From positions 103,883-167,882 of the forward strand of contig PHBD01000006.1 of the NCBI GenBank assembly GCA_002841865.1: a stretch of 64,000 nucleotides of DNA. The letters are read 5' to 3'. Position numbers and translations under genes: made by a program. Source of the stretch: Deltaproteobacteria bacterium HGW-Deltaproteobacteria-19. GTDB lineage: Bacteria; Desulfobacterota; Syntrophia; Syntrophales; PHBD01. Every line of letters starts with the position of its first letter. The first letter of the stretch is position 1. The notes beneath the pieces are model-generated. The model did no database searches, was not told where the DNA came from, and worked only from the letters and a program-made list of their open reading frames with translations. Of this stretch, positions 1 through 64,000 are shown in pieces.

Positions 1-1
1 A

Positions 2-49
2 GCGGCTGAGCCGGCAGCTGAACCGGCAGTCAAGGAACAGGGGGAGTAA
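2..49 (+). CDS. rpsF: 30S ribosomal protein S6, C-terminal tail (partial)
   Basis: An open frame enters from the left edge and stops with TAA at 47-49. It encodes a 15-residue acidic, Ala/Pro/Glu-rich tail with a repeated AEPA unit. S6 often carries a low-complexity acidic C-terminal extension, and rpsF normally lies directly upstream of rpsR, so the identity rests on position and composition only. The GGGGGAG that ends this frame (40-46) doubles as the ribosome binding site of rpsR. Confidence 0.6.
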
Positions 50-53
50 ACTC

Positions 54-320
54 ATGGCATATCCATCATCGGGAGGCCGGCCGGCCAGGCCGCATAAAAA
101 GTTCTTCCATCGGCGGAAATTCTGCCGTTTCTGTACGGACTCCAATATTCAGATCGATTACAAGAACCCCTCCATCCTGCGGGACTTCGTTACCGAGCGG
201 GGCAAGATCATGCCCAGGAGAATCACCGGGAACTGTGCCGGACACCAGCGCGAGTTGACGGTGGCCATCAAGCGGGCCCGGACCCTGGCTCTTCTACCGT
301 TTGCAGTTCGAGAGGGCTGA
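54..320 (+). CDS. rpsR: 30S ribosomal protein S18
   Basis: This 88-residue small-subunit protein binds with S6 to the platform of the 30S subunit. The core [15 protein letters not shown] followed by [18 protein letters not shown] is diagnostic for S18. Cys24, Cys27, Cys61 and His64 form a CxxC...CxxH set, so this is the zinc-ligand-bearing form of S18 rather than the Cys-free form. A basic N-terminal arm precedes the core. The ATG is 7 nt after the GGGGGAG that overlaps the end of rpsF, implying translational coupling. It is the first complete gene of the rpsF-rpsR-DUF2232-rplI-dnaB operon. Confidence 0.97.
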
Positions 321-440
321 AATCGATCTCAGCCGGACTTGACTGTCGAGTCCCGCAGCCGCGACACCACGGATCGAATGGAACGAGCGGTTCCCGGCTG
401 CAGTCGGAAGGCTTGAGGAGGCGGTCTCGGAGGGATTGCG

Positions 441-1370
441 TTGTTTGCCGGTTTTCTCTGGACCACGCTGACCTATCTTGCCGCCTTTTTCCTGCCTTTT
501 GCCGGGTCGCTCCTGATTCCCCTGACGCCCCTGCCCGTCCTGTACAATTATCTGCAAAAGGGCCGGAGGCAGGGTACGATCATCCTGGTCCTGTCGTGGG
601 GTGTCGTCTTCGGTGCGTTGATGATGGCCGGTGCGGGATCATCAATACCGCTTTTCCTTCTGGCGGGACTGGCTGGCGTCATCCTGGGGGAGCTCCTGAG
701 AAGAAGCCTCTCCCTTGAAAAGGTTGTCCTTTACCCGGTCCTGGTTTTCTTTGTGACGGGCTGCATCGTTCTTCTCACCCAAAGCATCCTGACGGGCCGG
801 GCTCCGTTTGCGGTCCTTGAAGCCTATGTGGCCACCGGCATTCAAGATAACCTCAGGGTCTATGGCATGATGGGCCTGCCCCCGGAGCAAATCCAGGAAA
901 TCCGCAATCAACTGCCGGAACTCATCCACTTTTTCTCTTCCATTGTTCCGGCTTTTGTCATCGTGATGGCGACGGTCGTTCTCTGGCTCAATGTCCTGGC
1001 CGGTGGCGTACTGATCCGGCAGCACGGAGGGGCGTATCCCGATTTCGGAGACCTGACTCTCTGGAAAGTGCCGGAACGGACCGTGTGGTTTCTGATCGCC
1101 GCCGGCGTAGGAATGCTGGTGCCGGCTGAACCGGCCCGGCAGATCGGGCTGAATGTTCTGATCCTCTGCCTGTTCGCCTACCTGTTTCAGGGGTTGGCCA
1201 TTACCGCGTGTTTTTTCAAGCGGAAGCGGATTCCGCCATTTTTTCGCTATCTTTTTTACGGCCTGGTCTTTGCTCAGCAATATGTGGCACTGACCCTGGC
1301 GATTCTGGGGCTGGTCGACCTGTGGGTGGACCTTCGAAAATATATCGTCGAACGGGGCGGTCCCTCCTGA
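441..1370 (+). CDS. DUF2232 (YybS-like) multi-spanning membrane protein
   Basis: The 309-residue protein is almost entirely hydrophobic, with about eight predicted membrane spans. DUF2232 proteins commonly sit between rpsR and rplI in deltaproteobacteria and Firmicutes, and this gene occupies exactly that place; the molecular role is unknown. The start is TTG at 441, chosen because GGAGGG lies 6 nt upstream (429-434) and the next in-frame Met is deep inside the first membrane segment. About 120 nt separate it from rpsR, the largest gap in the operon. The product may be a transporter-like inner-membrane protein, but no catalytic motif is visible. Confidence 0.8.
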   Translation: MFAGFLWTTLTYLAAFFLPFAGSLLIPLTPLPVLYNYLQKGRRQGTIILVLSWGVVFGALMMAGAGSSIPLFLLAGLAGVILGELLRRSLSLEKVVLYPVLVFFVTGCIVLLTQSILTGRAPFAVLEAYVATGIQDNLRVYGMMGLPPEQIQEIRNQLPELIHFFSSIVPAFVIVMATVVLWLNVLAGGVLIRQHGGAYPDFGDLTLWKVPERTVWFLIAAGVGMLVPAEPARQIGLNVLILCLFAYLFQGLAITACFFKRKRIPPFFRYLFYGLVFAQQYVALTLAILGLVDLWVDLRKYIVERGGPS

Positions 1371-1432
1371 TGGCGCAGGCTGGAATTCCGATGCCGGGAT
1401 GCGATACTATCCATAAAAAAGGAGCATGAACC

Positions 1433-1885
1433 ATGAAGGTGATTCTGAAAGACAATGTGGATTCCCTGGGCAAGGTTGGGGAAACAGTCAAGGTTTCCGA
1501 CGGATATGCAAGAAACTTCCTGATTCCCAAAGGACTTGCCGTGGAGGCGAGTTCGAAGAACGTGAAATCGGTGGAAGACGATCGGCGGCGCATTCTCCAG
1601 AAAGCGGAGAAGGATCGCCTGAAGGCCCAGTCGATGGCGGATCGTCTGGCCGGCGTCACCTTTGTTATCCGGCGCCGGGTCGGGGAGCAGGAAAAGCTGT
1701 TCGGTTCGGTGAATACAAGGGACATCGAACAGTGCGCCGTCGAGATGGAACTGCAACTGGAGCGGAAATGGATCGTCCTGGAGGAGCCCATCCGGGAACT
1801 GGGGACCTTTCCGGTCAAGATCAAACTCCCCGGGGGTGTGACCGCTGAAATCACTGTTTCCGTCGAGGCGGAACCGGAAGCCTGA
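1433..1885 (+). CDS. rplI: 50S ribosomal protein L9
   Basis: L9 binds 23S rRNA domain V and extends from the 50S subunit; it influences reading-frame maintenance. The N-terminal signature is clear: MKVILKDNVDSLGKVGETVK followed by GYARNFLIPKGLAV, then a long charged linker helix (about 40-75) and the C-terminal domain with KLFGSVNTRDI. The 150-residue length is normal. AAGGAG around 1419-1424 supports the ATG at 1433; another ATG at 1426 is out of frame. It is followed 20 nt later by dnaB, as in many deltaproteobacteria. Confidence 0.97.
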   Translation: MKVILKDNVDSLGKVGETVKVSDGYARNFLIPKGLAVEASSKNVKSVEDDRRRILQKAEKDRLKAQSMADRLAGVTFVIRRRVGEQEKLFGSVNTRDIEQCAVEMELQLERKWIVLEEPIRELGTFPVKIKLPGGVTAEITVSVEAEPEA

Positions 1886-1905
1886 ACAACTCATCCATAA
1901 GGGCC

Positions 1906-3261
1906 ATGAAAGATATTGACGCCTCCCTGCATCGGATTCCTCCCCAGAACCTGGAAGCGGAGCAATCCATTCTCGGGGGGATTCTCCTGGATAATCATGC
2001 CCTCAATCCGGTGCTGGAGGTTCTGGATTCCAAGGATTTCTACAGCGAGGCCCATCGGAGGATCTTCAAGGCGATCGTGGAGTTGTCGGACCGCAATGAC
2101 CCGGTCGACCTGATTACCCTGAGCAACCTGCTCAAGGAAAAGAAACAGCTCGATCCGGTTGGGGGAACGGCTTATCTCGCCTCACTCGTGGACAATGTGC
2201 CCTCGGCCGCCAACGTCGCCTTTCACGCCAGGATCGTCAAGGAAAAGGCCATCCTTCGAGGGCTGATCGGGACCGCCACCGAGATCCTGGGCAAGAGCTA
2301 TGACGCCTCGGCGGACGTCGACCAGGTGCTCGACGAGGCGGAACACGCCATCTTCGAAATCTCGGAGAGGAAAATCAGACCCGCCTTCTGGCCTTTTAAG
2401 ACCATCATCAAGGAAAGCATCCGGACCATCGAGAAGCTTTACGAGCGCAAGGAACTGGTGACGGGCGTTCCGACGGGCTTCGAAGGGATCGATGCCTTAA
2501 CCTCGGGCCTCCAGAGGTCGGACCTCATCATTGTCGCCGGGCGGCCCAGCATGGGCAAGACGGCCTTCGCCCTCAACATCGCCCGCAACGCCGCCACTCT
2601 GTCCGGGGTGCCCGTGGCGGTGTTTTCCCTGGAGATGTCCAAGGAGCAGCTTGCGCTCAGGATGCTGTCGTCGGAGGCCAAGGTGGATTCACAGAGGATC
2701 CGCAAGGGCTTCCTGGGGGAAACGGACTGGCCTAAACTCATTGCTGCCGCGGGGCAGTTGTCGGAGGCGCTGATTTTTATCGACGACACACCCGCCCTGA
2801 GCGTTCTGGAGATGAAGGCCAAGGCGCGGCGGCTCAAGGCGGAAAACGGCCTGGGGCTGGTGATCCTGGATTACCTTCAGCTCATGAAAGGCGGCGGCTC
2901 CCGGGATTCGCGGGAGCAGGAGATTTCCGAGATCAGCCGTTCCCTCAAGGCCCTGGCCAAGGAACTCGCTGTTCCCGTGATCGCCCTTTCCCAGCTGAAT
3001 CGAAAAGTGGAGGACCGGACGAACCGGCGGCCCCAGATGGCGGATCTCCGGGAGTCGGGGGCCATCGAGCAGGACGCCGACGTGATAGCCTTCATCTACC
3101 GTGATGAGGTGTATAACCGGACAGACGACAACCCCGAGAAGGGCATAGCGGAAATCATCATCGGCAAGCAGCGGAACGGCCCCACGGGGACCGTCAAACT
3201 GGCCTTCCTGGAAAAATACACCTGCTTTGAGAACCTGGCCCACTCCGAGGGGGCGCCCTAG
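1906..3261 (+). CDS. dnaB: Replicative DNA helicase DnaB
   Basis: This hexameric 5'-3' helicase unwinds DNA at the replication fork and recruits primase. The 451-residue length is typical. The N-terminal domain (about 10-110) has IPPQNLEAEQSILGG; the RecA-like motor has Walker A GRPSMGKT at 212-219, Walker B in LGLVILDYLQLM, and the H4 region SREQEISEISRSLKALAKEL, followed by the LSQLNRKVEDR and DLRESGAIEQDAD motifs. No intein is present. It is the last gene of the ribosomal operon and is followed by a palindromic element at 3312-3398. Confidence 0.97.
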   Translation: MKDIDASLHRIPPQNLEAEQSILGGILLDNHALNPVLEVLDSKDFYSEAHRRIFKAIVELSDRNDPVDLITLSNLLKEKKQLDPVGGTAYLASLVDNVPSAANVAFHARIVKEKAILRGLIGTATEILGKSYDASADVDQVLDEAEHAIFEISERKIRPAFWPFKTIIKESIRTIEKLYERKELVTGVPTGFEGIDALTSGLQRSDLIIVAGRPSMGKTAFALNIARNAATLSGVPVAVFSLEMSKEQLALRMLSSEAKVDSQRIRKGFLGETDWPKLIAAAGQLSEALIFIDDTPALSVLEMKAKARRLKAENGLGLVILDYLQLMKGGGSRDSREQEISEISRSLKALAKELAVPVIALSQLNRKVEDRTNRRPQMADLRESGAIEQDADVIAFIYRDEVYNRTDDNPEKGIAEIIIGKQRNGPTGTVKLAFLEKYTCFENLAHSEGAP

Positions 3262-3311
3262 CCGGCAGCCTGCTGAACCATTCGTTTCAAGGGTGATGAA
3301 AGGAGCGGTTG

Positions 3312-3398
3312 GATGCCAGGCACCCGAAATCTTGAGCCATGATTCGAAGAGGGACAGATTGAAATCTGCTTCCCTTTGAATTGAGTGTGCCAGGCATC
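3312..3398. repeat. REP/MITE-like inverted-repeat element between dnaB and rpoH
   Basis: Two 12-bp arms, GATGCCAGGCAC (3312-3323) and GTGCCAGGCATC (3387-3398), are inverted repeats matching at 11 of 12 positions; each also contains the near-palindrome TGCCAGGCA. Between them lies an internal hairpin, GGGACAGATT (3351-3360) facing AATCTG...TCCC (3363-3374). The 87-bp element sits between two convergent genes and no coding frame explains it. Palindromic elements of this kind are often associated with REP-associated tyrosine transposases; that link is inference, because no transposase is in the window. It may also serve as a bidirectional transcription barrier. Confidence 0.55.
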
Positions 3399-3442
3399 AT
3401 AGGAACTTGAGCAGGCGGCTGTTTTCTCAACAGCCCTTGTGT

Positions 3443-4303
3443 CTAGTTCCCGAGGAGGGGCGGTTCCGTTCCCAGATAGGGAAGGGCTGTGGCCAGTTTC
3501 TTCAACGCCTGCTTCTCGATCTGACGGGCCCGCTCCCGGGTGATGCGGTACCGGTCTCCGATCTCCTGAAGGGTTTCCGGATTGTCCGCCATGACCCTGT
3601 GGCGGATGATGTAGCTCTCCTTTTCGTTCAGCGTGGCCATCGCCCCGGCAATGTTCTTCCGTGCCAGTTCCATTTCTTCTTTCTTGATCAGCGAAATCTC
3701 CTGATTATCCCCGTCGTAGGTCAGGTAATCCAGATGCGAGGCTTCCCCGTCGTCGCTAATGGTCGCGTCCAGGGAGAGGTCGCGGTGGCTCAACCGCATG
3801 TCCATCTGCTCGATGTCGATCTCTTTGACCCCCAGTGACTCGGCGATTTCCGCAAACTCGGGGTTTTTCTGGGACAGGGCTTCGAGCTTCTTCTTGGCCT
3901 GGCCAAGTTTGAAGAAGAGTTTGCGCTGCGCCTGTGTCGTTCCGATTTTGACGACGCTCCACGTCTTGATGATGTAATTCTGGATGTAGGCGCGGATCCA
4001 CCAGACCGCGTAAGAAATGAGACGATAACCGCGATAGGGATCGAACTTTTTCACGGCGTGCATCAGGCCGATGTTTCCCTCCTGGATGAGGTCGGCCAGT
4101 TTCATACCGTAATTCCGATATTCGTGGGCGATTTTAACGACGAACCGAAGATTGGACACCACCAGATGCTGAGCCGCCTCCATGTCGTTGAATTTCCGAA
4201 AACGAACGGCCAGGCGGAATTCTTCTTCCGGGGTGAGGAGCTCAAACTGGTTGATCTCAGAGATGTATCGATCAAGGGTTCCCGTCAGGGTGGGAAGTTC
4301 CAA
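3443..4303 (-). CDS. rpoH: RNA polymerase sigma-32 type factor (heat shock)
   Basis: A group 3 sigma factor directing RNA polymerase to heat-shock-type promoters. Region 2 is clear (NLRFVVKIAHEY, DLIQEGNIGLMHAVKKFDPY, then RLISYAVWWIRAYIQNYI), and it is followed by QRKLFFKL at 126-133, the RpoH box that separates RpoH from RpoD. Region 4 contains the helix-turn-helix TLQEIGDRYRITRERARQIE. The length is 286 residues. The start is TTG at 4303, with AGGAGG (4308-4313) four nt upstream and no competing ATG in frame. Its promoter is at 4335-4364. clpB and htpX, plausible regulon members, lie within 5 kb. Confidence 0.93.
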   Translation of the reverse strand: MELPTLTGTLDRYISEINQFELLTPEEEFRLAVRFRKFNDMEAAQHLVVSNLRFVVKIAHEYRNYGMKLADLIQEGNIGLMHAVKKFDPYRGYRLISYAVWWIRAYIQNYIIKTWSVVKIGTTQAQRKLFFKLGQAKKKLEALSQKNPEFAEIAESLGVKEIDIEQMDMRLSHRDLSLDATISDDGEASHLDYLTYDGDNQEISLIKKEEMELARKNIAGAMATLNEKESYIIRHRVMADNPETLQEIGDRYRITRERARQIEKQALKKLATALPYLGTEPPLLGN

Positions 4304-4334
4304 GGATCCTCCTGCAATGCATTGATATTATGTT

Positions 4335-4364
4335 AAATTATCCCGGAGAAGGGATCCCTGTCAA
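4335..4364 (-). promoter_or_regulatory. Sigma-70-type promoter of rpoH
   Basis: On the minus strand TTGACA (4359-4364), an 18-nt spacer and TAATTT (4335-4340) form a near-consensus promoter ending about 32 nt before the rpoH start codon. The sequence after -35 (GGGA) and after -10 (AAC) is the same as in the opposite-facing dac promoter. Confidence 0.75.
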
Positions 4365-4387
4365 GTGTTTTGTGGCCCGTCGCGTCC

Positions 4388-4416
4388 TTGACAGGGAAAG
4401 GCTTTGTGCTTAATTT
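4388..4416 (+). promoter_or_regulatory. Sigma-70-type promoter of the diadenylate cyclase gene
   Basis: TTGACA (4388-4393), a 17-nt spacer and TAATTT (4411-4416) are followed after 29 nt by the ATG at 4446. It shares TTGACAGGGA and TAATTTAAC with the divergent rpoH promoter. The two -35 boxes are 23 bp apart. Confidence 0.75.
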
Positions 4417-4445
4417 AACGCCGATTTCGGATGAAAGGTGATGCC

Positions 4446-5315
4446 ATGAATTCGATCAGTCAGATTATTCTTGAGGCAGCCTGCAAGATTGCCCATGAGG
4501 CGGAGGCGAAGGCGATGCTTCTGTATGCCGACCTCGTGGACTACATGCCCTTCTCCGAGGAAGAAAAACCCTGTTATGATCTGATTGTGGTTACCCGAGG
4601 GGAGGAAGAGATCCCGGATCGCATCCGGAACAGGAGTGTCCTGATCAACGTGCCCGATGTCAAGCTGACCCGCCTTGGCCAGATCAAAATCGCCATCACC
4701 AAGGGGATCGCCATGGGCATTCTCCAGAAAGGAGACACGGTGGTCTGCCTGAGCGGGGTCTCCCGTTTCGGGTATGCCGACAGCCTGTTCGTGATCGACG
4801 TGGGGAAGGAATTCGAAATCCTTACCTCCGAAAACATCACCGGAATCACCGATACGGTTTATCCGGAGGTCTTCGGAACCGTTCTGAATCTCGCTCTGGA
4901 ACTGGCCGCTCAGGGAAGAGAAGGCCGGAAAGTGGGAACCATCTTTATTCTGGGAGATCATGAGCGGGTTCTCCAGCTTTCCCGGCAGATGATTATCAAT
5001 CCGTTCATGGGTTATGCCGAGGAGCAGAGGAACATCCTGAATCCGGAACTGAAAGAGACGATCAAGGAATTCTCCGCCATCGACGGGGCATTCGTGATCA
5101 AGGACAACGGAGTTCTCGTAACGGCCGGGAGACACCTGAGCGCGGCCCTGGAAGGCAAGGATTTTCCTCATGGACTCGGAAGCCGTCACATTGCAGCGGC
5201 TGGAATCACCAGCATTACCCAGGCGATCGCCATCGTCCTGTCCGAGTCGTCGGGCAACGTGACGGTTTTCAAGAACGGCAAGGTCTTCGTCAGCATCGAG
5301 AAACCCTCGGAATAG
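4446..5315 (+). CDS. Diadenylate cyclase (c-di-AMP synthase), DacZ-like
   Basis: DAC-domain enzymes condense two ATP into cyclic di-AMP. Both catalytic motifs are present in the C-terminal half: DGA at 213-215 and GSRHIAA with the RH pair at 247-248, plus GLGSRHIAAAGIT typical of the family. The N-terminal part (about 1-170, with VLINVPDVKLTRLGQIKIAI) looks like the pyruvate-kinase-C-type alpha/beta domain that precedes DAC in archaeal DacZ. No membrane segment is visible, unlike CdaA, and the C-terminal helix-hairpin-helix region of DisA is absent. ATG 4446 is preferred over ATG 4431 because AAAGGTG (4434-4440) is well spaced for it. The gene is 290 residues and monocistronic. Confidence 0.88.
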   Translation: MNSISQIILEAACKIAHEAEAKAMLLYADLVDYMPFSEEEKPCYDLIVVTRGEEEIPDRIRNRSVLINVPDVKLTRLGQIKIAITKGIAMGILQKGDTVVCLSGVSRFGYADSLFVIDVGKEFEILTSENITGITDTVYPEVFGTVLNLALELAAQGREGRKVGTIFILGDHERVLQLSRQMIINPFMGYAEEQRNILNPELKETIKEFSAIDGAFVIKDNGVLVTAGRHLSAALEGKDFPHGLGSRHIAAAGITSITQAIAIVLSESSGNVTVFKNGKVFVSIEKPSE

Positions 5316-5333
5316 GAAGGCGATTGCGGAAAG

Positions 5334-5378
5334 AGGGTGCCGGCCGGAGACCGCATCGGCTGTAAAGAAGAGCACCCT
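5334..5378 (+). terminator. Possible terminator or leader hairpin between dac and clpB
   Basis: AGGGTGC (5334-5340) pairs with GCACCCT (5372-5378), with an inner GCCG/CGGC stem. It follows the stop codon of the cyclase by 19 nt. There is only a short T stretch, so it could equally be part of the clpB leader. No sigma-32 consensus was recognised between it and clpB. Confidence 0.4.
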
Positions 5379-5453
5379 TAACAAGATGGATGTTTCCAGG
5401 TTGCTTCCCCTGTTTGAGAAGCGGCCGGTAGAATAAACATAACGGAGGTTGTC

Positions 5454-8066
5454 ATGCGTTTCGATAAATTCACCCTGAAAGCCCAGGAGGCCCTGCAGGA
5501 AGCGCAGACCCTGGCCCAGAAGAGCGGCCACCAGGCCGTGGAGGTGGAACACCTCCTCCTGACCCTGCTTCGGCAGCCGGAGGGAGTTATCGGGGAGATC
5601 GTGGGCAAGCTCGGAGCCGATGCCGGGAAACTGGAAAAAGAGCTTGTCCAGGCCCTGCAGAGGATTCCCAGGGTGGAAGGCGCGGGAAGAGGACAGACAT
5701 ACCTTTCCCCCCGGCTGGGCCGGGTTCTGGATCAGGCAGTGTCCGAAGCGGCGCGCCTGTCCGACGAGTACGTGAGCGCCGAGCACATCCTGGTCGCCAT
5801 GACGGAGGAAAAGGAAGGAGCAACGGCGGGTATATTGAAGGATCAGGGGATCTCGCGGGACAGCATTTTCAAGGTCCTTGTAAATATCCGGGGAAACCAG
5901 CGCATCACCGATCCCAATCCGGAGGAAAAATACCAGGCCCTGAAGCGCTACGCCCGGGATTTCAACGAACTGGCGAGAAAGGGATCCTTCGACCCGGTCA
6001 TCGGCCGGGACGACGAGATCCGCCGCATCATGCAGGTCCTGTCCCGCCGGACGAAGAACAACCCGGTCCTCATCGGGGAGCCTGGTGTGGGCAAGACGGC
6101 GATCGTCGAAGGCCTGGCCCAGCGGATCGTCAACGGTGACGTTCCGGAAAACCTGAAGGACAAGCGCGTCGTCGGCCTCGACATCGGCGCCCTCGTCGCG
6201 GGCGCGAAGTACCGCGGGGAGTTCGAGGAACGCCTCAAGGCCGTGCTGAAGGAAGTCATCGCAGCGGAAGGGGAGATCATCCTCTTCATCGACGAGATCC
6301 ATACGGTGGTCGGCGCGGGGGCGGCGGAGGGGTCCGTGGACGCCTCCAACATGCTCAAACCCGCCCTGGCCCGGGGCGAGCTCCGCTGCGTCGGGGCCAC
6401 GACCCTCAACGAGTACCGGAAATACATCGAAAAGGACCCGGCCCTGGAGCGCCGTTTCCAGCCCATTCTGGTGAAGGAGCCTACCGTGGAGGACACCATC
6501 GCCATCCTCCGGGGACTGAAGGAGCGCTATGAGGTCCATCACGGGGTCCGGATCAAGGACGATGCCCTCATCGCCGCGGCGACCCTGTCGAACCGCTACA
6601 TCAGCGACCGGTTCCTGCCGGACAAGGCGGTGGACCTGGTCGACGAGGCGGCCTCCCGCCTGCGGATCGAGTTGGACAGTATGCCCGCCGAGATCGACGC
6701 CATCGACCGCCGGGTCATCCAGCTCGAGATCGAGCGGCAGTCCCTGAAGAAAGAGACCGATCCGACGGCAGTGGAACGGCGGGAAAAGATCGACCGGGAA
6801 CTCGCGGACCTGCATGAGTCCATGGATCGGATGAAGCTCCACTGGAACGCCGAGAAGGAAGCGATCAAGCGGATCCAGGCCATCAAGAGCCAGATCGAGC
6901 AGCTCAAGCTGGAAGAGGCGGATGCCCAGCGGTCGGGAGATCTGGCCCGGGCGGCGGAGATCCGCTACGGCCGCCTGGTTGAGCTCAACGGCGAGATCCA
7001 GAAGGATCAGGTACGGCTGGAAGAGGCCCAGAAGGGCGAGCGGATGCTGAAAGAGGAGGTGGACGCGGAGGACGTGGCCGAGGTCGTGGCCAACTGGACC
7101 GGGATTCCCGTGTCCAAGATGCTCGAGACGGATGTCCACAAACTGGTCCACATGGAAGAGCGGCTCCGGCAGCGGGTTGTCGGCCAGGACGAAGGCGTCG
7201 CCGCCGTTTCCAGCGCCCTGCGGCGTGCCCGTTCGGGCCTTCAGGATCCGAACCGGCCCATCGGCTCCTTCATCTTCCTCGGTCCTACCGGCGTCGGCAA
7301 GACCGAACTGGCCCGGGCTTTGGCAGAGTTCATGTTCGACAGCGAGCAGGCCATGATCCGGATCGACATGTCGGAGTATATGGAAAAGCACTCCGTGGCC
7401 CGACTGATCGGGTCGCCGCCCGGATATGTCGGCTATGACGAAGGAGGGCAGCTGACCGAGGCGGTCCGGCGCCATCCCTACGCCGTTCTCCTGTTCGACG
7501 AGATCGAGAAGGCGCACCCGGACGTATTCAACGTGCTGCTCCAGATTCTCGATGACGGGCGTTTGACCGACGGCCATGGCCGGACGGTCGATTTCAAGAA
7601 TACGGTCGTGATCCTGACGTCCAACGTGGGGAGCCAGTGGATCCAGGACCCGAACATGAGCGAAGAAGACAAGAGGACCCGGGCCATGGAGGCCCTCCGG
7701 GCAACGTTCCGTCCCGAATTCCTCAACCGGGTCGATGACATCATCATGTTCCGGGCGCTGGCTCTCGAGGATATCCGCCGGATCATCCTGATTCAGATCG
7801 GGCTGATCGTGAAGCGGCTTGATGAGCGAAAGCTGACCCTCGAATTGACAGACCGGGCGAAAGATACTATAGCCGAGGCCGGATACAGCCCCGTGTACGG
7901 CGCGAGACCGCTGAAGCGGGCGCTTCAGAAACTCCTGCTGGATCCGCTGGCCATGAAGATCCTGGAGGGGACGTTCCGGGAGGGCGACACCATCCGGGTG
8001 GACGCCTCCGAAACCGGCGAGATCACCATGCAGAAACCGGAGACGAAAAAAAGGAGGTCCACATGA
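5454..8066 (+). CDS. clpB: ATP-dependent protein disaggregase ClpB
   Basis: ClpB is a hexameric AAA+ ring that, with DnaK, pulls proteins out of aggregates. At 870 residues it has the normal full-length layout: Clp N-terminal repeats (1-145), AAA1 with Walker A GEPGVGKT at 208-215, the long coiled-coil middle domain (about 410-525) that distinguishes ClpB from ClpA/ClpC, and AAA2 with GPTGVGKT and a D2-small domain. There is no ClpP-binding IGF/IGL loop expected or seen. GGAGG about 8 nt upstream supports ATG 5454. Its stop overlaps the htpX start (ATGA at 8063-8066), so the two are coupled into a protein-quality operon. Confidence 0.97.
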
Positions 8067-8911
8067 ACTCGTTCCGAACAGCCCTCCTGCTGGGGGCGCT
8101 GACGGGACTCCTGATGCTGATCGGGGGATATTTCGGAGGGCGGGGCGGCGTTGTCCTGGCCTTCGTGTTTGCGATGGTCATGAACTTCGGAAGTTATTGG
8201 TTTTCCGACAAGATCGTGTTGCGCATGTACCGCGCTCAGGAAGTTACGGAAGCCCAGGCACCGGATCTTTATCACCTGGTGAAGAACCTGGCCCTGAAGG
8301 CGTCCCTTCCCATGCCGAAGGTTTACATCATCCCGGAGGATACGCCCAATGCGTTTGCCACGGGCCGCAACGAGCAGCATGCCGTGGTGGCCGTGACGGA
8401 AGGGATCCTGCGGATTCTGAACCAGGATGAGCTGGAAGGGGTCCTCGCCCATGAGCTGACCCATATCAAGAACAGGGACATCCTCATCGGCTCCATTGCC
8501 GCGACCCTGGCAGGGGCCATCGTCATGCTGGCCAACATGGCCCAGTGGGCGGCCATTTTCGGCGGTGTCAGCCGGGACGACGACGAAGGGGGAGGGGGGA
8601 TTGTCGGCCTGATCCTGATGGCCATTCTGGCCCCCATCGCGGCAACGATCATCCAGATGGCGATCTCCCGCTCCCGGGAGTACCTCGCGGATGACGGAGG
8701 AGCCAAGGTGTCCGGCAAGCCGTATGGTCTTGCCGGAGCCCTCGAGAAGCTCTCCCGGGCTTCCCAGACCGTTCCGATGGATGCCAACCCGTCGACGGCC
8801 CATATGTTTATCGTCAACCCCCTGACGGGGCGGTCCCTGATGAGCCTGTTCAGTACGCACCCGCCAATCGAGGAGCGGATTGCCAGGCTGCGGAGCATGA
8901 GGATTTCCTGA
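8063..8911 (+). CDS. htpX: Membrane zinc metalloprotease HtpX (M48B)
   Basis: HtpX is an inner-membrane endopeptidase that degrades damaged membrane proteins. Two N-terminal hydrophobic segments (about 7-22 and 27-45) precede the zinc motif HELTH at 130-134, and two further hydrophobic segments follow (about 147-165 and 180-198). The third ligand lies in [10 protein letters not shown]. The 282-residue length fits the short HtpX type. Four-base overlap with clpB and AAGGAGG just before the start indicate coupled translation and shared stress regulation. A terminator follows at 8922-8970. Confidence 0.95.
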
Positions 8912-8921
8912 ATCCCATCAA

Positions 8922-8970
8922 GGACTTCCGGTGGGCCGGGCATGTTGCCGGTTCCAGCCGGAAGTCTTTT
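8922..8970 (+). terminator. Intrinsic terminator after htpX
   Basis: GACTTCCGG (8923-8931) pairs exactly with CCGGAAGTC (8958-8966), followed directly by TTTT (8967-8970). The 26-nt interior can form a second small stem. It begins 12 nt after the htpX stop. Confidence 0.75.
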
Positions 8971-8988
8971 GTATCGGAGGCTTGCGTC

Positions 8989-9450
8989 ATGGCGGAAGAA
9001 AAGGAAGGAAAAGGCTTTGTTGTCCGGGATCGGCGTCTTTTCGACGAATCGGGAGCGCCGAAAGAAGAGACGGTCCCTCCGGAGGCTGTTTCCCCCTCTG
9101 CGGACGAACCGGCAGTTGCTGCGGAAGAGCCCTCTCCCCGGCAGGAGGCTCCCCGTGAAGAGCCCGCTCCTGCCGATTCCCAGAGGGAAGAGGCCTCGTA
9201 CCCGGAAGTCTCGTTTGCCAGCTTCGTCGTGTCCCTGAGCACGACGGTTCTCTATCATTTCGGCGATATTCCCGACCCCGTGACCAACAAGACGGAACGA
9301 AACCTGCCGGCGGCCAAGCAGACCATCGACATCCTGGGAATGCTGCAGCGGAAGACGACGGGGAACCTGGACGAGGGAGAAAAGGCCCTTCTGGACAGTG
9401 CGCTGTTTGAACTGCGAATGCGTTATGTGAAAGAGAGCGCGAGCCGATGA
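8989..9450 (+). CDS. DUF1844 family protein
   Basis: The 153-residue protein has a disordered, Glu/Pro/Ala-rich N-terminal region (about 10-75) and a conserved C-terminal helical domain beginning at SFASFVVSLSTTVLYHFGDI and containing NLPAAKQTIDILGMLQRKT. That second part matches DUF1844, a small family widespread in deltaproteobacteria with no assigned function. GGAGG at 8976-8980 supports ATG 8989. Its stop overlaps ispE by 4 nt, so it is cotranslated with isoprenoid and tRNA/nucleotide genes, but no functional link can be deduced. Confidence 0.85.
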   Translation: MAEEKEGKGFVVRDRRLFDESGAPKEETVPPEAVSPSADEPAVAAEEPSPRQEAPREEPAPADSQREEASYPEVSFASFVVSLSTTVLYHFGDIPDPVTNKTERNLPAAKQTIDILGMLQRKTTGNLDEGEKALLDSALFELRMRYVKESASR

Positions 9451-10283
9451 TCCGGAGGCTGTCTCCGGCGAAGGTGAACCTCGTTCTACGGGTCCTGGGC
9501 AAAAGAGGCGACGGCTATCACGAGATCGCCTCCCTGATGCAGTCGATCAGCTTGTGTGACGAGTTGATCTTCCAAAGGAGACCGCAGGGAATCATCCTCC
9601 GGTGCCCCGGAAGCGGACTTCCGGAGGATCAGCGGAACCTGGTTTACCGGGCTGCCCAGGCTTTTTTTGCCCGTTCCGGCATATCCGGGGGAGTGGAGAT
9701 CGAACTCCACAAGCAGATCCCCATGGCCGCGGGGCTGGGTGGCGGCAGTTCCAACGCCGCCGTCACGCTGTCCACCCTGAATGAAATCCACGGATCACCG
9801 CTGACCGCGGGTGACTTGACCCACCTGGCCGCTTCGCTGGGGGCCGATGTCCCCTTTTTCCTGTTCGGAAACCGGGCCTGGGCCTTTGGAATCGGCGAGC
9901 GGCTCGAGCCCGCGGATCCCCTTCCTTCCTTCGACCTGGTTCTTCTTCACCCCCCCCTCGAAGTGTCCACCGGGCCGGTCTATCAGGGGCTCAATTTGGG
10001 ATTGACAAACGGTCTTATACATTATAGCATCCCGCGATTTTATACGATCTGTGACGTGGCGCAGGGTCTTTGGAACGATCTGGAGAGCGTGACCCTGAAG
10101 CGCCATCCGGAGCTTCAGGAACTGAAGAATCTCCTGCTTCGAAAAGGCGCTTTGGGAACCCTGATGTCCGGCAGCGGTCCCACCGTCTTCGGCATTTTCG
10201 AAAGAGGAGAAGATGCCCGGAGAACAGCGGCGGCTCTGACGGGTTCGGGGGAATGGGATGTGTACACGGCCCGTTCATTGTAA
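9447..10283 (+). CDS. ispE: 4-diphosphocytidyl-2-C-methyl-D-erythritol kinase
   Basis: IspE phosphorylates CDP-methylerythritol in the non-mevalonate isoprenoid pathway. It is a GHMP kinase of normal length (278 residues). The N-terminal SPAKVNLVLRVLGKRGDGYHE, the ATP loop PMAAGLGGGSSNAA near 92-105, and the C-terminal MSGSGPTVFGIF motif are all present. The ATGA overlap with the DUF1844 gene indicates coupling. It is followed by tRNA-Gln and prs, an arrangement common in deltaproteobacteria. Confidence 0.96.
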   Translation: MIRRLSPAKVNLVLRVLGKRGDGYHEIASLMQSISLCDELIFQRRPQGIILRCPGSGLPEDQRNLVYRAAQAFFARSGISGGVEIELHKQIPMAAGLGGGSSNAAVTLSTLNEIHGSPLTAGDLTHLAASLGADVPFFLFGNRAWAFGIGERLEPADPLPSFDLVLLHPPLEVSTGPVYQGLNLGLTNGLIHYSIPRFYTICDVAQGLWNDLESVTLKRHPELQELKNLLLRKGALGTLMSGSGPTVFGIFERGEDARRTAAALTGSGEWDVYTARSL

Positions 10284-10360
10284 CTCCCGGTTGCCTTGAT
10301 GTCATCCGCCGGCTCGACCGAACCCGGGTCCGGACATTCAGAACGGTCTGGATGGTATAC

Positions 10361-10435
10361 TGGGGCGTCGTCAAGCGGTAAGACACAAGAATTTGGATCT
10401 TGCATACGGAGGTTCGAATCCTCCCGCCCCAGCCA
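10361..10435 (+). tRNA. tRNA-Gln (anticodon UUG)
   Basis: A complete cloverleaf is visible. The acceptor stem TGGGGCG (10361-10367) pairs with CGCCCCA (10425-10431), the discriminator is G, and CCA is encoded at 10433-10435. The anticodon stem CAAGA/TCTTG encloses loop ATTTGGA, giving anticodon TTG. The T arm is GGAGG-TTCGAAT-CCTCC. It lies 77 nt after ispE and may be processed from that transcript. Confidence 0.97.
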
Positions 10436-10490
10436 TGCCATGCATCGCTAACCAATCGGGATACGAATTCCCGTCAAAAGAGAGTTTATC

Positions 10491-11432
10491 ATGCTGGAAA
10501 GAATAAGGATCTTCTCCGGGAACGCCAATCCGGAGCTTTCCCAGAAAATCTGTAACCATCTGGGTGTGTCGCTCGGAAAAGCTCATGTCTCGACGTTCAG
10601 TGACGGCGAGACGCGCGTGGAAATCGATGAAAATGTCCGGGGGATGGACGTGTTCATCATCCAGTCGACCTGCCCGCCGGTAAACCTCACCTGCATGGAA
10701 CTGCTGATCATGATTGACGCCATGAAGCGGGCGTCGGCGGATCGCATAACGGCGGTCATTCCGTATTACGGGTATGCCAGACAGGACCGGAAGGTGGCTC
10801 CCCGGGCGCCCATATCGGCAAAGCTCCTGGCCGATCTCATTACGACGGCCGGTGCCAGTCGCGTCCTCTCGATGGACCTTCACGCCGGCCAGATCCAGGG
10901 CTTCTTCAACATCCCCGTCGACAATCTCTTCGCCACCCCCATTCTTCTCGATTATTTCAAAGAGCGTTACACGGAAAACACCGTTGTCGTTTCGCCCGAT
11001 ACGGGGGGCGTCGAACGGGCGAGGGCCTTTGCGAAGCGCCTCGGGGCGAGCCTGGCCATCATCGATAAGCGGCGGGACGGTCCCAATGAAGCGCAAGTGA
11101 TGAACATCATTGGAAACGTTGAGGGGAAAAGGGTTATCATTCTCGATGACATGATCGATACGGCGGGAACGGTTGTCCAGGGCTGTAACGCCCTGAAAGA
11201 AGCGGGAGCCCTCGAAGTGGCCGTTTGCTGCACACATCCGGTACTTTCCGGTCCGGCCATAGAACGGATCGAAAGCTCGTCACTCAAGGAAGTCGTCGTC
11301 ACCGACACCATCCCGCTTCATGAGCGGGCGAAGGCCTGCAATCGGGTCCAGGTGCTTTCCGTGGCCCGGCTTTTAAGCGAAGCGGTGCGGCGGATTTACT
11401 ATAACGATTCCATCAGTTCACTATTCATATAG
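10491..11432 (+). CDS. prs: Ribose-phosphate pyrophosphokinase (PRPP synthetase)
   Basis: This enzyme makes PRPP from ribose 5-phosphate and ATP for purine, pyrimidine, His, Trp and NAD synthesis. The 313-residue sequence has the class I features: [11 protein letters not shown], the flexible-loop region [20 protein letters not shown], the metal/PRPP signature region with [13 protein letters not shown], and the ribose-5-phosphate loop [16 protein letters not shown] upstream supports ATG 10491. The rplY start follows after 12 nt with its own AGGAGG, making a prs-rplY-pth-hppA run. Confidence 0.97.
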
Positions 11433-11444
11433 CAGGAGGAAGTC

Positions 11445-12089
11445 ATGGAAGTCATGGAGTTGAGGGCCGAGGCCCGGACAGGATCGGGAAAGGGGCCGGC
11501 CCGGCGTCTGCGCAGCCAGGGGAAGATTCCGGCCGTATTTTACGGCGGCGGGGCCGACTCCGTGCCCATATCCGTAAGTTCCGCTGATCTGCGCAAGCTC
11601 TTGAAGAGCGCAGAGGAAAATGTCTTTGTGAAGCTGGTTATCGATGATGCGGGGAAAAAGGCGGAAAAGCTGTCCCTGATCAAGGAGCTTCAGATCGATC
11701 CGGCCACTCGGAAACTATTCCACGCCGATTTCTGCGAAGTCAGCATGGACCACAAGATGACCTTTGACGTTTCCCTCCACTTTACCGGTACGCCCGTCGG
11801 AACCCAGGATGGCGGCGAGATGCTCCATCTGAAGAGGGATGTGCGCGTGAGTTGTCTGCCGGGTCTGCTTCCCCAGTTCATCGAGGTGGATGTGACCGGG
11901 CTCAAGATCGGCGATTCCCTGAAGGTTGCGGACCTCAAGGTAGCGGAGGGAGTTGCACTGGTCGACGGTGAGGATACGGCCATCGTGACGGTTATGGCCC
12001 CGAGGGTCGCTGAAGCGGTCGAGCCGGAAGCCGGCGAGGAAGGAACGAAGGAACCGGAGGTCCTGAAACAAAAGGTACGCGAGGAGTAA
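11445..12089 (+). CDS. rplY: 50S ribosomal protein L25, Ctc form
   Basis: L25/Ctc binds 5S rRNA and is also a general-stress protein in several bacteria. The N-terminal RNA-binding beta domain (about 4-95) is recognisable by LRAEARTGSGKGPARRLRSQGKIPAVFYGGG. A second beta domain (about 100-190) and an acidic Glu-rich tail (about 190-214) make it the long Ctc form rather than the short enterobacterial L25. AGGAGG sits 6-7 nt before ATG 11445. The neighbour pth is the usual partner. Confidence 0.95.
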   Translation: MEVMELRAEARTGSGKGPARRLRSQGKIPAVFYGGGADSVPISVSSADLRKLLKSAEENVFVKLVIDDAGKKAEKLSLIKELQIDPATRKLFHADFCEVSMDHKMTFDVSLHFTGTPVGTQDGGEMLHLKRDVRVSCLPGLLPQFIEVDVTGLKIGDSLKVADLKVAEGVALVDGEDTAIVTVMAPRVAEAVEPEAGEEGTKEPEVLKQKVREE

Positions 12090-12104
12090 GGATCGGGGAT
12101 ACCG

Positions 12105-12697
12105 ATGAAGCTCATCGTGGGACTGGGCAATCCGGGGGAGCGATACCGGTTCAGCCGGCACAACCTGGGGTTTCTGGTGATCGATGAGCTGGCCGACCGC
12201 GAGGAGATAACTCTCTCCCAGAAGCGGTTCGAGGCGATATACGGCAAGGGATCCATCGGTTCGTCATCCACCCTTCTCGCCAAGCCTCAAACGTATATGA
12301 ACCTCAGCGGACTGTCTGTTCGCAGGCTCTTTGACTTTTTTAAAATCGACCTGGAAAACCTCATCGTCATCCATGATGATCTTGACCTGCCCTTCGGAAC
12401 CCTCCGCCTGAAAAAGGGGGGAGGATCCGGCGGGCATAGGGGTGTGATCTCTGTCATGGAATCCCTGGGGGAGGACAATTTCATCCGCGTCCGCATGGGG
12501 ATCGGCAAACCGCCCCACAAAGGAATGGTGGAAGATTACGTGCTCCAGCTCCTGCCCCTCGAAGAGGCGGAGAGGCTGTCCGAGGTCGTTTCCGAAGCGG
12601 CGGAAGCCATTGGCTTTCTCGTGGCGACCGGACTTCCGGCCGCCATGAACCGGTACAATGGCAAAGCCATGAAAAATCTTAAAGAAGAGGAGGTTTA

Positions 12698-12698
<1 letters not shown>
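12105..12698 (+). CDS. pth: Peptidyl-tRNA hydrolase
   Basis: Pth recycles peptidyl-tRNAs that drop off the ribosome. Asn10 in GLGNPG and catalytic His19 in SRHNLGF are present, as are AKPQTYMNLSG and the acidic IVIHDDLDLPFG motif with GGGSGGHRGV. The length (197 residues) is normal. Fifteen nt separate it from rplY, and its TAA shares one base with the hppA start codon. Confidence 0.96.
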
Positions 12699-15148
<2,450 letters not shown>

Positions 15149-15183
15149 TGATGGTTTAAGAGAATCCTGAACAGATTCAGCAA

Positions 15184-15213
15184 GGCGCCCCGGTTTCCGG
15201 GGCGCCTTTTTTT
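15184..15213 (+). terminator. Strong intrinsic terminator after hppA
   Basis: GGCGCCCCGG (15184-15193) and CCGGGGCGCC (15197-15206) form a perfect 10-bp stem with a TTT loop, followed by seven T residues (15207-15213). It ends the prs-rplY-pth-hppA transcription unit. Confidence 0.95.
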
Positions 15214-15452
15214 GGAGCTACACCCGGCAGGTTTTCGGTTAGAGCGATCTCTTCGCCGACGGGGCACCGATGTTGTGCATCAACGTGCTGATGGGAGGCT
15301 GATTTCCAACAGGAATTGCGGCAGCATGCTTCGGCTTGCCCTGTCGGGAAACTGCCACTTTGATTACGGGAGAGGGAAAATGCTGCTTTAATGGAAGGGT
15401 AAAACCATGCAGGCCTGCTTCCTTCGTCATCAGAAGGGGCCGATGAAGCGGT

Positions 15453-18317
15453 TCAGGACGATACGATCTCACGGGAATGGAGAATACGCTCGATTTCCCG
15501 GTTCAGCCTGTCAAAGCTGTATGGTTTTTCGATATATCCGGAGGCTCCGTTCTCGATGGTCGACGCCAGGGTTGCATCGGGAAGGCAGCCGCTGGATATG
15601 ACGATCTTCGCATCCGGTTTGAGATTCAGGAGTTCCGCCATGCATTTTGCCCCTCCCATTCCGGGCATGATCAGATCGAGGACGACCAGGCCGATCCGAT
15701 CGTAGTGATTCCTGAAGATATCGATCGCCTTTTCTCCACAGTCGGCCGTAAGCACCTCATATCCATAGTATTGAAGCATGTCCTGACCGATATCCCGGAG
15801 GTTCTGATCGTCGTCAACGAACAGGACCGTCGTCCCGGTCTCTGTAATGATGGAAGGTTCACGGGAATCCTCCCGTCTTTTCCCTTCGGGAGCCTTTTCG
15901 CAGTAAGGGAGATGGATCTGGAAGGTGGATCCTTTCCCGGGTTCACTGCTGCACAGGATCGAGCCCCCATGATGCTTCACGATGCCGTACACGACGGACA
16001 GGCCGAGTCCGGTCCCCTTGCCGGCCTCTTTGGTCGTGAAAAACGGCTCGAAAATATGCTCCAGCGTCGTCTGGTCCATGCCAAGCCCGCTGTCCTGAAT
16101 GCTCATCCAGGCATACTTGCCGGGCTTGAGGAATATCATCTCCGCCTCGTGAGGATCCTCCAGACGGATCACATCCGTAAGGATGGTGATGGTTCCACCC
16201 TCCGGCATGGCATCCCGCGCATTGACAATGAGGTTCATGATGACCTGGGAGATCTGGACCGGATCCGCATGCACGGTGCAGGGGCACTCGGAAGGATCGA
16301 ACTTGACGGCAATCATTTTCGGTATGGTTCGGTAAAGCAATTCGCAGAGGGAATGGATTTCCACATTCAGATCGATCCGTTCCGGTCGGCTTTCTACCCG
16401 GCGGCTGAAGAACAGGAGCTGTCGAATCAGGTCTGCCGCCCGCTCTGTCAATTCGTGAATGCTTTCGAGGTGTTTCCAGTCCCCGGAGATCCCGTGGTTC
16501 CGCATGAGGATCTGGTTGTAGCCGCTCATGGCATGGATGATATTGTTGAAGTCGTGGGCGATTCCACCGGTCAGCGTCCCGATGGCCTCCATCTTCGAGG
16601 CGTGGTTGAGCTGTTCTTCCAGGCGGCGCTGTTCCGTGATGTCCTTCAGGGATCCGACGATTCCCTTCACGCTTCCATCGGAGTTGAAATCGGGTGCGAC
16701 ATTGGCAATGAACAGCCGAGCCTTTCCGGACCGATCCAGAATCGTGCCCGTGGCATCCCGCATGATGGTCTTCCCGTCCCGGATTCGCTTGAACTGTTCA
16801 ATGTAAAGCCTGTGATCCGCATCGCTCACAAAGTCCAGGAAAAATTTCCCCAGCACCTCCAACGGCTGGTGACCGAGGATCTTTTCCCAGGCGGGGTTGA
16901 CATAGTTGATCCGCCCGTCCGATTCGAGGGTGAAGATAATGTCCGGTGAGTTCTCGCTAAGATTTCGGAAGCGCTCCTCGCTCTCCTTGAGAGATTGGTA
17001 AACCCGGCTGAGCCGGATGCTGAAAGCGATGGAGGGGGCTATCCCCAGGAGGAGGTTGAGATCGCTCTGGGTCAGATTTCGCTTTGTCCGCTTGTTGTCC
17101 ACCGCGAGGATTCCCTCTACCTCTCCCTCATAGGCAATGGGCACGCACATGAATGACTGCACACCCATTTCCCGTGCGTATTCGAGGCTCTTGGGCGAGA
17201 GATCCCTCCGAATCGAGTCTATGTTGTTGACGAGCAGCGGTTTCTGTTCCCGGAAACAGATCACGAACGGTCCCCGGGAGGAGGGGCTGGTGGTGAAGAA
17301 CGATTGGCCCAGGAAAAAAAATTTCCGCTCTTCCTGAGTGTATCCGTAACCCTCGGCAAAGATCAGCCTGCTTTTGTCTTCATTGGCCAGCAGGATGAGC
17401 CCCCGGTCGAAATCCAGCAGCCTTTCCATGCTTCCCATGATGGTCCGCAGGAACTGGCTGGTCTGTAGCGTCTGGGAAATAGCCTCGCCGGTCTCCTGGA
17501 TCAGAAGCAGGCTTTTATAGGTCATGTTGATCCGGTCCAGCAGATCACCGGCGGTTTCCCCCTGTTTTTGCAGACGACTCTGAATCTCCCTGTTTTCCAG
17601 GTTCTTGACGAACAGGGACAGGATGGATACGGCGGCGATAAACGCGATGGACAGGGCCGGCCAGTCCGCAGGCTCTGTCGCGGGGATCAGGGCCAGGACG
17701 GCAAGGAAACCGATCAGGATGAACCAGTTGCGCACCTGTTTCCAGAAGATGGCGGGCGGTCGTTTCCACGACACGACATAGCGGCAGACGGAATCGCCCC
17801 GGTGAACGCAGGACACGTGATCGATGGAGGCATACTCTCCCGTGAACAGTTTGCCGATCGCCTCCAGGGTGCCCATCCTGTTCGCACACTGGTATGGTTT
17901 TTCCCTGACACCCGGATTCGGATGTGCAATCACCTCGATCCGGTTATGATCGAGGTCTCTTGTCGATACGGTGAATGACTTTGACGCCTGGCCGAAGATC
18001 CTGCCAAGCATGCGATAGGAGCGGGAGGGAGTCATGAATCCAAGGGCCAGCCGTTGTACGTCCCCTGCCGCTGCGGACATTGCGGTGTACCGTCCCACTT
18101 TCCGCGGGAGTTCATCGTCCTTTACCATGACGAGAAGGGCATCCTGGAACCGGTCAACCTGCTCCTGAGTGAACCAGTGTCCCCGATCTTCGATCTGCCC
18201 CGCTGTTATCCCGGCGGAATCGAGAAGCAACTCGATATCCACGTCCGGATGGTGCGCCTTCAGATATTCGATGTAACCTTTGGTGATCCGGCTGTTGTAA
18301 AGGGCTTCTTCACTCAT
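15453..18317 (-). CDS. Membrane hybrid sensor histidine kinase (sensor-TM-GAF-PAS-HK-REC)
   Basis: The 954-residue protein has an N-terminal sensor region (1-170) ending in [14 protein letters not shown], which resembles the closing motif of V4R-type small-molecule-binding domains. Two hydrophobic segments follow (about 188-235), then a coiled coil, a GAF domain (about 270-430), PAS (about 445-560), HisKA with phospho-acceptor in [10 protein letters not shown], an HATPase domain with DSGLGMD and [14 protein letters not shown], and a C-terminal receiver with [10 protein letters not shown]. The receiver suggests a phosphorelay to an unseen Hpt or partner regulator. No DNA-binding output is present. 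It is transcribed away from the adenylate cyclase gene; the ligand is unknown. Confidence 0.88.
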
Positions 18318-18661
18318 CGGTCCAGGAAGCTCACTCGTCTACTCCAGCAGAGGTGATGCGCGTATATATCTGATTTGTTTTCGCTTTTCAATATGGATTT
18401 TCACGCCTGTTTTGATGCATGACAGGGATGGTTTGTTCCTGTCCACGGGAACGGAAGCGAAGCGAGGTTGAAAGGGATATTATAATGATTACAAAGATAT
18501 AAAAATGTCTTCCAGACTAAAGAATTTCACACAAACGTTCGATAGGAACAATAGAGAATCCGGGTTTATGGAATACGCTGCTTGTCCGCTTAAGAGTGAG
18601 GTTTGGAGAAGCGAATGAAATAGAGAAAAAGAGGATTCTCTTCCCGCAGAGAGAAGGGCTC
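18318..18661. other. AT-rich divergent intergenic region between kinase and adenylate cyclase
   Basis: This roughly 340-nt stretch is markedly richer in A/T than its surroundings and contains no convincing gene. A perfect TATAAT occurs at 18481-18486 on the plus strand, but no good -35 hexamer lies 16-18 nt before it. The minus strand has a TATATA-type run near 18361-18370. It probably holds the promoters of both flanking signalling genes. No CRP-like TGTGA/TCACA palindrome was found. A GTG at 18596 opens the cyclase frame upstream of the preferred start. Confidence 0.5.
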
Positions 18662-20548
18662 ATGCTTCCGAAGACATTCATTCAAAACAAAAAACGATAT
18701 CTCGCCTACAATCAGTTCCGAAAAGGGCTTTTTGCCGAGCTTGCCCCCAAGGACAGCGAGGCCATCCTGCATCTGCTCCCCTGGATGCTGAATGAAAACA
18801 ATCCCCAGGTTCCCGGATATGTCCCCCACCTTGCCCGCCCCATCGGTGTTTATAACCTTGATAACGACCCGGAGATCCGGAAGCGGGAAGCGTCTTTCAG
18901 TTTCCTTTTCCACATCGACAAGGCAAGGCGGAGGGTGAAATTCAAGCCGGACTCCTGGATGATCCAGGGCGTCTATACGATCGGGAGCGTCGGTTCCGTT
19001 ACGCAGACCGCCTGTTCCGACTGTGACATATGGCTGTGCGTGGATCGGGATCGGTTCGGAGAGGAGGGAATGGCGCAGCTGCAGCAGAAGGTCAACCTGA
19101 TCAAGGACTGGCTCGATGCAAACATCCGCATGCCCGTCTATTTCTTTCTCTGTGACGTGGATGACGTCCGGAAAGGGCATTTTGGCGATGTTTCCGGTGA
19201 AAGCTGCGGCAGCACTCAGAAAAACATCCTGAAGGAGGAGTTCTATCGCACGGCGGTCATGATCGCCGGCAAGATTCCGCTCTGGTGGCTGGCCTTCGAT
19301 CCGGAAGATGACGTCGATTACCGGAAGCTGGCCGCGAACTATGAGCGGGAAGTCTTCGGTGATTACGACGCCATCGATCTGGGAAATCTGGAACGGGTCG
19401 AGCAGGAGGAGTACTTCGGCGCCGCCCTCTGGCAGTTCAACAAGGCCCTCACGCATCCCCTGAAATCCATCACCAAGATGCTGCTCCTGCAGATGTTCCT
19501 GGCTTTCCCCCCGGGTCGCCTTCTCTGCCACCAGTTCCGGGCGGAGGTCATGAATCCGGTGAAGGACCGCCCCTTCATCGACCCGGGCACCTTCACGATC
19601 CAGTCCATTTTCGATTTCAACCGGGATCGCGACCGCGACGACTTCCATTTCATCCAGAAGTGCATCTACCTGCGATGCGACGTGAAAATGCATTCCAGAA
19701 AGGCGGGAATGCGGGAGGAACTCCTCCGGGAGACCTTCCAGAAGGATCCGCTTTCCAGGGAGGAAATCCACAGCCTCAACAAGTTCAAGACCTGGCATTT
19801 CCACGATCAGGTCCGGATCGGGAACCGGACACTGGCGCTGCTGCTGAAGATATACAAGGACATCACCGGGGTGCATCTGAACGCCGGGCCGAGCCGGGTC
19901 AGCCCCGGGGACCTCCGGATCATCGGCCGGAAGCTTTCCTCCTGTCTGGAGAAGAAACCAAACAAGATCCAGGTGATCCACAAACCGACGGATTCACTGA
20001 ACCAGCCGACTCTTGTTTTTCGCTTCAATGGGAAAAAATGGCAGGTCCTTCCCGCCGACGATCAGGAGACGGTGATTGTCGAGGACGTCCACATCGTTTC
20101 CTGCATCGCCTATCTTGTCTGGAACGATCTCTTCCGGCCCGGGGAGATCCGCATGCTTCCGAATCCTACACCCGTCACGCTCCAGGAAATCCTGAACCTG
20201 GGAAACAAAGTCCGGAATCTGTTCGGGACCTACAATATCTCCGCCATCGATTTCCAGAATTTCAGCGTCCAGGAGAAACTGGAGACGATGCTCGTGATCG
20301 CCAACTTTGAAGATACATCGGGGAACAGGAATGGCGACGCCTACAGCGTTCTTTATACGAACAACTGGGGCGAGCTTTTCCTCGATCGAGTCGGATCCGC
20401 GGAGGCATTCTGCGATGCATTCAACGGTCGGAGCCGAAAACAGCGATCCCTCAACGTTCATTACCATGTCCAGCGAACCAGTCTGCAGTATGAAAAGATC
20501 ATCGAACGGGCAAAGAAGATGGTGATGGAAACGCTTGGTCAAGGCTGA
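18662..20548 (+). CDS. cyaA: Class I adenylate cyclase
   Basis: Class I cyclases make cAMP from ATP with a nucleotidyltransferase-type fold. The motif GSVGSVTQTACSDCDIWLC (near residue 110) corresponds to the GSxSSxxQSxxSDxDIW active-site region of enterobacterial CyaA. At 628 residues it is about 220 shorter than E. coli CyaA, so the C-terminal regulatory part seems reduced. ATG 18662 is preferred because AGAAGGG precedes it; a GTG at 18596 would add 22 residues. It is monocistronic, divergent from a hybrid kinase and convergent with hemW. No CRP homologue is in the window. Confidence 0.87.
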   Translation: MLPKTFIQNKKRYLAYNQFRKGLFAELAPKDSEAILHLLPWMLNENNPQVPGYVPHLARPIGVYNLDNDPEIRKREASFSFLFHIDKARRRVKFKPDSWMIQGVYTIGSVGSVTQTACSDCDIWLCVDRDRFGEEGMAQLQQKVNLIKDWLDANIRMPVYFFLCDVDDVRKGHFGDVSGESCGSTQKNILKEEFYRTAVMIAGKIPLWWLAFDPEDDVDYRKLAANYEREVFGDYDAIDLGNLERVEQEEYFGAALWQFNKALTHPLKSITKMLLLQMFLAFPPGRLLCHQFRAEVMNPVKDRPFIDPGTFTIQSIFDFNRDRDRDDFHFIQKCIYLRCDVKMHSRKAGMREELLRETFQKDPLSREEIHSLNKFKTWHFHDQVRIGNRTLALLLKIYKDITGVHLNAGPSRVSPGDLRIIGRKLSSCLEKKPNKIQVIHKPTDSLNQPTLVFRFNGKKWQVLPADDQETVIVEDVHIVSCIAYLVWNDLFRPGEIRMLPNPTPVTLQEILNLGNKVRNLFGTYNISAIDFQNFSVQEKLETMLVIANFEDTSGNRNGDAYSVLYTNNWGELFLDRVGSAEAFCDAFNGRSRKQRSLNVHYHVQRTSLQYEKIIERAKKMVMETLGQG

Positions 20549-20584
20549 AGAGGGAAGTGCTGCAGGAACTTCGCGCTGCCTGCC

Positions 20585-21706
20585 CTAGAACAAAGCCAGC
20601 CGGTCCGCTACGGCCAATCCCGCCCGGGTGGGCCGGAGGAATCCCCGCGACATCTCGACGAGGCCCTCTTCCGCCAGTTTCCGGAGGAGGGGGCCGTTCT
20701 CCCCCTTCAGATCCGTTCCGTATTTCCGCCGGTAGCTCTCCAAGTGTAGCCCCCGGGCAGTCCGCAGGGCCAGGAATCGGTCCTCCAGGGCCATCTGCTC
20801 CCGGGACAGGGCCTCCGAGGCGGCGACAGGGGAGCGCCCCGACTCGACTGCCGCCAGGTAATCCGGCAGGGAGCGGACGTTCCACCAGCGCCGGATCCCT
20901 CGGAAGGAATGGGCCGACGGACCAAGACCGAGATAGGGGACGCGGCGCCAGTATTTCGAGTTGTGGCGACTGACATACAGAGGTCCCCGGGCGAAATTCG
21001 AGACCTCATAATGGAGATACCCAACTCCCGCCAGGTATCGGGATGTGGCGAAAAAGAAATCCGCGGACCGGGAGTCCCCCGGCGGTTCCGGTAACGTACT
21101 TCCATAGAGCCGGGCGAGGGGCGTGTCGGGTTCGATTGTCAGTTCGTAACAGGACAGGTGAACGACCGGGAGCACGGTGGAAATGGAGAGCGTCTCCATC
21201 CAGGCCTCCTGGGATTGGCCGGGAATGCCGTATATCAGGTCGATTCCGAGGTTCCCGAAACCGGCCTGCGAGGCCTCCCGGACGGCCCGCAGGGCCTGCT
21301 CCGCCGAATGCCGCCGCCCCAGGAAGGAAAGGATTCCATCGTCCAGGGACTGGATGCCGATGTTGAGCCGGTTTACTCCGATCCCGTGGAGTTTCCGCAG
21401 GTCCGAGGCTGTCCAGTCGGCAGGATTCATCTCCACCGTGATCTCGGCGTTGGCGGCGATACGGAAGGAATCCCGGATGTCTTCGAGGATCCGCCCGATC
21501 TGTCCGGGGGTCAGCAGGGACGGCGTTCCGCCCCCGAAATAGACTGTGTCGAAGGACCGGAAGGTGCGCCGGTGAAAGGCCATCTCGCGGCGCAGGGCCT
21601 CCAGGAACCGGGGGATTTCCTGCTCCGCCCGCTGGAGGGAGTAGAAACTGCAGTAGGCGCACTTGGAGCGGCAGAAGGGGACATGAATATAAAGGCCCGC
21701 CGGCAT
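20585..21706 (-). CDS. hemW: Radical SAM protein HemW (heme chaperone, HemN-like)
   Basis: HemW is a radical SAM protein that binds heme and delivers it to membrane targets; it was long annotated as coproporphyrinogen oxidase. The [4Fe-4S] motif is CRSKCAYC (Cys12, Cys16, Cys19) followed by SF rather than the extra Cys of true HemN, which supports HemW. YFGGGTPSLL, ITVEMNPADW, NIGIQSLDDG and DLIYGIPGQS match the family. The start is ATG 21706, 5 nt after the lepA stop; the frame remains open further upstream inside lepA but this start begins the conserved domain. The length is 373 residues. Confidence 0.92.
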   Translation of the reverse strand: MPAGLYIHVPFCRSKCAYCSFYSLQRAEQEIPRFLEALRREMAFHRRTFRSFDTVYFGGGTPSLLTPGQIGRILEDIRDSFRIAANAEITVEMNPADWTASDLRKLHGIGVNRLNIGIQSLDDGILSFLGRRHSAEQALRAVREASQAGFGNLGIDLIYGIPGQSQEAWMETLSISTVLPVVHLSCYELTIEPDTPLARLYGSTLPEPPGDSRSADFFFATSRYLAGVGYLHYEVSNFARGPLYVSRHNSKYWRRVPYLGLGPSAHSFRGIRRWWNVRSLPDYLAAVESGRSPVAASEALSREQMALEDRFLALRTARGLHLESYRRKYGTDLKGENGPLLRKLAEEGLVEMSRGFLRPTRAGLAVADRLALF

Positions 21707-21711
21707 CGCCT

Positions 21712-23508
21712 TCAGTCCGTGTCGGACTTCAGGACCGCCAGGAAGGCGCTCTGGGGAATGCTGACGTTTCCCACCATCTTCATGCGCTTCTTGCCTTTTT
21801 TCTGCTTCTCCAGGAGCTTCCGCTTCCGTGAGATGTCGCCGCCATAGCATTTGGCCGTGACGTCCTTCCGGAAGGCAGAGATGGTGCTACGGGAGACGAT
21901 CTCGCCGCCGATGGCCCCCTGGATGGCGATCTTGAACATCTGCCGGGGGATCTCGTCCTTCAGCCGGTCGCAGGCCTGGACGCCCCGACTACGGGCCTTG
22001 TCCCGGTGGACGATCTGGGAGAGGGCATCGACTTTTTCCCCGTTCACCAGGATGTCGAGGAGGGCCAGGTTGCTCTCCCGATAGTCGATCAGGTCGTAAT
22101 CGAAGGAGCCGTATCCCTGGGTGACCGACTTGAAGCGGTCGTAGAAATCATAAATGACCTCCGCCAGGGGCATTTCGTACGTAAGTTCGGCCCGTCCCGG
22201 GGTGGGGTAGTTCAGGCTCGAATTCACGGCCCGCTTTTCCATGCAGAGCTTCATGACGGCGCCCAGATAGCGTTCCGGGAGCATCATCATGGCCCGGATG
22301 TACGGCTCTTCGGAGCCGGCGATGGAGACGGGATCCGGATAGTGGGACGGGTTGTCCACGTCGACGACCGTCCCATCCCTCAGGGTGAACCGGTAGCGCA
22401 CTGAGGGGACCGAAAGGATGATGGAGAGGTCGTATTCCCGCTCCAGGCGCTCCTGGACGACGTCCAGGTGGAGAAGCCCCAGGAATCCGCATCGAAATCC
22501 CTGCCCCAGGGCGACGGAGGAGTCTTTCTCGTAGACGAACGAGGCGTCGTTGAGCCGGTATTTCTCCAGTGCGACGGCCAGGTCCTCGTAGTCGTCCGAG
22601 GCGATGGGATAGATGGAGGCGAAGACGACGGGCTTGACCTCCTTGAAACCGGGAAGCGGGCCGTCGCAGGGGCGAGCGTCCAGGGTGATCGTATCGCCCG
22701 TCCGGACGTCGGCGACGGTTTTCACGCCGGCGATGATGTAGCCTACCTCGCCCGCCGAGAGGACGGATCGCTTTTCCCGGTTCAGCAGAAAGCGCCCGAC
22801 TTCTTCCACCCGGTAGGTTGTCCCGTTGTACATGAATCGGATTGTGTCACCGCTTTTCACCGCGCCGTCGAAAACCCGGCAGTTGATGACGGTGCCCCGG
22901 AAGGGGTCGTACTTGGCGTCGAAGATCAGGGCCGCAAGGGGGGCCTCGGGATTTCCTCCGGGTGGCGGGATCCGCTCCACGACGGCCTCGAGAATCGCCT
23001 CGATGCCGATGCCCTCCTTGGCGGAACAGCGCAGCGCATGGTCGGGATCCAGTCCCAGCTCGGCATCGATCTGTTCCAGGACGCGCTCTACGTCGGCCGC
23101 GGGCAGGTCGATCTTGTTGATGACCGGAATGATCTCCAGGTTGTGCTCCAGCGCCAGGTACAGGTTGGCCAGGGTCTGGGCCTGGACCCCCTGGGCCGCG
23201 TCGATCAGGAGGAGCACCCCCTCGCAGGAAGCCAGAGAACGGGAGACTTCGTAGGAGAAGTCCACGTGCCCCGGCGTGTCGATCAGGTTGAGCACATAGT
23301 CCCGGCCGTCTTTCGCCCGGTAGGGCAGGGTGATGGCCTGGCTCTTGATCGTGATTCCCCGTTCCCGCTCAATATCCATGTTGTCGAGGATCTGATCCTG
23401 AAAGTTCCGGTCGTCGCAGACGCCGGTATGCTGGATCAGACGGTCCGCAAGAGTGGACTTGCCGTGGTCGATATGGGCGATGATGCTGAAATTGCGTATG
23501 GTTTCCAT
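21712..23508 (-). CDS. lepA: Elongation factor 4 (LepA)
   Basis: LepA is a ribosome-binding GTPase that affects initiation or back-translocation. All G motifs are present: AHIDHGKST, DTPGHVDF and NKIDLPAAD, followed by EF-Tu-like, EFG III/V-like and LepA-specific C-terminal domains (ending with KKGKKRMKMVGNVSIPQSAF). The 598-residue length is standard. AAGGGAG lies just ahead of ATG 23508, and a perfect TTGACA at 23553-23558 upstream may be its -35 box although no good -10 is spaced correctly. It forms an operon with hemW. Confidence 0.97.
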   Translation of the reverse strand: METIRNFSIIAHIDHGKSTLADRLIQHTGVCDDRNFQDQILDNMDIERERGITIKSQAITLPYRAKDGRDYVLNLIDTPGHVDFSYEVSRSLASCEGVLLLIDAAQGVQAQTLANLYLALEHNLEIIPVINKIDLPAADVERVLEQIDAELGLDPDHALRCSAKEGIGIEAILEAVVERIPPPGGNPEAPLAALIFDAKYDPFRGTVINCRVFDGAVKSGDTIRFMYNGTTYRVEEVGRFLLNREKRSVLSAGEVGYIIAGVKTVADVRTGDTITLDARPCDGPLPGFKEVKPVVFASIYPIASDDYEDLAVALEKYRLNDASFVYEKDSSVALGQGFRCGFLGLLHLDVVQERLEREYDLSIILSVPSVRYRFTLRDGTVVDVDNPSHYPDPVSIAGSEEPYIRAMMMLPERYLGAVMKLCMEKRAVNSSLNYPTPGRAELTYEMPLAEVIYDFYDRFKSVTQGYGSFDYDLIDYRESNLALLDILVNGEKVDALSQIVHRDKARSRGVQACDRLKDEIPRQMFKIAIQGAIGGEIVSRSTISAFRKDVTAKCYGGDISRKRKLLEKQKKGKKRMKMVGNVSIPQSAFLAVLKSDTD

Positions 23509-23876
23509 AAACTCCCTTCGAGGCGCCCTTCCTTACTAGACCCGCGGGGTTTTGTCAATGCGTCCGGGAGGTCCGGACGTCTTCCGATCCGGGAATGCGA
23601 CAAGACCGTCCTTTTCAATATCGACCCGTTCGGGAACGTCTCCGATACCCGCAGCCACAGAGGGGGAGAGACAGGGAATCAAACCGGAGCGGCGGAATGA
23701 GGTGACCGCTCCCGGGCAGGGCAATGGAGCGGTGTGTAAGTGGGTGGATGCGGCCGGGCGAAATCACGGCCGGCCGCCGACCATCCCGGTTCGGGACGCG
23801 ACACGCCTCCCGCCGGTCGCACTTCAGAGTATCCCGGGACGGAATCCCGTCCGCCCGGCGCGGATGGTCTCCGGGA
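23509..23876. other. Noncoding stretch upstream of lepA with alternative hairpins
   Basis: No convincing gene occupies this 368-nt stretch. Three copies of one stem sequence occur: GGAGCGG (23686-23692), ACCGCTCC (23705-23712) and GGAGCGGT (23726-23733), so the middle copy can pair with either flank. A further hairpin-prone GGGACGG/CCGTCC lies near 23845. A 62-codon minus-strand frame (23536-23724) has no ribosome site and no recognisable similarity. The region probably contains the lepA promoter and the 3' end of the lipoprotein transcript. Confidence 0.4.
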
Positions 23877-24788
23877 TCAGGGCGCCTTCTGAAAACGCAC
23901 CGTCATGGGATTCTGCAGTTCAAACTTCAGCCCCTCGACCTTGTGGAACAGTGCCTTCATGTCCGCGAAGGACTCGGGTTTCCCGGCGGTCATCTTCTGC
24001 ATCAGGTCCTTGTTTCCCAGGATCTTTTCGAAATCGAAGTCCATGAGAGTGATCTCCGTACCCTGCCGCCAGGTGGCGTTGGTCTCGATGATGGAACCTT
24101 CGATCCTGACGGAGACGCTCATCCGCATGCCCTTAAAGAGGGTCTGCATCATCTCGACTGTTTTGGGATCCATGGGTTCCTGGGCGGCAGTCTCTTTTTT
24201 CGCGGCGTCGGGGGATGTTTTCTCCTTGCTCAGGTCCTTTGTTTCCTCGGGCAGGCGGACAGTCAGCAGGGCCGGGGAGCCGGCAGCCGCCTTGGCGAAC
24301 TCAAAACGGATGGCGTCATCTCTCTTCGCTTTTTCTGCCGGTTTGCCTTTCGGGGCGGTGTCTTCGTGTTTCTTTTCCTTGCCGATCCGGATCTGGCGGA
24401 CATCGTCGAAGGCGTAAACGGCGCGGTAGCCCGCGGCGGACTCCGTCTTCTCCGGTACGACCGAAACGAACCGGACACCGGTGCCGAACTGGGGCGATTT
24501 CTCCCTGGCCTCCTTTATCATCTTGGCGATCTCGTCCGGCTTCTCGGGCTTTGTCCCCTTCCGGCCGTCCTTTTTCGGGGTAGCGTCGGGCGTCTCCTCC
24601 TGGCCCTCCTTCTCTGCCGCATTGGTCATGCTCTCCATGAATTCCTTGACGGTATTGGAGATGAGGAGCTTTTCCTCGATGGTTCCGGTTCCGTCGGGAA
24701 GAACGGAGATCCGGATGTCATCCTGAATGCATGCCTGCAGAAGCAGGGGCAACATGGCGATGAAACCGGCGATGAGCAAGCGTTTCAT
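23877..24788 (-). CDS. Predicted lipoprotein, function unknown
   Basis: The 303-residue product starts with a lipoprotein signal (MKRLLIAGFIAMLPLLLQAC), with the lipidated Cys at residue 20 and no Asp at +2, suggesting the outer membrane. The mature part begins with a beta-like stretch, DIRISVLPDGTGTIEEKLLI, a pattern seen in small surface lipoproteins of the LppM-like type, and contains three Lys/Glu/Pro-rich low-complexity linkers (about 60-80, 145-165 and 190-205). ATG 24788 was chosen because GGGAGGATCC immediately precedes it; the longer open frame upstream lacks a ribosome site. I do not recognise a specific family. Confidence 0.72.
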   Translation of the reverse strand: MKRLLIAGFIAMLPLLLQACIQDDIRISVLPDGTGTIEEKLLISNTVKEFMESMTNAAEKEGQEETPDATPKKDGRKGTKPEKPDEIAKMIKEAREKSPQFGTGVRFVSVVPEKTESAAGYRAVYAFDDVRQIRIGKEKKHEDTAPKGKPAEKAKRDDAIRFEFAKAAAGSPALLTVRLPEETKDLSKEKTSPDAAKKETAAQEPMDPKTVEMMQTLFKGMRMSVSVRIEGSIIETNATWRQGTEITLMDFDFEKILGNKDLMQKMTAGKPESFADMKALFHKVEGLKFELQNPMTVRFQKAP

Positions 24789-24861
24789 GGATCCTCCCGG
24801 AACCTGCGGCATTTCCCTCAAGGGATTTCCGTTCTTTTCACCACAAAACCATCGTGCGGGC

Positions 24862-24900
24862 AAGAAAAGAAACGGCCCCCCCGGGAACCAGGAGGGCCGC
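24862..24900 (-). terminator. Intrinsic terminator after adk
   Basis: On the minus strand CGGCCCTCC pairs with GGGGGGCCG (one G-U pair) around an 8-9 nt loop, followed by TTTCTTTTCTT. It lies about 57 nt after the adk stop and before the lipoprotein gene, separating the two. Confidence 0.7.
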
Positions 24901-24956
24901 TGTTTCTGCACGTTCGGGTGTTGCGCATCGAGGCGGCCCGTCGGGCCGTGTGCGAA

Positions 24957-25631
24957 TCAGCTCAGCTTTTTGAGCAGGTCTTCGGAGACTTCCTTGACGC
25001 CGGCCGTTCCATCCACTTCGATGACCTTGACGCGCTCCTTGAAATAGTTCACCGCCGCCAGGGAGCCGGTCTTCGTGTCGTAGTAGATGCCGTGACGCTT
25101 GTCGATGGCGTCCTCGTCCTGGTCATCGGCCCGGGCCGTCAGGGTCTCGCAGCCGCAGACCCGGCACACCGGCTTGCCGTCTTTTTCCGCCGGCTTGATC
25201 GCGTCGATGAAGATGTTGTTGGGATGGTTGTTGTCATTGGCGCAGAGCCTCCGGCCCATGATGCGCTGTTTGGCGATCTTCCGGTCCAGGAGGATCTCGA
25301 TGACGAAGTCGAGCTTCATGCCCGCCGCCTGCAGGGCCTTCCAGAGGGCCTCTGCCTGGGCCAGGTTTCTCGGGAAGCCGTCCAGCAGCCAGCCCTTCTT
25401 GCAGTCGTCTTCCTGCAGCCGGCTCAGGATCATGGGAACGGTGATCTCGTCGGGGACCAGTTCGCCCTTGTCGATGAAGGCCTTCGCCTTCATGCCCAAC
25501 TCCGTTCCCCCCTTGATGTTCTGGCGGAAGATGACGCCTGTCTCGATGTGGGGCACGCCAAACTTCTTCTGGACGATGGCGCCCTGGGTGCCCTTGCCGC
25601 TGCCGTTGGGTCCGAAAATAAGAATGTTCAT
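24957..25631 (-). CDS. adk: Adenylate kinase with variant lid
   Basis: Adenylate kinase interconverts ATP+AMP and 2 ADP. The P-loop GPNGSGKGT (7-15), AMP-binding TGVIFRQNI, LLDGFPRN (82-90) and the RADDQDEDAI motif are conserved. The lid (about 128-168) is unusual. The zinc-type lid normally has two CxxC pairs; here the first is a single Cys130 followed by ANDNNHPNN, and the second is CRVCGC (Cys156, 159, 161). Zinc binding by Cys130, His136 and the later cysteines is possible but unproven. The length is 224 residues. GGAG 8 nt upstream supports ATG 25631; the promoter lies at 25742-25770. Confidence 0.9.
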   Translation of the reverse strand: MNILIFGPNGSGKGTQGAIVQKKFGVPHIETGVIFRQNIKGGTELGMKAKAFIDKGELVPDEITVPMILSRLQEDDCKKGWLLDGFPRNLAQAEALWKALQAAGMKLDFVIEILLDRKIAKQRIMGRRLCANDNNHPNNIFIDAIKPAEKDGKPVCRVCGCETLTARADDQDEDAIDKRHGIYYDTKTGSLAAVNYFKERVKVIEVDGTAGVKEVSEDLLKKLS

Positions 25632-25741
25632 GCGTGAACTCCTTTCGTCTTTATGAGACCCCGGAACGCCGCCGGCTCCGACTCGCGGCGTCGGTTTTTT
25701 TTCGGTTGGGCTTCTCCGGAGGGACTCTGCGGTGCGCGAGC

Positions 25742-25770
25742 CTTATAACCAATCCGGGTCAACTTGGCAA
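25742..25770 (-). promoter_or_regulatory. Promoter of adk
   Basis: On the minus strand TTGCCA (25765-25770), a 17-nt spacer and TATAAG (25742-25747) form a good sigma-70 promoter about 110 nt ahead of the adk start. It starts just after the fmdB terminator. Confidence 0.6.
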
Positions 25771-25774
25771 CGTG

Positions 25775-25796
25775 AAAATGCGGCGGACCGCCGCAT
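25775..25796 (-). terminator. Intrinsic terminator after the FmdB-type gene
   Basis: ATGCGGC and GCCGCAT (25778-25796) form a 7-bp stem with a GGTCC loop, followed on the minus strand by TTTT. It begins 14 nt after the stop of the small zinc-ribbon gene. Confidence 0.65.
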
Positions 25797-25809
25797 CGGC
25801 TCAGTGGCC

Positions 25810-26001
25810 TCAGCCGGGACTGCAGGAGGTTGCGGCGCAGGAAGAGCACCCCGATTTTCCACCGGCGAAGGCCGACATCAGCTTGTGGATTTTCTTCGAC
25901 CGGCAGGACGGGCAGGCGAGGTCCGAGTCCCTGTCGCTCGACCGGACCAGGAGTTCAAAGCGATCTTTGCATTTTTTGCATTCGTATTCGTAGATGGGCA
26001 T
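25810..26001 (-). CDS. FmdB family zinc-ribbon protein
   Basis: The 63-residue protein starts MPIYEYECKKCKDRFELL and continues with CPSC, the two knuckles of the FmdB/putative regulatory protein zinc ribbon. A Gly/Ser/Cys-rich tail with CSSC and a final TSCSPG follows, as in many deltaproteobacterial members. FmdB was first linked to formamidase regulation in Methylophilus; its general role is unknown. The start at ATG 26001 is set by the invariant MPIYEY, although the upstream ribosome site is weak. Its promoter is at 26081-26109. Confidence 0.9.
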   Translation of the reverse strand: MPIYEYECKKCKDRFELLVRSSDRDSDLACPSCRSKKIHKLMSAFAGGKSGCSSCAATSCSPG

Positions 26002-26080
26002 GGTGTTTCTGGTTTTCCTTCGGATTTCCCCCGTCCGCCGGGATCGATTACAACGGATCCGAACGCCGGGAGATGGTGGC

Positions 26081-26109
26081 AATGTAGGGCAGGGACCGCG
26101 AAATGTCAA
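26081..26109 (-). promoter_or_regulatory. Promoter of the FmdB-type gene
   Basis: On the minus strand a perfect TTGACA (26104-26109), a 17-nt spacer and TACATT (26081-26086) lie about 75 nt upstream of the start codon. It faces away from the aminotransferase promoter. Confidence 0.7.
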
Positions 26110-26182
26110 GAATTCCGAGTCACGGCGACGTGTTCCATCACGCTTCTGTTGAGGCGGTTCCCTGCAATGCGGCACCCCCGCG

Positions 26183-26211
26183 TTGACGCCGCCCGGCCCC
26201 TGTGGTACAAA
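26183..26211 (+). promoter_or_regulatory. Promoter of the aminotransferase gene
   Basis: TTGACG (26183-26188), a 17-nt spacer and TACAAA (26206-26211) lie about 60 nt upstream of ATG 26274. A GC-rich inverted repeat follows in the leader. Confidence 0.6.
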
Positions 26212-26273
26212 GCTCCCGGCGCCGCCCGGCGTCGGGCCGACAAGCCGGGCAAACACCCGCCAGGAGGCGTTTC

Positions 26274-27455
26274 ATGGCCATTTCCCGGAAGATCCAATCC
26301 TTCATTTCCCAGTCTTCCTGGATCCGCAGGATGTTCGAGGAGGGTGTCCGCCTCAGGCAGATCCATGGCGCCGAAAACGTCTTCGACTTCAGCCTCGGGA
26401 ACCCGAACGTGGACCCCCCGGCGGTCTTCAAGGAAGAACTGCGGAGGCTGGCGGCCGTGGAAATCGAGGGGATGCACGGCTACATGCCCAACGCCGGCTA
26501 CCCGGATACCCGCCGGGCCGTGGCGGACCATCTCTCCGGGATTCACGGCGTCGCCCTGACGGCGGATCACCTCGTCATGACCTGCGGGGCCGGCGGTGCA
26601 CTCAACGTTATCCTGAAGTCGCTCCTGGATCCGGGGGACGAGGTTGTCGTCCCGACCCCCTTCTTCGTGGAGTATCGCTTTTACGCGGACAATGCCGGCG
26701 GAGTCCTGAAACTCGTTCCGACGAAGCCGGACTTTTCCCTCGACCTGGAAGCCCTGTCCGGGGCCATCTCGGACAAGACGAAAGTCGTCCTCATCAATTC
26801 GCCCAACAACCCGACCGGCCGCGTTTACGACGACGCCTCCATCGGGGCGCTCGCGAAAATCCTGGCGGAGAAAAGCCGGGACCTGGGGAGGCCGATCTAC
26901 CTGGTATCCGACGAGCCCTATCGGGAACTCGTGTACGACGGCGTAAAGGTTCCCAGCATTCTTGCGGCCTACGGAAACAGTCTCGTGGCTTCTTCCTACT
27001 CGAAGAACCTGTCCCTGCCGGGGGAACGGATCGGCTACATCGCCGTCAACCCCTCCGCCGAGCCGATGGAGGATCTCCTGGGAGCCCTGGTCCTGTGCAA
27101 CCGCATCCTCGGTTTCGTCAACGCGCCGGCCCTGATGCAGCGGGTGATCAGCCGTCTCCAGGGAGTCCAGGTGGACGCGGGAATCTACCAGAGAAAGCGG
27201 GATCTCCTGTATGAGGGGCTCGTCAATGCCGGCTACGACGTAACGAAGCCGGAGGGTGCCTTCTATCTCTTTCCGCGCAGCCCCATCGAGGATGACGTGG
27301 CCTTCGTCCGGGCCCTGCAGGAGAAGAGGATCCTGACGGTTCCGGGAAGCGGATTCGGTGGTCCCGGGCATTTTCGCATCGCCTACTGCGTCGACGACCG
27401 GACCATCCTGGGAGCCTTGGACGGTTTCGCCGAGGTCCGGCGCGCCTACCGCTGA
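26274..27455 (+). CDS. PLP-dependent aminotransferase, class I/II
   Basis: A fold-type I PLP enzyme of 393 residues, probably an aspartate- or alanine-family aminotransferase. Features include FDFSLGNPNVDPP, GYMPNAGYPDTRRAVA, TCGAGGALNVILKSLLDPGDEV, LINSPNNPTGRVY, the cofactor-binding YLVSDEPYRELVYDG, the Schiff-base lysine in SSYSKNLSLPGERIGY, and the C-terminal Arg in HFRIAYCV. The substrate cannot be read from sequence. ATG 26274 has GGAGG at 26262; the longer frame lacks one. It has its own promoter and stands alone before nrdD. Confidence 0.9.
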   Translation: MAISRKIQSFISQSSWIRRMFEEGVRLRQIHGAENVFDFSLGNPNVDPPAVFKEELRRLAAVEIEGMHGYMPNAGYPDTRRAVADHLSGIHGVALTADHLVMTCGAGGALNVILKSLLDPGDEVVVPTPFFVEYRFYADNAGGVLKLVPTKPDFSLDLEALSGAISDKTKVVLINSPNNPTGRVYDDASIGALAKILAEKSRDLGRPIYLVSDEPYRELVYDGVKVPSILAAYGNSLVASSYSKNLSLPGERIGYIAVNPSAEPMEDLLGALVLCNRILGFVNAPALMQRVISRLQGVQVDAGIYQRKRDLLYEGLVNAGYDVTKPEGAFYLFPRSPIEDDVAFVRALQEKRILTVPGSGFGGPGHFRIAYCVDDRTILGALDGFAEVRRAYR

Positions 27456-27459
27456 AAAA

Positions 27460-27492
27460 ATCCGGGAGCGGCTTTCTCCGTCGCTCCCGGAT
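27460..27492. terminator. Perfect 11-bp hairpin after the aminotransferase, T-run on the minus strand
   Basis: ATCCGGGAGCG (27460-27470) and CGCTCCCGGAT (27482-27492) pair perfectly around an 11-nt loop. In the direction of the upstream gene it is followed by ACAACAAC rather than T residues. On the opposite strand it is followed by TTTTTT, which overlaps the aminotransferase stop codon. It therefore looks like a canonical terminator for minus-strand transcription entering the gene from the right, and a weaker one for the plus strand. Confidence 0.6.
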
Positions 27493-27586
27493 ACAACAAC
27501 CCCCCGACTTCCTTTTAAAAGAACCCCCTTTCGTTGCCCGGGAGGGGGGATCGCTCCTTCCAGATCTCCCATTTTCCCCTTGATTG

Positions 27587-27634
27587 CACCAATATGTAGT
27601 GGTAAAAGAGAGCCTCTACCCCAATATGTTGGGT
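27587..27634 (+). promoter_or_regulatory. Tandem NrdR boxes upstream of nrdD
   Basis: Two imperfect palindromes, CACCAATATGTAGTGG (27587-27602) and CCCCAATATGTTGGGT (27619-27634), share the core CCAATATGT. The cores start at 27591 and 27623, exactly 32 bp or three helical turns apart. Paired boxes at 31-32 bp are the standard architecture for NrdR, the zinc/ATP-cone repressor of ribonucleotide reductase genes. The second box ends 54 nt before the nrdD start codon. Confidence 0.8.
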
Positions 27635-27687
27635 AATTCATCGTCGTCTTAATAATCGGTTCATACAAGAAAGCGGAGGGAATTTCC

Positions 27688-29778
27688 ATGCGTGGAAAGA
27701 TCAGGAAACGGGACGGGCGGCTCGTCAAGTTCAACGCCGAGAAGATTACGAACGCCATCGCCAGGGCCGGGGAGGCGACGGGGGAATTCGACGAGAAGGC
27801 CGCCCGCAAGCTCACCATCCGGGTCCTCAACCTGGCGGAAAAACTCTACAACGGCAACATCATGACCGTGGAGGATGCCCAGGACATCGTTGAGGAAGTG
27901 CTCCTCGATTCCTCCTATCGCAAAACCGCCAAGGCCTACATCATCTACCGGGAGCAGCACGCCCGGTTGCGGGAAATCGCCCAGAAGATGGAGGTGGACC
28001 TGGTTGACCAGTACCTGAAAAAGAAGGACTGGAAGATAAACGAAAACAGCAACATGGACTATTCCCTCCAGGGGCTCAACAACTACATATCCTCGGAGGT
28101 GAGCAAGGTCTACTGGCTGAACGAGATCTATTCCCCGGAGATCCGCAAGGCCCACTCGGACGGGGATTTTCACATCCACGACCTCTCCCTCCTGTCGGTC
28201 TACTGCGTCGGCTGGGACCTCTACGACCTGCTTCTGGAAGGTTTCCGCGGCGTCTCCGGGAAAGTGGAGAGCAGGCCCGCCAAGCATCTCCGGAGCGCCT
28301 TGGGACAGATCGTCAACTTTTTCTATACCCTCCAGGGCGAGGCGGCGGGCGCCCAGGCTTTTTCCAATTTCGACACCCTGCTGGCACCCTTCATCCGCTA
28401 CGATGGTCTCGAATACATCGAGATCAAGCAGGCCCTCCAGGAATTCATCTTCAACATCAACGTTCCGACCCGGGTCGGCTTCCAGACGCCCTTCACGAAC
28501 GTCACCCTCGACGTGACGGTGCCCCGGTATTACGCGGAGCAGTCCGTCATCATCGGCGGCCAGCCCCAGAAAGAGGTTTACGGGGAGTTTCAGAAGGAAA
28601 TGAATCTCTTCAACCGCGCCTTCCTCGAGGTGATGGCGGAAGGGGACGCGAAGGGAAGGGTATTCACGTTTCCCATCCCGACCTACAACGTCACCAAGAA
28701 TTTCAACTGGGAAGACCCGAACCTCGCCAGCCTCTGGGAGATGACGGCCAAGTACGGCGTTCCCTACTTCTCCAATTTCATCAACTCCGACATGAATCCG
28801 GAGGATGCCCGGAGCATGTGCTGCCGGCTCCGCATCGACAACCGCGAGCTGGAAAAGCGGGGTGGCGGGCTGTTCGGCTCCAACCCCCTGACGGGCTCCA
28901 TCGGCGTCATCACCATCAACATGCCCCGGATCGGCTACCTGTCCAAGTCGGAGGACGAGTACCTCCAGCACCTGGAGCGGCTGATGAGCGTCGCCCGGGA
29001 GAGCCTGGAGACGAAGCGCAAGGTCCTGGAGAAGTTTACCGATGGAAACCTGTACCCCTACACGAGGCACTACCTGCGGAAGATCAAGGAGCGTTTCGGC
29101 GAATACTGGAAGAACCACTTTTCCACCATCGGACTGGTGGGGATGAACGAGGCGTGCCAGAATCTGCTGGGAGAGAACCTGGGCAGCCCCGAGGGCCAGC
29201 GGTTCACGAAGAAGGTTCTCGACTTCATGCGGGACCGGCTGGTTCACTTCCAGCGCCAGACGGGAAACAACTACAACCTGGAATCGACCCCTGCCGAGGG
29301 GACCAGTTACCGGTTGGCCAAGATCGACAAGGGAAAATATCCCGAGATCCTCTGCGCCAACGAGCACCACGTCCGGGACGAGAAGGCGGAGCCCTTCTAC
29401 ACAAATTCGACCCAGCTGCCGGTGAATTACACCGACGACATCTTCGAGGCCCTGGACCTGCAGGACGAGATCCAGTCGAAGTATACCGGGGGCACTGTCT
29501 TCCATACGTTTGCCGGCGAGCGCGTCGACGATCCGGAGGCGGTCAAAAGCCTTGTCCGGAAGGTCTGCACCCGTTATCACCTTCCGTACATGACCTTTAC
29601 ACCCACCTTCAGCATCTGCCCATCCCACGGATACCTGAAGGGGGAACAGGAAGAATGCCCGGAGTGCCAGTCGCCCTGCGAGATCTATTCGCGGGTGGTG
29701 GGATACCTGCGGCCGGTCCAGCAGTGGAACAAGGGAAAGCAGGCGGAATTCGAGCTGAGAAGGGAATACGGGTTCTGA
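27688..29778 (+). CDS. nrdD: Anaerobic (class III) ribonucleoside-triphosphate reductase
   Basis: NrdD reduces NTPs to dNTPs with an oxygen-sensitive glycyl radical. The 696-residue protein begins with an ATP-cone (KIRKRDGRLVKFNAEKITNA, about 1-90) that senses ATP/dATP. The catalytic barrel has HSDGDFHIHDL, the Cys-bearing MCCRLRIDN and GSIGVITINMPRIGYL. The C-terminal zinc site is CPSHGYLKGEQEECPEC, and RVVGYLRPVQQWNKGK supplies the glycyl radical. ATG 27688 has a GCGGAGGGAA ribosome site. It is regulated by NrdR boxes and followed immediately by nrdG. Confidence 0.97.
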   Translation: MRGKIRKRDGRLVKFNAEKITNAIARAGEATGEFDEKAARKLTIRVLNLAEKLYNGNIMTVEDAQDIVEEVLLDSSYRKTAKAYIIYREQHARLREIAQKMEVDLVDQYLKKKDWKINENSNMDYSLQGLNNYISSEVSKVYWLNEIYSPEIRKAHSDGDFHIHDLSLLSVYCVGWDLYDLLLEGFRGVSGKVESRPAKHLRSALGQIVNFFYTLQGEAAGAQAFSNFDTLLAPFIRYDGLEYIEIKQALQEFIFNINVPTRVGFQTPFTNVTLDVTVPRYYAEQSVIIGGQPQKEVYGEFQKEMNLFNRAFLEVMAEGDAKGRVFTFPIPTYNVTKNFNWEDPNLASLWEMTAKYGVPYFSNFINSDMNPEDARSMCCRLRIDNRELEKRGGGLFGSNPLTGSIGVITINMPRIGYLSKSEDEYLQHLERLMSVARESLETKRKVLEKFTDGNLYPYTRHYLRKIKERFGEYWKNHFSTIGLVGMNEACQNLLGENLGSPEGQRFTKKVLDFMRDRLVHFQRQTGNNYNLESTPAEGTSYRLAKIDKGKYPEILCANEHHVRDEKAEPFYTNSTQLPVNYTDDIFEALDLQDEIQSKYTGGTVFHTFAGERVDDPEAVKSLVRKVCTRYHLPYMTFTPTFSICPSHGYLKGEQEECPECQSPCEIYSRVVGYLRPVQQWNKGKQAEFELRREYGF

Positions 29779-29809
29779 ACCGGTGAATGCGGGATGTAGC
29801 GCTCTCAAA

Positions 29810-30496
29810 ATGAAAATCGGCGGTTTTCAGAAGGTTTCCCTGATCGATTATCCCGGGCGGGTCTGCGCCGTGGTCTTCACCCAGGGGTGCAACTTCCGCT
29901 GCCCCTTCTGCCACAACCCGGAGCTGGTCGATCCCGGACGGTTTGAACCACTCCTGGACGAGGCGGAGATCCTTGCCTTCCTGGAAAAACGGCGGGGCAA
30001 GCTGGACGGCGTTTCCATCACCGGCGGCGAGCCGACGCTCCAGCCGGACCTGGCGGCGTTTGCCGGTCGGCTGAAAAAGATGGAGTTCCTGGTGAAGATC
30101 GACTCCAACGGCTCCCGGCCGGATGTCCTGAAGGAGCTGGTCGAGCGGCGACTCGTCGATTATCTGGCCATGGACATCAAGGGTCCCCTGAAAAAATATG
30201 ATACCCTGACGGGCGTCGGAAACAGCGGCCGGGAGATCCGGGAAAGCATCGCCCTCATCGTGGCCTCCGGTCTTCCCTGCGAGTTCCGGACAACGGTAGT
30301 CCCCTCCCTTCTGGCGGAACGGGATTTCCGGGAGATCGGGAAACTCGTGGAGAACGCCCCCCGTTTTGTGTTACAGAGGTACGCACGAACGAAGCAGCTT
30401 GATTCCGCCGTTCCTCCTCCCGGAGCTGAACCACCGGACCTGGAGAAATGCGCGGAGATCATGAGGCAGCATGTATCCCAGGTCCGGATCCGTTGA
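29810..30496 (+). CDS. nrdG: Anaerobic ribonucleotide reductase activating protein
   Basis: NrdG is a radical SAM activase that puts the glycyl radical on NrdD. The cluster motif is CNFRCPFC (Cys27, Cys31, Cys34), with VSITGGEPTLQ for SAM binding and YLAMDIKGP. The preferred start is ATG 29810 because the family begins MKIGGFQKVSLIDYPG; an in-frame GTG at 29783, only 4 nt after the nrdD stop, would add nine residues and cannot be excluded because neither has a strong ribosome site. At 228 residues it is the longer NrdG form common in anaerobes, in contrast to the roughly 155-residue E. coli type. Confidence 0.93.
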   Translation: MKIGGFQKVSLIDYPGRVCAVVFTQGCNFRCPFCHNPELVDPGRFEPLLDEAEILAFLEKRRGKLDGVSITGGEPTLQPDLAAFAGRLKKMEFLVKIDSNGSRPDVLKELVERRLVDYLAMDIKGPLKKYDTLTGVGNSGREIRESIALIVASGLPCEFRTTVVPSLLAERDFREIGKLVENAPRFVLQRYARTKQLDSAVPPPGAEPPDLEKCAEIMRQHVSQVRIR

Positions 30497-30557
30497 GTTC
30501 CGGTTCCGCCCCACCGAGTCGGCCGGTGGCGCCGACAATGCCCGTTGAGGTTTTCCC

Positions 30558-32252
30558 ATGAACGAGACAAGCGAGCGGAAACTTGATATCCAGTTCACCG
30601 CCTATCCCCAGGTGAACCGTCTGCTGAACCATCTCGTTGCGGAGGTCCAGGATTTCACCGAGGCCCAGCTCGGCCTGATCCGCCGTCTTACCCAGATCGG
30701 CTCGGCCCTCTCGGCGGAGCGGAACCTGGGGAAACTTCTGGAGATGATCATCGACGAGGCCCGGGAGTTCACCAACGCCGACGGCGGGACGCTCTACATC
30801 ATGTCCGACGACGAGACGGAACTCCAATTCGCCATCGTCCAGAACGGAACGCTGGATGTCCGCATGGGCGGAACCGGGGACAAGATCACCTGGCCCGCCG
30901 TTCCGCTCCGCTGCCCCGACGGAACGGAGAATTTCTCGAACGTCTCCGCATTCGTCGCTCTGACGGGCCAGGCGGTGAACATACCGGACGTCTACCATGC
31001 CGAGGGGTTCAATTTCGAGGGGACGAAAAAATTCGACGAGCGGACGGGGTACCGATCCAAGTCCATGCTTGTCCTTCCCATGCGGAACCATGAGAACGAT
31101 ATCATCGGCGTTCTGCAGCTCCTCAACCCCCGGGACCCCGAGACGGGCGAAATGATCCCGTTCAGCAAGGAGAGCCAGGAGATGACGGAATCCCTGGCCT
31201 CCCAGGCCGCCGTGGCGCTCACCAACAACCGCCTCATCGGCGACCTGGAAGAACTCCTCGAATCCTTCATCCGGACCATCGGCAGCGCCATCGACGAAAA
31301 ATCACCCTATACGGGCGGCCACATCCGGCGCGTCGCCGAGCTGACCATGGACATCGCCGAGCGGATCAACGCAGCGACGGAACCGCCTTACGGCGATTAC
31401 AACCTCACCGCCGACGAGTTGCGGGAACTCCGGCTCGCGGCCTGGCTTCACGATGTGGGCAAGATCACGACGCCGGAGCACGTCGTGGACAAGGCCACGA
31501 AGCTGCAGACGATCTGCGACCGGATCGATCTCCTGAAGGCCCGCGTCGAGATCATCAAGAAGAACCACATCATCGACGTTCTCCGGCAGCAGTTGGGCAG
31601 TGACCGTGCAAAGGAGAGCCCGTCCGACGGGGACTATGAAGACGACTTTACCCGGAGGCTTGACGAAGACCTGAAATTCCTTGAGACCACAAATCTGGGC
31701 GGCGAATTCCTGCCGGACGACAAGGTGAAGCGGCTGAAGGAATTGAAGGAAACGACGTATTGTTTCCACGGCGAGGAACAGCCGGTCCTGACGGAGGATG
31801 AGTGCGCCAATCTCAGCATCCGCCGGGGGACTCTGAACGATGAGGAGCGGGAGATCATCAACAACCACACGGTGGTGACCTTCAAGATGCTCTCCCAGCT
31901 TCCGTTTCCGAAGAAGCTCAAGCACGTGCCGGAATACGCCGCGGCTCACCATGAGCGCCTCGACGGCACCGGCTACCCGCTGGGCCTCAAGGAGAACGAC
32001 ATTCCCATCCAGGCCCGCATCCTGGCACTGGCAGATGTCTTCGAAGCCCTAACAGCGCGGGACCGTCCTTACACGAAGGGGAAAACCCTGCAGGAAGCCC
32101 TCAAAATCGTCGGGTTCATGGTGAAGGACCGGCACATCGATGGGGACATCTTCGATCTGTTCGTGCGGGAGAAAATTTACACGGATTATATCCGCCGGGA
32201 GGCTCCTCATCTCTTGGCGGAGTTGGAGGGCGGCGAGTCCGGGGCATCCTGA
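30558..32252 (+). CDS. GAF-HD-GYP phosphodiesterase with a long insertion
   Basis: This 564-residue cytosolic protein has a GAF domain (about 45-225) and an HD-GYP domain, a class that hydrolyses cyclic di-GMP. The HD pair is at 298-299 (LHDVGKI), and HHERLDGTGYP lies at 464-474, so the metal ligands and GYP triplet are intact. Between them about 110 residues (316-425) are inserted relative to a standard HD-GYP, rich in charged residues and including EIIKKNHIIDVLRQQL. ATG 30558 follows a GAGG-type site. It has no obvious operon partner, and its last 46 nt overlap the convergent M48 protease gene. Confidence 0.88.
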   Translation: MNETSERKLDIQFTAYPQVNRLLNHLVAEVQDFTEAQLGLIRRLTQIGSALSAERNLGKLLEMIIDEAREFTNADGGTLYIMSDDETELQFAIVQNGTLDVRMGGTGDKITWPAVPLRCPDGTENFSNVSAFVALTGQAVNIPDVYHAEGFNFEGTKKFDERTGYRSKSMLVLPMRNHENDIIGVLQLLNPRDPETGEMIPFSKESQEMTESLASQAAVALTNNRLIGDLEELLESFIRTIGSAIDEKSPYTGGHIRRVAELTMDIAERINAATEPPYGDYNLTADELRELRLAAWLHDVGKITTPEHVVDKATKLQTICDRIDLLKARVEIIKKNHIIDVLRQQLGSDRAKESPSDGDYEDDFTRRLDEDLKFLETTNLGGEFLPDDKVKRLKELKETTYCFHGEEQPVLTEDECANLSIRRGTLNDEEREIINNHTVVTFKMLSQLPFPKKLKHVPEYAAAHHERLDGTGYPLGLKENDIPIQARILALADVFEALTARDRPYTKGKTLQEALKIVGFMVKDRHIDGDIFDLFVREKIYTDYIRREAPHLLAELEGGESGAS

Positions 32253-33634
32253 CCCTTCTTGAGGGAATCGATCGCCTTCTGTATCCGGCGGGATTTTTCC
32301 GGGTCCCGCCCGAGGAGCTTCTTGGCCTCTTCGAGGTGGTAGAGGGCGTTGTCCTTCCGGTTTTGCTTCTTCAGGAACAGGCCGTAAAAATAGTGGTAAT
32401 CCCCGGTGCGGCCTGTTCTCCCGTAGGCCATGGCCATGTTGTAGAGGATGTCCGCCTCTTGGGGCGGATCGTTTTCCAGCCGCCGGTACAGGTCTACGGC
32501 GGCTTCATAATTTTCCATCGTCCCGTAGGCCCTTCCCAGGTAGAGCAGGGTCTCTCTGTCATCCAGGTCCAGCTGCAGGGCCTTCCGCAGCGGTTCGATA
32601 GCCTCCTGTGTCCGCCCGGCCTTTACATAGACGATTCCGGTTTCTCTCAGGATGTCCTCGTCGTTCGGGGCTTCCTGCAGGAGCTTGTGAAAGATCTCCA
32701 TGGCCTCGGCGACGCGGCCGGTTCTATCCAGGGAGACCGCCAGGCCGAGCCGGTCGTCCAGGGAAGCCGGATTCTTCCGGACCCGGTCCCGGAAATAGGC
32801 GTAATTCGTCTGCGCATCCGGTCTGGACAGGGCCATTTCAATCCTGATTCTGTCGAACCGCTTCGAGAGGTTGTCCTTACCCTGCTGCTTCCGGTAAACC
32901 GTCTGAAGCATGCCGTCGAGGTAGCGGATCCGGTCGTCCGTTCCCGGGTGGGTCTTGAAATACGAGGGGACGGTGCTCGAGTAGTATTCGTATCGCCGCA
33001 TCATGCGCAGCATTTCGACTGAGCCCTGGCCATCGTATCCTGTAGAAATAAGGTAGGAAAGGCCAAGGCGGTCCGCTTCTTCCTCGTGCTCCCGGCTGTA
33101 CTGCAGGTTGAGCGTTGTGGCGGCGGCGAGGGAAAAGGCCATGGCCCCGACAGCCAGGTCGCTTCCTCCGCCCAGGAACGCCCCGGCAAGAATGGCCGCC
33201 AGGGCTGCCACATTCACTTTCGTGGATTTCTCGATGATCCGGGCAATGTGACGGGCGTTCACATGTGCGATTTCATGGGCCATGACGCTGGCCAACTGGG
33301 CCTCATCCTCCGCCAGGGCGATGAGTCCCCGGGAGACGTAGACGTATCCGCCGGGCGTGGCAAAGGCATTGATGGCGGAATCTTTGTAGACGGAAAAGCG
33401 AAAATCGAAGGGAGCCTTGTTGCTGTGGGAAAGGATGCTGTTGCCCAGTTCCGTGATGTAGACCTGAACCCGCTTTTCCTTGACCAGGGCATTGCTCTTT
33501 TCAATCTTTTCGTAGAATTCCCGCCCCACTTTCCGCTCGTCTTCCAGGGTGAAGGCAGCGAAGGCGGAACCGGCTCCAAGAACCCCGCAGAGGATCACAA
33601 CGATCAGTAGAAGGGTTGTCTTCGAATGTGCCAT
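32207..33634 (-). CDS. M48 metalloprotease with C-terminal TPR repeats (BepA-like)
   Basis: A secreted protease/chaperone type related to BepA/YfgC, which assists outer-membrane protein assembly. A signal peptide (to about residue 27, AGSAFA) is followed by an M48 domain with VMAHEIAHVNARH (His120, Glu121, His124) and the third-ligand region SREHEEEADRLGL. The C-terminal half (about 275-460) holds several TPR-like repeats. ATG 33634 was preferred because GAGGAAAG lies ahead of it; ATG 33655 would add seven residues and lacks a site. The 3' end overlaps the convergent HD-GYP gene by 46 bp. Confidence 0.88.
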   Translation of the reverse strand: MAHSKTTLLLIVVILCGVLGAGSAFAAFTLEDERKVGREFYEKIEKSNALVKEKRVQVYITELGNSILSHSNKAPFDFRFSVYKDSAINAFATPGGYVYVSRGLIALAEDEAQLASVMAHEIAHVNARHIARIIEKSTKVNVAALAAILAGAFLGGGSDLAVGAMAFSLAAATTLNLQYSREHEEEADRLGLSYLISTGYDGQGSVEMLRMMRRYEYYSSTVPSYFKTHPGTDDRIRYLDGMLQTVYRKQQGKDNLSKRFDRIRIEMALSRPDAQTNYAYFRDRVRKNPASLDDRLGLAVSLDRTGRVAEAMEIFHKLLQEAPNDEDILRETGIVYVKAGRTQEAIEPLRKALQLDLDDRETLLYLGRAYGTMENYEAAVDLYRRLENDPPQEADILYNMAMAYGRTGRTGDYHYFYGLFLKKQNRKDNALYHLEEAKKLLGRDPEKSRRIQKAIDSLKKGQDAPDSPPSNSAKR

Positions 33635-33688
33635 GAATGCTTTCCTCGTCATCAATTACCGGGCTTGTTTCGGGTAATCCGGGGCGCA

Positions 33689-34690
33689 TTATTTGGTGGG
33701 CGACGCGGGGATCAGGCGGATTTCCACTCGCCGGTTCGCATCTCCCGCGCCCTTCGCAAACAGGGGCTCCGATGTGCCCGCTCCGGAGGCCTCGACAGCC
33801 GAGTCCGCGACACCGGCAATCAGGAAGGCCTTCCTGATCATCTGGGCCATGGCGTTCGTGGCTCTCTGATCCTCCGCCCGCACCGGTTTCCCGGAACCGT
33901 GGACCGCGACGGCCAACCGCGTTCCCGGGTAGGCCTTCACGAGGTCCGCGATGCGCTGAATGTGAAGCGCCGCCTGCGGGGCGAGAGAGGAGGATCCCTT
34001 GGCCGCGGTGCGAATCAGGTCATCCCTGGGGATCACGAGCGTAGTCCCCTTATTTGACGGGCGGGACAGATAGGCCAGCTTCTCCAGGGAGCGCTGAAAC
34101 TCGACGGTTCGGGTCAGGGAGTTGACCTGCTTTTTGAGGCCCTCGCGCTCCGCCTTGAGCTGGGCAATGTCTTTTTCCAGTCCAGTCCGGGCCGTCCGCA
34201 ATGAGGCCAGTTCTCCCGACAGGCTCTTCATCTCGCTCGGGGGTTTTCCCGCCTGGTCACGAAGCCGGCGGATCTCTTCTTCCTTGTCTGCAAAGACCTT
34301 AATCTTTGCCTCGATCTCCGGAATAGCCTTTTCCAGCCGCACGTTCTCCCGCTCATGAGAGATCTTTTCCAGCCGCGCCATGCCGGTCGAGGCGGCGATC
34401 TCCGCCATCTCCGCCCAGTAGCGGATATCCGGGAGGACCGCCGGATTCAGCTTGCCCCGCCAGGATGTGTTCTTGTCCAAGGCCACCTGAGCGTTTCCCA
34501 GATATGTCCGGGCTTTTTGAAGCTCGGCCACCGTGACTTTTGCCTCATCGCTTTTGGCCGTTGTTTTTTCGACGACCGTTCGGGCCTTCTGAATGGCGAA
34601 CTGGGCCTGCTCTCTTTCGTCGGCCAGGACCGGGGCGGCCAGGGCGACACACAGGACGGAAAGCAGGAGGGAGAACAGAATCCGTTTCAT
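33689..34690 (-). CDS. OmpA-family protein with coiled coil
   Basis: The 333-residue envelope protein has a cleavable signal (ending APVLA-DE), an N-terminal helical DUF4398-like segment (about 25-100), a coiled coil (about 105-215), and a C-terminal OmpA-like peptidoglycan-binding domain ending ANRRVEIRLIP. It is probably periplasmic and tethers an envelope structure to peptidoglycan. It overlaps the upstream partner gene by 4 nt (ATGA), and AAGGAG precedes its start, so the two are translated together. No beta-barrel is predicted. Confidence 0.82.
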   Translation of the reverse strand: MKRILFSLLLSVLCVALAAPVLADEREQAQFAIQKARTVVEKTTAKSDEAKVTVAELQKARTYLGNAQVALDKNTSWRGKLNPAVLPDIRYWAEMAEIAASTGMARLEKISHERENVRLEKAIPEIEAKIKVFADKEEEIRRLRDQAGKPPSEMKSLSGELASLRTARTGLEKDIAQLKAEREGLKKQVNSLTRTVEFQRSLEKLAYLSRPSNKGTTLVIPRDDLIRTAAKGSSSLAPQAALHIQRIADLVKAYPGTRLAVAVHGSGKPVRAEDQRATNAMAQMIRKAFLIAGVADSAVEASGAGTSEPLFAKGAGDANRRVEIRLIPASPTK

Positions 34691-35079
34691 GGCTTTTCTC
34701 CTTTCCCGGCCAGGATATCGTCAAGCCGCTTCTGCAGCTTGTCCAGTCTGGCCCGGGTCACGGCGGTTTTTTCCGCTGCTTCCCGTTCCTCGGTCCGCGC
34801 TTTGGCCAGATCCATCTGGAGAACGGCCATGTCCAGCGCCGTCTTCACGGTTCCTTCGTTCCCGCTGTCGGCGGCCTCCTTGGCTTTTGCCAGGGTCTGC
34901 TGGGTCGATTCCAGGACCTCCCGGGCATAGACGCCTGCCTTGGTCTGCCGCATTTCCTCGATCGATGCCTTAACCTGACGGTAGCGATCCATGACGGCGG
35001 GGGATACGCTTCCGGCGGTTGCGGCGATCGGGCAGGCCAGGATTCCCAAAAGCGTAAAAAAGACGATCAATGAGCGCAT
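34687..35079 (-). CDS. Small periplasmic helical protein (DUF4398-like)
   Basis: The 130-residue protein has a signal peptide (ending IAATA-GS) and a fully helical mature part with heptad-like pattern (ARTEEREAAEKTAVTRARLD). The region AREVLESTQQTLAKAKEAADSG resembles the DUF4398 segment in the downstream OmpA-type protein, so the pair probably arose from a shared domain and may interact. AGGAGG lies 5 nt before ATG 35079. The promoter is at 35160-35187, and a 24-bp hairpin (35103-35126) lies in the leader. Confidence 0.72.
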   Translation of the reverse strand: MRSLIVFFTLLGILACPIAATAGSVSPAVMDRYRQVKASIEEMRQTKAGVYAREVLESTQQTLAKAKEAADSGNEGTVKTALDMAVLQMDLAKARTEEREAAEKTAVTRARLDKLQKRLDDILAGKGEKP

Positions 35080-35102
35080 GGTTTCCTCCTGCTTGGGATG
35101 AA

Positions 35103-35126
35103 ACGCCGGCGGATATGGGCCGGCGT
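35103..35126 (-). promoter_or_regulatory. Hairpin in the leader of the DUF4398/OmpA operon
   Basis: ACGCCGGC (35103-35110) and GCCGGCGT (35119-35126) form an 8-bp stem with an 8-nt loop. It lies between the promoter and the AGGAGG of the first gene and lacks a T run, so mRNA stabilisation or translational control is more likely than termination. Confidence 0.4.
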
Positions 35127-35159
35127 GAACACGATGGTGAGTTTTTTGTGTGGATGAAC

Positions 35160-35187
35160 GTTATACCCTTCCAGGGGGGACCGTCAA
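35160..35187 (-). promoter_or_regulatory. Promoter of the DUF4398/OmpA operon
   Basis: On the minus strand TTGACG (35182-35187), a 16-nt spacer and TATAAC (35160-35165) lie about 80 nt ahead of the first start codon. It is located just past the 3' end of hydE, so the envelope operon has its own promoter. Confidence 0.6.
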
Positions 35188-35245
35188 CGGATTTGTCGCT
35201 TCCGGGGCGGTCCCGCGCCGTGCTGCAGGGGTGGTCCGGCACCGT

Positions 35246-36301
35246 TCAGCGCGGTCCGGAGCGTCCACCCGGTCCCTTACCGATCTGCCGGCCCAGCAGG
35301 ATCAGGTCCTCCCGCAGGCGGGCCAGAAGAACATCCCCGTCCGGCACGGCGGCCTTTCCGGGATAGATGTCGTAACGGGCTCGCAGGGATTCGGGGGTGA
35401 AATCGGGCATGACGACGTTGGCCCCTGCCCGGAGCGCCCGGATCCGGCCTTCCGGATGAAGGGTCCCCAGGGCCGTCGTAGCGGGGATGTTGGTATTCCG
35501 GGTCAGGAGGCGGGCCAGGGCCAGGACCCGGAGCGTCCCTGCCAGGTCGCCACCCGGCTCGTCGGCAAGGGGTGTCCCCGGGTGGGGAATGAAAGGGCCG
35601 ATCCCCAGCATGTCCGCATCCAGGGACCGCATCAGGAGAAGATCCTCCGCCAGGATCTCCGGTGTCTGTCCGGGGAGGCCCACCATGTTCCCCGTTCCGA
35701 CCTCGTAACCCAGGTCCCGGAGGTCCTTCAGGCATCGAAGGCGGTCCTCCAGGGTGCATCCTGGCCGAAGCCGCCGGTAGAGGTCCGGAGAGGCCGTCTC
35801 GTGCTTGAGGAGATACCGGTCCGCTCCGGCCTCGCGGAAGGCCCGGTAGTCCTCCCGGGGCCGCTCACCCACCGAGAGCGTCACGATCAGGCCCGTCTCG
35901 TCCTTGATCCGACCGACGATGCGGCACAGGTCGCCACGGGTGTATGCGGGATCCTCGCCGGACTGAAGGACAACCGTGCCGATCCCCTTGTCCCGGATCC
36001 CGTGGACGGCGGCGAGGACGGCGTCCTCGTCCATCCGGTAGCGCACGACGTCCCGGTTGTCCCGGCGGAGGCCGCAGTAGAGGCAGTTCTGCCGGCAGAA
36101 GTTGGAGAACTCGACGATTCCACGGAGATGCACGGCATCGCCCACGTATTCCCGCCGGGCCGAATTGGCCGCCGTCTCGAGCGCCCCTAGTGATGCTTCG
36201 TCCGAGAGCGACAGAAGAAAGGCCAGGTCTTCCCGGGAGAGATCCTCCCCCCGGTGGGCGGCGTCGATCAGCCTGCCGATCCGGTCCGGCGTCTCAGACA
36301 T
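35246..36301 (-). CDS. hydE: [FeFe]-hydrogenase maturase HydE
   Basis: HydE is a radical SAM enzyme that processes the HydG product on the way to the diiron subcluster of the H-cluster. The motif CRQNCLYC places Cys69, Cys73 and Cys76; GNMVGLPGQTPE, GIGPFIPHPGTP and the C-terminal DFTPESLRARYDIYPGK match the family. The 351-residue length is typical. Its start overlaps the end of hydG by 8 nt. It is the last gene of the regulator-hydG-hydE unit. Confidence 0.95.
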   Translation of the reverse strand: MSETPDRIGRLIDAAHRGEDLSREDLAFLLSLSDEASLGALETAANSARREYVGDAVHLRGIVEFSNFCRQNCLYCGLRRDNRDVVRYRMDEDAVLAAVHGIRDKGIGTVVLQSGEDPAYTRGDLCRIVGRIKDETGLIVTLSVGERPREDYRAFREAGADRYLLKHETASPDLYRRLRPGCTLEDRLRCLKDLRDLGYEVGTGNMVGLPGQTPEILAEDLLLMRSLDADMLGIGPFIPHPGTPLADEPGGDLAGTLRVLALARLLTRNTNIPATTALGTLHPEGRIRALRAGANVVMPDFTPESLRARYDIYPGKAAVPDGDVLLARLREDLILLGRQIGKGPGGRSGPR

Positions 36302-37691
36302 AGAGATCCCGCTGGCCTTCCTCGATCTTCCGCAGGCGCTTCTGCAGGTTATCCCGCTGGCGGGCGCTTTTCGTCTCCGCCAGGAGGCGGTCGATCAGGG
36401 CATAGCCCACGGCCTTCGCCTCCGGAGATGCATAGTCCTCCAGGTATTCCTTGTAGGTGAGGATGGCATTGGTGCGGCAGAACTTCTGGATCAGCCCCGG
36501 TTTCGCCAGATCCATGAAATCCGCGCCCGTCCGGCCGAGGCGGTAGCAGGCGGTGCAGAAGCTGGGAATATGCCCGTGGGTGCTGATGTCGAGGATCACC
36601 TCGTCGAGGGTCCGCGTGTCCCCCAGGTTGAACTGAGCCGCCCGGAATCCCTCGCTGGTGTCCTCCCGGTAGCCCCCTGGATTTGTCCGGGAACCGGCGC
36701 TGATCTGGGAAATCCCCAGGTCGAAAACCTCGCTCCGGAGGGCCGCCGTCTCGCGGGTGGAGAGGATCATGCCCGTGTAGGGGACGGCCATGCGGATCAC
36801 CGCTACGAGTTTCTTGAACTCCTCGTCGGAGACCGGATGGGGCGGCTTGATGGCCGCCGGCGCGTTGAGGGCCGGCTCCAGCCGTGGAATCGAGATGGTG
36901 TGAGGGCCCACGCCGCAGTCCCGCTCGAGCTGCAGAGCGTGGAAAAGGAGCCCCAGGACCTCGAACTTGTAGTCGTAAAGACCGAAGAGGGCCCCGATCC
37001 CCACATCGTCGATGCCGCCCTCCTGGGCCCGGTGCATCGCCGTCAGCCGCCGGACATAGTCCTTCTTGGGACCGCTGGGGTGCATCTTGCCATATGTCCC
37101 GTGATGGTAGGTTTCCTGAAACAGGACGTAGGTTCCGATCTTCGCCGCCTTGAGCCGCCGGAACTCCTCGACTTCCAGCGGGGCGATCTCCACGTTGATC
37201 CGTCGGATCTCTCCGCCCTTCTCCGTCTTCACGGAATAGGCCGTTTCGATGGCCTCAACGAAGTAGTCCAGGCTGGACCGGCCGGGGTGCTCGCCGCAGA
37301 GCATCAGGAGCCGCTTGTGCCCCTCCCGCTCCAGGACGCTCACTTCGCTTGCGATCTGCTCCAGGGAGAGGGCCACGCGCTTGAGGTCCTTGTTGTCCTT
37401 GCGGAATCCGCAGTAGAGGCAGTTGTTGCTGCAGAAGTTCGCGATGTAGAGGGGTGCGAAAAGAACCAGGCGGTTCCCGTAGATGTCCCGCTTGATCTGC
37501 CGGGCCGTCCGCCCGATCTCTGCCAGGAGCTCCGGGTCTTCCGTCTGCAGGAGAACGGCCGTTTCCTCCGGCGTCAGGCCTTGCAGCTTCTTCGCCTTTT
37601 CAATCAATTCCTCAACCCGCTGACGGGACGGGTTCTTCGATTCGGTGAGCAGTCGCTCGATCTTTCCGTCGTCGATGAAATCTGTGATCAT
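36294..37691 (-). CDS. hydG: [FeFe]-hydrogenase maturase HydG (tyrosine lyase)
   Basis: HydG is a radical SAM enzyme that cleaves tyrosine to make the CO and cyanide ligands of the H-cluster. The N-terminal cluster motif CSNNCLYC gives Cys87, Cys91 and Cys94. The auxiliary-cluster motif CTACYRLGRTG and a later KFC near the C terminus are what separate HydG from ThiH. The length is 465 residues. ATG 37691 starts the conserved domain; the frame remains open further upstream through the regulator gene, but that part is Pro/Arg-rich and out of keeping with the family. It follows the regulator by 14 nt. Confidence 0.96.
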   Translation of the reverse strand: MITDFIDDGKIERLLTESKNPSRQRVEELIEKAKKLQGLTPEETAVLLQTEDPELLAEIGRTARQIKRDIYGNRLVLFAPLYIANFCSNNCLYCGFRKDNKDLKRVALSLEQIASEVSVLEREGHKRLLMLCGEHPGRSSLDYFVEAIETAYSVKTEKGGEIRRINVEIAPLEVEEFRRLKAAKIGTYVLFQETYHHGTYGKMHPSGPKKDYVRRLTAMHRAQEGGIDDVGIGALFGLYDYKFEVLGLLFHALQLERDCGVGPHTISIPRLEPALNAPAAIKPPHPVSDEEFKKLVAVIRMAVPYTGMILSTRETAALRSEVFDLGISQISAGSRTNPGGYREDTSEGFRAAQFNLGDTRTLDEVILDISTHGHIPSFCTACYRLGRTGADFMDLAKPGLIQKFCRTNAILTYKEYLEDYASPEAKAVGYALIDRLLAETKSARQRDNLQKRLRKIEEGQRDLYV

Positions 37692-37705
37692 TTGGTCTTT
37701 CCCTT

Positions 37706-37954
37706 CTATGCTTTGGTCAGGGCCGACTTCACCTGCACTCCCTCCAGGGCGCCCAGCTTTCCCGTGAGGGAGCCGATCTCGTCGGTCGTGGCATGAACGA
37801 TCAGGGAGATGATGTGGAGGCCCTTGGGCGGGTAGGGCAGTCCCATCCTGCCGATGACGGCCTCGCCGTGCTCGCTCAGGATGGCGTTGATCCGGTTGGC
37901 CTGGTCGGCCCGGTTCGTGATGATGATGGTGATGGTTCCGATGCGGCGGTGCAT
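37706..37954 (-). CDS. TM1266-type iron-only hydrogenase system regulator
   Basis: This 82-residue protein has an ACT/ferredoxin-like alpha-beta fold (RRIGTITIIITNRADQANRI, HIISLIVHATTDEI). Family members are found almost only beside hydE/hydF/hydG and are named putative iron-only hydrogenase regulators; the mechanism is not established. AAAGGAAG (37961-37968) lies ahead of ATG 37954. A complete terminator sits only 21 nt upstream of the start codon, so its expression depends on readthrough of the leader at 37975-38120. Confidence 0.9.
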   Translation of the reverse strand: MHRRIGTITIIITNRADQANRINAILSEHGEAVIGRMGLPYPPKGLHIISLIVHATTDEIGSLTGKLGALEGVQVKSALTKA

Positions 37955-37974
37955 GCAAGCTTCCTTTCGTTGCC

Positions 37975-38012
37975 AAAAAAAAGAGGTCAGCTCCTGAAGG
38001 GAGCAGACCTCT
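37975..38012 (-). terminator. Attenuator terminator in the hyd leader
   Basis: On the minus strand AGAGGTC-T-GCTCC and GGAGC-T-GACCTCT (arms 38000-38012 and 37982-37994) form a 12-bp stem with one mismatch and a CTTCA loop, followed by eight T residues (37975-37982). It lies upstream of the regulator gene, not after a gene. The 5' arm (38006-38011) can pair instead with 38038-38043. Confidence 0.9.
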
Positions 38013-38120
38013 CGCGATGGCTCGTTGTGCTCCCCTCGAGGTCAGACGGCGTCCTTCCTCTCAGGACCGGCCGGATCAACCGGCCGCCGGCTATTCATCA
38101 CAGATCGGCGGGAATGTCAA
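37975..38120 (-). promoter_or_regulatory. Structured leader RNA with anti-terminator, upstream of the hyd regulator-hydG-hydE unit
   Basis: A promoter (TTGACA 38115-38120, 17 nt, TGAATA 38092-38097) is followed by three adjoining helices: P1 CGGC/GCCG (38086-38089 with 38047-38050), P2 GGCCGG/CCGGCC (38080-38085 with 38069-38074), and P3 GTCCT/AGGAC (38063-38067 with 38051-38055). GACCTC (38038-38043) can then pair with GAGGTC (38006-38011), which is also the 5' arm of the terminator, so the two structures exclude each other. If the named promoter is used, transcription would start near 38085 and P1 would form only in readthrough from hydF. I could not match it to a known riboswitch class. 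Confidence 0.7.
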
Positions 38121-38195
38121 CGGTTATGTTGAAAATGGCATACATCTCGAACCTCGATATTCCGTGATCGCGGGGTTCTTCGCTGCAGCCCGGTC

Positions 38196-39443
38196 TCAGG
38201 GGGCCGCGGCGGCCCGATCATAGGCCAGGAGTGCCGAGGGGAAGGGCGTCAGGACCCGGCGGATGACCCCCTGGGTGTAGGAGATGGCCAGGCCGTAGTT
38301 CGTGATCGGGACGCCGGCCTCGTGGGCCTTGTGGAGACGGCTCAGCATCTCACGGCGGTTCAGCATGCAGGCGCCGCAGTGGATGACGAGCCGGTATTTG
38401 GAAAGATCCTGCGGATAGTCCCGTCCCGCCGAGACGTCCACCGCCAGCTCGCCGCCGACATACTGCCGGAGCCAGCGGGGGATCTTGACCCGGCCGATGT
38501 CGTCCTGGAGAGGATGGTGGGAGCAGGCCTCGGCGATGAGGACCGGATCCCCCGGGCGGAGGCGTTCGATGGCGGCCACTCCGGCGGCGGCCGTGGACAG
38601 GTCGCCTTTCTGGCGGGCCATGAGGATGGAGAAGGTCGTCAAGGGGACTGATGCCGGCGTGTCGCCGGAGACCTTGAGGATTGCCTGGGAGTCCGTCACC
38701 ACCAGGTCCGGCGGGCGGGACAGACGGGCCAGCATGGCCGCCAGCTCCCGCTCTTTCACCATCAGGGCCGCGGCGTCACTGTCCAGGGCGTCGCGGATTG
38801 TCTGGACCTGCGGCAGGATCAGCCGTCCCTTGGGGGCCTGTAGGTCGATGGGCACCACCAGCACGGCCAGGCCGCCCGGGGGCAGGAGGTCTCCCACCAG
38901 GGGCGGCGGCTCCAGGAAGTGATCCGGCGCCGTCTCCAGGAGGTGCCGCTTCACCGCCTCCAGGGCCGCTTCCCGGCCCGCCCCGTCCGTGCTGGAGACG
39001 GCCAGGACCCGCCCGGCCTTCTCCCGGAGCGAGGCGAGGAACGCCTCCGACGGTGCGCAGAGATCCGTCTTGTTCACCACCGGGATGACGGGGATCTTGT
39101 GGGCCTTCGCTTCCCCGAGCAGGTTATCCTCGAAGTCCGTCCATGCCTCCGCTTCCGTGACGAGGAGGATCGCGTCGGCCCGGTCGAGGATCCGCCGGGT
39201 CTTCTCCAGCCGCTTTGCCGACAGTTCCGTGATGTCGTCCAGGCCCGCCGTGTCGAGGAACAGGACGGGGCCGAGGGGCAAAAGCTCCGCCGCCTTCTCC
39301 ACCACGTCCGTCGTCGTTCCCGCCACGGGGGAGGTAATGGCCACCTCCTGGCCCAGCAGGTAGTTGAGGAGGCTCGACTTGCCCACGTTCGTGCGGCCGA
39401 AAAGGGCCACGTGAAGGCGGTTTCCCTTGGGGGTGGCGTCCAT
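38196..39443 (-). CDS. hydF: [FeFe]-hydrogenase maturation GTPase HydF
   Basis: HydF is the GTPase scaffold that carries the diiron precursor and delivers it to HydA. The GTPase domain has GRTNVGKS (16-23), DTAGLDD and NKTDLC. The C-terminal [4Fe-4S] site is given by AEACSHHPLQDD and HCGACMLNRREM. A central dimerisation domain follows the GTPase domain. The length (415 residues) is normal. It lies 2 nt after the aspA stop, so the two share a transcript. Confidence 0.95.
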   Translation of the reverse strand: MDATPKGNRLHVALFGRTNVGKSSLLNYLLGQEVAITSPVAGTTTDVVEKAAELLPLGPVLFLDTAGLDDITELSAKRLEKTRRILDRADAILLVTEAEAWTDFEDNLLGEAKAHKIPVIPVVNKTDLCAPSEAFLASLREKAGRVLAVSSTDGAGREAALEAVKRHLLETAPDHFLEPPPLVGDLLPPGGLAVLVVPIDLQAPKGRLILPQVQTIRDALDSDAAALMVKERELAAMLARLSRPPDLVVTDSQAILKVSGDTPASVPLTTFSILMARQKGDLSTAAAGVAAIERLRPGDPVLIAEACSHHPLQDDIGRVKIPRWLRQYVGGELAVDVSAGRDYPQDLSKYRLVIHCGACMLNRREMLSRLHKAHEAGVPITNYGLAISYTQGVIRRVLTPFPSALLAYDRAAAAP

Positions 39444-39445
39444 GG

Positions 39446-40846
39446 TCAGTTCTCTTTCCGGTATCCCAGGGCGGTGAGCGACCAGGGCGACAGGACCCGG
39501 TCGATCATCTCTTTTCCCAGTTTTTCCTCCAGGAAGGCCCGCATCGTCCGGCTCTCCGAAAGGCCCTGCCTCTCCAGTTCACGGTATTCCCGGATCAGCT
39601 CCGTGGCGCGCTCGTAGCCCAGGTGGGGCACCAGGGCCGTCACCAGCATGGGGCTCCGGTCGAAGGCCCTCCGGCAGGCCTCTTCATCCGCTTCAATGCC
39701 CCGGACGTGCTCCGCCAGGAGCGCATCGGCCCGCGCCAGGAGGTCCAGCGACTCCAGGAAGGCGTCCGCCGCCAGGGGCAGGAATTCACTGATCTGGCCG
39801 GTGCCTCGGCTCAGGGCGTCGGAGACGATCGCGTCGTTGGCGAAGACCTTGAGACCGACCTGGATCGCCGCCTCCGCCAGGACGGGGTTCACCTTGCCCG
39901 GCATGATGGACGAGCCCGCCTGGAGGTCCGGCAGGCGGATCTCTCCGAGAAGGTTCAGGAGGCGCAGGTCTCCGGCGATCTTGACGAGGTTGGCCGCGTG
40001 GGCCTTGAGGACGCCCGACACCTCCACGAAGGCGTCCGCGAAGGCCGTCTCGCCCGTCAGGTTCTCTCCCCGGGAGAGGCCCTGTCCCGTCGTCTCGCGG
40101 AGCTTCTCGATGACCAGGAAGATATAGTCCCGTGGGGCCGCGAGCCCCGTGCCCACGGCGGTTCCGCCGAGATTGACCACCCGTAGCCGCTCTTCCCCCT
40201 TGAAGGTGCGCCAGCGGTCCCGGGAAAGCGCCTCGGCGAAAGCGGCGAACTCCGCCCCCAGCGTCATGGGAACCGCCTCCTGCAGCTCCGTTCGTCCGAC
40301 CTTTACGATGGCGCCGAAGGCCTTTTCCTTCTCCTGGAAGGCCCCCTGGAGGTCCGCCGCGGCCCGGCTCAGGCTCCGCAGGCCGAAGATCCCGGCAACC
40401 TTCACGGCCGTGGGGTAGGTGTCGTTCGTGGACTGGTGGAGATTGACGTGCTCCAGGGGGTGGACAAGGGCGTAGTCGCCCTTCCGGCCCCCCAGGATCT
40501 CGATGGCCCGGTTGGCCAGGACCTCGTTGACGTTCATGTTCGTGGACGTCCCCGCCCCGCCCTGGAGGGCGTCCACGGGGAACTGGCCGGCAAGCCCGCC
40601 CGCCGCGACCTCGTCGCACGCCTGCTCGATGGCCCGGGCCCTCTCCGCATCCAGGTAACCCAGTTCGGCATTGGCCAGGCAGCAGGCCTTCTTGACCAGG
40701 GCGCAGGCCCGGATCAGCCCGGCGTTGACGCTCCTCCCGGAGAGGGGAAAGTTGCGGACCGCCCGGAGGGTGTGGATTCCCCAGTATGCGTCCGCCGGAA
40801 TCTCCAGATCGCCGAGAAGGTCTTTTTCGGTGCGTGTCGGGGTCAT
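39446..40846 (-). CDS. aspA: Aspartate ammonia-lyase
   Basis: Aspartase converts aspartate to fumarate and ammonia. The 466-residue sequence has the superfamily signature GSSIMPGKVNP, the substrate-binding QGGAGTSTNMNVNEVLANRA, HVNLHQSTNDTYPTAV and GRTELQEAVPMTLG. Fumarase C is the main alternative; the E/AYWGIHTLRAVRNFP start and QGGAGTSTNMN favour aspartase. Aspartase-like genes are repeatedly found with hyd maturation genes, where ammonia supply for the dithiomethylamine bridge has been suggested; that role is inference here. The promoter is at 40955-40983. Confidence 0.9.
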   Translation of the reverse strand: MTPTRTEKDLLGDLEIPADAYWGIHTLRAVRNFPLSGRSVNAGLIRACALVKKACCLANAELGYLDAERARAIEQACDEVAAGGLAGQFPVDALQGGAGTSTNMNVNEVLANRAIEILGGRKGDYALVHPLEHVNLHQSTNDTYPTAVKVAGIFGLRSLSRAAADLQGAFQEKEKAFGAIVKVGRTELQEAVPMTLGAEFAAFAEALSRDRWRTFKGEERLRVVNLGGTAVGTGLAAPRDYIFLVIEKLRETTGQGLSRGENLTGETAFADAFVEVSGVLKAHAANLVKIAGDLRLLNLLGEIRLPDLQAGSSIMPGKVNPVLAEAAIQVGLKVFANDAIVSDALSRGTGQISEFLPLAADAFLESLDLLARADALLAEHVRGIEADEEACRRAFDRSPMLVTALVPHLGYERATELIREYRELERQGLSESRTMRAFLEEKLGKEMIDRVLSPWSLTALGYRKEN

Positions 40847-40954
40847 CGGGTGTCCTCAAACGGGACGGCGTTCGTCTACGCTTTGCGTCTCCGCCGCCGG
40901 CGTCATCTCGTGCAGACTGGCGAAGTCCGCTGCAGGGTCATGGGTCGCCCGTCG

Positions 40955-40983
40955 TTTATATACGAGCGCCCCGCCGCTGTCGA
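40955..40983 (-). promoter_or_regulatory. Promoter of aspA-hydF
   Basis: On the minus strand TCGACA (40978-40983), a 17-nt spacer and TATAAA (40955-40960) lie about 110 nt ahead of the aspA start. The leader between them is GC-rich and hairpin-prone, but no terminator was seen in it. Confidence 0.6.
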
Positions 40984-41050
40984 GGGGGGAATCGACCCGG
41001 AATGATGAACGGAATCGGTGCAGGAGCCGAAGGATGCTGCAGCCGCAGAC

Positions 41051-43081
41051 CTACCGGTAGATCGGCACGCGCATCCGCTCGATCTTCATCTGCTGCTGGG
41101 CGCCGAAGACGTCCGGGCTGCCGGGCGTGCCGGAGATCCGGTCCCGGTAGCGGGAGATCTTGACGGCGAAGCATGGGTCGGCGCGGAAGGTCCCCATGAT
41201 GCGGTCTTCCGGCACGCCGAGCGTTTTCGCGATCTCCCCCTTCGTGAAGGCGTTCGACCGGAGGGCCTGCCGGTACTCTTCCTCCGATTTGAAAAAGACG
41301 TCGTAGGTGATCGTGTTGATCCCCGCATCCTTTGAGCGCAGGACCTGGATCATGTCGAGGAGCGGCCGGGATTCGACGGGCTCTCCCGAATGCGCCACCG
41401 GCTCGATGGCGTCCACGCTGCGGTCGTCCAGGCTGCCGGGATAGTCCGTGAGGCCGATCGGCGAGTACGCGGGCCGCATCTCCCGGACCGGGCTCCAGTC
41501 CCGGCCGTTTGCTTCGTACAGACGGATTGGGAACAGGTGCTCCCGGATCGCCTCCTCATTGTTCCAGAGGTGAAAGACGCTCCAGGCATAGCTGTCGGCT
41601 CCTTCCAGGCGGAGGAAGGACGGACGGCCCGGATCGAGGTATGCCTCCGCCTGCTTCAGGTCCTCTTCGTGCCGCCTTGCGGCCTCTTCGGCGGTCTCCG
41701 CAACGGTCTCCAGGAACAGCAGCGGATGCTCCGGGCCGGCGATGATGAAATCGACGGTGCATCCGGCATAGATGTCCGGGTACTCCTCCTGGGCGAGGGC
41801 CAGGATCTTCCGGAAAATGTCTTCCCTCTGCTCGATGAAGCGCGGCTCCCTCGTTCCGGCCAGAACAAGGGCGGTGCATGCGCCATCCGCTTCCCGGAAG
41901 ACAACCTCGCTGGGCGACATGGGGAACGCCAGATTGCCCGCCGTCGTGATGCGGCCGGGATACCCGAAGTGCAGCATGAAGCCCTTCAGGACCGTGGAAA
42001 GCGCCTCGACGCCATCCCTGTCGGTTCCGCTGACCTTGAGCAGGATGCCGATCTCCTGTTCTCCCGGGAGGAGGCGGCTTCGCTCCACGGCGTTGAGGCC
42101 GTAGACAAGGTGGCGGTCGAGAAAGGGATCGCTGGAGAGGGCGGCTTCTCCTTTCAGGGGCAGGAAAGAGACCAGCCGCTTCCCGATTTCCCGGCTGCCC
42201 TCGATTTTCACGGTCAGCGGGCTGTGTGCGAAGGCGGCGTTCCGGATCCCGGCGGTCCGGTCGCTGTCGTTGAAATACTCCGTCCGCTGCATGACCAGGA
42301 CGCCCTCGGGGTAATACTGCAGGCAGGGGTGGCTCTCCTCGTACAGCGCGTGGGCGGCGACGGAATAGACCGTGGCCTTCCGCTCGGGGTTCGGGGGGAT
42401 GAAGACGACGCTCCCGTCATCCCGGAACTCCGCGATCAGGTAGTCGCTGGCCGAGCCGGGATCGCAGGCGATGGCGCCACATTCCAGGATGTGGGCCGCC
42501 TGGAAGGCCAGGCCCGGGTCGATCCCGCGCCGGACAGGGTCCGCGGCGAAGATGGACACGTCGCAGGAGCGTCCGCAGAGAACGATCTGCGCCCCCGCGT
42601 CGAGGGCGGTGATGTACGGGGCGATGCCCATCTGGGCGACCAGCCGGCTGTTCCGGACGTCGTCTTCGGCCAGCGCCGGCATGGACCCCAGGGGCCGCAG
42701 CTCGTCGATGCGGCCGATCAGCAGCCCGTTGTCCACGTGCCCGTCCACGACGGCCACCCGGAGGCCCCTCGCGTTCTCCTCCTCGAAGATCTCCCGGATG
42801 AGCTCCAGCATGAAGGCCAGGTGGGGCTCGTCGCCGGCGAGGCCGAGGCTGCCGATGAGGAGCGGACAGTTCATCCGGAGGGCTGCCCGGAGGAGCAGGG
42901 TGAAGTCCCGCTTCAGGGAGGCCGGCTTCATGTAGGATTTCCCCGTCCCCAGGTAATAGGGGCCCGGGTCCATGGAGCCCGCGTCGGCCCCGATGAGATC
43001 GATCTTCATCTTCATGGCTTCTTCCCAGGAGGATTCGGGGCAGCTGTAGCCCAACTTGGATGCCAGGATGCGGTAGCTCAT
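41051..43081 (-). CDS. AtuA-family (DUF1446) protein fused to DUF4387
   Basis: Residues 1 to about 450 match the acyclic terpene utilization AtuA/DUF1446 family (IDLIGADAGSMDPGPYYLG, VVDGHVDNGLLIGRI, GAQIVLCGRSCDVSIFAA). The last hundred residues match DUF4387 (INTITYDVFFKSEEEYRQAL, IMGTFRADPCFAVKISRYRD), which is usually a separate small gene next to AtuA. The 676-residue fusion has no membrane segment. AtuA is needed for citronellol/geraniol breakdown in Pseudomonas, but its reaction is unknown and no other atu or liu gene is nearby, so a role in terpene use is not supported. GGAG precedes ATG 43081. Confidence 0.85.
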   Translation of the reverse strand: MSYRILASKLGYSCPESSWEEAMKMKIDLIGADAGSMDPGPYYLGTGKSYMKPASLKRDFTLLLRAALRMNCPLLIGSLGLAGDEPHLAFMLELIREIFEEENARGLRVAVVDGHVDNGLLIGRIDELRPLGSMPALAEDDVRNSRLVAQMGIAPYITALDAGAQIVLCGRSCDVSIFAADPVRRGIDPGLAFQAAHILECGAIACDPGSASDYLIAEFRDDGSVVFIPPNPERKATVYSVAAHALYEESHPCLQYYPEGVLVMQRTEYFNDSDRTAGIRNAAFAHSPLTVKIEGSREIGKRLVSFLPLKGEAALSSDPFLDRHLVYGLNAVERSRLLPGEQEIGILLKVSGTDRDGVEALSTVLKGFMLHFGYPGRITTAGNLAFPMSPSEVVFREADGACTALVLAGTREPRFIEQREDIFRKILALAQEEYPDIYAGCTVDFIIAGPEHPLLFLETVAETAEEAARRHEEDLKQAEAYLDPGRPSFLRLEGADSYAWSVFHLWNNEEAIREHLFPIRLYEANGRDWSPVREMRPAYSPIGLTDYPGSLDDRSVDAIEPVAHSGEPVESRPLLDMIQVLRSKDAGINTITYDVFFKSEEEYRQALRSNAFTKGEIAKTLGVPEDRIMGTFRADPCFAVKISRYRDRISGTPGSPDVFGAQQQMKIERMRVPIYR

Positions 43082-43206
43082 GATGTCTCCTTTCGTTTCC
43101 CGGTGGCTTGGGTGGATTCACCGTCTATTTTGTCCGAAGGTCCGGCGGGCGGCTGAAAACGGGTCGCCGCTCTTTTTCGAAACGCGGCATGAAGGTCAGG
43201 GATCAC

Positions 43207-43235
43207 GATATAGGACCGTTTGGCGGATTGCGCAA
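43207..43235 (-). promoter_or_regulatory. Possible promoter of the AtuA-type gene
   Basis: On the minus strand TTGCGC (43230-43235), a 17-nt spacer and TATATC (43207-43212) lie about 130 nt ahead of ATG 43081, inside the 220-nt gap after galE. The -35 is poor, so this is tentative; it would let the gene be expressed separately from the sugar operon. Confidence 0.45.
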
Positions 43236-43301
43236 CGGGTTTGCGTTCGGGTGTCTCGATGCGCGAGTGGTGTGAAGGAAGCGACCACCGCCCCGAAGAC
43301 A

Positions 43302-44285
43302 TCAGGCATCCCCGTAGCCCATCGGATGGGCCTGCCGCCAGAGCCAGGCGCTCTCGATGATGTCCTCCAGGGCGGGGCGCTTCGGCTCCCAGCCCAGCTC
43401 CCTGCGGATTCTTTCGCTCCCGGCCACGAGGATTGCGGGGTCGCCCGGGCGGCGGGGTTCCTCCACAACGGGGACGGGGTGGCCCGTCACGAGGCGGGCG
43501 GCCTCGATGACCTGCCGGACGGAATATCCCTGGCCGTTGCCCAGGTTGTAGCGCAGTGAGCGCCTGCTTTCCAGGGTCTCCAGGGCCAGGAGGTGTGCGG
43601 TGGCCAGATCCTCGACATGGATGTAGTCCCGGATGCAGGTTCCGTCCGGAGTCGGATAGTCCGTCCCGAAGACCTTGATGTGGGGACGCTTTTCCAGGGC
43701 CGTGTCCAGCACCAGAGGGATCAGGTGGGTCTCGGGGTGATGGTCTTCCCCAAGGCGGTCGGAACAGCCGGCGGCATTGAAGTAGCGAAGGGCGGCATAG
43801 CTCAGCCCCCGGTGACGGTTCAGCCAGTCCAGGGTCTGCTCCACCATGAGCTTGGCCTGGCCGTAGGCGTTGGTCGGCCGTTGGGGATGGGCTTCATCGA
43901 TGGGAATGTATTGCGGCTCGCCATAGGTGGCGGCGGTGGAGCTGAAGACGAATTTCCCGATCCCCGCCCGGAGCATCGCCTCCAGGAGGATCATGGTCCG
44001 GGCCGTGTTGTTGACAAAAAATCTCTCCGGGAAGGCCATGGATTCGCCGGCCTCGATATAGGCCGCGAAATGCATCACCGCATCCACCCACCCCTCGCCG
44101 AAGATCCGTGACAGAAGGGCTGCGTCGCCGCAGTCTCCCCGGACGAAGGCCGCCTCGGGGTTTACTGCGATCCGGTGGCCCTTCTCAAGAGTGTCCAGAA
44201 CGGTGACCCGGTGCCCTCCCCGGATCAGCAGGTCGACGACATGGCTCCCGATGAATCCGGCTCCGCCGGTGACGAGAATGTGCAT
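43302..44285 (-). CDS. galE: UDP-glucose 4-epimerase
   Basis: GalE interconverts UDP-galactose and UDP-glucose in the Leloir pathway. It is an extended short-chain dehydrogenase of 327 residues with the NAD loop GGAGFIGSH, the catalytic SSTAATYG and YGQAK motifs, and [10 protein letters not shown]. The start at ATG 44285 overlaps the end of galT by 61 nt. It is the last gene of the importer-galK-galT-galE series before the AtuA-type gene. Confidence 0.95.
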
Positions 44286-45343
44286 TCGGATCTCCCGGTG
44301 TAATCCTGCCGCTGCTTATAGTGAACCTCGGAGCATTCCCGAAGCCTGGCCGCAGCCTGCTCCGCCGTCATGTCGCGCCCGGGCATGCCGAGCATTTCAA
44401 AGCCCACCATGAATTTCCGAACCGTGGCGCTCCTCATGAGAGGTGGATAGAAATGAAGGTGGAGCACCCATTCGGGGTGTTCCTCGCCGTCGAAAGGCGC
44501 CTGGTGAAAACCCATGCTGTAGGGGAAGCTGATTTCGAAAAGGTTGTCGTAGCGGGTGGTCAGGCGCTTGAGGAGATCCGCCAGGGCCAGCCGTTCCGCC
44601 GCCTCCAGTTCCGGCAGGCGAGACACGGAGCGGCGGGGGATGAGCAGCGTCTCGAAGGGCCAAAGCGCCCAGAAGGGCACCAGGGCCGTCCAGTGCTCGT
44701 TTCCCGCCACGAGGCGCACGCCGGCGGTCTTTTCCTGGATCAGCACGTCCAGCAGCAGGGGACGGCCGTGCGTCTGAAAATAATCTTGCTGGCTGAACAA
44801 CTCCTTGGCGGGTTCCGTGGGAATGTGCTCCGTGGCCCAGATCTGGCTGTGGGGATGGGGATTGGAACAACCCATGATTTCGCCCTTGTTCTCGAAGATC
44901 TGGACGTAACGGATGTACTCCCGCGCGCCCAGGGCGGTGGATTCCCCGGACCAGGCGGCGATGACGGAGTCGATTTCCGCGACGCCGAGTTCCGGCAGGC
45001 TGAGATCGTGGCGGGGGGAAAAACACACGACCCGGCAGACTCCCCCTTCCGCCTCCGCCGACAGCAGGCCGTATTCGTACCGTTCGGGCCTTCGGTGCAG
45101 CCTGGGCAGAAGGGCCGCAAAGTCGTTGTCGAAGGCGAAGGTCCCTTCGTAGGGCGGATTCATGAGGCCTCCCGCCCGGGAGTTGCCGGGGCAGAGATAG
45201 CAATCCGGATCGTAGGCCGGGCGGCCGGCCTCGGGAGTTCGCTCCCGGAGTCCCTGCCAGGGGCGCTGATTGCGATTGGGACTCACCAGGACGTATTCGC
45301 CGGTCAGGACGTTGAATCGGCGATGGGAACGGTCAGAGAACAT
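44225..45343 (-). CDS. galT: Galactose-1-phosphate uridylyltransferase
   Basis: GalT swaps UMP between UDP-glucose and galactose 1-phosphate. The histidine-triad-type active site is [11 protein letters not shown], and CYLCPGN near the N terminus supplies zinc-ligand cysteines; the C-terminal [11 protein letters not shown] is also typical. The 372-residue product runs about 20 residues past the usual end because it reads through 61 nt into galE in another frame, giving a Ser-rich tail. Its ATG shares one base with the galK stop (TGATG), implying coupling. Confidence 0.95.
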
Positions 45344-46560
45344 CAGGTTTCCTCCGTTGTGCCGTCGTCAATGCAGCAGATGTGCATGACGGGAGATTTT
45401 CCCAGGCGGTCGCGAAAAACGGCCGCCATGGTCTCCCGGAAACGGTCCAGGGCGGTTTCTTCCACCAGGTTGATCGTGCAGCCGCCGAAACCGCCGCCCA
45501 TCATGCGGCTCCCCAGGACGCCGGGCACATCCATGGCTGCCTCTGCCAGGATGTCGAGTTCCGGGCAGGATACCTCGTAGTCATCCCGCAGCCCTGCATG
45601 GGTGGCGTTCATGAGGGCCCCGACGGTTTTCAGGTCGTCCCTTTGCAAAGCCTCGCAGGCCTCGAGTACACGACGGTTCTCCCCCACGACGTAGCGGCAC
45701 CGGCGGTATAAAAGATGATCCATGCGATCCAGGTGATCACGGACTGCCTCCACCATGTCCGGAGTGGCGTCCCGGAGGCTCCATACTTCCGGATATGCTT
45801 CGGCCAGCACGGTCACACCCACCTCGCACTCTGCATGGCGCACGTTGTACTCACTGTTCCAGAGGCTTCGCTGTACCTGCGAATCGCAGAGCACAATCCG
45901 TATGTCCGGCCGCGTGAATGGCACATGTTCGAAGTCGTGGGTCCGGCAGTCCAGGCGGATCAGGTGATCCTTCCTGCCGAGCAGGGCGGCGAACGGATCC
46001 ATGATTCCGCAGTCCACGCCCACAAATCGGTTTTCCGCCCGCTGGCAGAGACCGGCCAGGGCCACGGGATCCATACGCAAACCGAAAAGGGTGTTGAGGG
46101 CGAAGGCAAGGCCGCATTCAAGGGCGGCGGAGGAGGACATTCCACTGGCGATGGGGATGTCTCCCCCGAAGGTGCAGTCCACTCCGGGGACTGCATTTTT
46201 ACCTTCTGCGGCCAGCTGGGCGTAGATTCCCAGCAGGTAATTGGCCCATCGGGTCTCGGACCGGGAGAGTTTGTCCAGGTTTACGATCAGGGAGTCATTC
46301 AGGTCCACGCTGCAGAAACGGCAGAAGCGGTCCCGGCGGGGGCTCACGGCAAACCAGATGGCCCGGTCCACAGCGCCGGGGAGCGCGAAGCCCAGGTTAT
46401 AGTCCGTATGCTCACCGATGAGGTTCACGCGGCCGGGGCTGCGAACCACAAGGGACGGTTCGCCGAAGTGGCGGCGGAAGGCCTCGCGAATTCGCCCGGG
46501 TTGATCCCCGGCGGCCATGGATGGGTGATTCCAGGGAGAGTGGGCCTGAAGCTCCATCAC
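45343..46560 (-). CDS. galK: Galactokinase
   Basis: GalK phosphorylates galactose at C1. The 405-residue GHMP kinase has the sugar signature [13 protein letters not shown], the ATP loop [13 protein letters not shown] and the C-terminal [13 protein letters not shown]. Its start overlaps the permease stop (ATGA-type overlap at 46557-46560), so import and phosphorylation are cotranslated. A second Met follows directly, and either could initiate. Confidence 0.95.
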
Positions 46561-47576
46561 CGCATCACCGCCGACTGATTGCGTTGCTTGAACTGATCCA
46601 GAAGGACGGCGATGATCAGGATGGCGCCCCGGACGACATATTGGTAAAAGGTCTCTACGTTCAAGAGATTGAGAACGTTCTGGACCGTTCCCATGATCAG
46701 GACGCCTGCCAGAAGGCCTTCGATGGTGGCGATGCCGCCCAGAAGGGAAACGCCTCCTAGAACGCAGGCCGCGATCACGTCCAGCTCCAGCCCCAGGCCG
46801 ACGTTGGGCTGTCCGCTCGTCATGCGGGACGACAGGATGACTCCGGCGATTCCGCAGACGAACCCCTGCAGGGTGAACGCCGTGTTTTTCATCAGGGAGA
46901 CGTTGATTCCCGCCAGGCGGGACGCTTCCTTGTTGCCGCCGATGGCCAGGATGTTCTTCCCGTAGGACGTGCTGTTCAGCAGGATTCCGAACACGATGAA
47001 AATCAGGATGGTGATCCAGATGGGGTTTGGAATCCCGAAAACCGACTCGTTGCCCAGGGCAAAGAATTCCGGGATGGTGATGCCGATTGCGATGCCGTCG
47101 GAAACGATCATGGCTCCGCCCCGGACGATCTGCATGGTCGCCAGGGTGCAGATCAGGGGGTTCAGGTTGAAGACGGCGATCAATGTACCGTTCAGCAGGC
47201 CCACGGCCCCCCCGCCGATCACTCCCGCCAGGGCGCCGATATAGACGTCGCCGGTCTGGTTGATGACCGTGGCGGCGATGATGCCGGAAAACGCAACAAT
47301 GGAGCCGACGGAGAGATCCAGGTCACCGGAGGCGAGAATGAACATCATGGTGCAGGCGATCATGCCGATCGTCGTGATGGAAAGGGCCAGGCCGATCATG
47401 TTGCGCAGCGTGAAAAAGTAAGGCACGAACACCGAGCACGCGATGAACATGACGACATAGACCACCACCATTCCGGAATTCGCCCAGATGTTCTGCAGAA
47501 ACCGGTTGATCCGCAACTTCTTCAAATCCCATGCGGCCGCCGCTGATTCCGCCTGTTGTTCAACGATTCTGTTCAT
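46557..47576 (-). CDS. araH: Sugar ABC transporter permease, AraH-like
   Basis: The inner-membrane permease of a CUT2-type sugar importer, 339 residues with about eight to ten spans. ILASGDLDLSVGSIVAFSG, LICTLATMQIVRGGAM, NILAIGGNKEASRLAGI and SSRMTSGQP are CUT2 permease motifs, and the whole sequence aligns from memory better with E. coli AraH than with MglC. The adjacent binding protein is also AraF-like. Given the cotranslated galK, galactose is a likely cargo; E. coli AraF binds both L-arabinose and galactose. The symbol reflects family resemblance, not proven substrate. Confidence 0.85.
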   Translation of the reverse strand: MNRIVEQQAESAAAAWDLKKLRINRFLQNIWANSGMVVVYVVMFIACSVFVPYFFTLRNMIGLALSITTIGMIACTMMFILASGDLDLSVGSIVAFSGIIAATVINQTGDVYIGALAGVIGGGAVGLLNGTLIAVFNLNPLICTLATMQIVRGGAMIVSDGIAIGITIPEFFALGNESVFGIPNPIWITILIFIVFGILLNSTSYGKNILAIGGNKEASRLAGINVSLMKNTAFTLQGFVCGIAGVILSSRMTSGQPNVGLGLELDVIAACVLGGVSLLGGIATIEGLLAGVLIMGTVQNVLNLLNVETFYQYVVRGAILIIAVLLDQFKQRNQSAVMR

Positions 47577-47593
47577 AAAGCGAATAACCTCGA

Positions 47594-49096
47594 TTATCCT
47601 TTGGGTAATGCCATCGAAAGAAGGGTCTCCTCGCTGACGTCTTTCCGGTCCACTTCACCGACGATGGTGCCGCCGCACATGACCACGACCCGGTCGGCGA
47701 CGCTCATCACTTCCGGCAGGCTGCTGGATGCAAAAATGACGGTTTTCCCTTCTTCCGCCAGTCCATACATGATCTGGTAAATCTCGTACTTCGATCCGAC
47801 GTCGATGCCGCGGGTCGGCTCGTCCAGCAGAAAGACGTCGACTTTTTCGCTGAGCCACCGCGCCAGGATGGCTTTCTGCTGGTTTCCTCCCGACAGGTTG
47901 CCGATGAACTGATCTCTCGACGGGGTTCGGATGTGCAGTTTTTCGATGAATCGATCGGCCCCTTCCTGCTCGCATTTTTTATTCAGAAAGAAACCGAGTC
48001 TCACAAAGTGCCGCCGGGAACTGATGTTGATGTTTTCACTCAGGGACCGGACGGCAATGATTCCCTCGTATTTCCTGTCTTCGGGGCAGAGGCACAGGCC
48101 GTGATCGATCGCGGAAAAGGGGTTTTTTACCGCGACGGGTTTTCCGTCGACGATAATTTCACCGCATCGCTTCTCGATGGCGCCGAAGATGTTCTTCATC
48201 AGCTCCGTGCGCCCCGATCCGCTCAAGCCGAAAAACCCGACAATTTCGCCCCGGGCAGCCGATAATGAAGACTTTTCCCTGATTCCGGGTCCCTGCAGGT
48301 CATTCACTTCAAACAGCGGGGCGCCTTTCTCCCTCGGGCGATAACCGTACATATCCGTGATTTCGCGGCCCACCATCCGCTGAATCAGGATGTTGTCCGT
48401 GATCCCTTCCATTGTCTCGAACGTCTCGATCTTCCGGCCGTCGCGAAAAACGGTGACGGCGTCGCACAGCAGGAAGATCTCTTCCATCCGGTGCGACACA
48501 TAGAGAATGGCTTTTCCACGTGCGCGGAGATCCCGGATGATGCGGAAAAGATGTTCCGTTTCCTTCCTGGAGAGCGAACTGGTCGGCTCGTCAAAGGCGA
48601 TGATCCAGGCGTCATGAAGGAGTGCTTTCCCGATCTCGACCATCTGCCTCTGCCCGATGGGGAGGTCTTTCACTTTGGTGTCCGGATCGATGTCCTCCAT
48701 CAGCTCCCGGATCTGAACCCGGGCTCGCTCCCGGAGGGCTTGTCTGTCCAAAAAGACGCCTCGCCGGGGCCATTTTCCCAGGAGCATGTTTTCCGCTACC
48801 GTCATTTCCGGGACCAGGTTCAGTTCCTGGTAAATGATGGCAACCCCGGCTTCTATTGCGTCGCGGGTTTTTGAAAAGAGCTTTGTCTCACCATTGATGA
48901 CGATTTTTCCTTCCGAGGGGGTGTATGCGCCGCTCAATATCTTCAACAGGGTTGATTTGCCGGCGCCGTTCTCTCCGACCAGGCCGTGTACGGCTCCTTT
49001 TGAGGCGCCGAGCGAAACGTTATCGAGGGCCTTCACTCCGGGAAAGGTTTTCGTGATATTTTGGAACTCCAGAAAACAGTTCATGGCAGTTTGCAT
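47594..49096 (-). CDS. araG: Sugar ABC transporter ATP-binding protein, AraG-like
   Basis: A tandem two-NBD ATPase (500 residues) that powers the importer. The first half has GENGAGKSTLLKILSG, SLSRKE and IIAFDEPTSSLS; the second has a degenerate P-loop GLSGSGRTEL but an intact LSGGNQQKAILARWL and LLDEPTRGIDVG, the usual asymmetry of this class. DIDPDTKVKDLPIGQRQMVEIGKAL closely follows E. coli AraG. ATG 49096 lacks a clear ribosome site; ATG 49084 is an alternative. It lies 17 nt ahead of the permease gene. Confidence 0.88.
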   Translation of the reverse strand: MQTAMNCFLEFQNITKTFPGVKALDNVSLGASKGAVHGLVGENGAGKSTLLKILSGAYTPSEGKIVINGETKLFSKTRDAIEAGVAIIYQELNLVPEMTVAENMLLGKWPRRGVFLDRQALRERARVQIRELMEDIDPDTKVKDLPIGQRQMVEIGKALLHDAWIIAFDEPTSSLSRKETEHLFRIIRDLRARGKAILYVSHRMEEIFLLCDAVTVFRDGRKIETFETMEGITDNILIQRMVGREITDMYGYRPREKGAPLFEVNDLQGPGIREKSSLSAARGEIVGFFGLSGSGRTELMKNIFGAIEKRCGEIIVDGKPVAVKNPFSAIDHGLCLCPEDRKYEGIIAVRSLSENINISSRRHFVRLGFFLNKKCEQEGADRFIEKLHIRTPSRDQFIGNLSGGNQQKAILARWLSEKVDVFLLDEPTRGIDVGSKYEIYQIMYGLAEEGKTVIFASSSLPEVMSVADRVVVMCGGTIVGEVDRKDVSEETLLSMALPKG

Positions 49097-49172
49097 CTCG
49101 AGGAGAGGACAGAGCCGAAAGATCGCGATTCCGTCCCTCGGCCCTGTGCCGTTTTCATGTCTGACCGTTCTT

Positions 49173-50147
49173 TTACTTGAGGCCCATCAGGCTTTTGTAG
49201 TTCTTCCGGGTCATGACGGTGCCCGCCGTCCAGGTGATTTTCGGGGGCTCTTTCCCGTCCCGGATCCAGAGAAACATGCTTTTGGCCGTGTCGTAACCGT
49301 GCTGCCTGGCGTTGAGCAGAATCGTCGCGATGAATGCCGTTTTGTTTTTCTTCTGGAACTCCGCAACCGCTTCCGTTCCGTTGATCCCGACGCCGATTGC
49401 GCTGTCGGCGCGGAACCTGTGTCCTTCCAGGGCCCGAATCGCCCCCAGCACCGAATTGTCGTTCCCTCCCACGACGATCCAGAGGGTGATGTCCGGGTGT
49501 TTGGTTATGGTGATGTTTGCGGCATTGAAGCTCCCTTCGACGTCGAGGGTTTTCATGGGTGAATCGAAGATTCGCGCTTTCGGAAGGCCGGCGGCGAGGA
49601 GGGCTGCGGTGGCGCCATCCGTCCGCTCTTTGATGGTGGGAAGGGAATCGAAGCTCATCCGCAGAAAACCAACGTTCTTCAGGTTCCAGCCGCGTGCCTT
49701 TGCCTCATTGACGATGGTCCGGCCCGCCAGCGAGCCGATGTTTGAGGCGGAGATCCCGACATGATGGACGTCTTCCATGACTGCACCCTTCGGGCCGATG
49801 AAGCGGTCGTCAACGCTCATCAGTTTCAGGCGGTTCGCCCGGGCCTTGGCCGCGATGGCCGGACCGAGCTTCACGTCGGGGGTGCAGATGATGAAACCCC
49901 TCGCGCCCTGGATCGCCAGGTTGTCGATCCCGTTCAGGACCTTTTCCCCGTCGGTTCCGCCAATTTTGATGACGTCGAAACCGAACTGGCGGGCTGCCTG
50001 GTCTGAATACTTCCATTCGTCCTGGAACCAGGATTCGTCGGGCTGTTTGACGATGAAGCCGATTTTGATCCGCTCGGCAGCAGAGACGGAGGAGACAATC
50101 GACAATACGCAAAGCCATACGGTCAGATAAACCAGCACTCTTTTCAT
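49173..50147 (-). CDS. araF: Periplasmic sugar-binding protein, AraF-like
   Basis: The receptor of the importer: 324 residues with a signal peptide (ending SSVSA-AE) and a periplasmic-binding-protein fold. IGFIVKQPDESWFQDEWKYS, DVIKIGGTDGEKVLNGID and GFIICTPDVKLGPAIAAKAR closely follow E. coli AraF, the L-arabinose-binding protein that also binds galactose. ATG 50147 is supported by AAAAGGCG just upstream; the longer open frame has no signal sequence. It is the first gene of the araFGH-galKTE run and is preceded by a palindrome-rich control region. Confidence 0.88.
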   Translation of the reverse strand: MKRVLVYLTVWLCVLSIVSSVSAAERIKIGFIVKQPDESWFQDEWKYSDQAARQFGFDVIKIGGTDGEKVLNGIDNLAIQGARGFIICTPDVKLGPAIAAKARANRLKLMSVDDRFIGPKGAVMEDVHHVGISASNIGSLAGRTIVNEAKARGWNLKNVGFLRMSFDSLPTIKERTDGATAALLAAGLPKARIFDSPMKTLDVEGSFNAANITITKHPDITLWIVVGGNDNSVLGAIRALEGHRFRADSAIGVGINGTEAVAEFQKKNKTAFIATILLNARQHGYDTAKSMFLWIRDGKEPPKITWTAGTVMTRKNYKSLMGLK

Positions 50148-50754
50148 AACGCCTTTTCCCTTTCTTTCATCCGGGAGGATGCTGAATGCCCGACGAAGCC
50201 TCGGAAGCGGACGCTTCCGCCGTCTGTCGGCCGGTCCAGTCTGCGAGCGGTTTGTGTCTTGCAGGGGAAGAGTTTGTTGCCGGCATGCACATGCAGGCTG
50301 GAAATTCATGTCGGGACCAGACAAATATCACCTGCCTCGAACATTGCAACACCTGATAATTATTTAATAATTACTGGCAATAAATAGGCATTGCCACTGT
50401 TGTTCGAGGTTCGGCCCGCTCTTTCCTGCCTGGGGCGTCACCGATAATTATTTGAAAATCTGGAAGAAGTCTCCGATGGGCTTCTCCCGGTTCCGGGAGT
50501 GCGTGGTTCCCGTATATGGATTGTTACCCGATCACTCCGGGGAGGCAAATCAGGAGGCGGGGATGGAAACAGACTTGACGGACTTTGCGCACATCGTTAC
50601 TGTTGCCGGGCCGTGCGGGTTGACAGGAATGCCGGAGCGGTGAATTTTCAGAGACACGGCGGTTCCTGTAAAAAAATGGTTTCCGCCGGGTGTTTTGCTT
50701 TTCATGCCTTCGCATGGTTCTTCACACACGCAGCCGGCCGTTACGAGGAGGGAC
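50148..50754. other. Long intergenic control region ahead of araF
   Basis: The 607-nt divergent region has no convincing gene. Part of it (50335-50460) is A/T-rich and packed with inverted and direct repeats, listed separately. The remainder, 50460-50754, shows only short frames without ribosome sites or recognisable similarity. No regulator gene is adjacent, so the transcription factor acting here must be encoded elsewhere. Confidence 0.5.
50335..50453 (-). promoter_or_regulatory. Nested palindromes and direct repeats, probable araF operator/promoter
   Basis: CCTCGAAC (50335-50342) and GTTCGAGG (50402-50409) are exact inverted repeats enclosing TAATTATT-T-AATAATTA (50357-50373) and TGGCAAT/ATTGCCA (50375-50381 and 50390-50396). 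GATAATTATTT occurs at 50355-50365 and again at 50443-50453. The layout suggests paired operators with looping or an unwinding region. A weak promoter TTGCAA...TATTTG may overlap the inner end on the minus strand. Confidence 0.5.
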
Positions 50755-51354
50755 ATGAAAATCCTGCTTGTCCTGGGTCATCCCGATCCGGGGAGTTTCA
50801 ATCATGCCGTTGCCGCCGCCGCACGGGCAGCTCTGGAGGAGGGCGGCCATGACGTTGTCTTCCACGATCTGTGCACGGAGGGTTTCGATCCCCTGCTGCC
50901 CGCTGCGGAGATCGCCGCGACGGCTGCCCTTCCGGAGCCGATCCGGCGGCACTGCGAGGATCTCCGGTCCGCCGACGGGATCGTCATCGTCCATCCCAAC
51001 TGGTGGGGACAGCCGCCGGCGATTCTGAAAGGCTGGGTCGACCGGGTTGTCCGCCCGGGCGTGGCCTACCGGTTCGAGGAGGGGGACAGCGGCGAGGGGG
51101 TTCCCGTGGGCCTGCTGAAGGCGAAGGCGGCCGTCGTGTTCAACACCTCGAATACGATCGAGGACCGGGAACGGGCCGTCTTCGGCGATCCCCTGGAGGC
51201 CCTGTGGAGGCGTTGCATCTTCGACCTCTGCGGCGTCCGGGATTTCCATCGGAGAACGTTCAGAGTCGTGGTCACGAGCACGCTCGATCAGAGGCGGGCG
51301 TGGCTGGAGGAGGCGAAGATGATTTGCCGCCGCGTCTTCCGGGCGGGCGAATAA
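50755..51354 (+). CDS. Flavodoxin-fold NAD(P)H oxidoreductase (KefF/NQO-like)
   Basis: The 199-residue protein has the flavodoxin_2 signature: ILLVLGHPDPGSFNHAVA at the N terminus and IVIVHPNWWGQPPAILKGWVDRV near residue 80. This family comprises FMN/FAD-dependent quinone reductases and the KefF-type ancillary proteins. No Kef antiporter is nearby. ATG 50755 has GAGGAGGG just upstream; the longer frame from 50695 lacks a site. It is 88 nt ahead of the DUF2238 gene, with no clear functional link. Confidence 0.85.
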   Translation: MKILLVLGHPDPGSFNHAVAAAARAALEEGGHDVVFHDLCTEGFDPLLPAAEIAATAALPEPIRRHCEDLRSADGIVIVHPNWWGQPPAILKGWVDRVVRPGVAYRFEEGDSGEGVPVGLLKAKAAVVFNTSNTIEDRERAVFGDPLEALWRRCIFDLCGVRDFHRRTFRVVVTSTLDQRRAWLEEAKMICRRVFRAGE

Positions 51355-51442
51355 CGACGGGCGGCGGGCGGCATCACACAAGATTCCCGGACCGGTGGAT
51401 GCATCCGGCATGAAAACATCTGGAAGACGGGGAAAGGAATCC

Positions 51443-52084
51443 ATGAGCGATCTGAAACTGCGTGTTGCCGCCGGGCTGTTCGTCCTCGCCGCGTTGATTG
51501 TCTCCGGACTCGATCCTTATGACCGCGCCACCTGGCTCATGGAGGTCGCCCCCGTTCTGATGGCGGCGCCGATTCTGCTCGCAACGCACCGCCGCTTTCC
51601 CCTGACTTCCCTCCTTTTCTTCCTGCTCTGTGCCCATGCGCTGGTCCTGATCATGGGCGGCGCATACACCTATGCGCGGGTTCCCCTGGGGGCCTGGTTC
51701 CAGGAGCTCTTCGACCTGAGCAGAAACCCCTACGACAAACTCGGCCATTTCATGCAGGGATTCGTTCCCGCGCTCCTGGTGCGTGAGATCCTGCTCCGGG
51801 GCCGGTTCGTGAGGGGAAAGGGCATGGCTGCCTTTCTGTCGGTCTGTGTCGCCCTGGCCTTCAGCGCCGTCTATGAGCTGATCGAATGGTGGGCGGCGGT
51901 GGCCCTGGGGCAGGGGGCGGATGAGTTCCTGGGGACCCAGGGCGACCCCTGGGACACCCAGTCGGACATGTTCCTGGCGTTGATCGGAGCGAGCCTGGCG
52001 ATGTTCACCCTGTCCTCTTTCCATGACCGGCAGATCGGGGCGCTGGAACGGGAGGCTGGCGGGGAGGCTCGGCGAAGCGGCTGA
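51443..52084 (+). CDS. DUF2238 (YjdF-like) inner-membrane protein
   Basis: The 213-residue protein has about six hydrophobic spans. ARVPLGAWFQELFDLSRNPYDKLGHFMQGFVPAL, VYELIEWWAAVALG and GTQGDPWDTQSDMFLALIGA are conserved stretches of DUF2238/YjdF. The acidic and His residues in DKLGHFMQG and DTQSDM could bind metal, but the family has no known function. ATG 51443 is preceded by GGAAAGGAATCC. The last twenty residues are hydrophilic. Confidence 0.85.
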   Translation: MSDLKLRVAAGLFVLAALIVSGLDPYDRATWLMEVAPVLMAAPILLATHRRFPLTSLLFFLLCAHALVLIMGGAYTYARVPLGAWFQELFDLSRNPYDKLGHFMQGFVPALLVREILLRGRFVRGKGMAAFLSVCVALAFSAVYELIEWWAAVALGQGADEFLGTQGDPWDTQSDMFLALIGASLAMFTLSSFHDRQIGALEREAGGEARRSG

Positions 52085-52204
52085 TCCTTCCAACCGCTCA
52101 CCCCGGGGTGATGCGAGGAAGGAGGCATCGGTGCCACGCCGTCAGGGCCAGGCCCGCAAACGGGCAACGGGCAAACCGATGATTTGATTTCACCGGAGAG
52201 AGAC

Positions 52205-53281
52205 ATGACCAGAGAGATCGAGTGGATTGAAATCGCCAGAACCGGCTGCATGCTGCTGGTCGTCCTCAGTCATGTACTGGACATATTTCTCTTCCACGGC
52301 GGTGAAGCGGCGCAGCCGTGGGAACTGGCCTTCCTCTGTTTCTCGCGTTTTGCGGTGCCCATGTTTTTCATCATCTCCGGCTTCCTGCTCCGGATCGAGT
52401 TCGATCGCTCTCCGGAGCCGGTCAGGTACGGCGAATTTCTCCGGCACAAGGTCGCAACGGTCCTGGCGCCGTTTTTCATCTGGAATGCGATTTACCTGGT
52501 CTTCGCCAGGGTGCTCATGGGCTGGCCCCTGTTCTCGGGGAGCGCGATGTTTGCTTTTCTGACCGGTTTCGTCCACCTGTATTTCGTCTTTGTCCTGTTC
52601 CAGTTTTTCCTTCTGTATCCGCTCCTGCACAGGCATCTCCAGGGACGTGGCCTGAATTGGGCTCTTGCGGTCTCCGTCGTCCTGTCCCTCGGGTTTTACG
52701 GGGTTTCGGAGTATGCCCTCTGGGTGTCCGGCATCTCCGAGCCGACCTTCGAGTGGCACTACGGAAAACTGTTTTTCGGGTGGAGCGCCTTCTTCATGAC
52801 CGGCGTCTGGCTGGGAGCCAGGCCGGACCGTGTCGAGCTTCTGGCCGGGCACACGCTCTCGCTCTTCGTTCTCGGTTCGGTTCTCCTGGTGCCGTATTAT
52901 TATGAAACATCCCGGCAGCTGGAGGTTTTTCATGTCTACGGCAGGGGGTATTTCCTTCTCTCCGGCTTTCCCTTCCATCTGGTGGGCGCCCTTTTCATGG
53001 TCGGGCTGCTCCGGAGCGTCGAGCGGTCATTCCGGAAAGGGCGCATCCTGAACTATCTGATCCGGAGCGGCGTGGACACCTTCGAGATTTACATCGTGCA
53101 TTACCTGTTCCTGCTCCTGCTCGTCGCCGCATGGACCGGTCTCGGCCTGCCCGGGGCCCTGCTGGTGAAGATTCCCGTTCTTTTCCTCTGCGTGTGGCTG
53201 CTGTCGCACGGGTTCGCCGGACTTCGCCGGCGGCCGTCCCTGGCCGGGGCGGGAAAGCTGTTTTTTGGCCACAGGGACTGA
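52205..53281 (+). CDS. Membrane acyltransferase, family 3
   Basis: The 358-residue integral-membrane protein belongs to acyltransferase family 3, which O-acylates sugars or surface polysaccharides. The start EIEWIEIARTGCMLLVVLSHVLD carries the catalytic-type His, and RFAVPMFFIISGFLLRIEF is typical; about ten spans follow, ending EIYIVHYLFLLLLVA. ATG 52205 with GGAGAG upstream is preferred over TTG 52184. No glycan biosynthesis genes lie beside it, so the acceptor is unknown. Confidence 0.87.
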   Translation: MTREIEWIEIARTGCMLLVVLSHVLDIFLFHGGEAAQPWELAFLCFSRFAVPMFFIISGFLLRIEFDRSPEPVRYGEFLRHKVATVLAPFFIWNAIYLVFARVLMGWPLFSGSAMFAFLTGFVHLYFVFVLFQFFLLYPLLHRHLQGRGLNWALAVSVVLSLGFYGVSEYALWVSGISEPTFEWHYGKLFFGWSAFFMTGVWLGARPDRVELLAGHTLSLFVLGSVLLVPYYYETSRQLEVFHVYGRGYFLLSGFPFHLVGALFMVGLLRSVERSFRKGRILNYLIRSGVDTFEIYIVHYLFLLLLVAAWTGLGLPGALLVKIPVLFLCVWLLSHGFAGLRRRPSLAGAGKLFFGHRD

Positions 53282-53388
53282 ACGATCCGGCGCCGGAGGC
53301 GCAGGTACCTGTTCCATCTAAAAGTGAATCAGGTATGTTCCGGAACCGGCAGGCGAGATAGAATCGTCGATAAAAACGAGGAGGAAAC

Positions 53389-54747
53389 ATGCTGGAAGAG
53401 AAGCTTGCCGCATATGTCGCGGAGACTGCATTTTCGGAAATGGACGAACAGAAGGTCCATATCCTCAAGCGGAACATTCTCGATTCCTATGCGGGAATCT
53501 GCATGTCCCTCAAGGATGTCGACATGCTCGGAAAATTCGACGCCATGACCTCCCTGACTCCGGCGGAGAAAGGGCTGGCCGTCTGGGGGCTTCAGCGCAA
53601 GGCGAACACCTCGAATGCCGTTTTCATGAATACGATCCTGGGACGGCGGAGCGACCTGGTCAATACGTATCTTCCTCCGAACGGAATGGGGGGGTGCCAC
53701 CCGTCGGACAACGTGTCGCTTGTCCTCTCCATGGCCGACTGGCTGAAGAAGAGCGGGAAGGATGTCCTGTCCCTGATGCATGTCGCCTATCTTCTGTCGT
53801 GCTCTTTCACGGATTATTATCACCCCGAGGAAAGCAGCTACGATCACGACACCCCGGCGCTCTTCTACCTTTCCCTGACCATCGGATGCGCCATGGGCCT
53901 GTCCGTCGCCCAACTGACGGAGGCGCAGCGGATCGCCGGCATGCTGGGGCTGGACATCAACCAGGCCGCCATGGGTGAGGTCACGGACTGGAAGCACTGC
54001 ACGTACGCATCCTGCGCCATGCGCGCACTCCATGCCGTCAAGATGGCCTACGCCGGTTTCCAGGGTCCGAGAGACATCTACGATGGCGAGGCGGGAATCA
54101 ACCGGTTCCTTCCCCATGCCGGGTCCATCCTGGATCCTCCACCCGACCTGGAATCCATTGTCTTCAAGCGCTGGCCGGCGCTGGTTTTCTGCCAGACGCC
54201 CATCGACGCGGCCATTGAAATCGCCGGACGGATAAACGATCCGGAAGCGATCGACCGGGTTCTGGTCCATACATACAAAAAAGCGATCGAGGAGGCGGAC
54301 GGCGAAGCCGCCTATCGGCCCGTGAGCCGGGCGGGCCGGACCCATTCGCTTCCCTATTGCGTGGCGGCGGCGCTCGTGAAGAAGACCATCGAATATGAAT
54401 ATTTCAATGACGACTTCCTCGAAAAAGAAGAGGCCGTGGCCCGCCTGATTCCGAAGATCGCCGTGGCCGAAGACGTCCACATGACCCGGACCTATCCCGA
54501 CGGCTCGCCCTGCCGGATTGCGGTGACGCTGAAAAACGGGGAGACGATCCGCCTCGACCGCGATTTCCCCCGCGGGGATCCCCACGATCCGCTGACGGAC
54601 CGGGAGATCGAAGAGAAGGTGGAAGGGAGCATGTCCCATCTCGTCAACCGGGATGTGGCGCGCTCAATCATCGGAAGGGTATGGGAACTGGAGAAGGAGG
54701 GCTCCATCGACTGGCTGGTGGCACCTCTGAAACGGCGTGTTCTATAA
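53389..54747 (+). CDS. MmgE/PrpD family protein
   Basis: The 452-residue protein belongs to the MmgE/PrpD fold, which includes 2-methylcitrate dehydratase and cis-aconitate decarboxylase. Supporting stretches are NILDSYAGICMSLKD, RKANTSNAVFMNTILGRRSDLVN and FKRWPALVFCQTPIDAAIEI. No prpB, prpC or methylcitrate gene is nearby, so the substrate is uncertain and a general dehydratase is the safe call. GAGGAGGAAAC precedes ATG 53389. The SnoaL-like gene starts 20 nt after it, suggesting a two-step pathway. Confidence 0.82.
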   Translation: MLEEKLAAYVAETAFSEMDEQKVHILKRNILDSYAGICMSLKDVDMLGKFDAMTSLTPAEKGLAVWGLQRKANTSNAVFMNTILGRRSDLVNTYLPPNGMGGCHPSDNVSLVLSMADWLKKSGKDVLSLMHVAYLLSCSFTDYYHPEESSYDHDTPALFYLSLTIGCAMGLSVAQLTEAQRIAGMLGLDINQAAMGEVTDWKHCTYASCAMRALHAVKMAYAGFQGPRDIYDGEAGINRFLPHAGSILDPPPDLESIVFKRWPALVFCQTPIDAAIEIAGRINDPEAIDRVLVHTYKKAIEEADGEAAYRPVSRAGRTHSLPYCVAAALVKKTIEYEYFNDDFLEKEEAVARLIPKIAVAEDVHMTRTYPDGSPCRIAVTLKNGETIRLDRDFPRGDPHDPLTDREIEEKVEGSMSHLVNRDVARSIIGRVWELEKEGSIDWLVAPLKRRVL

Positions 54748-54767
54748 ACGAGATGGAGGGAAATGGT

Positions 54768-55166
54768 ATGAAAAAACAGGCGATTGAATCGGTTGCGGAT
54801 ATCGAGAGGTTCTTTGACGCCTTTAACCGCCGGGACTGGGAAATGGTGTTTCAATTCGTGAGAGACGACTGCGTCTGGGAGGCATCCGAAAAGCGCCTGG
54901 AAGGCAGAAAAAATATGCTTGATTACTGGACGCAGGATCACGTTTCCTTCCGGGAGACGTTGGGCATGCCGGAAAAGGTTGTATTCGGCGACCGGACGGT
55001 TTATCTTCAGGTGAAGATTCGCCTGGATTTCCTGGAAGACGGCTTTTTTTTCGGAAAGTCTTACCGGAAGGGAGAGACGATTGACTTCTCCTGCGCCGAT
55101 TTCTATGAGCTCGACGAAGATGGGAAAATCAGGGCCGGCCGCGTTTTTACCCGGTTCAATCCCTGA
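54768..55166 (+). CDS. SnoaL-like (NTF2-fold) protein
   Basis: The 132-residue protein has the cone-shaped NTF2/SnoaL pattern: an N-terminal helix with FFDAFNRRDWEMVFQFVRDDCVWE, a middle GRKNMLDYWTQDHVSF, and C-terminal strands ending CADFYELDEDGKIRAGRVF. Such proteins are small-molecule isomerases, hydrolases or binding proteins. ATG 54768 has GGAGG upstream. It is cotranscribed with the PrpD-family gene, and no closer function can be given. Confidence 0.78.
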   Translation: MKKQAIESVADIERFFDAFNRRDWEMVFQFVRDDCVWEASEKRLEGRKNMLDYWTQDHVSFRETLGMPEKVVFGDRTVYLQVKIRLDFLEDGFFFGKSYRKGETIDFSCADFYELDEDGKIRAGRVFTRFNP

Positions 55167-55387
55167 AGCCCCCGGTTTATCCTTCCCCGGAGCGCCTTTG
55201 ACTCCGGAGACGGATCTCCTGACGTACATCTACCTGCCGAGAAAATAAGAGATGAAGATGTTTTGCCCGGGCTGCCGGCCGGGACGTTCCAGGCGATGGA
55301 ATCAGGAGCGGATCATCGTGGATGAACGATGGAGCGATCCAGGGAATCTGCGCCTGACCGGGCGGTTCCGATGAACGAAAAACAGAA

Positions 55388-57859
55388 GTGAAAGGTACCG
55401 GAGCTTTGGACGATTCCGTTGACAGGCATTCCGACGAGACGATTCGCAAAAAGGCCGCGAATTCCGGGAAGGGTGCGGATGCAGCCTCGTCCGACCTGCA
55501 GACGCTCGTTCAGAGGCTGGAGCACGAAATCGCCGAACGGCGACGTGTCGAGGAGGCGTTGCGGGAGAGTGAGGAACTGTACCGCCAGGCGTTCGAGCAA
55601 TCGAATGACGGCATCGTCATCACCCAGGACGGGCGCTACGTATTCATCAACCAGGTCTTCCTCCGGACCATCGGCCGTAGCATGGAGGAACTCCTCGGCA
55701 AGACCCTGGGGGCCTTCGTCCACCCCGATGACCGGGAAAGGCTCGCTGACTATGCCCGGAGGCGGCGGGCCGGGGAACCGGCACCATCGAACTACGAGCT
55801 TCGGATCATTCGGAGCGATGGGTCGTTGGTGCAGGTCGACGTCAACGTCATCGAGGTTGTCTACAAGGGAGGCAGGGCTTTTCTTGCCTACCTGCGGGAC
55901 ATCACCGAGAGAAAGAAGGCGGAAGAGCAGCTTCGGCAGAGTGAGGAAAAGTACCGGCACCTGGTCGATCATGCACCCGCCGGAATATACCAGGTCGATT
56001 TCCGCTCACGGCGGTTCATCAGCGTCAACGACGTCATGTGCCAGTACACGGGCTATACGCGGGACGAATTCCTGACCCTGGACCCGCTTCGGATCCTGAC
56101 GGAGGACTCCCTGGAACCCTTCCTGAAAAGGATGGCCGATGTCATGGAGGGAATTCCGATCTCCGATTCGGTGGAATACAAGATCCGGGGCAAGAATGGA
56201 CGGGAGTTCTGGGTCCTGCTTCACAACAGCTTCCTTTACGAGGAGGGAAGGCCCGTCATCTCCACGGTGATCATCCACGACATTACGGAGCGGAGGCAGA
56301 CGGAGCAGGCCCTCCGGGAAAGCGAAGAACGCTACCGCACCCTGGTCGAGACGTCGCCCGATTCCATCATCCTGTATTCGTTGACCGGAGAGATCCTCGC
56401 CGCAAGCGGCCAGACTGCCGCAATGTATGGTGCGTCGAGCACAGCGGAGTTTATGAAAGAAGTCAGGACGGTCTTCGACCTCCTGACTGATGAAGGCCGT
56501 GAGAAGGCGGCGGCAAACTTCAGCCGTACGCTGGCAAAGGGGCATTCGGAGAAAAACGAGTACCGTATCCGGCTCCGCGATCAGAGCCAGATCGACGTGG
56601 AGATCAATTCATCCCTCGTCCGGGACGCCTCCGGGGAGCCGCGGGCCTTCATCAGCGTGGTCCGTGACATCACGGACCGCAAGCGGGCGGAGGAGGAGCG
56701 GGAGCGGCTCCAGATGCAGCTTCTCCAGGCCCAGAAAATGGAGTCGGTGGGGCGCCTGGCGGGAGGAGTGGCCCATGACTTCAACAACATCCTCGCCGCG
56801 GTCATGGGGTACACAGAGATGTCCCTGCTCTTGGCGACGCCGGGAACGAAGCTGCACCAAAACCTGCAGGAGATCCTCAAGGCAGCCGGACGGTCGGCGG
56901 ATCTCACCGGCCAGCTCCTGGCCTTCGCCCGCAGGCAGGTGACGAGCCCGAAGGTGCTGAACCTGAACGACACCGTCGGCGGCATGCTGAAGATGCTGCA
57001 GCGACTGATCGGCGAGGATGTCGAACTGGCCTGGATTCCGGGCCACGATCTGTGGAACGTGAGGATCGACACTTCCCAGGTCGACCAGGTGCTGGCCAAC
57101 CTTCTGGTCAATGCCCGGGACGCCATCTCCGGGGCGGGGCGGGTGACCATCGAGACGCGCAACCTGGAGGTGGACGAGGGCTTTATCGCCCGCCACGGAG
57201 AATTTGCCCCCGGCGGGTATGTGCTTCTTTCCGTCAGCGACACCGGATGCGGCATGGACCGGGAGACCCTGGAACACGTCTTCGAGCCGTTTTTTACTAC
57301 CAAGGAAATCGGAAAGGGAACAGGCCTGGGGCTGGCAATGGTCTTCGGGATCGTCCGGCAGAACGAGGGATTCATCCACGCCTACAGTGAACCGGGGCAG
57401 GGCACGACCTTCCGGATCTATCTGCCCCGGGTTGCGTCCGCCCGGCCTGAGCAGTCTCAGCCGGGTGAGGCGGTGAAACCGCGGCGGGGCGAGGAGACGA
57501 TCCTGCTTGCGGAAGACGACGAGGCCGTTCTCATGCTGACCCGGAGCGTGCTCGAGGCCCTGGGCTATCGGGTCATAACGGCCGGTACACCGGACCGGGC
57601 GATCCAGGTGGTCGGGGAGTCCAAGGAAACCATCCATCTGCTCCTGACCGATGTGGTCATGCCGGGTATGAACGGAAGAGACCTGGCCGAGCGCCTGGTT
57701 TCCCTCCGTCCGGGCCTGAAGTGCCTGTTCATGTCAGGCTATCCGGCCGATGTCATCGCCCACCATGGAATCCTGGAAGAGGGCATTCACTTCGTCCAGA
57801 AACCATTTTCGATCCAGGCTCTCTCCGAGGCGGTGCGCCGCGTGCTCGATCAGGAATGA
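55388..57859 (+). CDS. Cytosolic hybrid histidine kinase with three PAS domains
   Basis: The 823-residue soluble kinase has a short coiled coil (about 30-55), three PAS/PAC units (about 55-175, 180-295 and 305-430), HisKA with [15 protein letters not shown], HATPase_c with DTGCGMD and [14 protein letters not shown], and a C-terminal receiver with [13 protein letters not shown]. No membrane segment is present, so it should sense a cytosolic redox or small-molecule cue. The start is uncertain: GTG 55388 opens the frame and lacks a clear ribosome site. No cognate regulator gene is adjacent. Confidence 0.85.
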
Positions 57860-57861
57860 TG

Positions 57862-57886
57862 GAGGCCCTTTCCTTTCCAGGGCCTC
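57862..57886 (+). terminator. Hairpin after the PAS hybrid kinase gene
   Basis: GAGGCCCT (57862-57869) and AGGGCCTC (57879-57886) form an 8-bp stem with a 9-nt loop immediately after the stop codon. No T run follows, so termination would be weak or Rho-assisted. Confidence 0.45.
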
Positions 57887-58073
57887 AGGAACGTTGGGCC
57901 GTCGGGTGTGCCCTTCGCGGCGAAGTCGCCTGGTTGCTGTCGGAGGGGGTAATGAGTTTACCGGAAGGACCGTATCGCGGCGGTTCTGCACGAGCAAAGG
58001 AGAATCGGCAAACCAGGCCGGTGAAAGCGACGGACTCAGGAGCCGTCGGTCAAATCAGTCAGGAGGTGTCGCC

Positions 58074-58610
58074 ATGAAAAAGATTGTGTCGATCATGTTG
58101 ATTTCTTTCCTCGTCATCGGTTTTTCGGCCGTCGCTTATGCAGACCTGGACGTCTTTCTCCGCGACCTGAACGTCCAGGCCAAGGCCGACATGGGCGGCT
58201 TCAGCGCCAGGGTGAGTGCGCAGTTCGGCGTGCCCGTACCGAGGGTCCATGCCATCATCAAGTCCGTGGACAACCCCGCCGACGCCTTCATGTGCTTCGA
58301 GATCGGGCGGATGACGGGACGAGCACCGGATGCGGTCGTGACTACGTACAGACGCCACAAGGGGAAAGGCTGGGGCGTCATTGCCAAGGAAATGGGCATC
58401 AAGCCCGGATCCGCCGAATTTCATGCCCTCAAGCGGGGAGATCTCACACTGACGGGGAAACCGGGCGGACCAGGCGGAAAGGGACCGGGGAAGAAAGAGA
58501 AGGTCAAGGGCAAGGGAAAGTGGAAAGACCGTGACGACTCCCGGGACTTCGATGATGACGACCGGGGGCCCGGAAAAGGTCGGGGACAGGGGCGAGGCCA
58601 GAACCGCTGA
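58074..58610 (+). CDS. Small secreted protein with a basic Gly/Lys tail, unknown function
   Basis: The 178-residue product has a signal peptide (MKKIVSIMLISFLVIGFSAV, cut near AYA-DL), a compact 95-residue core with VSAQFGVPVPRVHAIIKSVD, CFEIGRMTGRAPDAVVTTYR and GWGVIAKEMGIKPGSAEFHAL, and a disordered tail (about 128-178) of Gly, Lys, Asp and Arg. The core contains one Cys. AGGAGG sits 8-9 nt before ATG 58074. I do not recognise the family; the tail suggests binding to an anionic surface or polymer. Confidence 0.72.
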   Translation: MKKIVSIMLISFLVIGFSAVAYADLDVFLRDLNVQAKADMGGFSARVSAQFGVPVPRVHAIIKSVDNPADAFMCFEIGRMTGRAPDAVVTTYRRHKGKGWGVIAKEMGIKPGSAEFHALKRGDLTLTGKPGGPGGKGPGKKEKVKGKGKWKDRDDSRDFDDDDRGPGKGRGQGRGQNR

Positions 58611-58703
58611 GGCTCCCGGTTAGTCGGGACGGGGCAGGGCAGGGCGGACAGGTTCCGGCCGGCGCGGCGACAGGAGCTGAAAACCCTTGAAGAGAGAGGG
58701 ACC

Positions 58704-59108
58704 ATGAAGCTGGAAGAACAGATCGATCAGGCCCTGGCGACGCTCCTGCCGGGACATCTCGGGATACGGATCGAGAAGGCCTCCCCGGAGGAGGTCGTCG
58801 GTTCGCTGATCGTCGAGGAGCGCCTGTGCACGTACGGCGGCATCCTCCACGGTGGGTCCGTCATGGCCCTGGCAGACACGCTGGGCGGCGTCGGGGCCTT
58901 CCTGAATCTTCCGCCCGACAGGCGGACCTCGACGGTGGAATCCAAGACGAACTTCGTCCGGGCAGCAAAGATCGGGACGAAGGTGACGGCGACGAGCCGG
59001 CTCATGAACAAGGGACGGACGCTGACGCTCTGGCAGACGGAGGTGCGGGACGCCGAAGGAAACCTGCTGGCCCTGGTTTCCCAGACGCAAATGGTCGTTC
59101 CGGCCTGA
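58704..59108 (+). CDS. Hotdog-fold thioesterase (PaaI-like)
   Basis: The 134-residue protein carries the PaaI/YiiD-type motif GGILHGGSVMALADTLGGVGAF followed by TVESKTNFVRAAKIG, characteristic of hotdog acyl-CoA thioesterases. It should hydrolyse an aromatic or medium-chain acyl-CoA, but the substrate is open. AGAGAGGGACC precedes ATG 58704. A bidirectional-looking terminator separates it from the convergent ferritin gene. Confidence 0.88.
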   Translation: MKLEEQIDQALATLLPGHLGIRIEKASPEEVVGSLIVEERLCTYGGILHGGSVMALADTLGGVGAFLNLPPDRRTSTVESKTNFVRAAKIGTKVTATSRLMNKGRTLTLWQTEVRDAEGNLLALVSQTQMVVPA

Positions 59109-59143
59109 GGAAGCGGGCGGTTTCCTTGTCAGGCCGGGAACGC

Positions 59144-59195
59144 GGCGCCCCTGCCGTTACAGGCCGGAAGGGGCGCCTCATTCTTCCTTTTTTTA
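59144..59195 (+). terminator. Intrinsic terminator after the thioesterase
   Basis: GGCGCCCC (59144-59151) and GGGGCGCC (59170-59177) form an 8-bp stem (extendable by one T-A pair) followed by TCATTCTTCCTTTTTTT. It lies between two convergent genes. Confidence 0.8.
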
Positions 59196-59200
59196 TCGCT

Positions 59201-59737
59201 CTATGCGGCCGGACCGGTTACGAAGCCCTTGGACGGGGGGCCCGTGTCTGCCGGCGTCCCAGCGATCTGGGCAAGGTAGGCGGCTCCGAGCTTCTTCAGG
59301 TGATCGCTCACGTTGTCGAAGTAGTTGAAGTGGATCTGCTCCTCGTCGTTGATGGTCTCGAAGAGCTTCATGCTGATGCTGTCCCCGTTTTCCCGGCATA
59401 CCAGGAGGAACTGGTTGTAGGCGTCGATGGTGTCGTCTTCCAGGTTGGAATTGAAAGAAAAGACGGCCTCCACCTTCTGTCCCTTCTGCACCTTCGAGGC
59501 GAGGTCCGTCGTCGGCTCCCCGCCCAGCTCCTTGATCCGCTCGGCGAACATCTCGGCGTGGCGCATCTCGTCGATGGCGATCAGCTTGATCTTCGCCGCC
59601 AGTTCCCCATAATCCTGGTCGTCCAGGTTGTAGTGCTGGTTCATGTACTGGTGGATGGCCATCAGTTCCATGGACCGCGCCTTGTTCAGAACTTCAACGA
59701 CCTTCTTCCGCCGCTGTTCCTTGCTGCCTTGTGCCAT
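59201..59737 (-). CDS. bfr: Bacterioferritin-like ferritin
   Basis: The 178-residue four-helix protein stores iron or detoxifies peroxide. Ferroxidase ligands are in SMELMAIHQYM, the helix-B EMRHAEMF and the helix-D NDEEQIHF. The Met in IDEMRHAEMF is in the position of the heme-ligating Met52 of E. coli bacterioferritin, so heme or coproporphyrin binding is plausible. ATG 59737 is preceded by AAAGGGGG; the longer frame from 59788 lacks a site. The C terminus has a short Pro/Gly tail. Confidence 0.88.
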   Translation of the reverse strand: MAQGSKEQRRKKVVEVLNKARSMELMAIHQYMNQHYNLDDQDYGELAAKIKLIAIDEMRHAEMFAERIKELGGEPTTDLASKVQKGQKVEAVFSFNSNLEDDTIDAYNQFLLVCRENGDSISMKLFETINDEEQIHFNYFDNVSDHLKKLGAAYLAQIAGTPADTGPPSKGFVTGPAA

Positions 59738-59891
59738 AAGGACCCCCTTTCCAGCCTGCGTTGGATGATCTCCCGTCGATAGAGACAAGAACCGCTGTTC
59801 GTGCTATGCAACTCCCCCAGAACCGGGGAACCGATGACTCCCTCATGATCCCTAACGGACCGACACTCACTATAACAGAAAGGGGATGCAG

Positions 59892-60440
59892 ATGAAAAGA
59901 GTCCTACTGTTGATTGATATCCAGAACGATTATTTTCCCGGCGGCAAGATGGAGCTGTCCGGGAGCGCCGGGGCCGGTGAGAAAGCCGGGGTCCTGCTGG
60001 CGGCGTTCCGGAGCCGGGACCTCCCGGTGGTCCACATCCAGCACGTGTCGATCCGCCCGGGATCCTCGTTTTTTCTGCCCGATACGGAAGGCGTACAGGT
60101 CCATGCCTCCGTCCAGCCGCGGGAGGGAGAGGCGCTCTTTCAGAAATATTACCCCAACAGCTTTCGCGAGACCCCTCTGCTGGAGCACCTGCGCCGGCTT
60201 GAAGCCAGGCAGCTCTTCATCGCCGGGATGATGACCCACATGTGCGTCGATTCCACCGTGCGTGCGGCCTTCGACCTGGGCTTCGCCTGCAGCCTGGCCC
60301 ACGACGCCTGTGCCACGCGCAGCCTGTCCTTCGGGAACATCGTGGTGCCTGCGGAGTACGTCCACGCCTCCCACATCGCCGCCCTCCACGGCATTTTCTG
60401 CAAGGCCGCCACCGTGGAAGAACTATGTGCCGGTCTTTGA
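59892..60440 (+). CDS. Isochorismatase-fold cysteine hydrolase
   Basis: A 182-residue member of the isochorismatase/nicotinamidase superfamily. The triad is in LLLIDIQNDYF (Asp), FQKYYPNSF (Lys) and MMTHMCVDSTVRAAFDLGF (Cys). The substrate cannot be inferred; such enzymes hydrolyse amides, nicotinamide or related compounds. ATG 59892 is favoured over ATG 59886 by AAAGGGG spacing. It is about 100 nt ahead of the tripartite transporter. Confidence 0.88.
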   Translation: MKRVLLLIDIQNDYFPGGKMELSGSAGAGEKAGVLLAAFRSRDLPVVHIQHVSIRPGSSFFLPDTEGVQVHASVQPREGEALFQKYYPNSFRETPLLEHLRRLEARQLFIAGMMTHMCVDSTVRAAFDLGFACSLAHDACATRSLSFGNIVVPAEYVHASHIAALHGIFCKAATVEELCAGL

Positions 60441-60539
60441 GACGGAATCGCGGGCAGGCAGGAAACCGATGTGTTCGGGGGGAATCGGCCCGTTTCCGGA
60501 CCGGCCTGCGCCGGAGAAACGATAAAGGAGGAATCCAGA

Positions 60540-61535
60540 ATGAGCGGTAGAATCCGGTTTCTGCTGACCGTTGCCGTTGTGGCTGCCATTGCCATGGGAT
60601 TTCCGGTGACCGGCCCGGCGCGGGCCGCCTGGCCCGAGAGACCCGTAACTCTGCTGGTCGGCTTCGCTCCCGGCGGCACCATGGATCTGAGCGCGAGGGC
60701 CCTCGCCCGGGCGACGGAGAAGGTCCTGGGGAAACCGGTAGTGGTCGAGAACAAGACCGGGGGGACGGGAACCGTGGCCCTTGCGGCCCTGCTTGCCCAG
60801 AAGGCCGACGGCTACACCCTCTGCGCCACGCCCAGTTCGGTCCTGATCCGCGTCTCCCAGATGCAGCGGGTTCCCTTCAAGCCGCTGGCCAGTTTCCGGC
60901 CCATTCTCGGCTTCACGACCCCGCAGCTGGGGATCGTGGTGAAGCAGGATGCACCGTGGAAATCCCTGGCGGAGCTGGTCGCCTATGCAAAGAAACATCC
61001 CGGCGGGGTCAAGTACGCCACCACCGGCGTGGGAAGCACAACCCACGCTGCGGTGGAGGAGCTCGCCGCGCGGGAAAAGGTGCGGATGATCCATATCCCC
61101 TACAAGGGCAGCATCGAGGCGTTGACGGCACTCCTGGGCGGACATGTCGATTTCGCCTCCGTGACCTCGGAATTCATCCCCTCCGTGAAGGGCGGCCAGG
61201 CCCGCCTGCTGGTGACCATGGGGGAGAAGCGGTCGCCCAAGTTCCCGCGGGTGCCGACAATGAAGGAAGCAGGATACGACTTCACCAACGACGCAGTCTA
61301 TGCCGTTGTTGCGCCGGCCGGTCTGCCGCCGGAGATCGCGAAGAAGATCGAGGAGGCCTTCGCCCGGGCCGTCCGGGACCGGGAATTCCTGGAGGCCCTC
61401 GACCGGATCGACCTGGTTCCGGTGTACTACAACTCGAAAGCCTTCAACGAATTCCTGCAGGCCCAGTGGAAGATCATCAACCGGCACCTGACCTCGGCGG
61501 GCCTCATCCGGCAAGCGGCCACGCCTCCGGAATAG
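60540..61535 (+). CDS. Tripartite tricarboxylate transporter receptor (TctC/Bug family)
   Basis: The 331-residue periplasmic receptor has a signal peptide (ending PARA-AW) and the Bug signature WPERPVTLLVGFAPGGTMDLSAR, with VVENKTGGTGTVAL and VKYATTGVGSTTH. Bug receptors bind carboxylates with a gripping loop at the PGGxxD motif; the ligand is unknown. GGAGG precedes ATG 60540. It is followed by tctB- and tctA-like genes, making a complete TTT operon. Confidence 0.9.
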   Translation: MSGRIRFLLTVAVVAAIAMGFPVTGPARAAWPERPVTLLVGFAPGGTMDLSARALARATEKVLGKPVVVENKTGGTGTVALAALLAQKADGYTLCATPSSVLIRVSQMQRVPFKPLASFRPILGFTTPQLGIVVKQDAPWKSLAELVAYAKKHPGGVKYATTGVGSTTHAAVEELAAREKVRMIHIPYKGSIEALTALLGGHVDFASVTSEFIPSVKGGQARLLVTMGEKRSPKFPRVPTMKEAGYDFTNDAVYAVVAPAGLPPEIAKKIEEAFARAVRDREFLEALDRIDLVPVYYNSKAFNEFLQAQWKIINRHLTSAGLIRQAATPPE

Positions 61536-61587
61536 GAAGCCGTCGGACCGGGCGGCGGGAGGCGATTTGGGCGATGGGAGCGGAAAC

Positions 61588-62034
61588 ATGATCACCCGGG
61601 ATCGGATCAGCGGCGCACTCTGGCTGCTTGCGGCCGGTTTTGTGACGGTGTCGGGTGTGAACCTCGGAATCGGGGCGTACGACGATCCCGGCCCCGGCTT
61701 TCTTCCCTTCTGGTCCGGCCTCGCGCTGGCCCTGCTGGCCGTCGTTCTGCTCGTCCTGAGCCTCTGGGACCGGGTGCCGGCGGAGGAACGGCGGATGGGT
61801 CTGCCGGGGAGGACCGGCGTTGCCGTTGTCGCCGCCCTTGCCCTCTACTGCTGGCTGCTGCCCTGGCTGGGCTATCTCATCGCGACGACGGGACTGATGC
61901 TCGTCCTGTTCGGGCTTGGGCGCATGAGGGTCCGCACGGTCGTCCTCGGCTCCCTGCTGGCGGTCTTCCTGAGCTACATCCTTTTTCTCCACGTTCTGAA
62001 GGTGCCCCTTCCCCGGGGGATTCTACCCTTCTGA
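61588..62034 (+). CDS. Tripartite tricarboxylate transporter small subunit (TctB-like)
   Basis: The 148-residue protein has four membrane spans and the TctB start RDRISGALWLLAAGFVTVSG followed by GPGFLPFWSGLALALLAVVL. ATG 61588 is preceded by GGGAG; an in-frame TTG at 61567 is less likely. It lies between the receptor and the large permease, the standard order. Confidence 0.88.
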   Translation: MITRDRISGALWLLAAGFVTVSGVNLGIGAYDDPGPGFLPFWSGLALALLAVVLLVLSLWDRVPAEERRMGLPGRTGVAVVAALALYCWLLPWLGYLIATTGLMLVLFGLGRMRVRTVVLGSLLAVFLSYILFLHVLKVPLPRGILPF

Positions 62035-62059
62035 TCAAGGAGTCGGGAGAGTTTCATCG

Positions 62060-63538
62060 TTGGACATCCTGAACGGTCTCCTTTACGGCTTTTCCATTGC
62101 CACCCAGCCGGGCCACCTCGCCCTGGTTTTCGCCGGCTGTCTGCTGGGGACGCTGGTCGGCGTACTACCGGGTCTCGGACCGGTGGCGGCGATCTCCATT
62201 CTTCTGCCCCTGACGTTTCATCTGCCGCCCGCCGGGGCGATCATCATGCTGGCAGGGATCTACTACGGGGTGATGTATGGCGGCTCCACCACGTCGATCC
62301 TGGTGAACGTCCCCGGGGAAACGGCCTCCGTCGTGACCTGCCTGGACGGCTACCAGATGGCCCGCCAGGGCCGGGCGGGGGCCGCCCTGGGGATCGCAGC
62401 CTTCGGATCCTTCATCGCCGGCACCGTCGGCATCGTCGGCCTGCAGCTGATCGCCGGGCCCCTTTCCTCCGTCGCCCTGAAGTTCGGTCCGCCGGAATAT
62501 TTCGCCATCATCCTCATGGGATTCACGTTTGTCACCTACCTGGCCCCGGGATCGTCGCTCAAGGCCGGGATCATGGCCGTCCTCGGCCTGATCCTGAGCG
62601 GCGTCGGGCTGGATCCGATCACGTCGGAGCAGCGGATGACCTTCGGGGTTCTCAACCTGTTCGAGGGGATCGGGGTGGCCCCCCTGGCCATGGGGCTCTT
62701 CGGCGTCGCGGAGGTCCTGAACCGCCTGGAGCAGGCGTCCTTCGGCAGGGTCCTGCAGGTGAAGATCCGGAGCCTCTTTCCGGACCGGAAGGATTGGCTG
62801 TCGGCCCGGTGGGCCATCCTCCGGGGAACCCTGATCGGGTTCTTCCTGGGCATTCTTCCCGGCGGCGGGCCCGTTCTCTCCACCTTCATCTCCTATGGCG
62901 TGGAAAAGCGGATCGCGAAGGAGCCGGAGCGGTTCGGCCGGGGGGCCATCGAAGGGGTGGCCGCCCCCGAGGCGGCAAACAATGCCGCCGCCTCCACGTC
63001 CTTCATTCCGCTCTTCACCCTGGGCATTCCGCCGAATGTCGTCCTGGCGGTCCTGTTCGGGGCCTTCCTGGTTCACGGCATTCAGCCGGGCCCCCTCCTG
63101 ATCCGCGACCATCCGGACATCTTCTGGGGTGTCGTGGGCAGCATGTACATCGGCAACGTCATGCTGCTCGTCCTGAATCTGCCCCTCATCCCCCTGTGGG
63201 TCCAGGTCCTCCGGATCCCGGACCGGATCCTGTATCCGCTGATCCTCCTGCTTTGCGTCGTCGGCGCCTATTCCATCAACAACAGCGTCTTCGACATCGG
63301 TGTGATGGTGGTCTTCGGCGTCGTCGGTTTTCTTCTGAAAAGGGGAAGTTACGAAGCGGCTCCACTGATCCTGGCGTTCGTCCTCGGACCCATGCTGGAG
63401 GTGAACCTGCGGCGGTCCCTGTTGATTTCGGGGGGCGACTTCTCCATCTTCTTCACCCGCCCGATCGCCCTGGGGGCCATGATTGTCTGCCTGTTCCTCC
63501 TGGCCCTGTCTTTCCTCCGGGCAAAAAAAGGGAACTGA
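62060..63538 (+). CDS. Tripartite tricarboxylate transporter large permease (TctA-like)
   Basis: The 492-residue permease has about twelve spans and the paired TctA repeats, with GTLVGVLPGLGPVAAISILLP and MYGGSTTSILVNVPGE near the N terminus and FFLGILPGGGPVLSTFISYG plus GVAAPEAANNAAASTSFIPLFTLGIPP in the middle. It drives uptake of a carboxylate with a cation gradient. The start is TTG 62060 with GGGAGAG upstream. A bidirectional terminator follows. Confidence 0.92.
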   Translation: MDILNGLLYGFSIATQPGHLALVFAGCLLGTLVGVLPGLGPVAAISILLPLTFHLPPAGAIIMLAGIYYGVMYGGSTTSILVNVPGETASVVTCLDGYQMARQGRAGAALGIAAFGSFIAGTVGIVGLQLIAGPLSSVALKFGPPEYFAIILMGFTFVTYLAPGSSLKAGIMAVLGLILSGVGLDPITSEQRMTFGVLNLFEGIGVAPLAMGLFGVAEVLNRLEQASFGRVLQVKIRSLFPDRKDWLSARWAILRGTLIGFFLGILPGGGPVLSTFISYGVEKRIAKEPERFGRGAIEGVAAPEAANNAAASTSFIPLFTLGIPPNVVLAVLFGAFLVHGIQPGPLLIRDHPDIFWGVVGSMYIGNVMLLVLNLPLIPLWVQVLRIPDRILYPLILLLCVVGAYSINNSVFDIGVMVVFGVVGFLLKRGSYEAAPLILAFVLGPMLEVNLRRSLLISGGDFSIFFTRPIALGAMIVCLFLLALSFLRAKKGN

Positions 63539-63561
63539 TCCAATTGGACCAGCTCCCTTTT
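63525..63561. terminator. Bidirectional terminator between tctA and the hydrogenase gene
   Basis: A nearly continuous inverted repeat, AAAGGGA-CTG-TCCAATTGGA-CAG-TCCCTTT with mismatched single bases, is flanked by an A run on the left (63523-63529) and TTTT on the right. It overlaps the tctA stop and can end both converging transcripts. Confidence 0.8.
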
Positions 63562-63597
63562 GTGAACGGTCTTGAAGCTATTATTCAGCCCGGCAGG

Positions 63598-64000
63598 TCA
63601 ACTTTCCGCCGGATGGTGAGGATCCTCCCAGGACCCCTCGTAGGCCCGGTGAGGCACGTCGGTCCCCCGCTTCACGTAGTGCGTGTGCAGAAGCTCGTGG
63701 GACTTGTGGCCCAGGGGCTCCTTCAGGAAGATCTCGTAGATCTTCGTGATCGACGGGTTTTCGTGGGACTGGCGGAGCTTCTGGACGTCCTTGTCGTCCC
63801 GGTAGAGGGCCGATGAGCGAAGGATGCGGATCTCGTTGTTCGTCGGGATCGGCTCTCCGCCGCCGGCGATGCAGCCGCCGGGGCAGCACATCACCTCGAT
63901 GAAGGCATAGTTCGCCTTCCCCGCCCGGATCAGGTCCATCAGCTTCCGTGCGTTGCTGAGGCCGTGGGCCACCGCAACCTTCACCTCGCCCAGGGGGCCG
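63598..64000 (-). CDS. [FeFe] hydrogenase, C-terminal part (cut by the window edge)
   Basis: Only the last 134 or so residues are present; the frame continues past 64000. FIEVMCCPGGCIAGGGEPI is the third H-cluster motif (MxCxxGC), with cysteines that hold the H-cluster. The segment ALYRDDKDVQKLRQSHENPS followed by LKEPLGHKSHELLHTHY is the small-subunit domain fused at the C terminus, as in NADH-linked HydA/HndD enzymes. It is the likely client of the HydE/F/G maturases 24-28 kb to the left. Accessory N-terminal domains cannot be seen. Confidence 0.93.
   Translation of the reverse strand, partial: GPLGEVKVAVAHGLSNARKLMDLIRAGKANYAFIEVMCCPGGCIAGGGEPIPTNNEIRILRSSALYRDDKDVQKLRQSHENPSITKIYEIFLKEPLGHKSHELLHTHYVKRGTDVPHRAYEGSWEDPHHPAES

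Follow-up and report, generated by a model that had tools for sequence, protein, structure and literature searches.

The window, that is, the whole stretch of 64,000 nt that was analysed, carries on its minus strand a hyd cluster in the order aspA, hydF, leader, TM1266, hydG and hydE, and all features described below lie on that strand. The first gene (39446-40846) encodes an aspA-type aspartate ammonia-lyase (NF008909, 542.6 bits) and is located upstream of hydF (38196-39443; TIGR03918, 540.8 bits), which in turn precedes the leader. The first gene after the leader is of the TM1266 type (37706-37954, 82 aa; TIGR03959, 107.4 bits against a cut-off of 60.8; PF21699), and is followed by hydG (36294-37658; TIGR03955, 543.7 bits) and hydE (35246-36301; TIGR03956, 341.7 bits). 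The TM1266 family (TIGR03959, PF21699) is annotated as a putative regulator of the iron-only hydrogenase system; the sole structure found, 2NZC, was deposited as a hypothetical protein, and no published function was found for the family in a literature search. Adjoining the hyd cluster, a 676-aa protein in which an AtuA-like part is joined to a DUF4387 domain (41051-43081) has no NCBIfam match.

The 241 nt that separate hydF from TM1266 accommodate, besides a TTGACA promoter element, an intrinsic terminator and a leader of ~110 nt. The -35 box (38116-38121) is a perfect TTGACA, equivalently placed in most relatives, and after a spacer of 18 comes a weak -10-like sequence, approximately TGAATA (38092-38097), assigned from its letters and from the relatives, whose -10 boxes at the equivalent position are better than that of the window. 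The promoter proposed in an earlier sequence-only reading of this DNA has a perfect -35 half, while its -10 half (38097-38092) is weak and was not called by a consensus promoter scan. Judging from the sequence and the relatives, transcription likely starts near 38086.

The terminator stem-loop (37983-38012; -18.7 kcal/mol) is kept in relatives, has a 12-bp stem composed of 7+5 pairs with one mismatch (38012-37983), and is followed by a T8 tract (37975-37982) ending ~20 nt before the TM1266 start codon at 37954, in agreement with the 12 bp, T8 and 21 nt that the sequence-only reading had given. The leader as a whole folds better than 200/200 shuffles (z -4.2). The three adjoining helices of the same reading have to be abandoned, being built in part from promoter bases that precede the likely start at ~38086. 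The conserved core is instead one bulged 33-nt hairpin (38065-38033), outside which lies a predicted, species-specific 5' hairpin, CGGCCGG-loop-CCGGCCG (38068-38086), absent from other relatives.

A covarying 33-nt element upstream of H-cluster genes

The conserved element (38033-38065), present as a single copy in this genome, scores 51.9 and 38.8 bits in the window with models R1 and R2, respectively. It reads CCU(38065-63)-GA-GAGG(38060-57)-A-AGG(38055-53)-loop(38052-47)-UCU(38046-44)-GA-CCUC(38041-38)-GA-GGG(38035-33), and its consensus is CCU-GM-NNNN-R-AGG-loop-YCU-GA-NNNN-RA-GGG. From the base upwards, it consists of a 3-bp helix, an internal loop of the G·A type, a variable helix of 3-5 bp (H2), a second purine internal loop, and an apical helix of 2-3 bp. 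The best predicted fold of the window includes the hairpin 38065-38033, with differences in the apical pairs only.

The pairing of H2 was evaluated in 44 units picked solely by the letters outside H2, a choice that introduces no lean towards structure, and 156 of 176 pairs were found, as opposed to 116.2±4.4 with permuted partners. In shuffle statistics, which are inflated by the relatedness of the sequences, alignment A5 (35 distinct trimmed units) had 96.9% of its cells paired vs 84.5±1.0 and a covariation score of 0.454 vs 0.185±0.018 (0/500 shuffles), and alignment A7 (44 distinct matches, mostly from blind genome scans, but fitted to the model and hence leaning towards structure) had 80 double-changed cells with pairing kept vs 26.6±4.2 and a covariation score of 0.515 vs 0.200±0.018 (0/500 shuffles). 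The leader therefore contains a structured domain with covarying pairs, as expected of an attenuator- or riboswitch-type leader. The check that the sequence-only reading had suggested thus came out in its favour: many genomes have the element ahead of a TM1266-type gene, and the element helix covaries.

No known family accounts for this domain. At gathering score, hits to the 4227 families of Rfam 15 in the window and 17 loci were confined to a tRNA and one unrelated T-box, and a relaxed search (E up to 5) of the window region gave chance-level scores only, in keeping with the sequence-only reading, which had matched the fold to no riboswitch class. Matches to sR30, STnc390, Thr_leader, sR23, ncr1175, NPPA-AS1_3, BTnc201 and PyrR were discarded as falling below their gathering scores. 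A TPP or HMP-PP riboswitch was rejected, since the window yields no match to Rfam up to E 5 and the genes downstream are hyd rather than thi genes. An ANTAR-type antiterminator, made of two hairpins with conserved hexanucleotide loops, was also rejected: here the apical loops vary in length and sequence, and the conserved letters are those of the internal loops. In the literature searched on TM1266, on RNA motifs of hydEFG or hydG, and on leader RNA or antitermination of FeFe hydrogenases, and in papers describing RNA motifs, no such leader was found, an unnamed mention in a 224-motif survey being possible; nor did that literature tell how the genes of H-cluster biosynthesis are regulated. As far as these searches go, the stretch is a real regulatory RNA not described before.

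A search for TM1266-type genes succeeded in 17 of 100 relatives, nearly all of the same order, and in front of nearly all of the well-scoring genes the same leader fills the space from a TTGACA promoter to the start codon. In these relatives, CCUGAGAGRRAGGA is followed by a short spacer, UCUGAYCUYGAGGGRA and then a terminator. In at least four bacterial phyla, Thermodesulfobacteriota, Bacillota, Omnitrophota and Spirochaetota, the element stands ahead of TM1266, hydE, hydG or aspA-hydF operons, and an 80-locus set from named genomes shows its presence in all four. Carriers among the Bacillota, in whose leaders two tandem units are common, include Moorella, Desulfotomaculum-like genera, Pelotomaculum and Geosporobacter. 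It is a widespread and well-defined RNA element that occurs in type strains such as those of Moorella and Thermoanaerobacter.

Whole genomes, ~820 in all, were then scanned with model R2, which covers the 33-nt element only. The places matched, which include a few loci on which R2 was trained, lie before H-cluster maturation genes in 53 of 62 cases, a consistent association with one functional gene set. By phylum, 37 of 299 Bacillota genomes were matched (E 0.05 or better), with 34 of 39 places upstream of TM1266, hydE, hydG or hydF, and places before maturation genes amounted to 12/15 in Desulfobacterota (297 genomes), 6/7 in Omnitrophota (97 genomes) and 1/1 in Spirochaetota (130 genomes). 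Matches inside coding sequence were set aside as chance, both for R1 in the phylum scan (L028, L030, L031, L033) and for R2 (L129, L139, L140, L142, L143, L234, L250, L253, L255, L258).

Several leaders head hydE or hydG in genomes that have TM1266 at another place. In two loci (L054, L036) hydF abuts TM1266, and element and terminator are situated upstream of aspA-hydF-TM1266-hydG; in a third locus (L105) the element likewise precedes aspA, an arrangement present in Tindallia and two Syntrophales. Since it also heads aspA, hydE or hydG operons, the element is not simply a TM1266 leader, and the hyd maturation genes, which the sequence-only reading had named as its target, should be taken to include aspA and operons that start with hydE or hydG. 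Taking into account that aspartate ammonia-lyase supplies the nitrogen of the bridging ligand in vitro (PMC11736057), aspA fits a regulon of the H-cluster pathway. The hyd-aspA operons described in that work (PMC11736057) have the same gene set, whose ammonia-lyase gives the bridging-ligand nitrogen; its text contains neither "regulator" nor "riboswitch", and the leader element is new.

Some contexts deserve separate mention. At a contig end (L233, G802:C106, element 230-263, minus strand), a full tandem leader precedes an apparent ABC-transporter permease fragment, and in a related genome (G755) a near-identical leader is immediately followed by hydE; the transporter may be either a real extra target, which would hint at the ligand, or an assembly join. 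A second transporter context, a weak element-like match directly before an apparent ABC-transporter substrate-binding protein gene (L232, G653:C18:25149-25181), is probably due to chance; genome G653 has neither TM1266 nor hydG matches. In another genome (L231/L168, G663:C16), a tandem element with terminator precedes a gene whose 182-aa product falls into no Pfam family; further on come genes for a MutS-domain-V ATPase and a histidine kinase, and this may be a non-hyd target. Finally, an element with terminator before a C-terminal remnant of hydF, with a ferredoxin-domain hydrogenase-like gene downstream (L029/L247, G166:C12), looks like a decayed maturation operon in which the leader has been retained.

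Alternative pairings and the proposed switch

The element and the terminator are connected by alternative pairings. In the window, the strand GAGGGGAGCA (38037-38028), which overlaps the basal GGG of the element, pairs with UGCUCCCUUC (38005-37996), part of the 5' arm and loop of the terminator, in a duplex of ~ -22 kcal/mol that breaks the basal helix. The pairing originally noticed in the sequence, between the element strand GACCUC (38043-38038) and GAGGUC in the terminator 5' arm (38011-38006), does exist, and is kept in relatives as GAUCUU/AAGGUU; the GAGGGGAGCA/UGCUCCCUUC pairing is the longer and stronger antiterminator of the window. Without the terminator 3' arm, the antiterminator is favoured (-45.6 kcal/mol, vs -35.3 with the element forced), and with this arm in place, the best fold is the one that combines element and terminator.

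This relation is locus-specific. Among 68 leaders with a terminator, the terminator 5' arm with its loop pairs with the element of the same leader at a mean of -16.0 kcal/mol, vs -13.1±0.31 for swapped loci, and none of 5000 permutations reaches the observed mean. Complementarity within the own leader beyond that of the swapped controls implies that element and antiterminator exclude each other; the mutual exclusion of termination and antitermination put forward in the sequence-only reading is in this way supported by computation. The strand used differs between lineages, which counts against the explanation preferred here: in Bacillota the typical antiterminator partner is the 5' strand of the element (CUGCGAAAAGGG with CCUUUUCGCA), and in Syntrophales both element strands and the tail GGGRAG join the pairing. 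In leaders without a terminator, such as those of Thermoanaerobacter hydG, Treponemataceae and L016, the last strand of the element serves as the Shine-Dalgarno region for the first gene; such translation-type leaders precede hydG (L131/L170) or TM1266 (L099 and L016). The existence of both terminator and ribosome-binding-site platforms predicts an OFF state when the element is folded.

Taken together, the stretch likely belongs to a new class of transcription-attenuating leader RNA dedicated to [FeFe]-hydrogenase H-cluster maturation operons, and the element-bearing leader probably shuts H-cluster genes off in response to a signal. According to the proposed mechanism, the 33-nt element would fold soon after being transcribed. 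We infer that the folded element is most likely held by a bound signal, in which case its basal CCU/GGG helix would withhold its strand from the antiterminator, the terminator would form ahead of TM1266, and transcription of TM1266-hydG-hydE would stop. Without such a hold, the strand of the element would pair with the terminator 5' arm and RNA polymerase would read through. In terminator-less relatives, the strand carrying the Shine-Dalgarno of the first gene would confer the same OFF logic at the level of translation.

Candidate signals and rival explanations

As for the signal, binding of the TM1266 protein to its own leader and direct binding of a metabolite appear about equally likely. 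TM1266, alone or with a small effector and acting like PyrR, is narrowly placed first, by analogy and on the basis of three observations. TM1266 is encoded in 36 of 37 element genomes. Among HydG-containing genomes, the element occurs in 35/132 with TM1266 vs 0/25 without (p 0.0013, relatedness ignored), a co-occurrence biased by the training of the model on TM1266 leaders. In L144 and L146 there are two elements per operon, one before TM1266 and the other between TM1266 and hydG; pyr operons can likewise carry more than one attenuator. Against the preferred explanation count the 113 of 149 Bacillota genomes, and a Thermotogota locus (L095), that have TM1266 and no detectable element, as well as the weak -10 box of the window.

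The likeness to PyrR attenuators (RF00515) resides in a hairpin that is small, bulged and rich in purines and that promotes the terminator when it folds, and in the regulator gene being often first in the operon. Unlike them, the hyd element has no Rfam match, controls H-cluster genes and has only a candidate binding protein. The PyrR site model had no match in the window and reached at best 21.1 bits elsewhere (L090), vs a gathering score of 54, and the element stands before hyd, not pyr, genes.

That the element is a true riboswitch, binding a small molecule directly with no need for a protein, is quite possible, at somewhat less than an even chance; the ligand could be, for example, an Fe-CO-CN intermediate, another product of HydG, HydE or HydF, SAM, ammonium or another pathway metabolite. 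Its small, aptamer-like form, in which conserved purines of the internal loops surround a free helix, the tandem copies in many Bacillota leaders, the two expression platforms and the maturation genes as sole targets are all typical of riboswitch classes, and the regulon includes aspA, a potential source of bridge-ligand nitrogen (PMC11736057). A compact conserved domain, tandem copies, two platforms and a coherent regulon are also shared with HMP-PP/thiS (PMC6478431) or tandem-aptamer riboswitches, classes that use terminator and ribosome-binding-site platforms; the element matches no Rfam class. Counting against a protein-independent aptamer are the presence of TM1266 in nearly all element genomes and the lack of any match in the 25 HydG-containing genomes devoid of it. 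The element resembles PyrR attenuation or an OFF riboswitch in its working and is a member of neither known set. It may, though with clearly less than an even chance, be a riboswitch-like class that directly senses an H-cluster assembly intermediate, possibly an organometallic Fe-CO-CN synthon, or have as its receptor TM1266 acting as a new type of RNA-binding metabolite sensor. With the element at hand, the sensing by cells of their need for H-cluster assembly becomes testable by standard RNA biochemistry, and TM1266 gains a concrete candidate role.

Since the regulated state is not given by folding energies alone, an ON switch has to be considered, in which the signal acts by disrupting the element or by stabilising the antiterminator, so that binding turns the genes on. 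The antiterminator pairing is conserved as well; however, what is conserved and covaries is the structure that goes together with termination, and translation-type leaders use the folded element to sequester the ribosome-binding site, which makes this direction improbable.

Attenuation by a leader peptide, in which ribosome stalling on a short ORF would govern the terminator, is very unlikely. An ATG does occur a few nucleotides past the GGGGAGG of the element in some Bacillota leaders, but the window leader has none from 38086 to the terminator, loop lengths vary by non-multiples of three, and the covariation is structural, with no shared peptide: reading by eye of the leaders of the window and its relatives revealed no conserved short ORF. 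The short ATG-started ORFs just past GGGGAGG in L098, L108, L150, L161 and L166 are not conserved in sequence and may be no more than a consequence of the strand being rich in G.

The notion of an ordinary hydF terminator devoid of regulatory role, suggested by its position downstream of hydF in the window, is scarcely credible and already contradicted by the conservation data, as ~185 nt separate it from the hydF stop, with a promoter in between, and 20 nt from the gene that follows, and it accompanies the element before TM1266, hydE, hydG or aspA regardless of the upstream gene.
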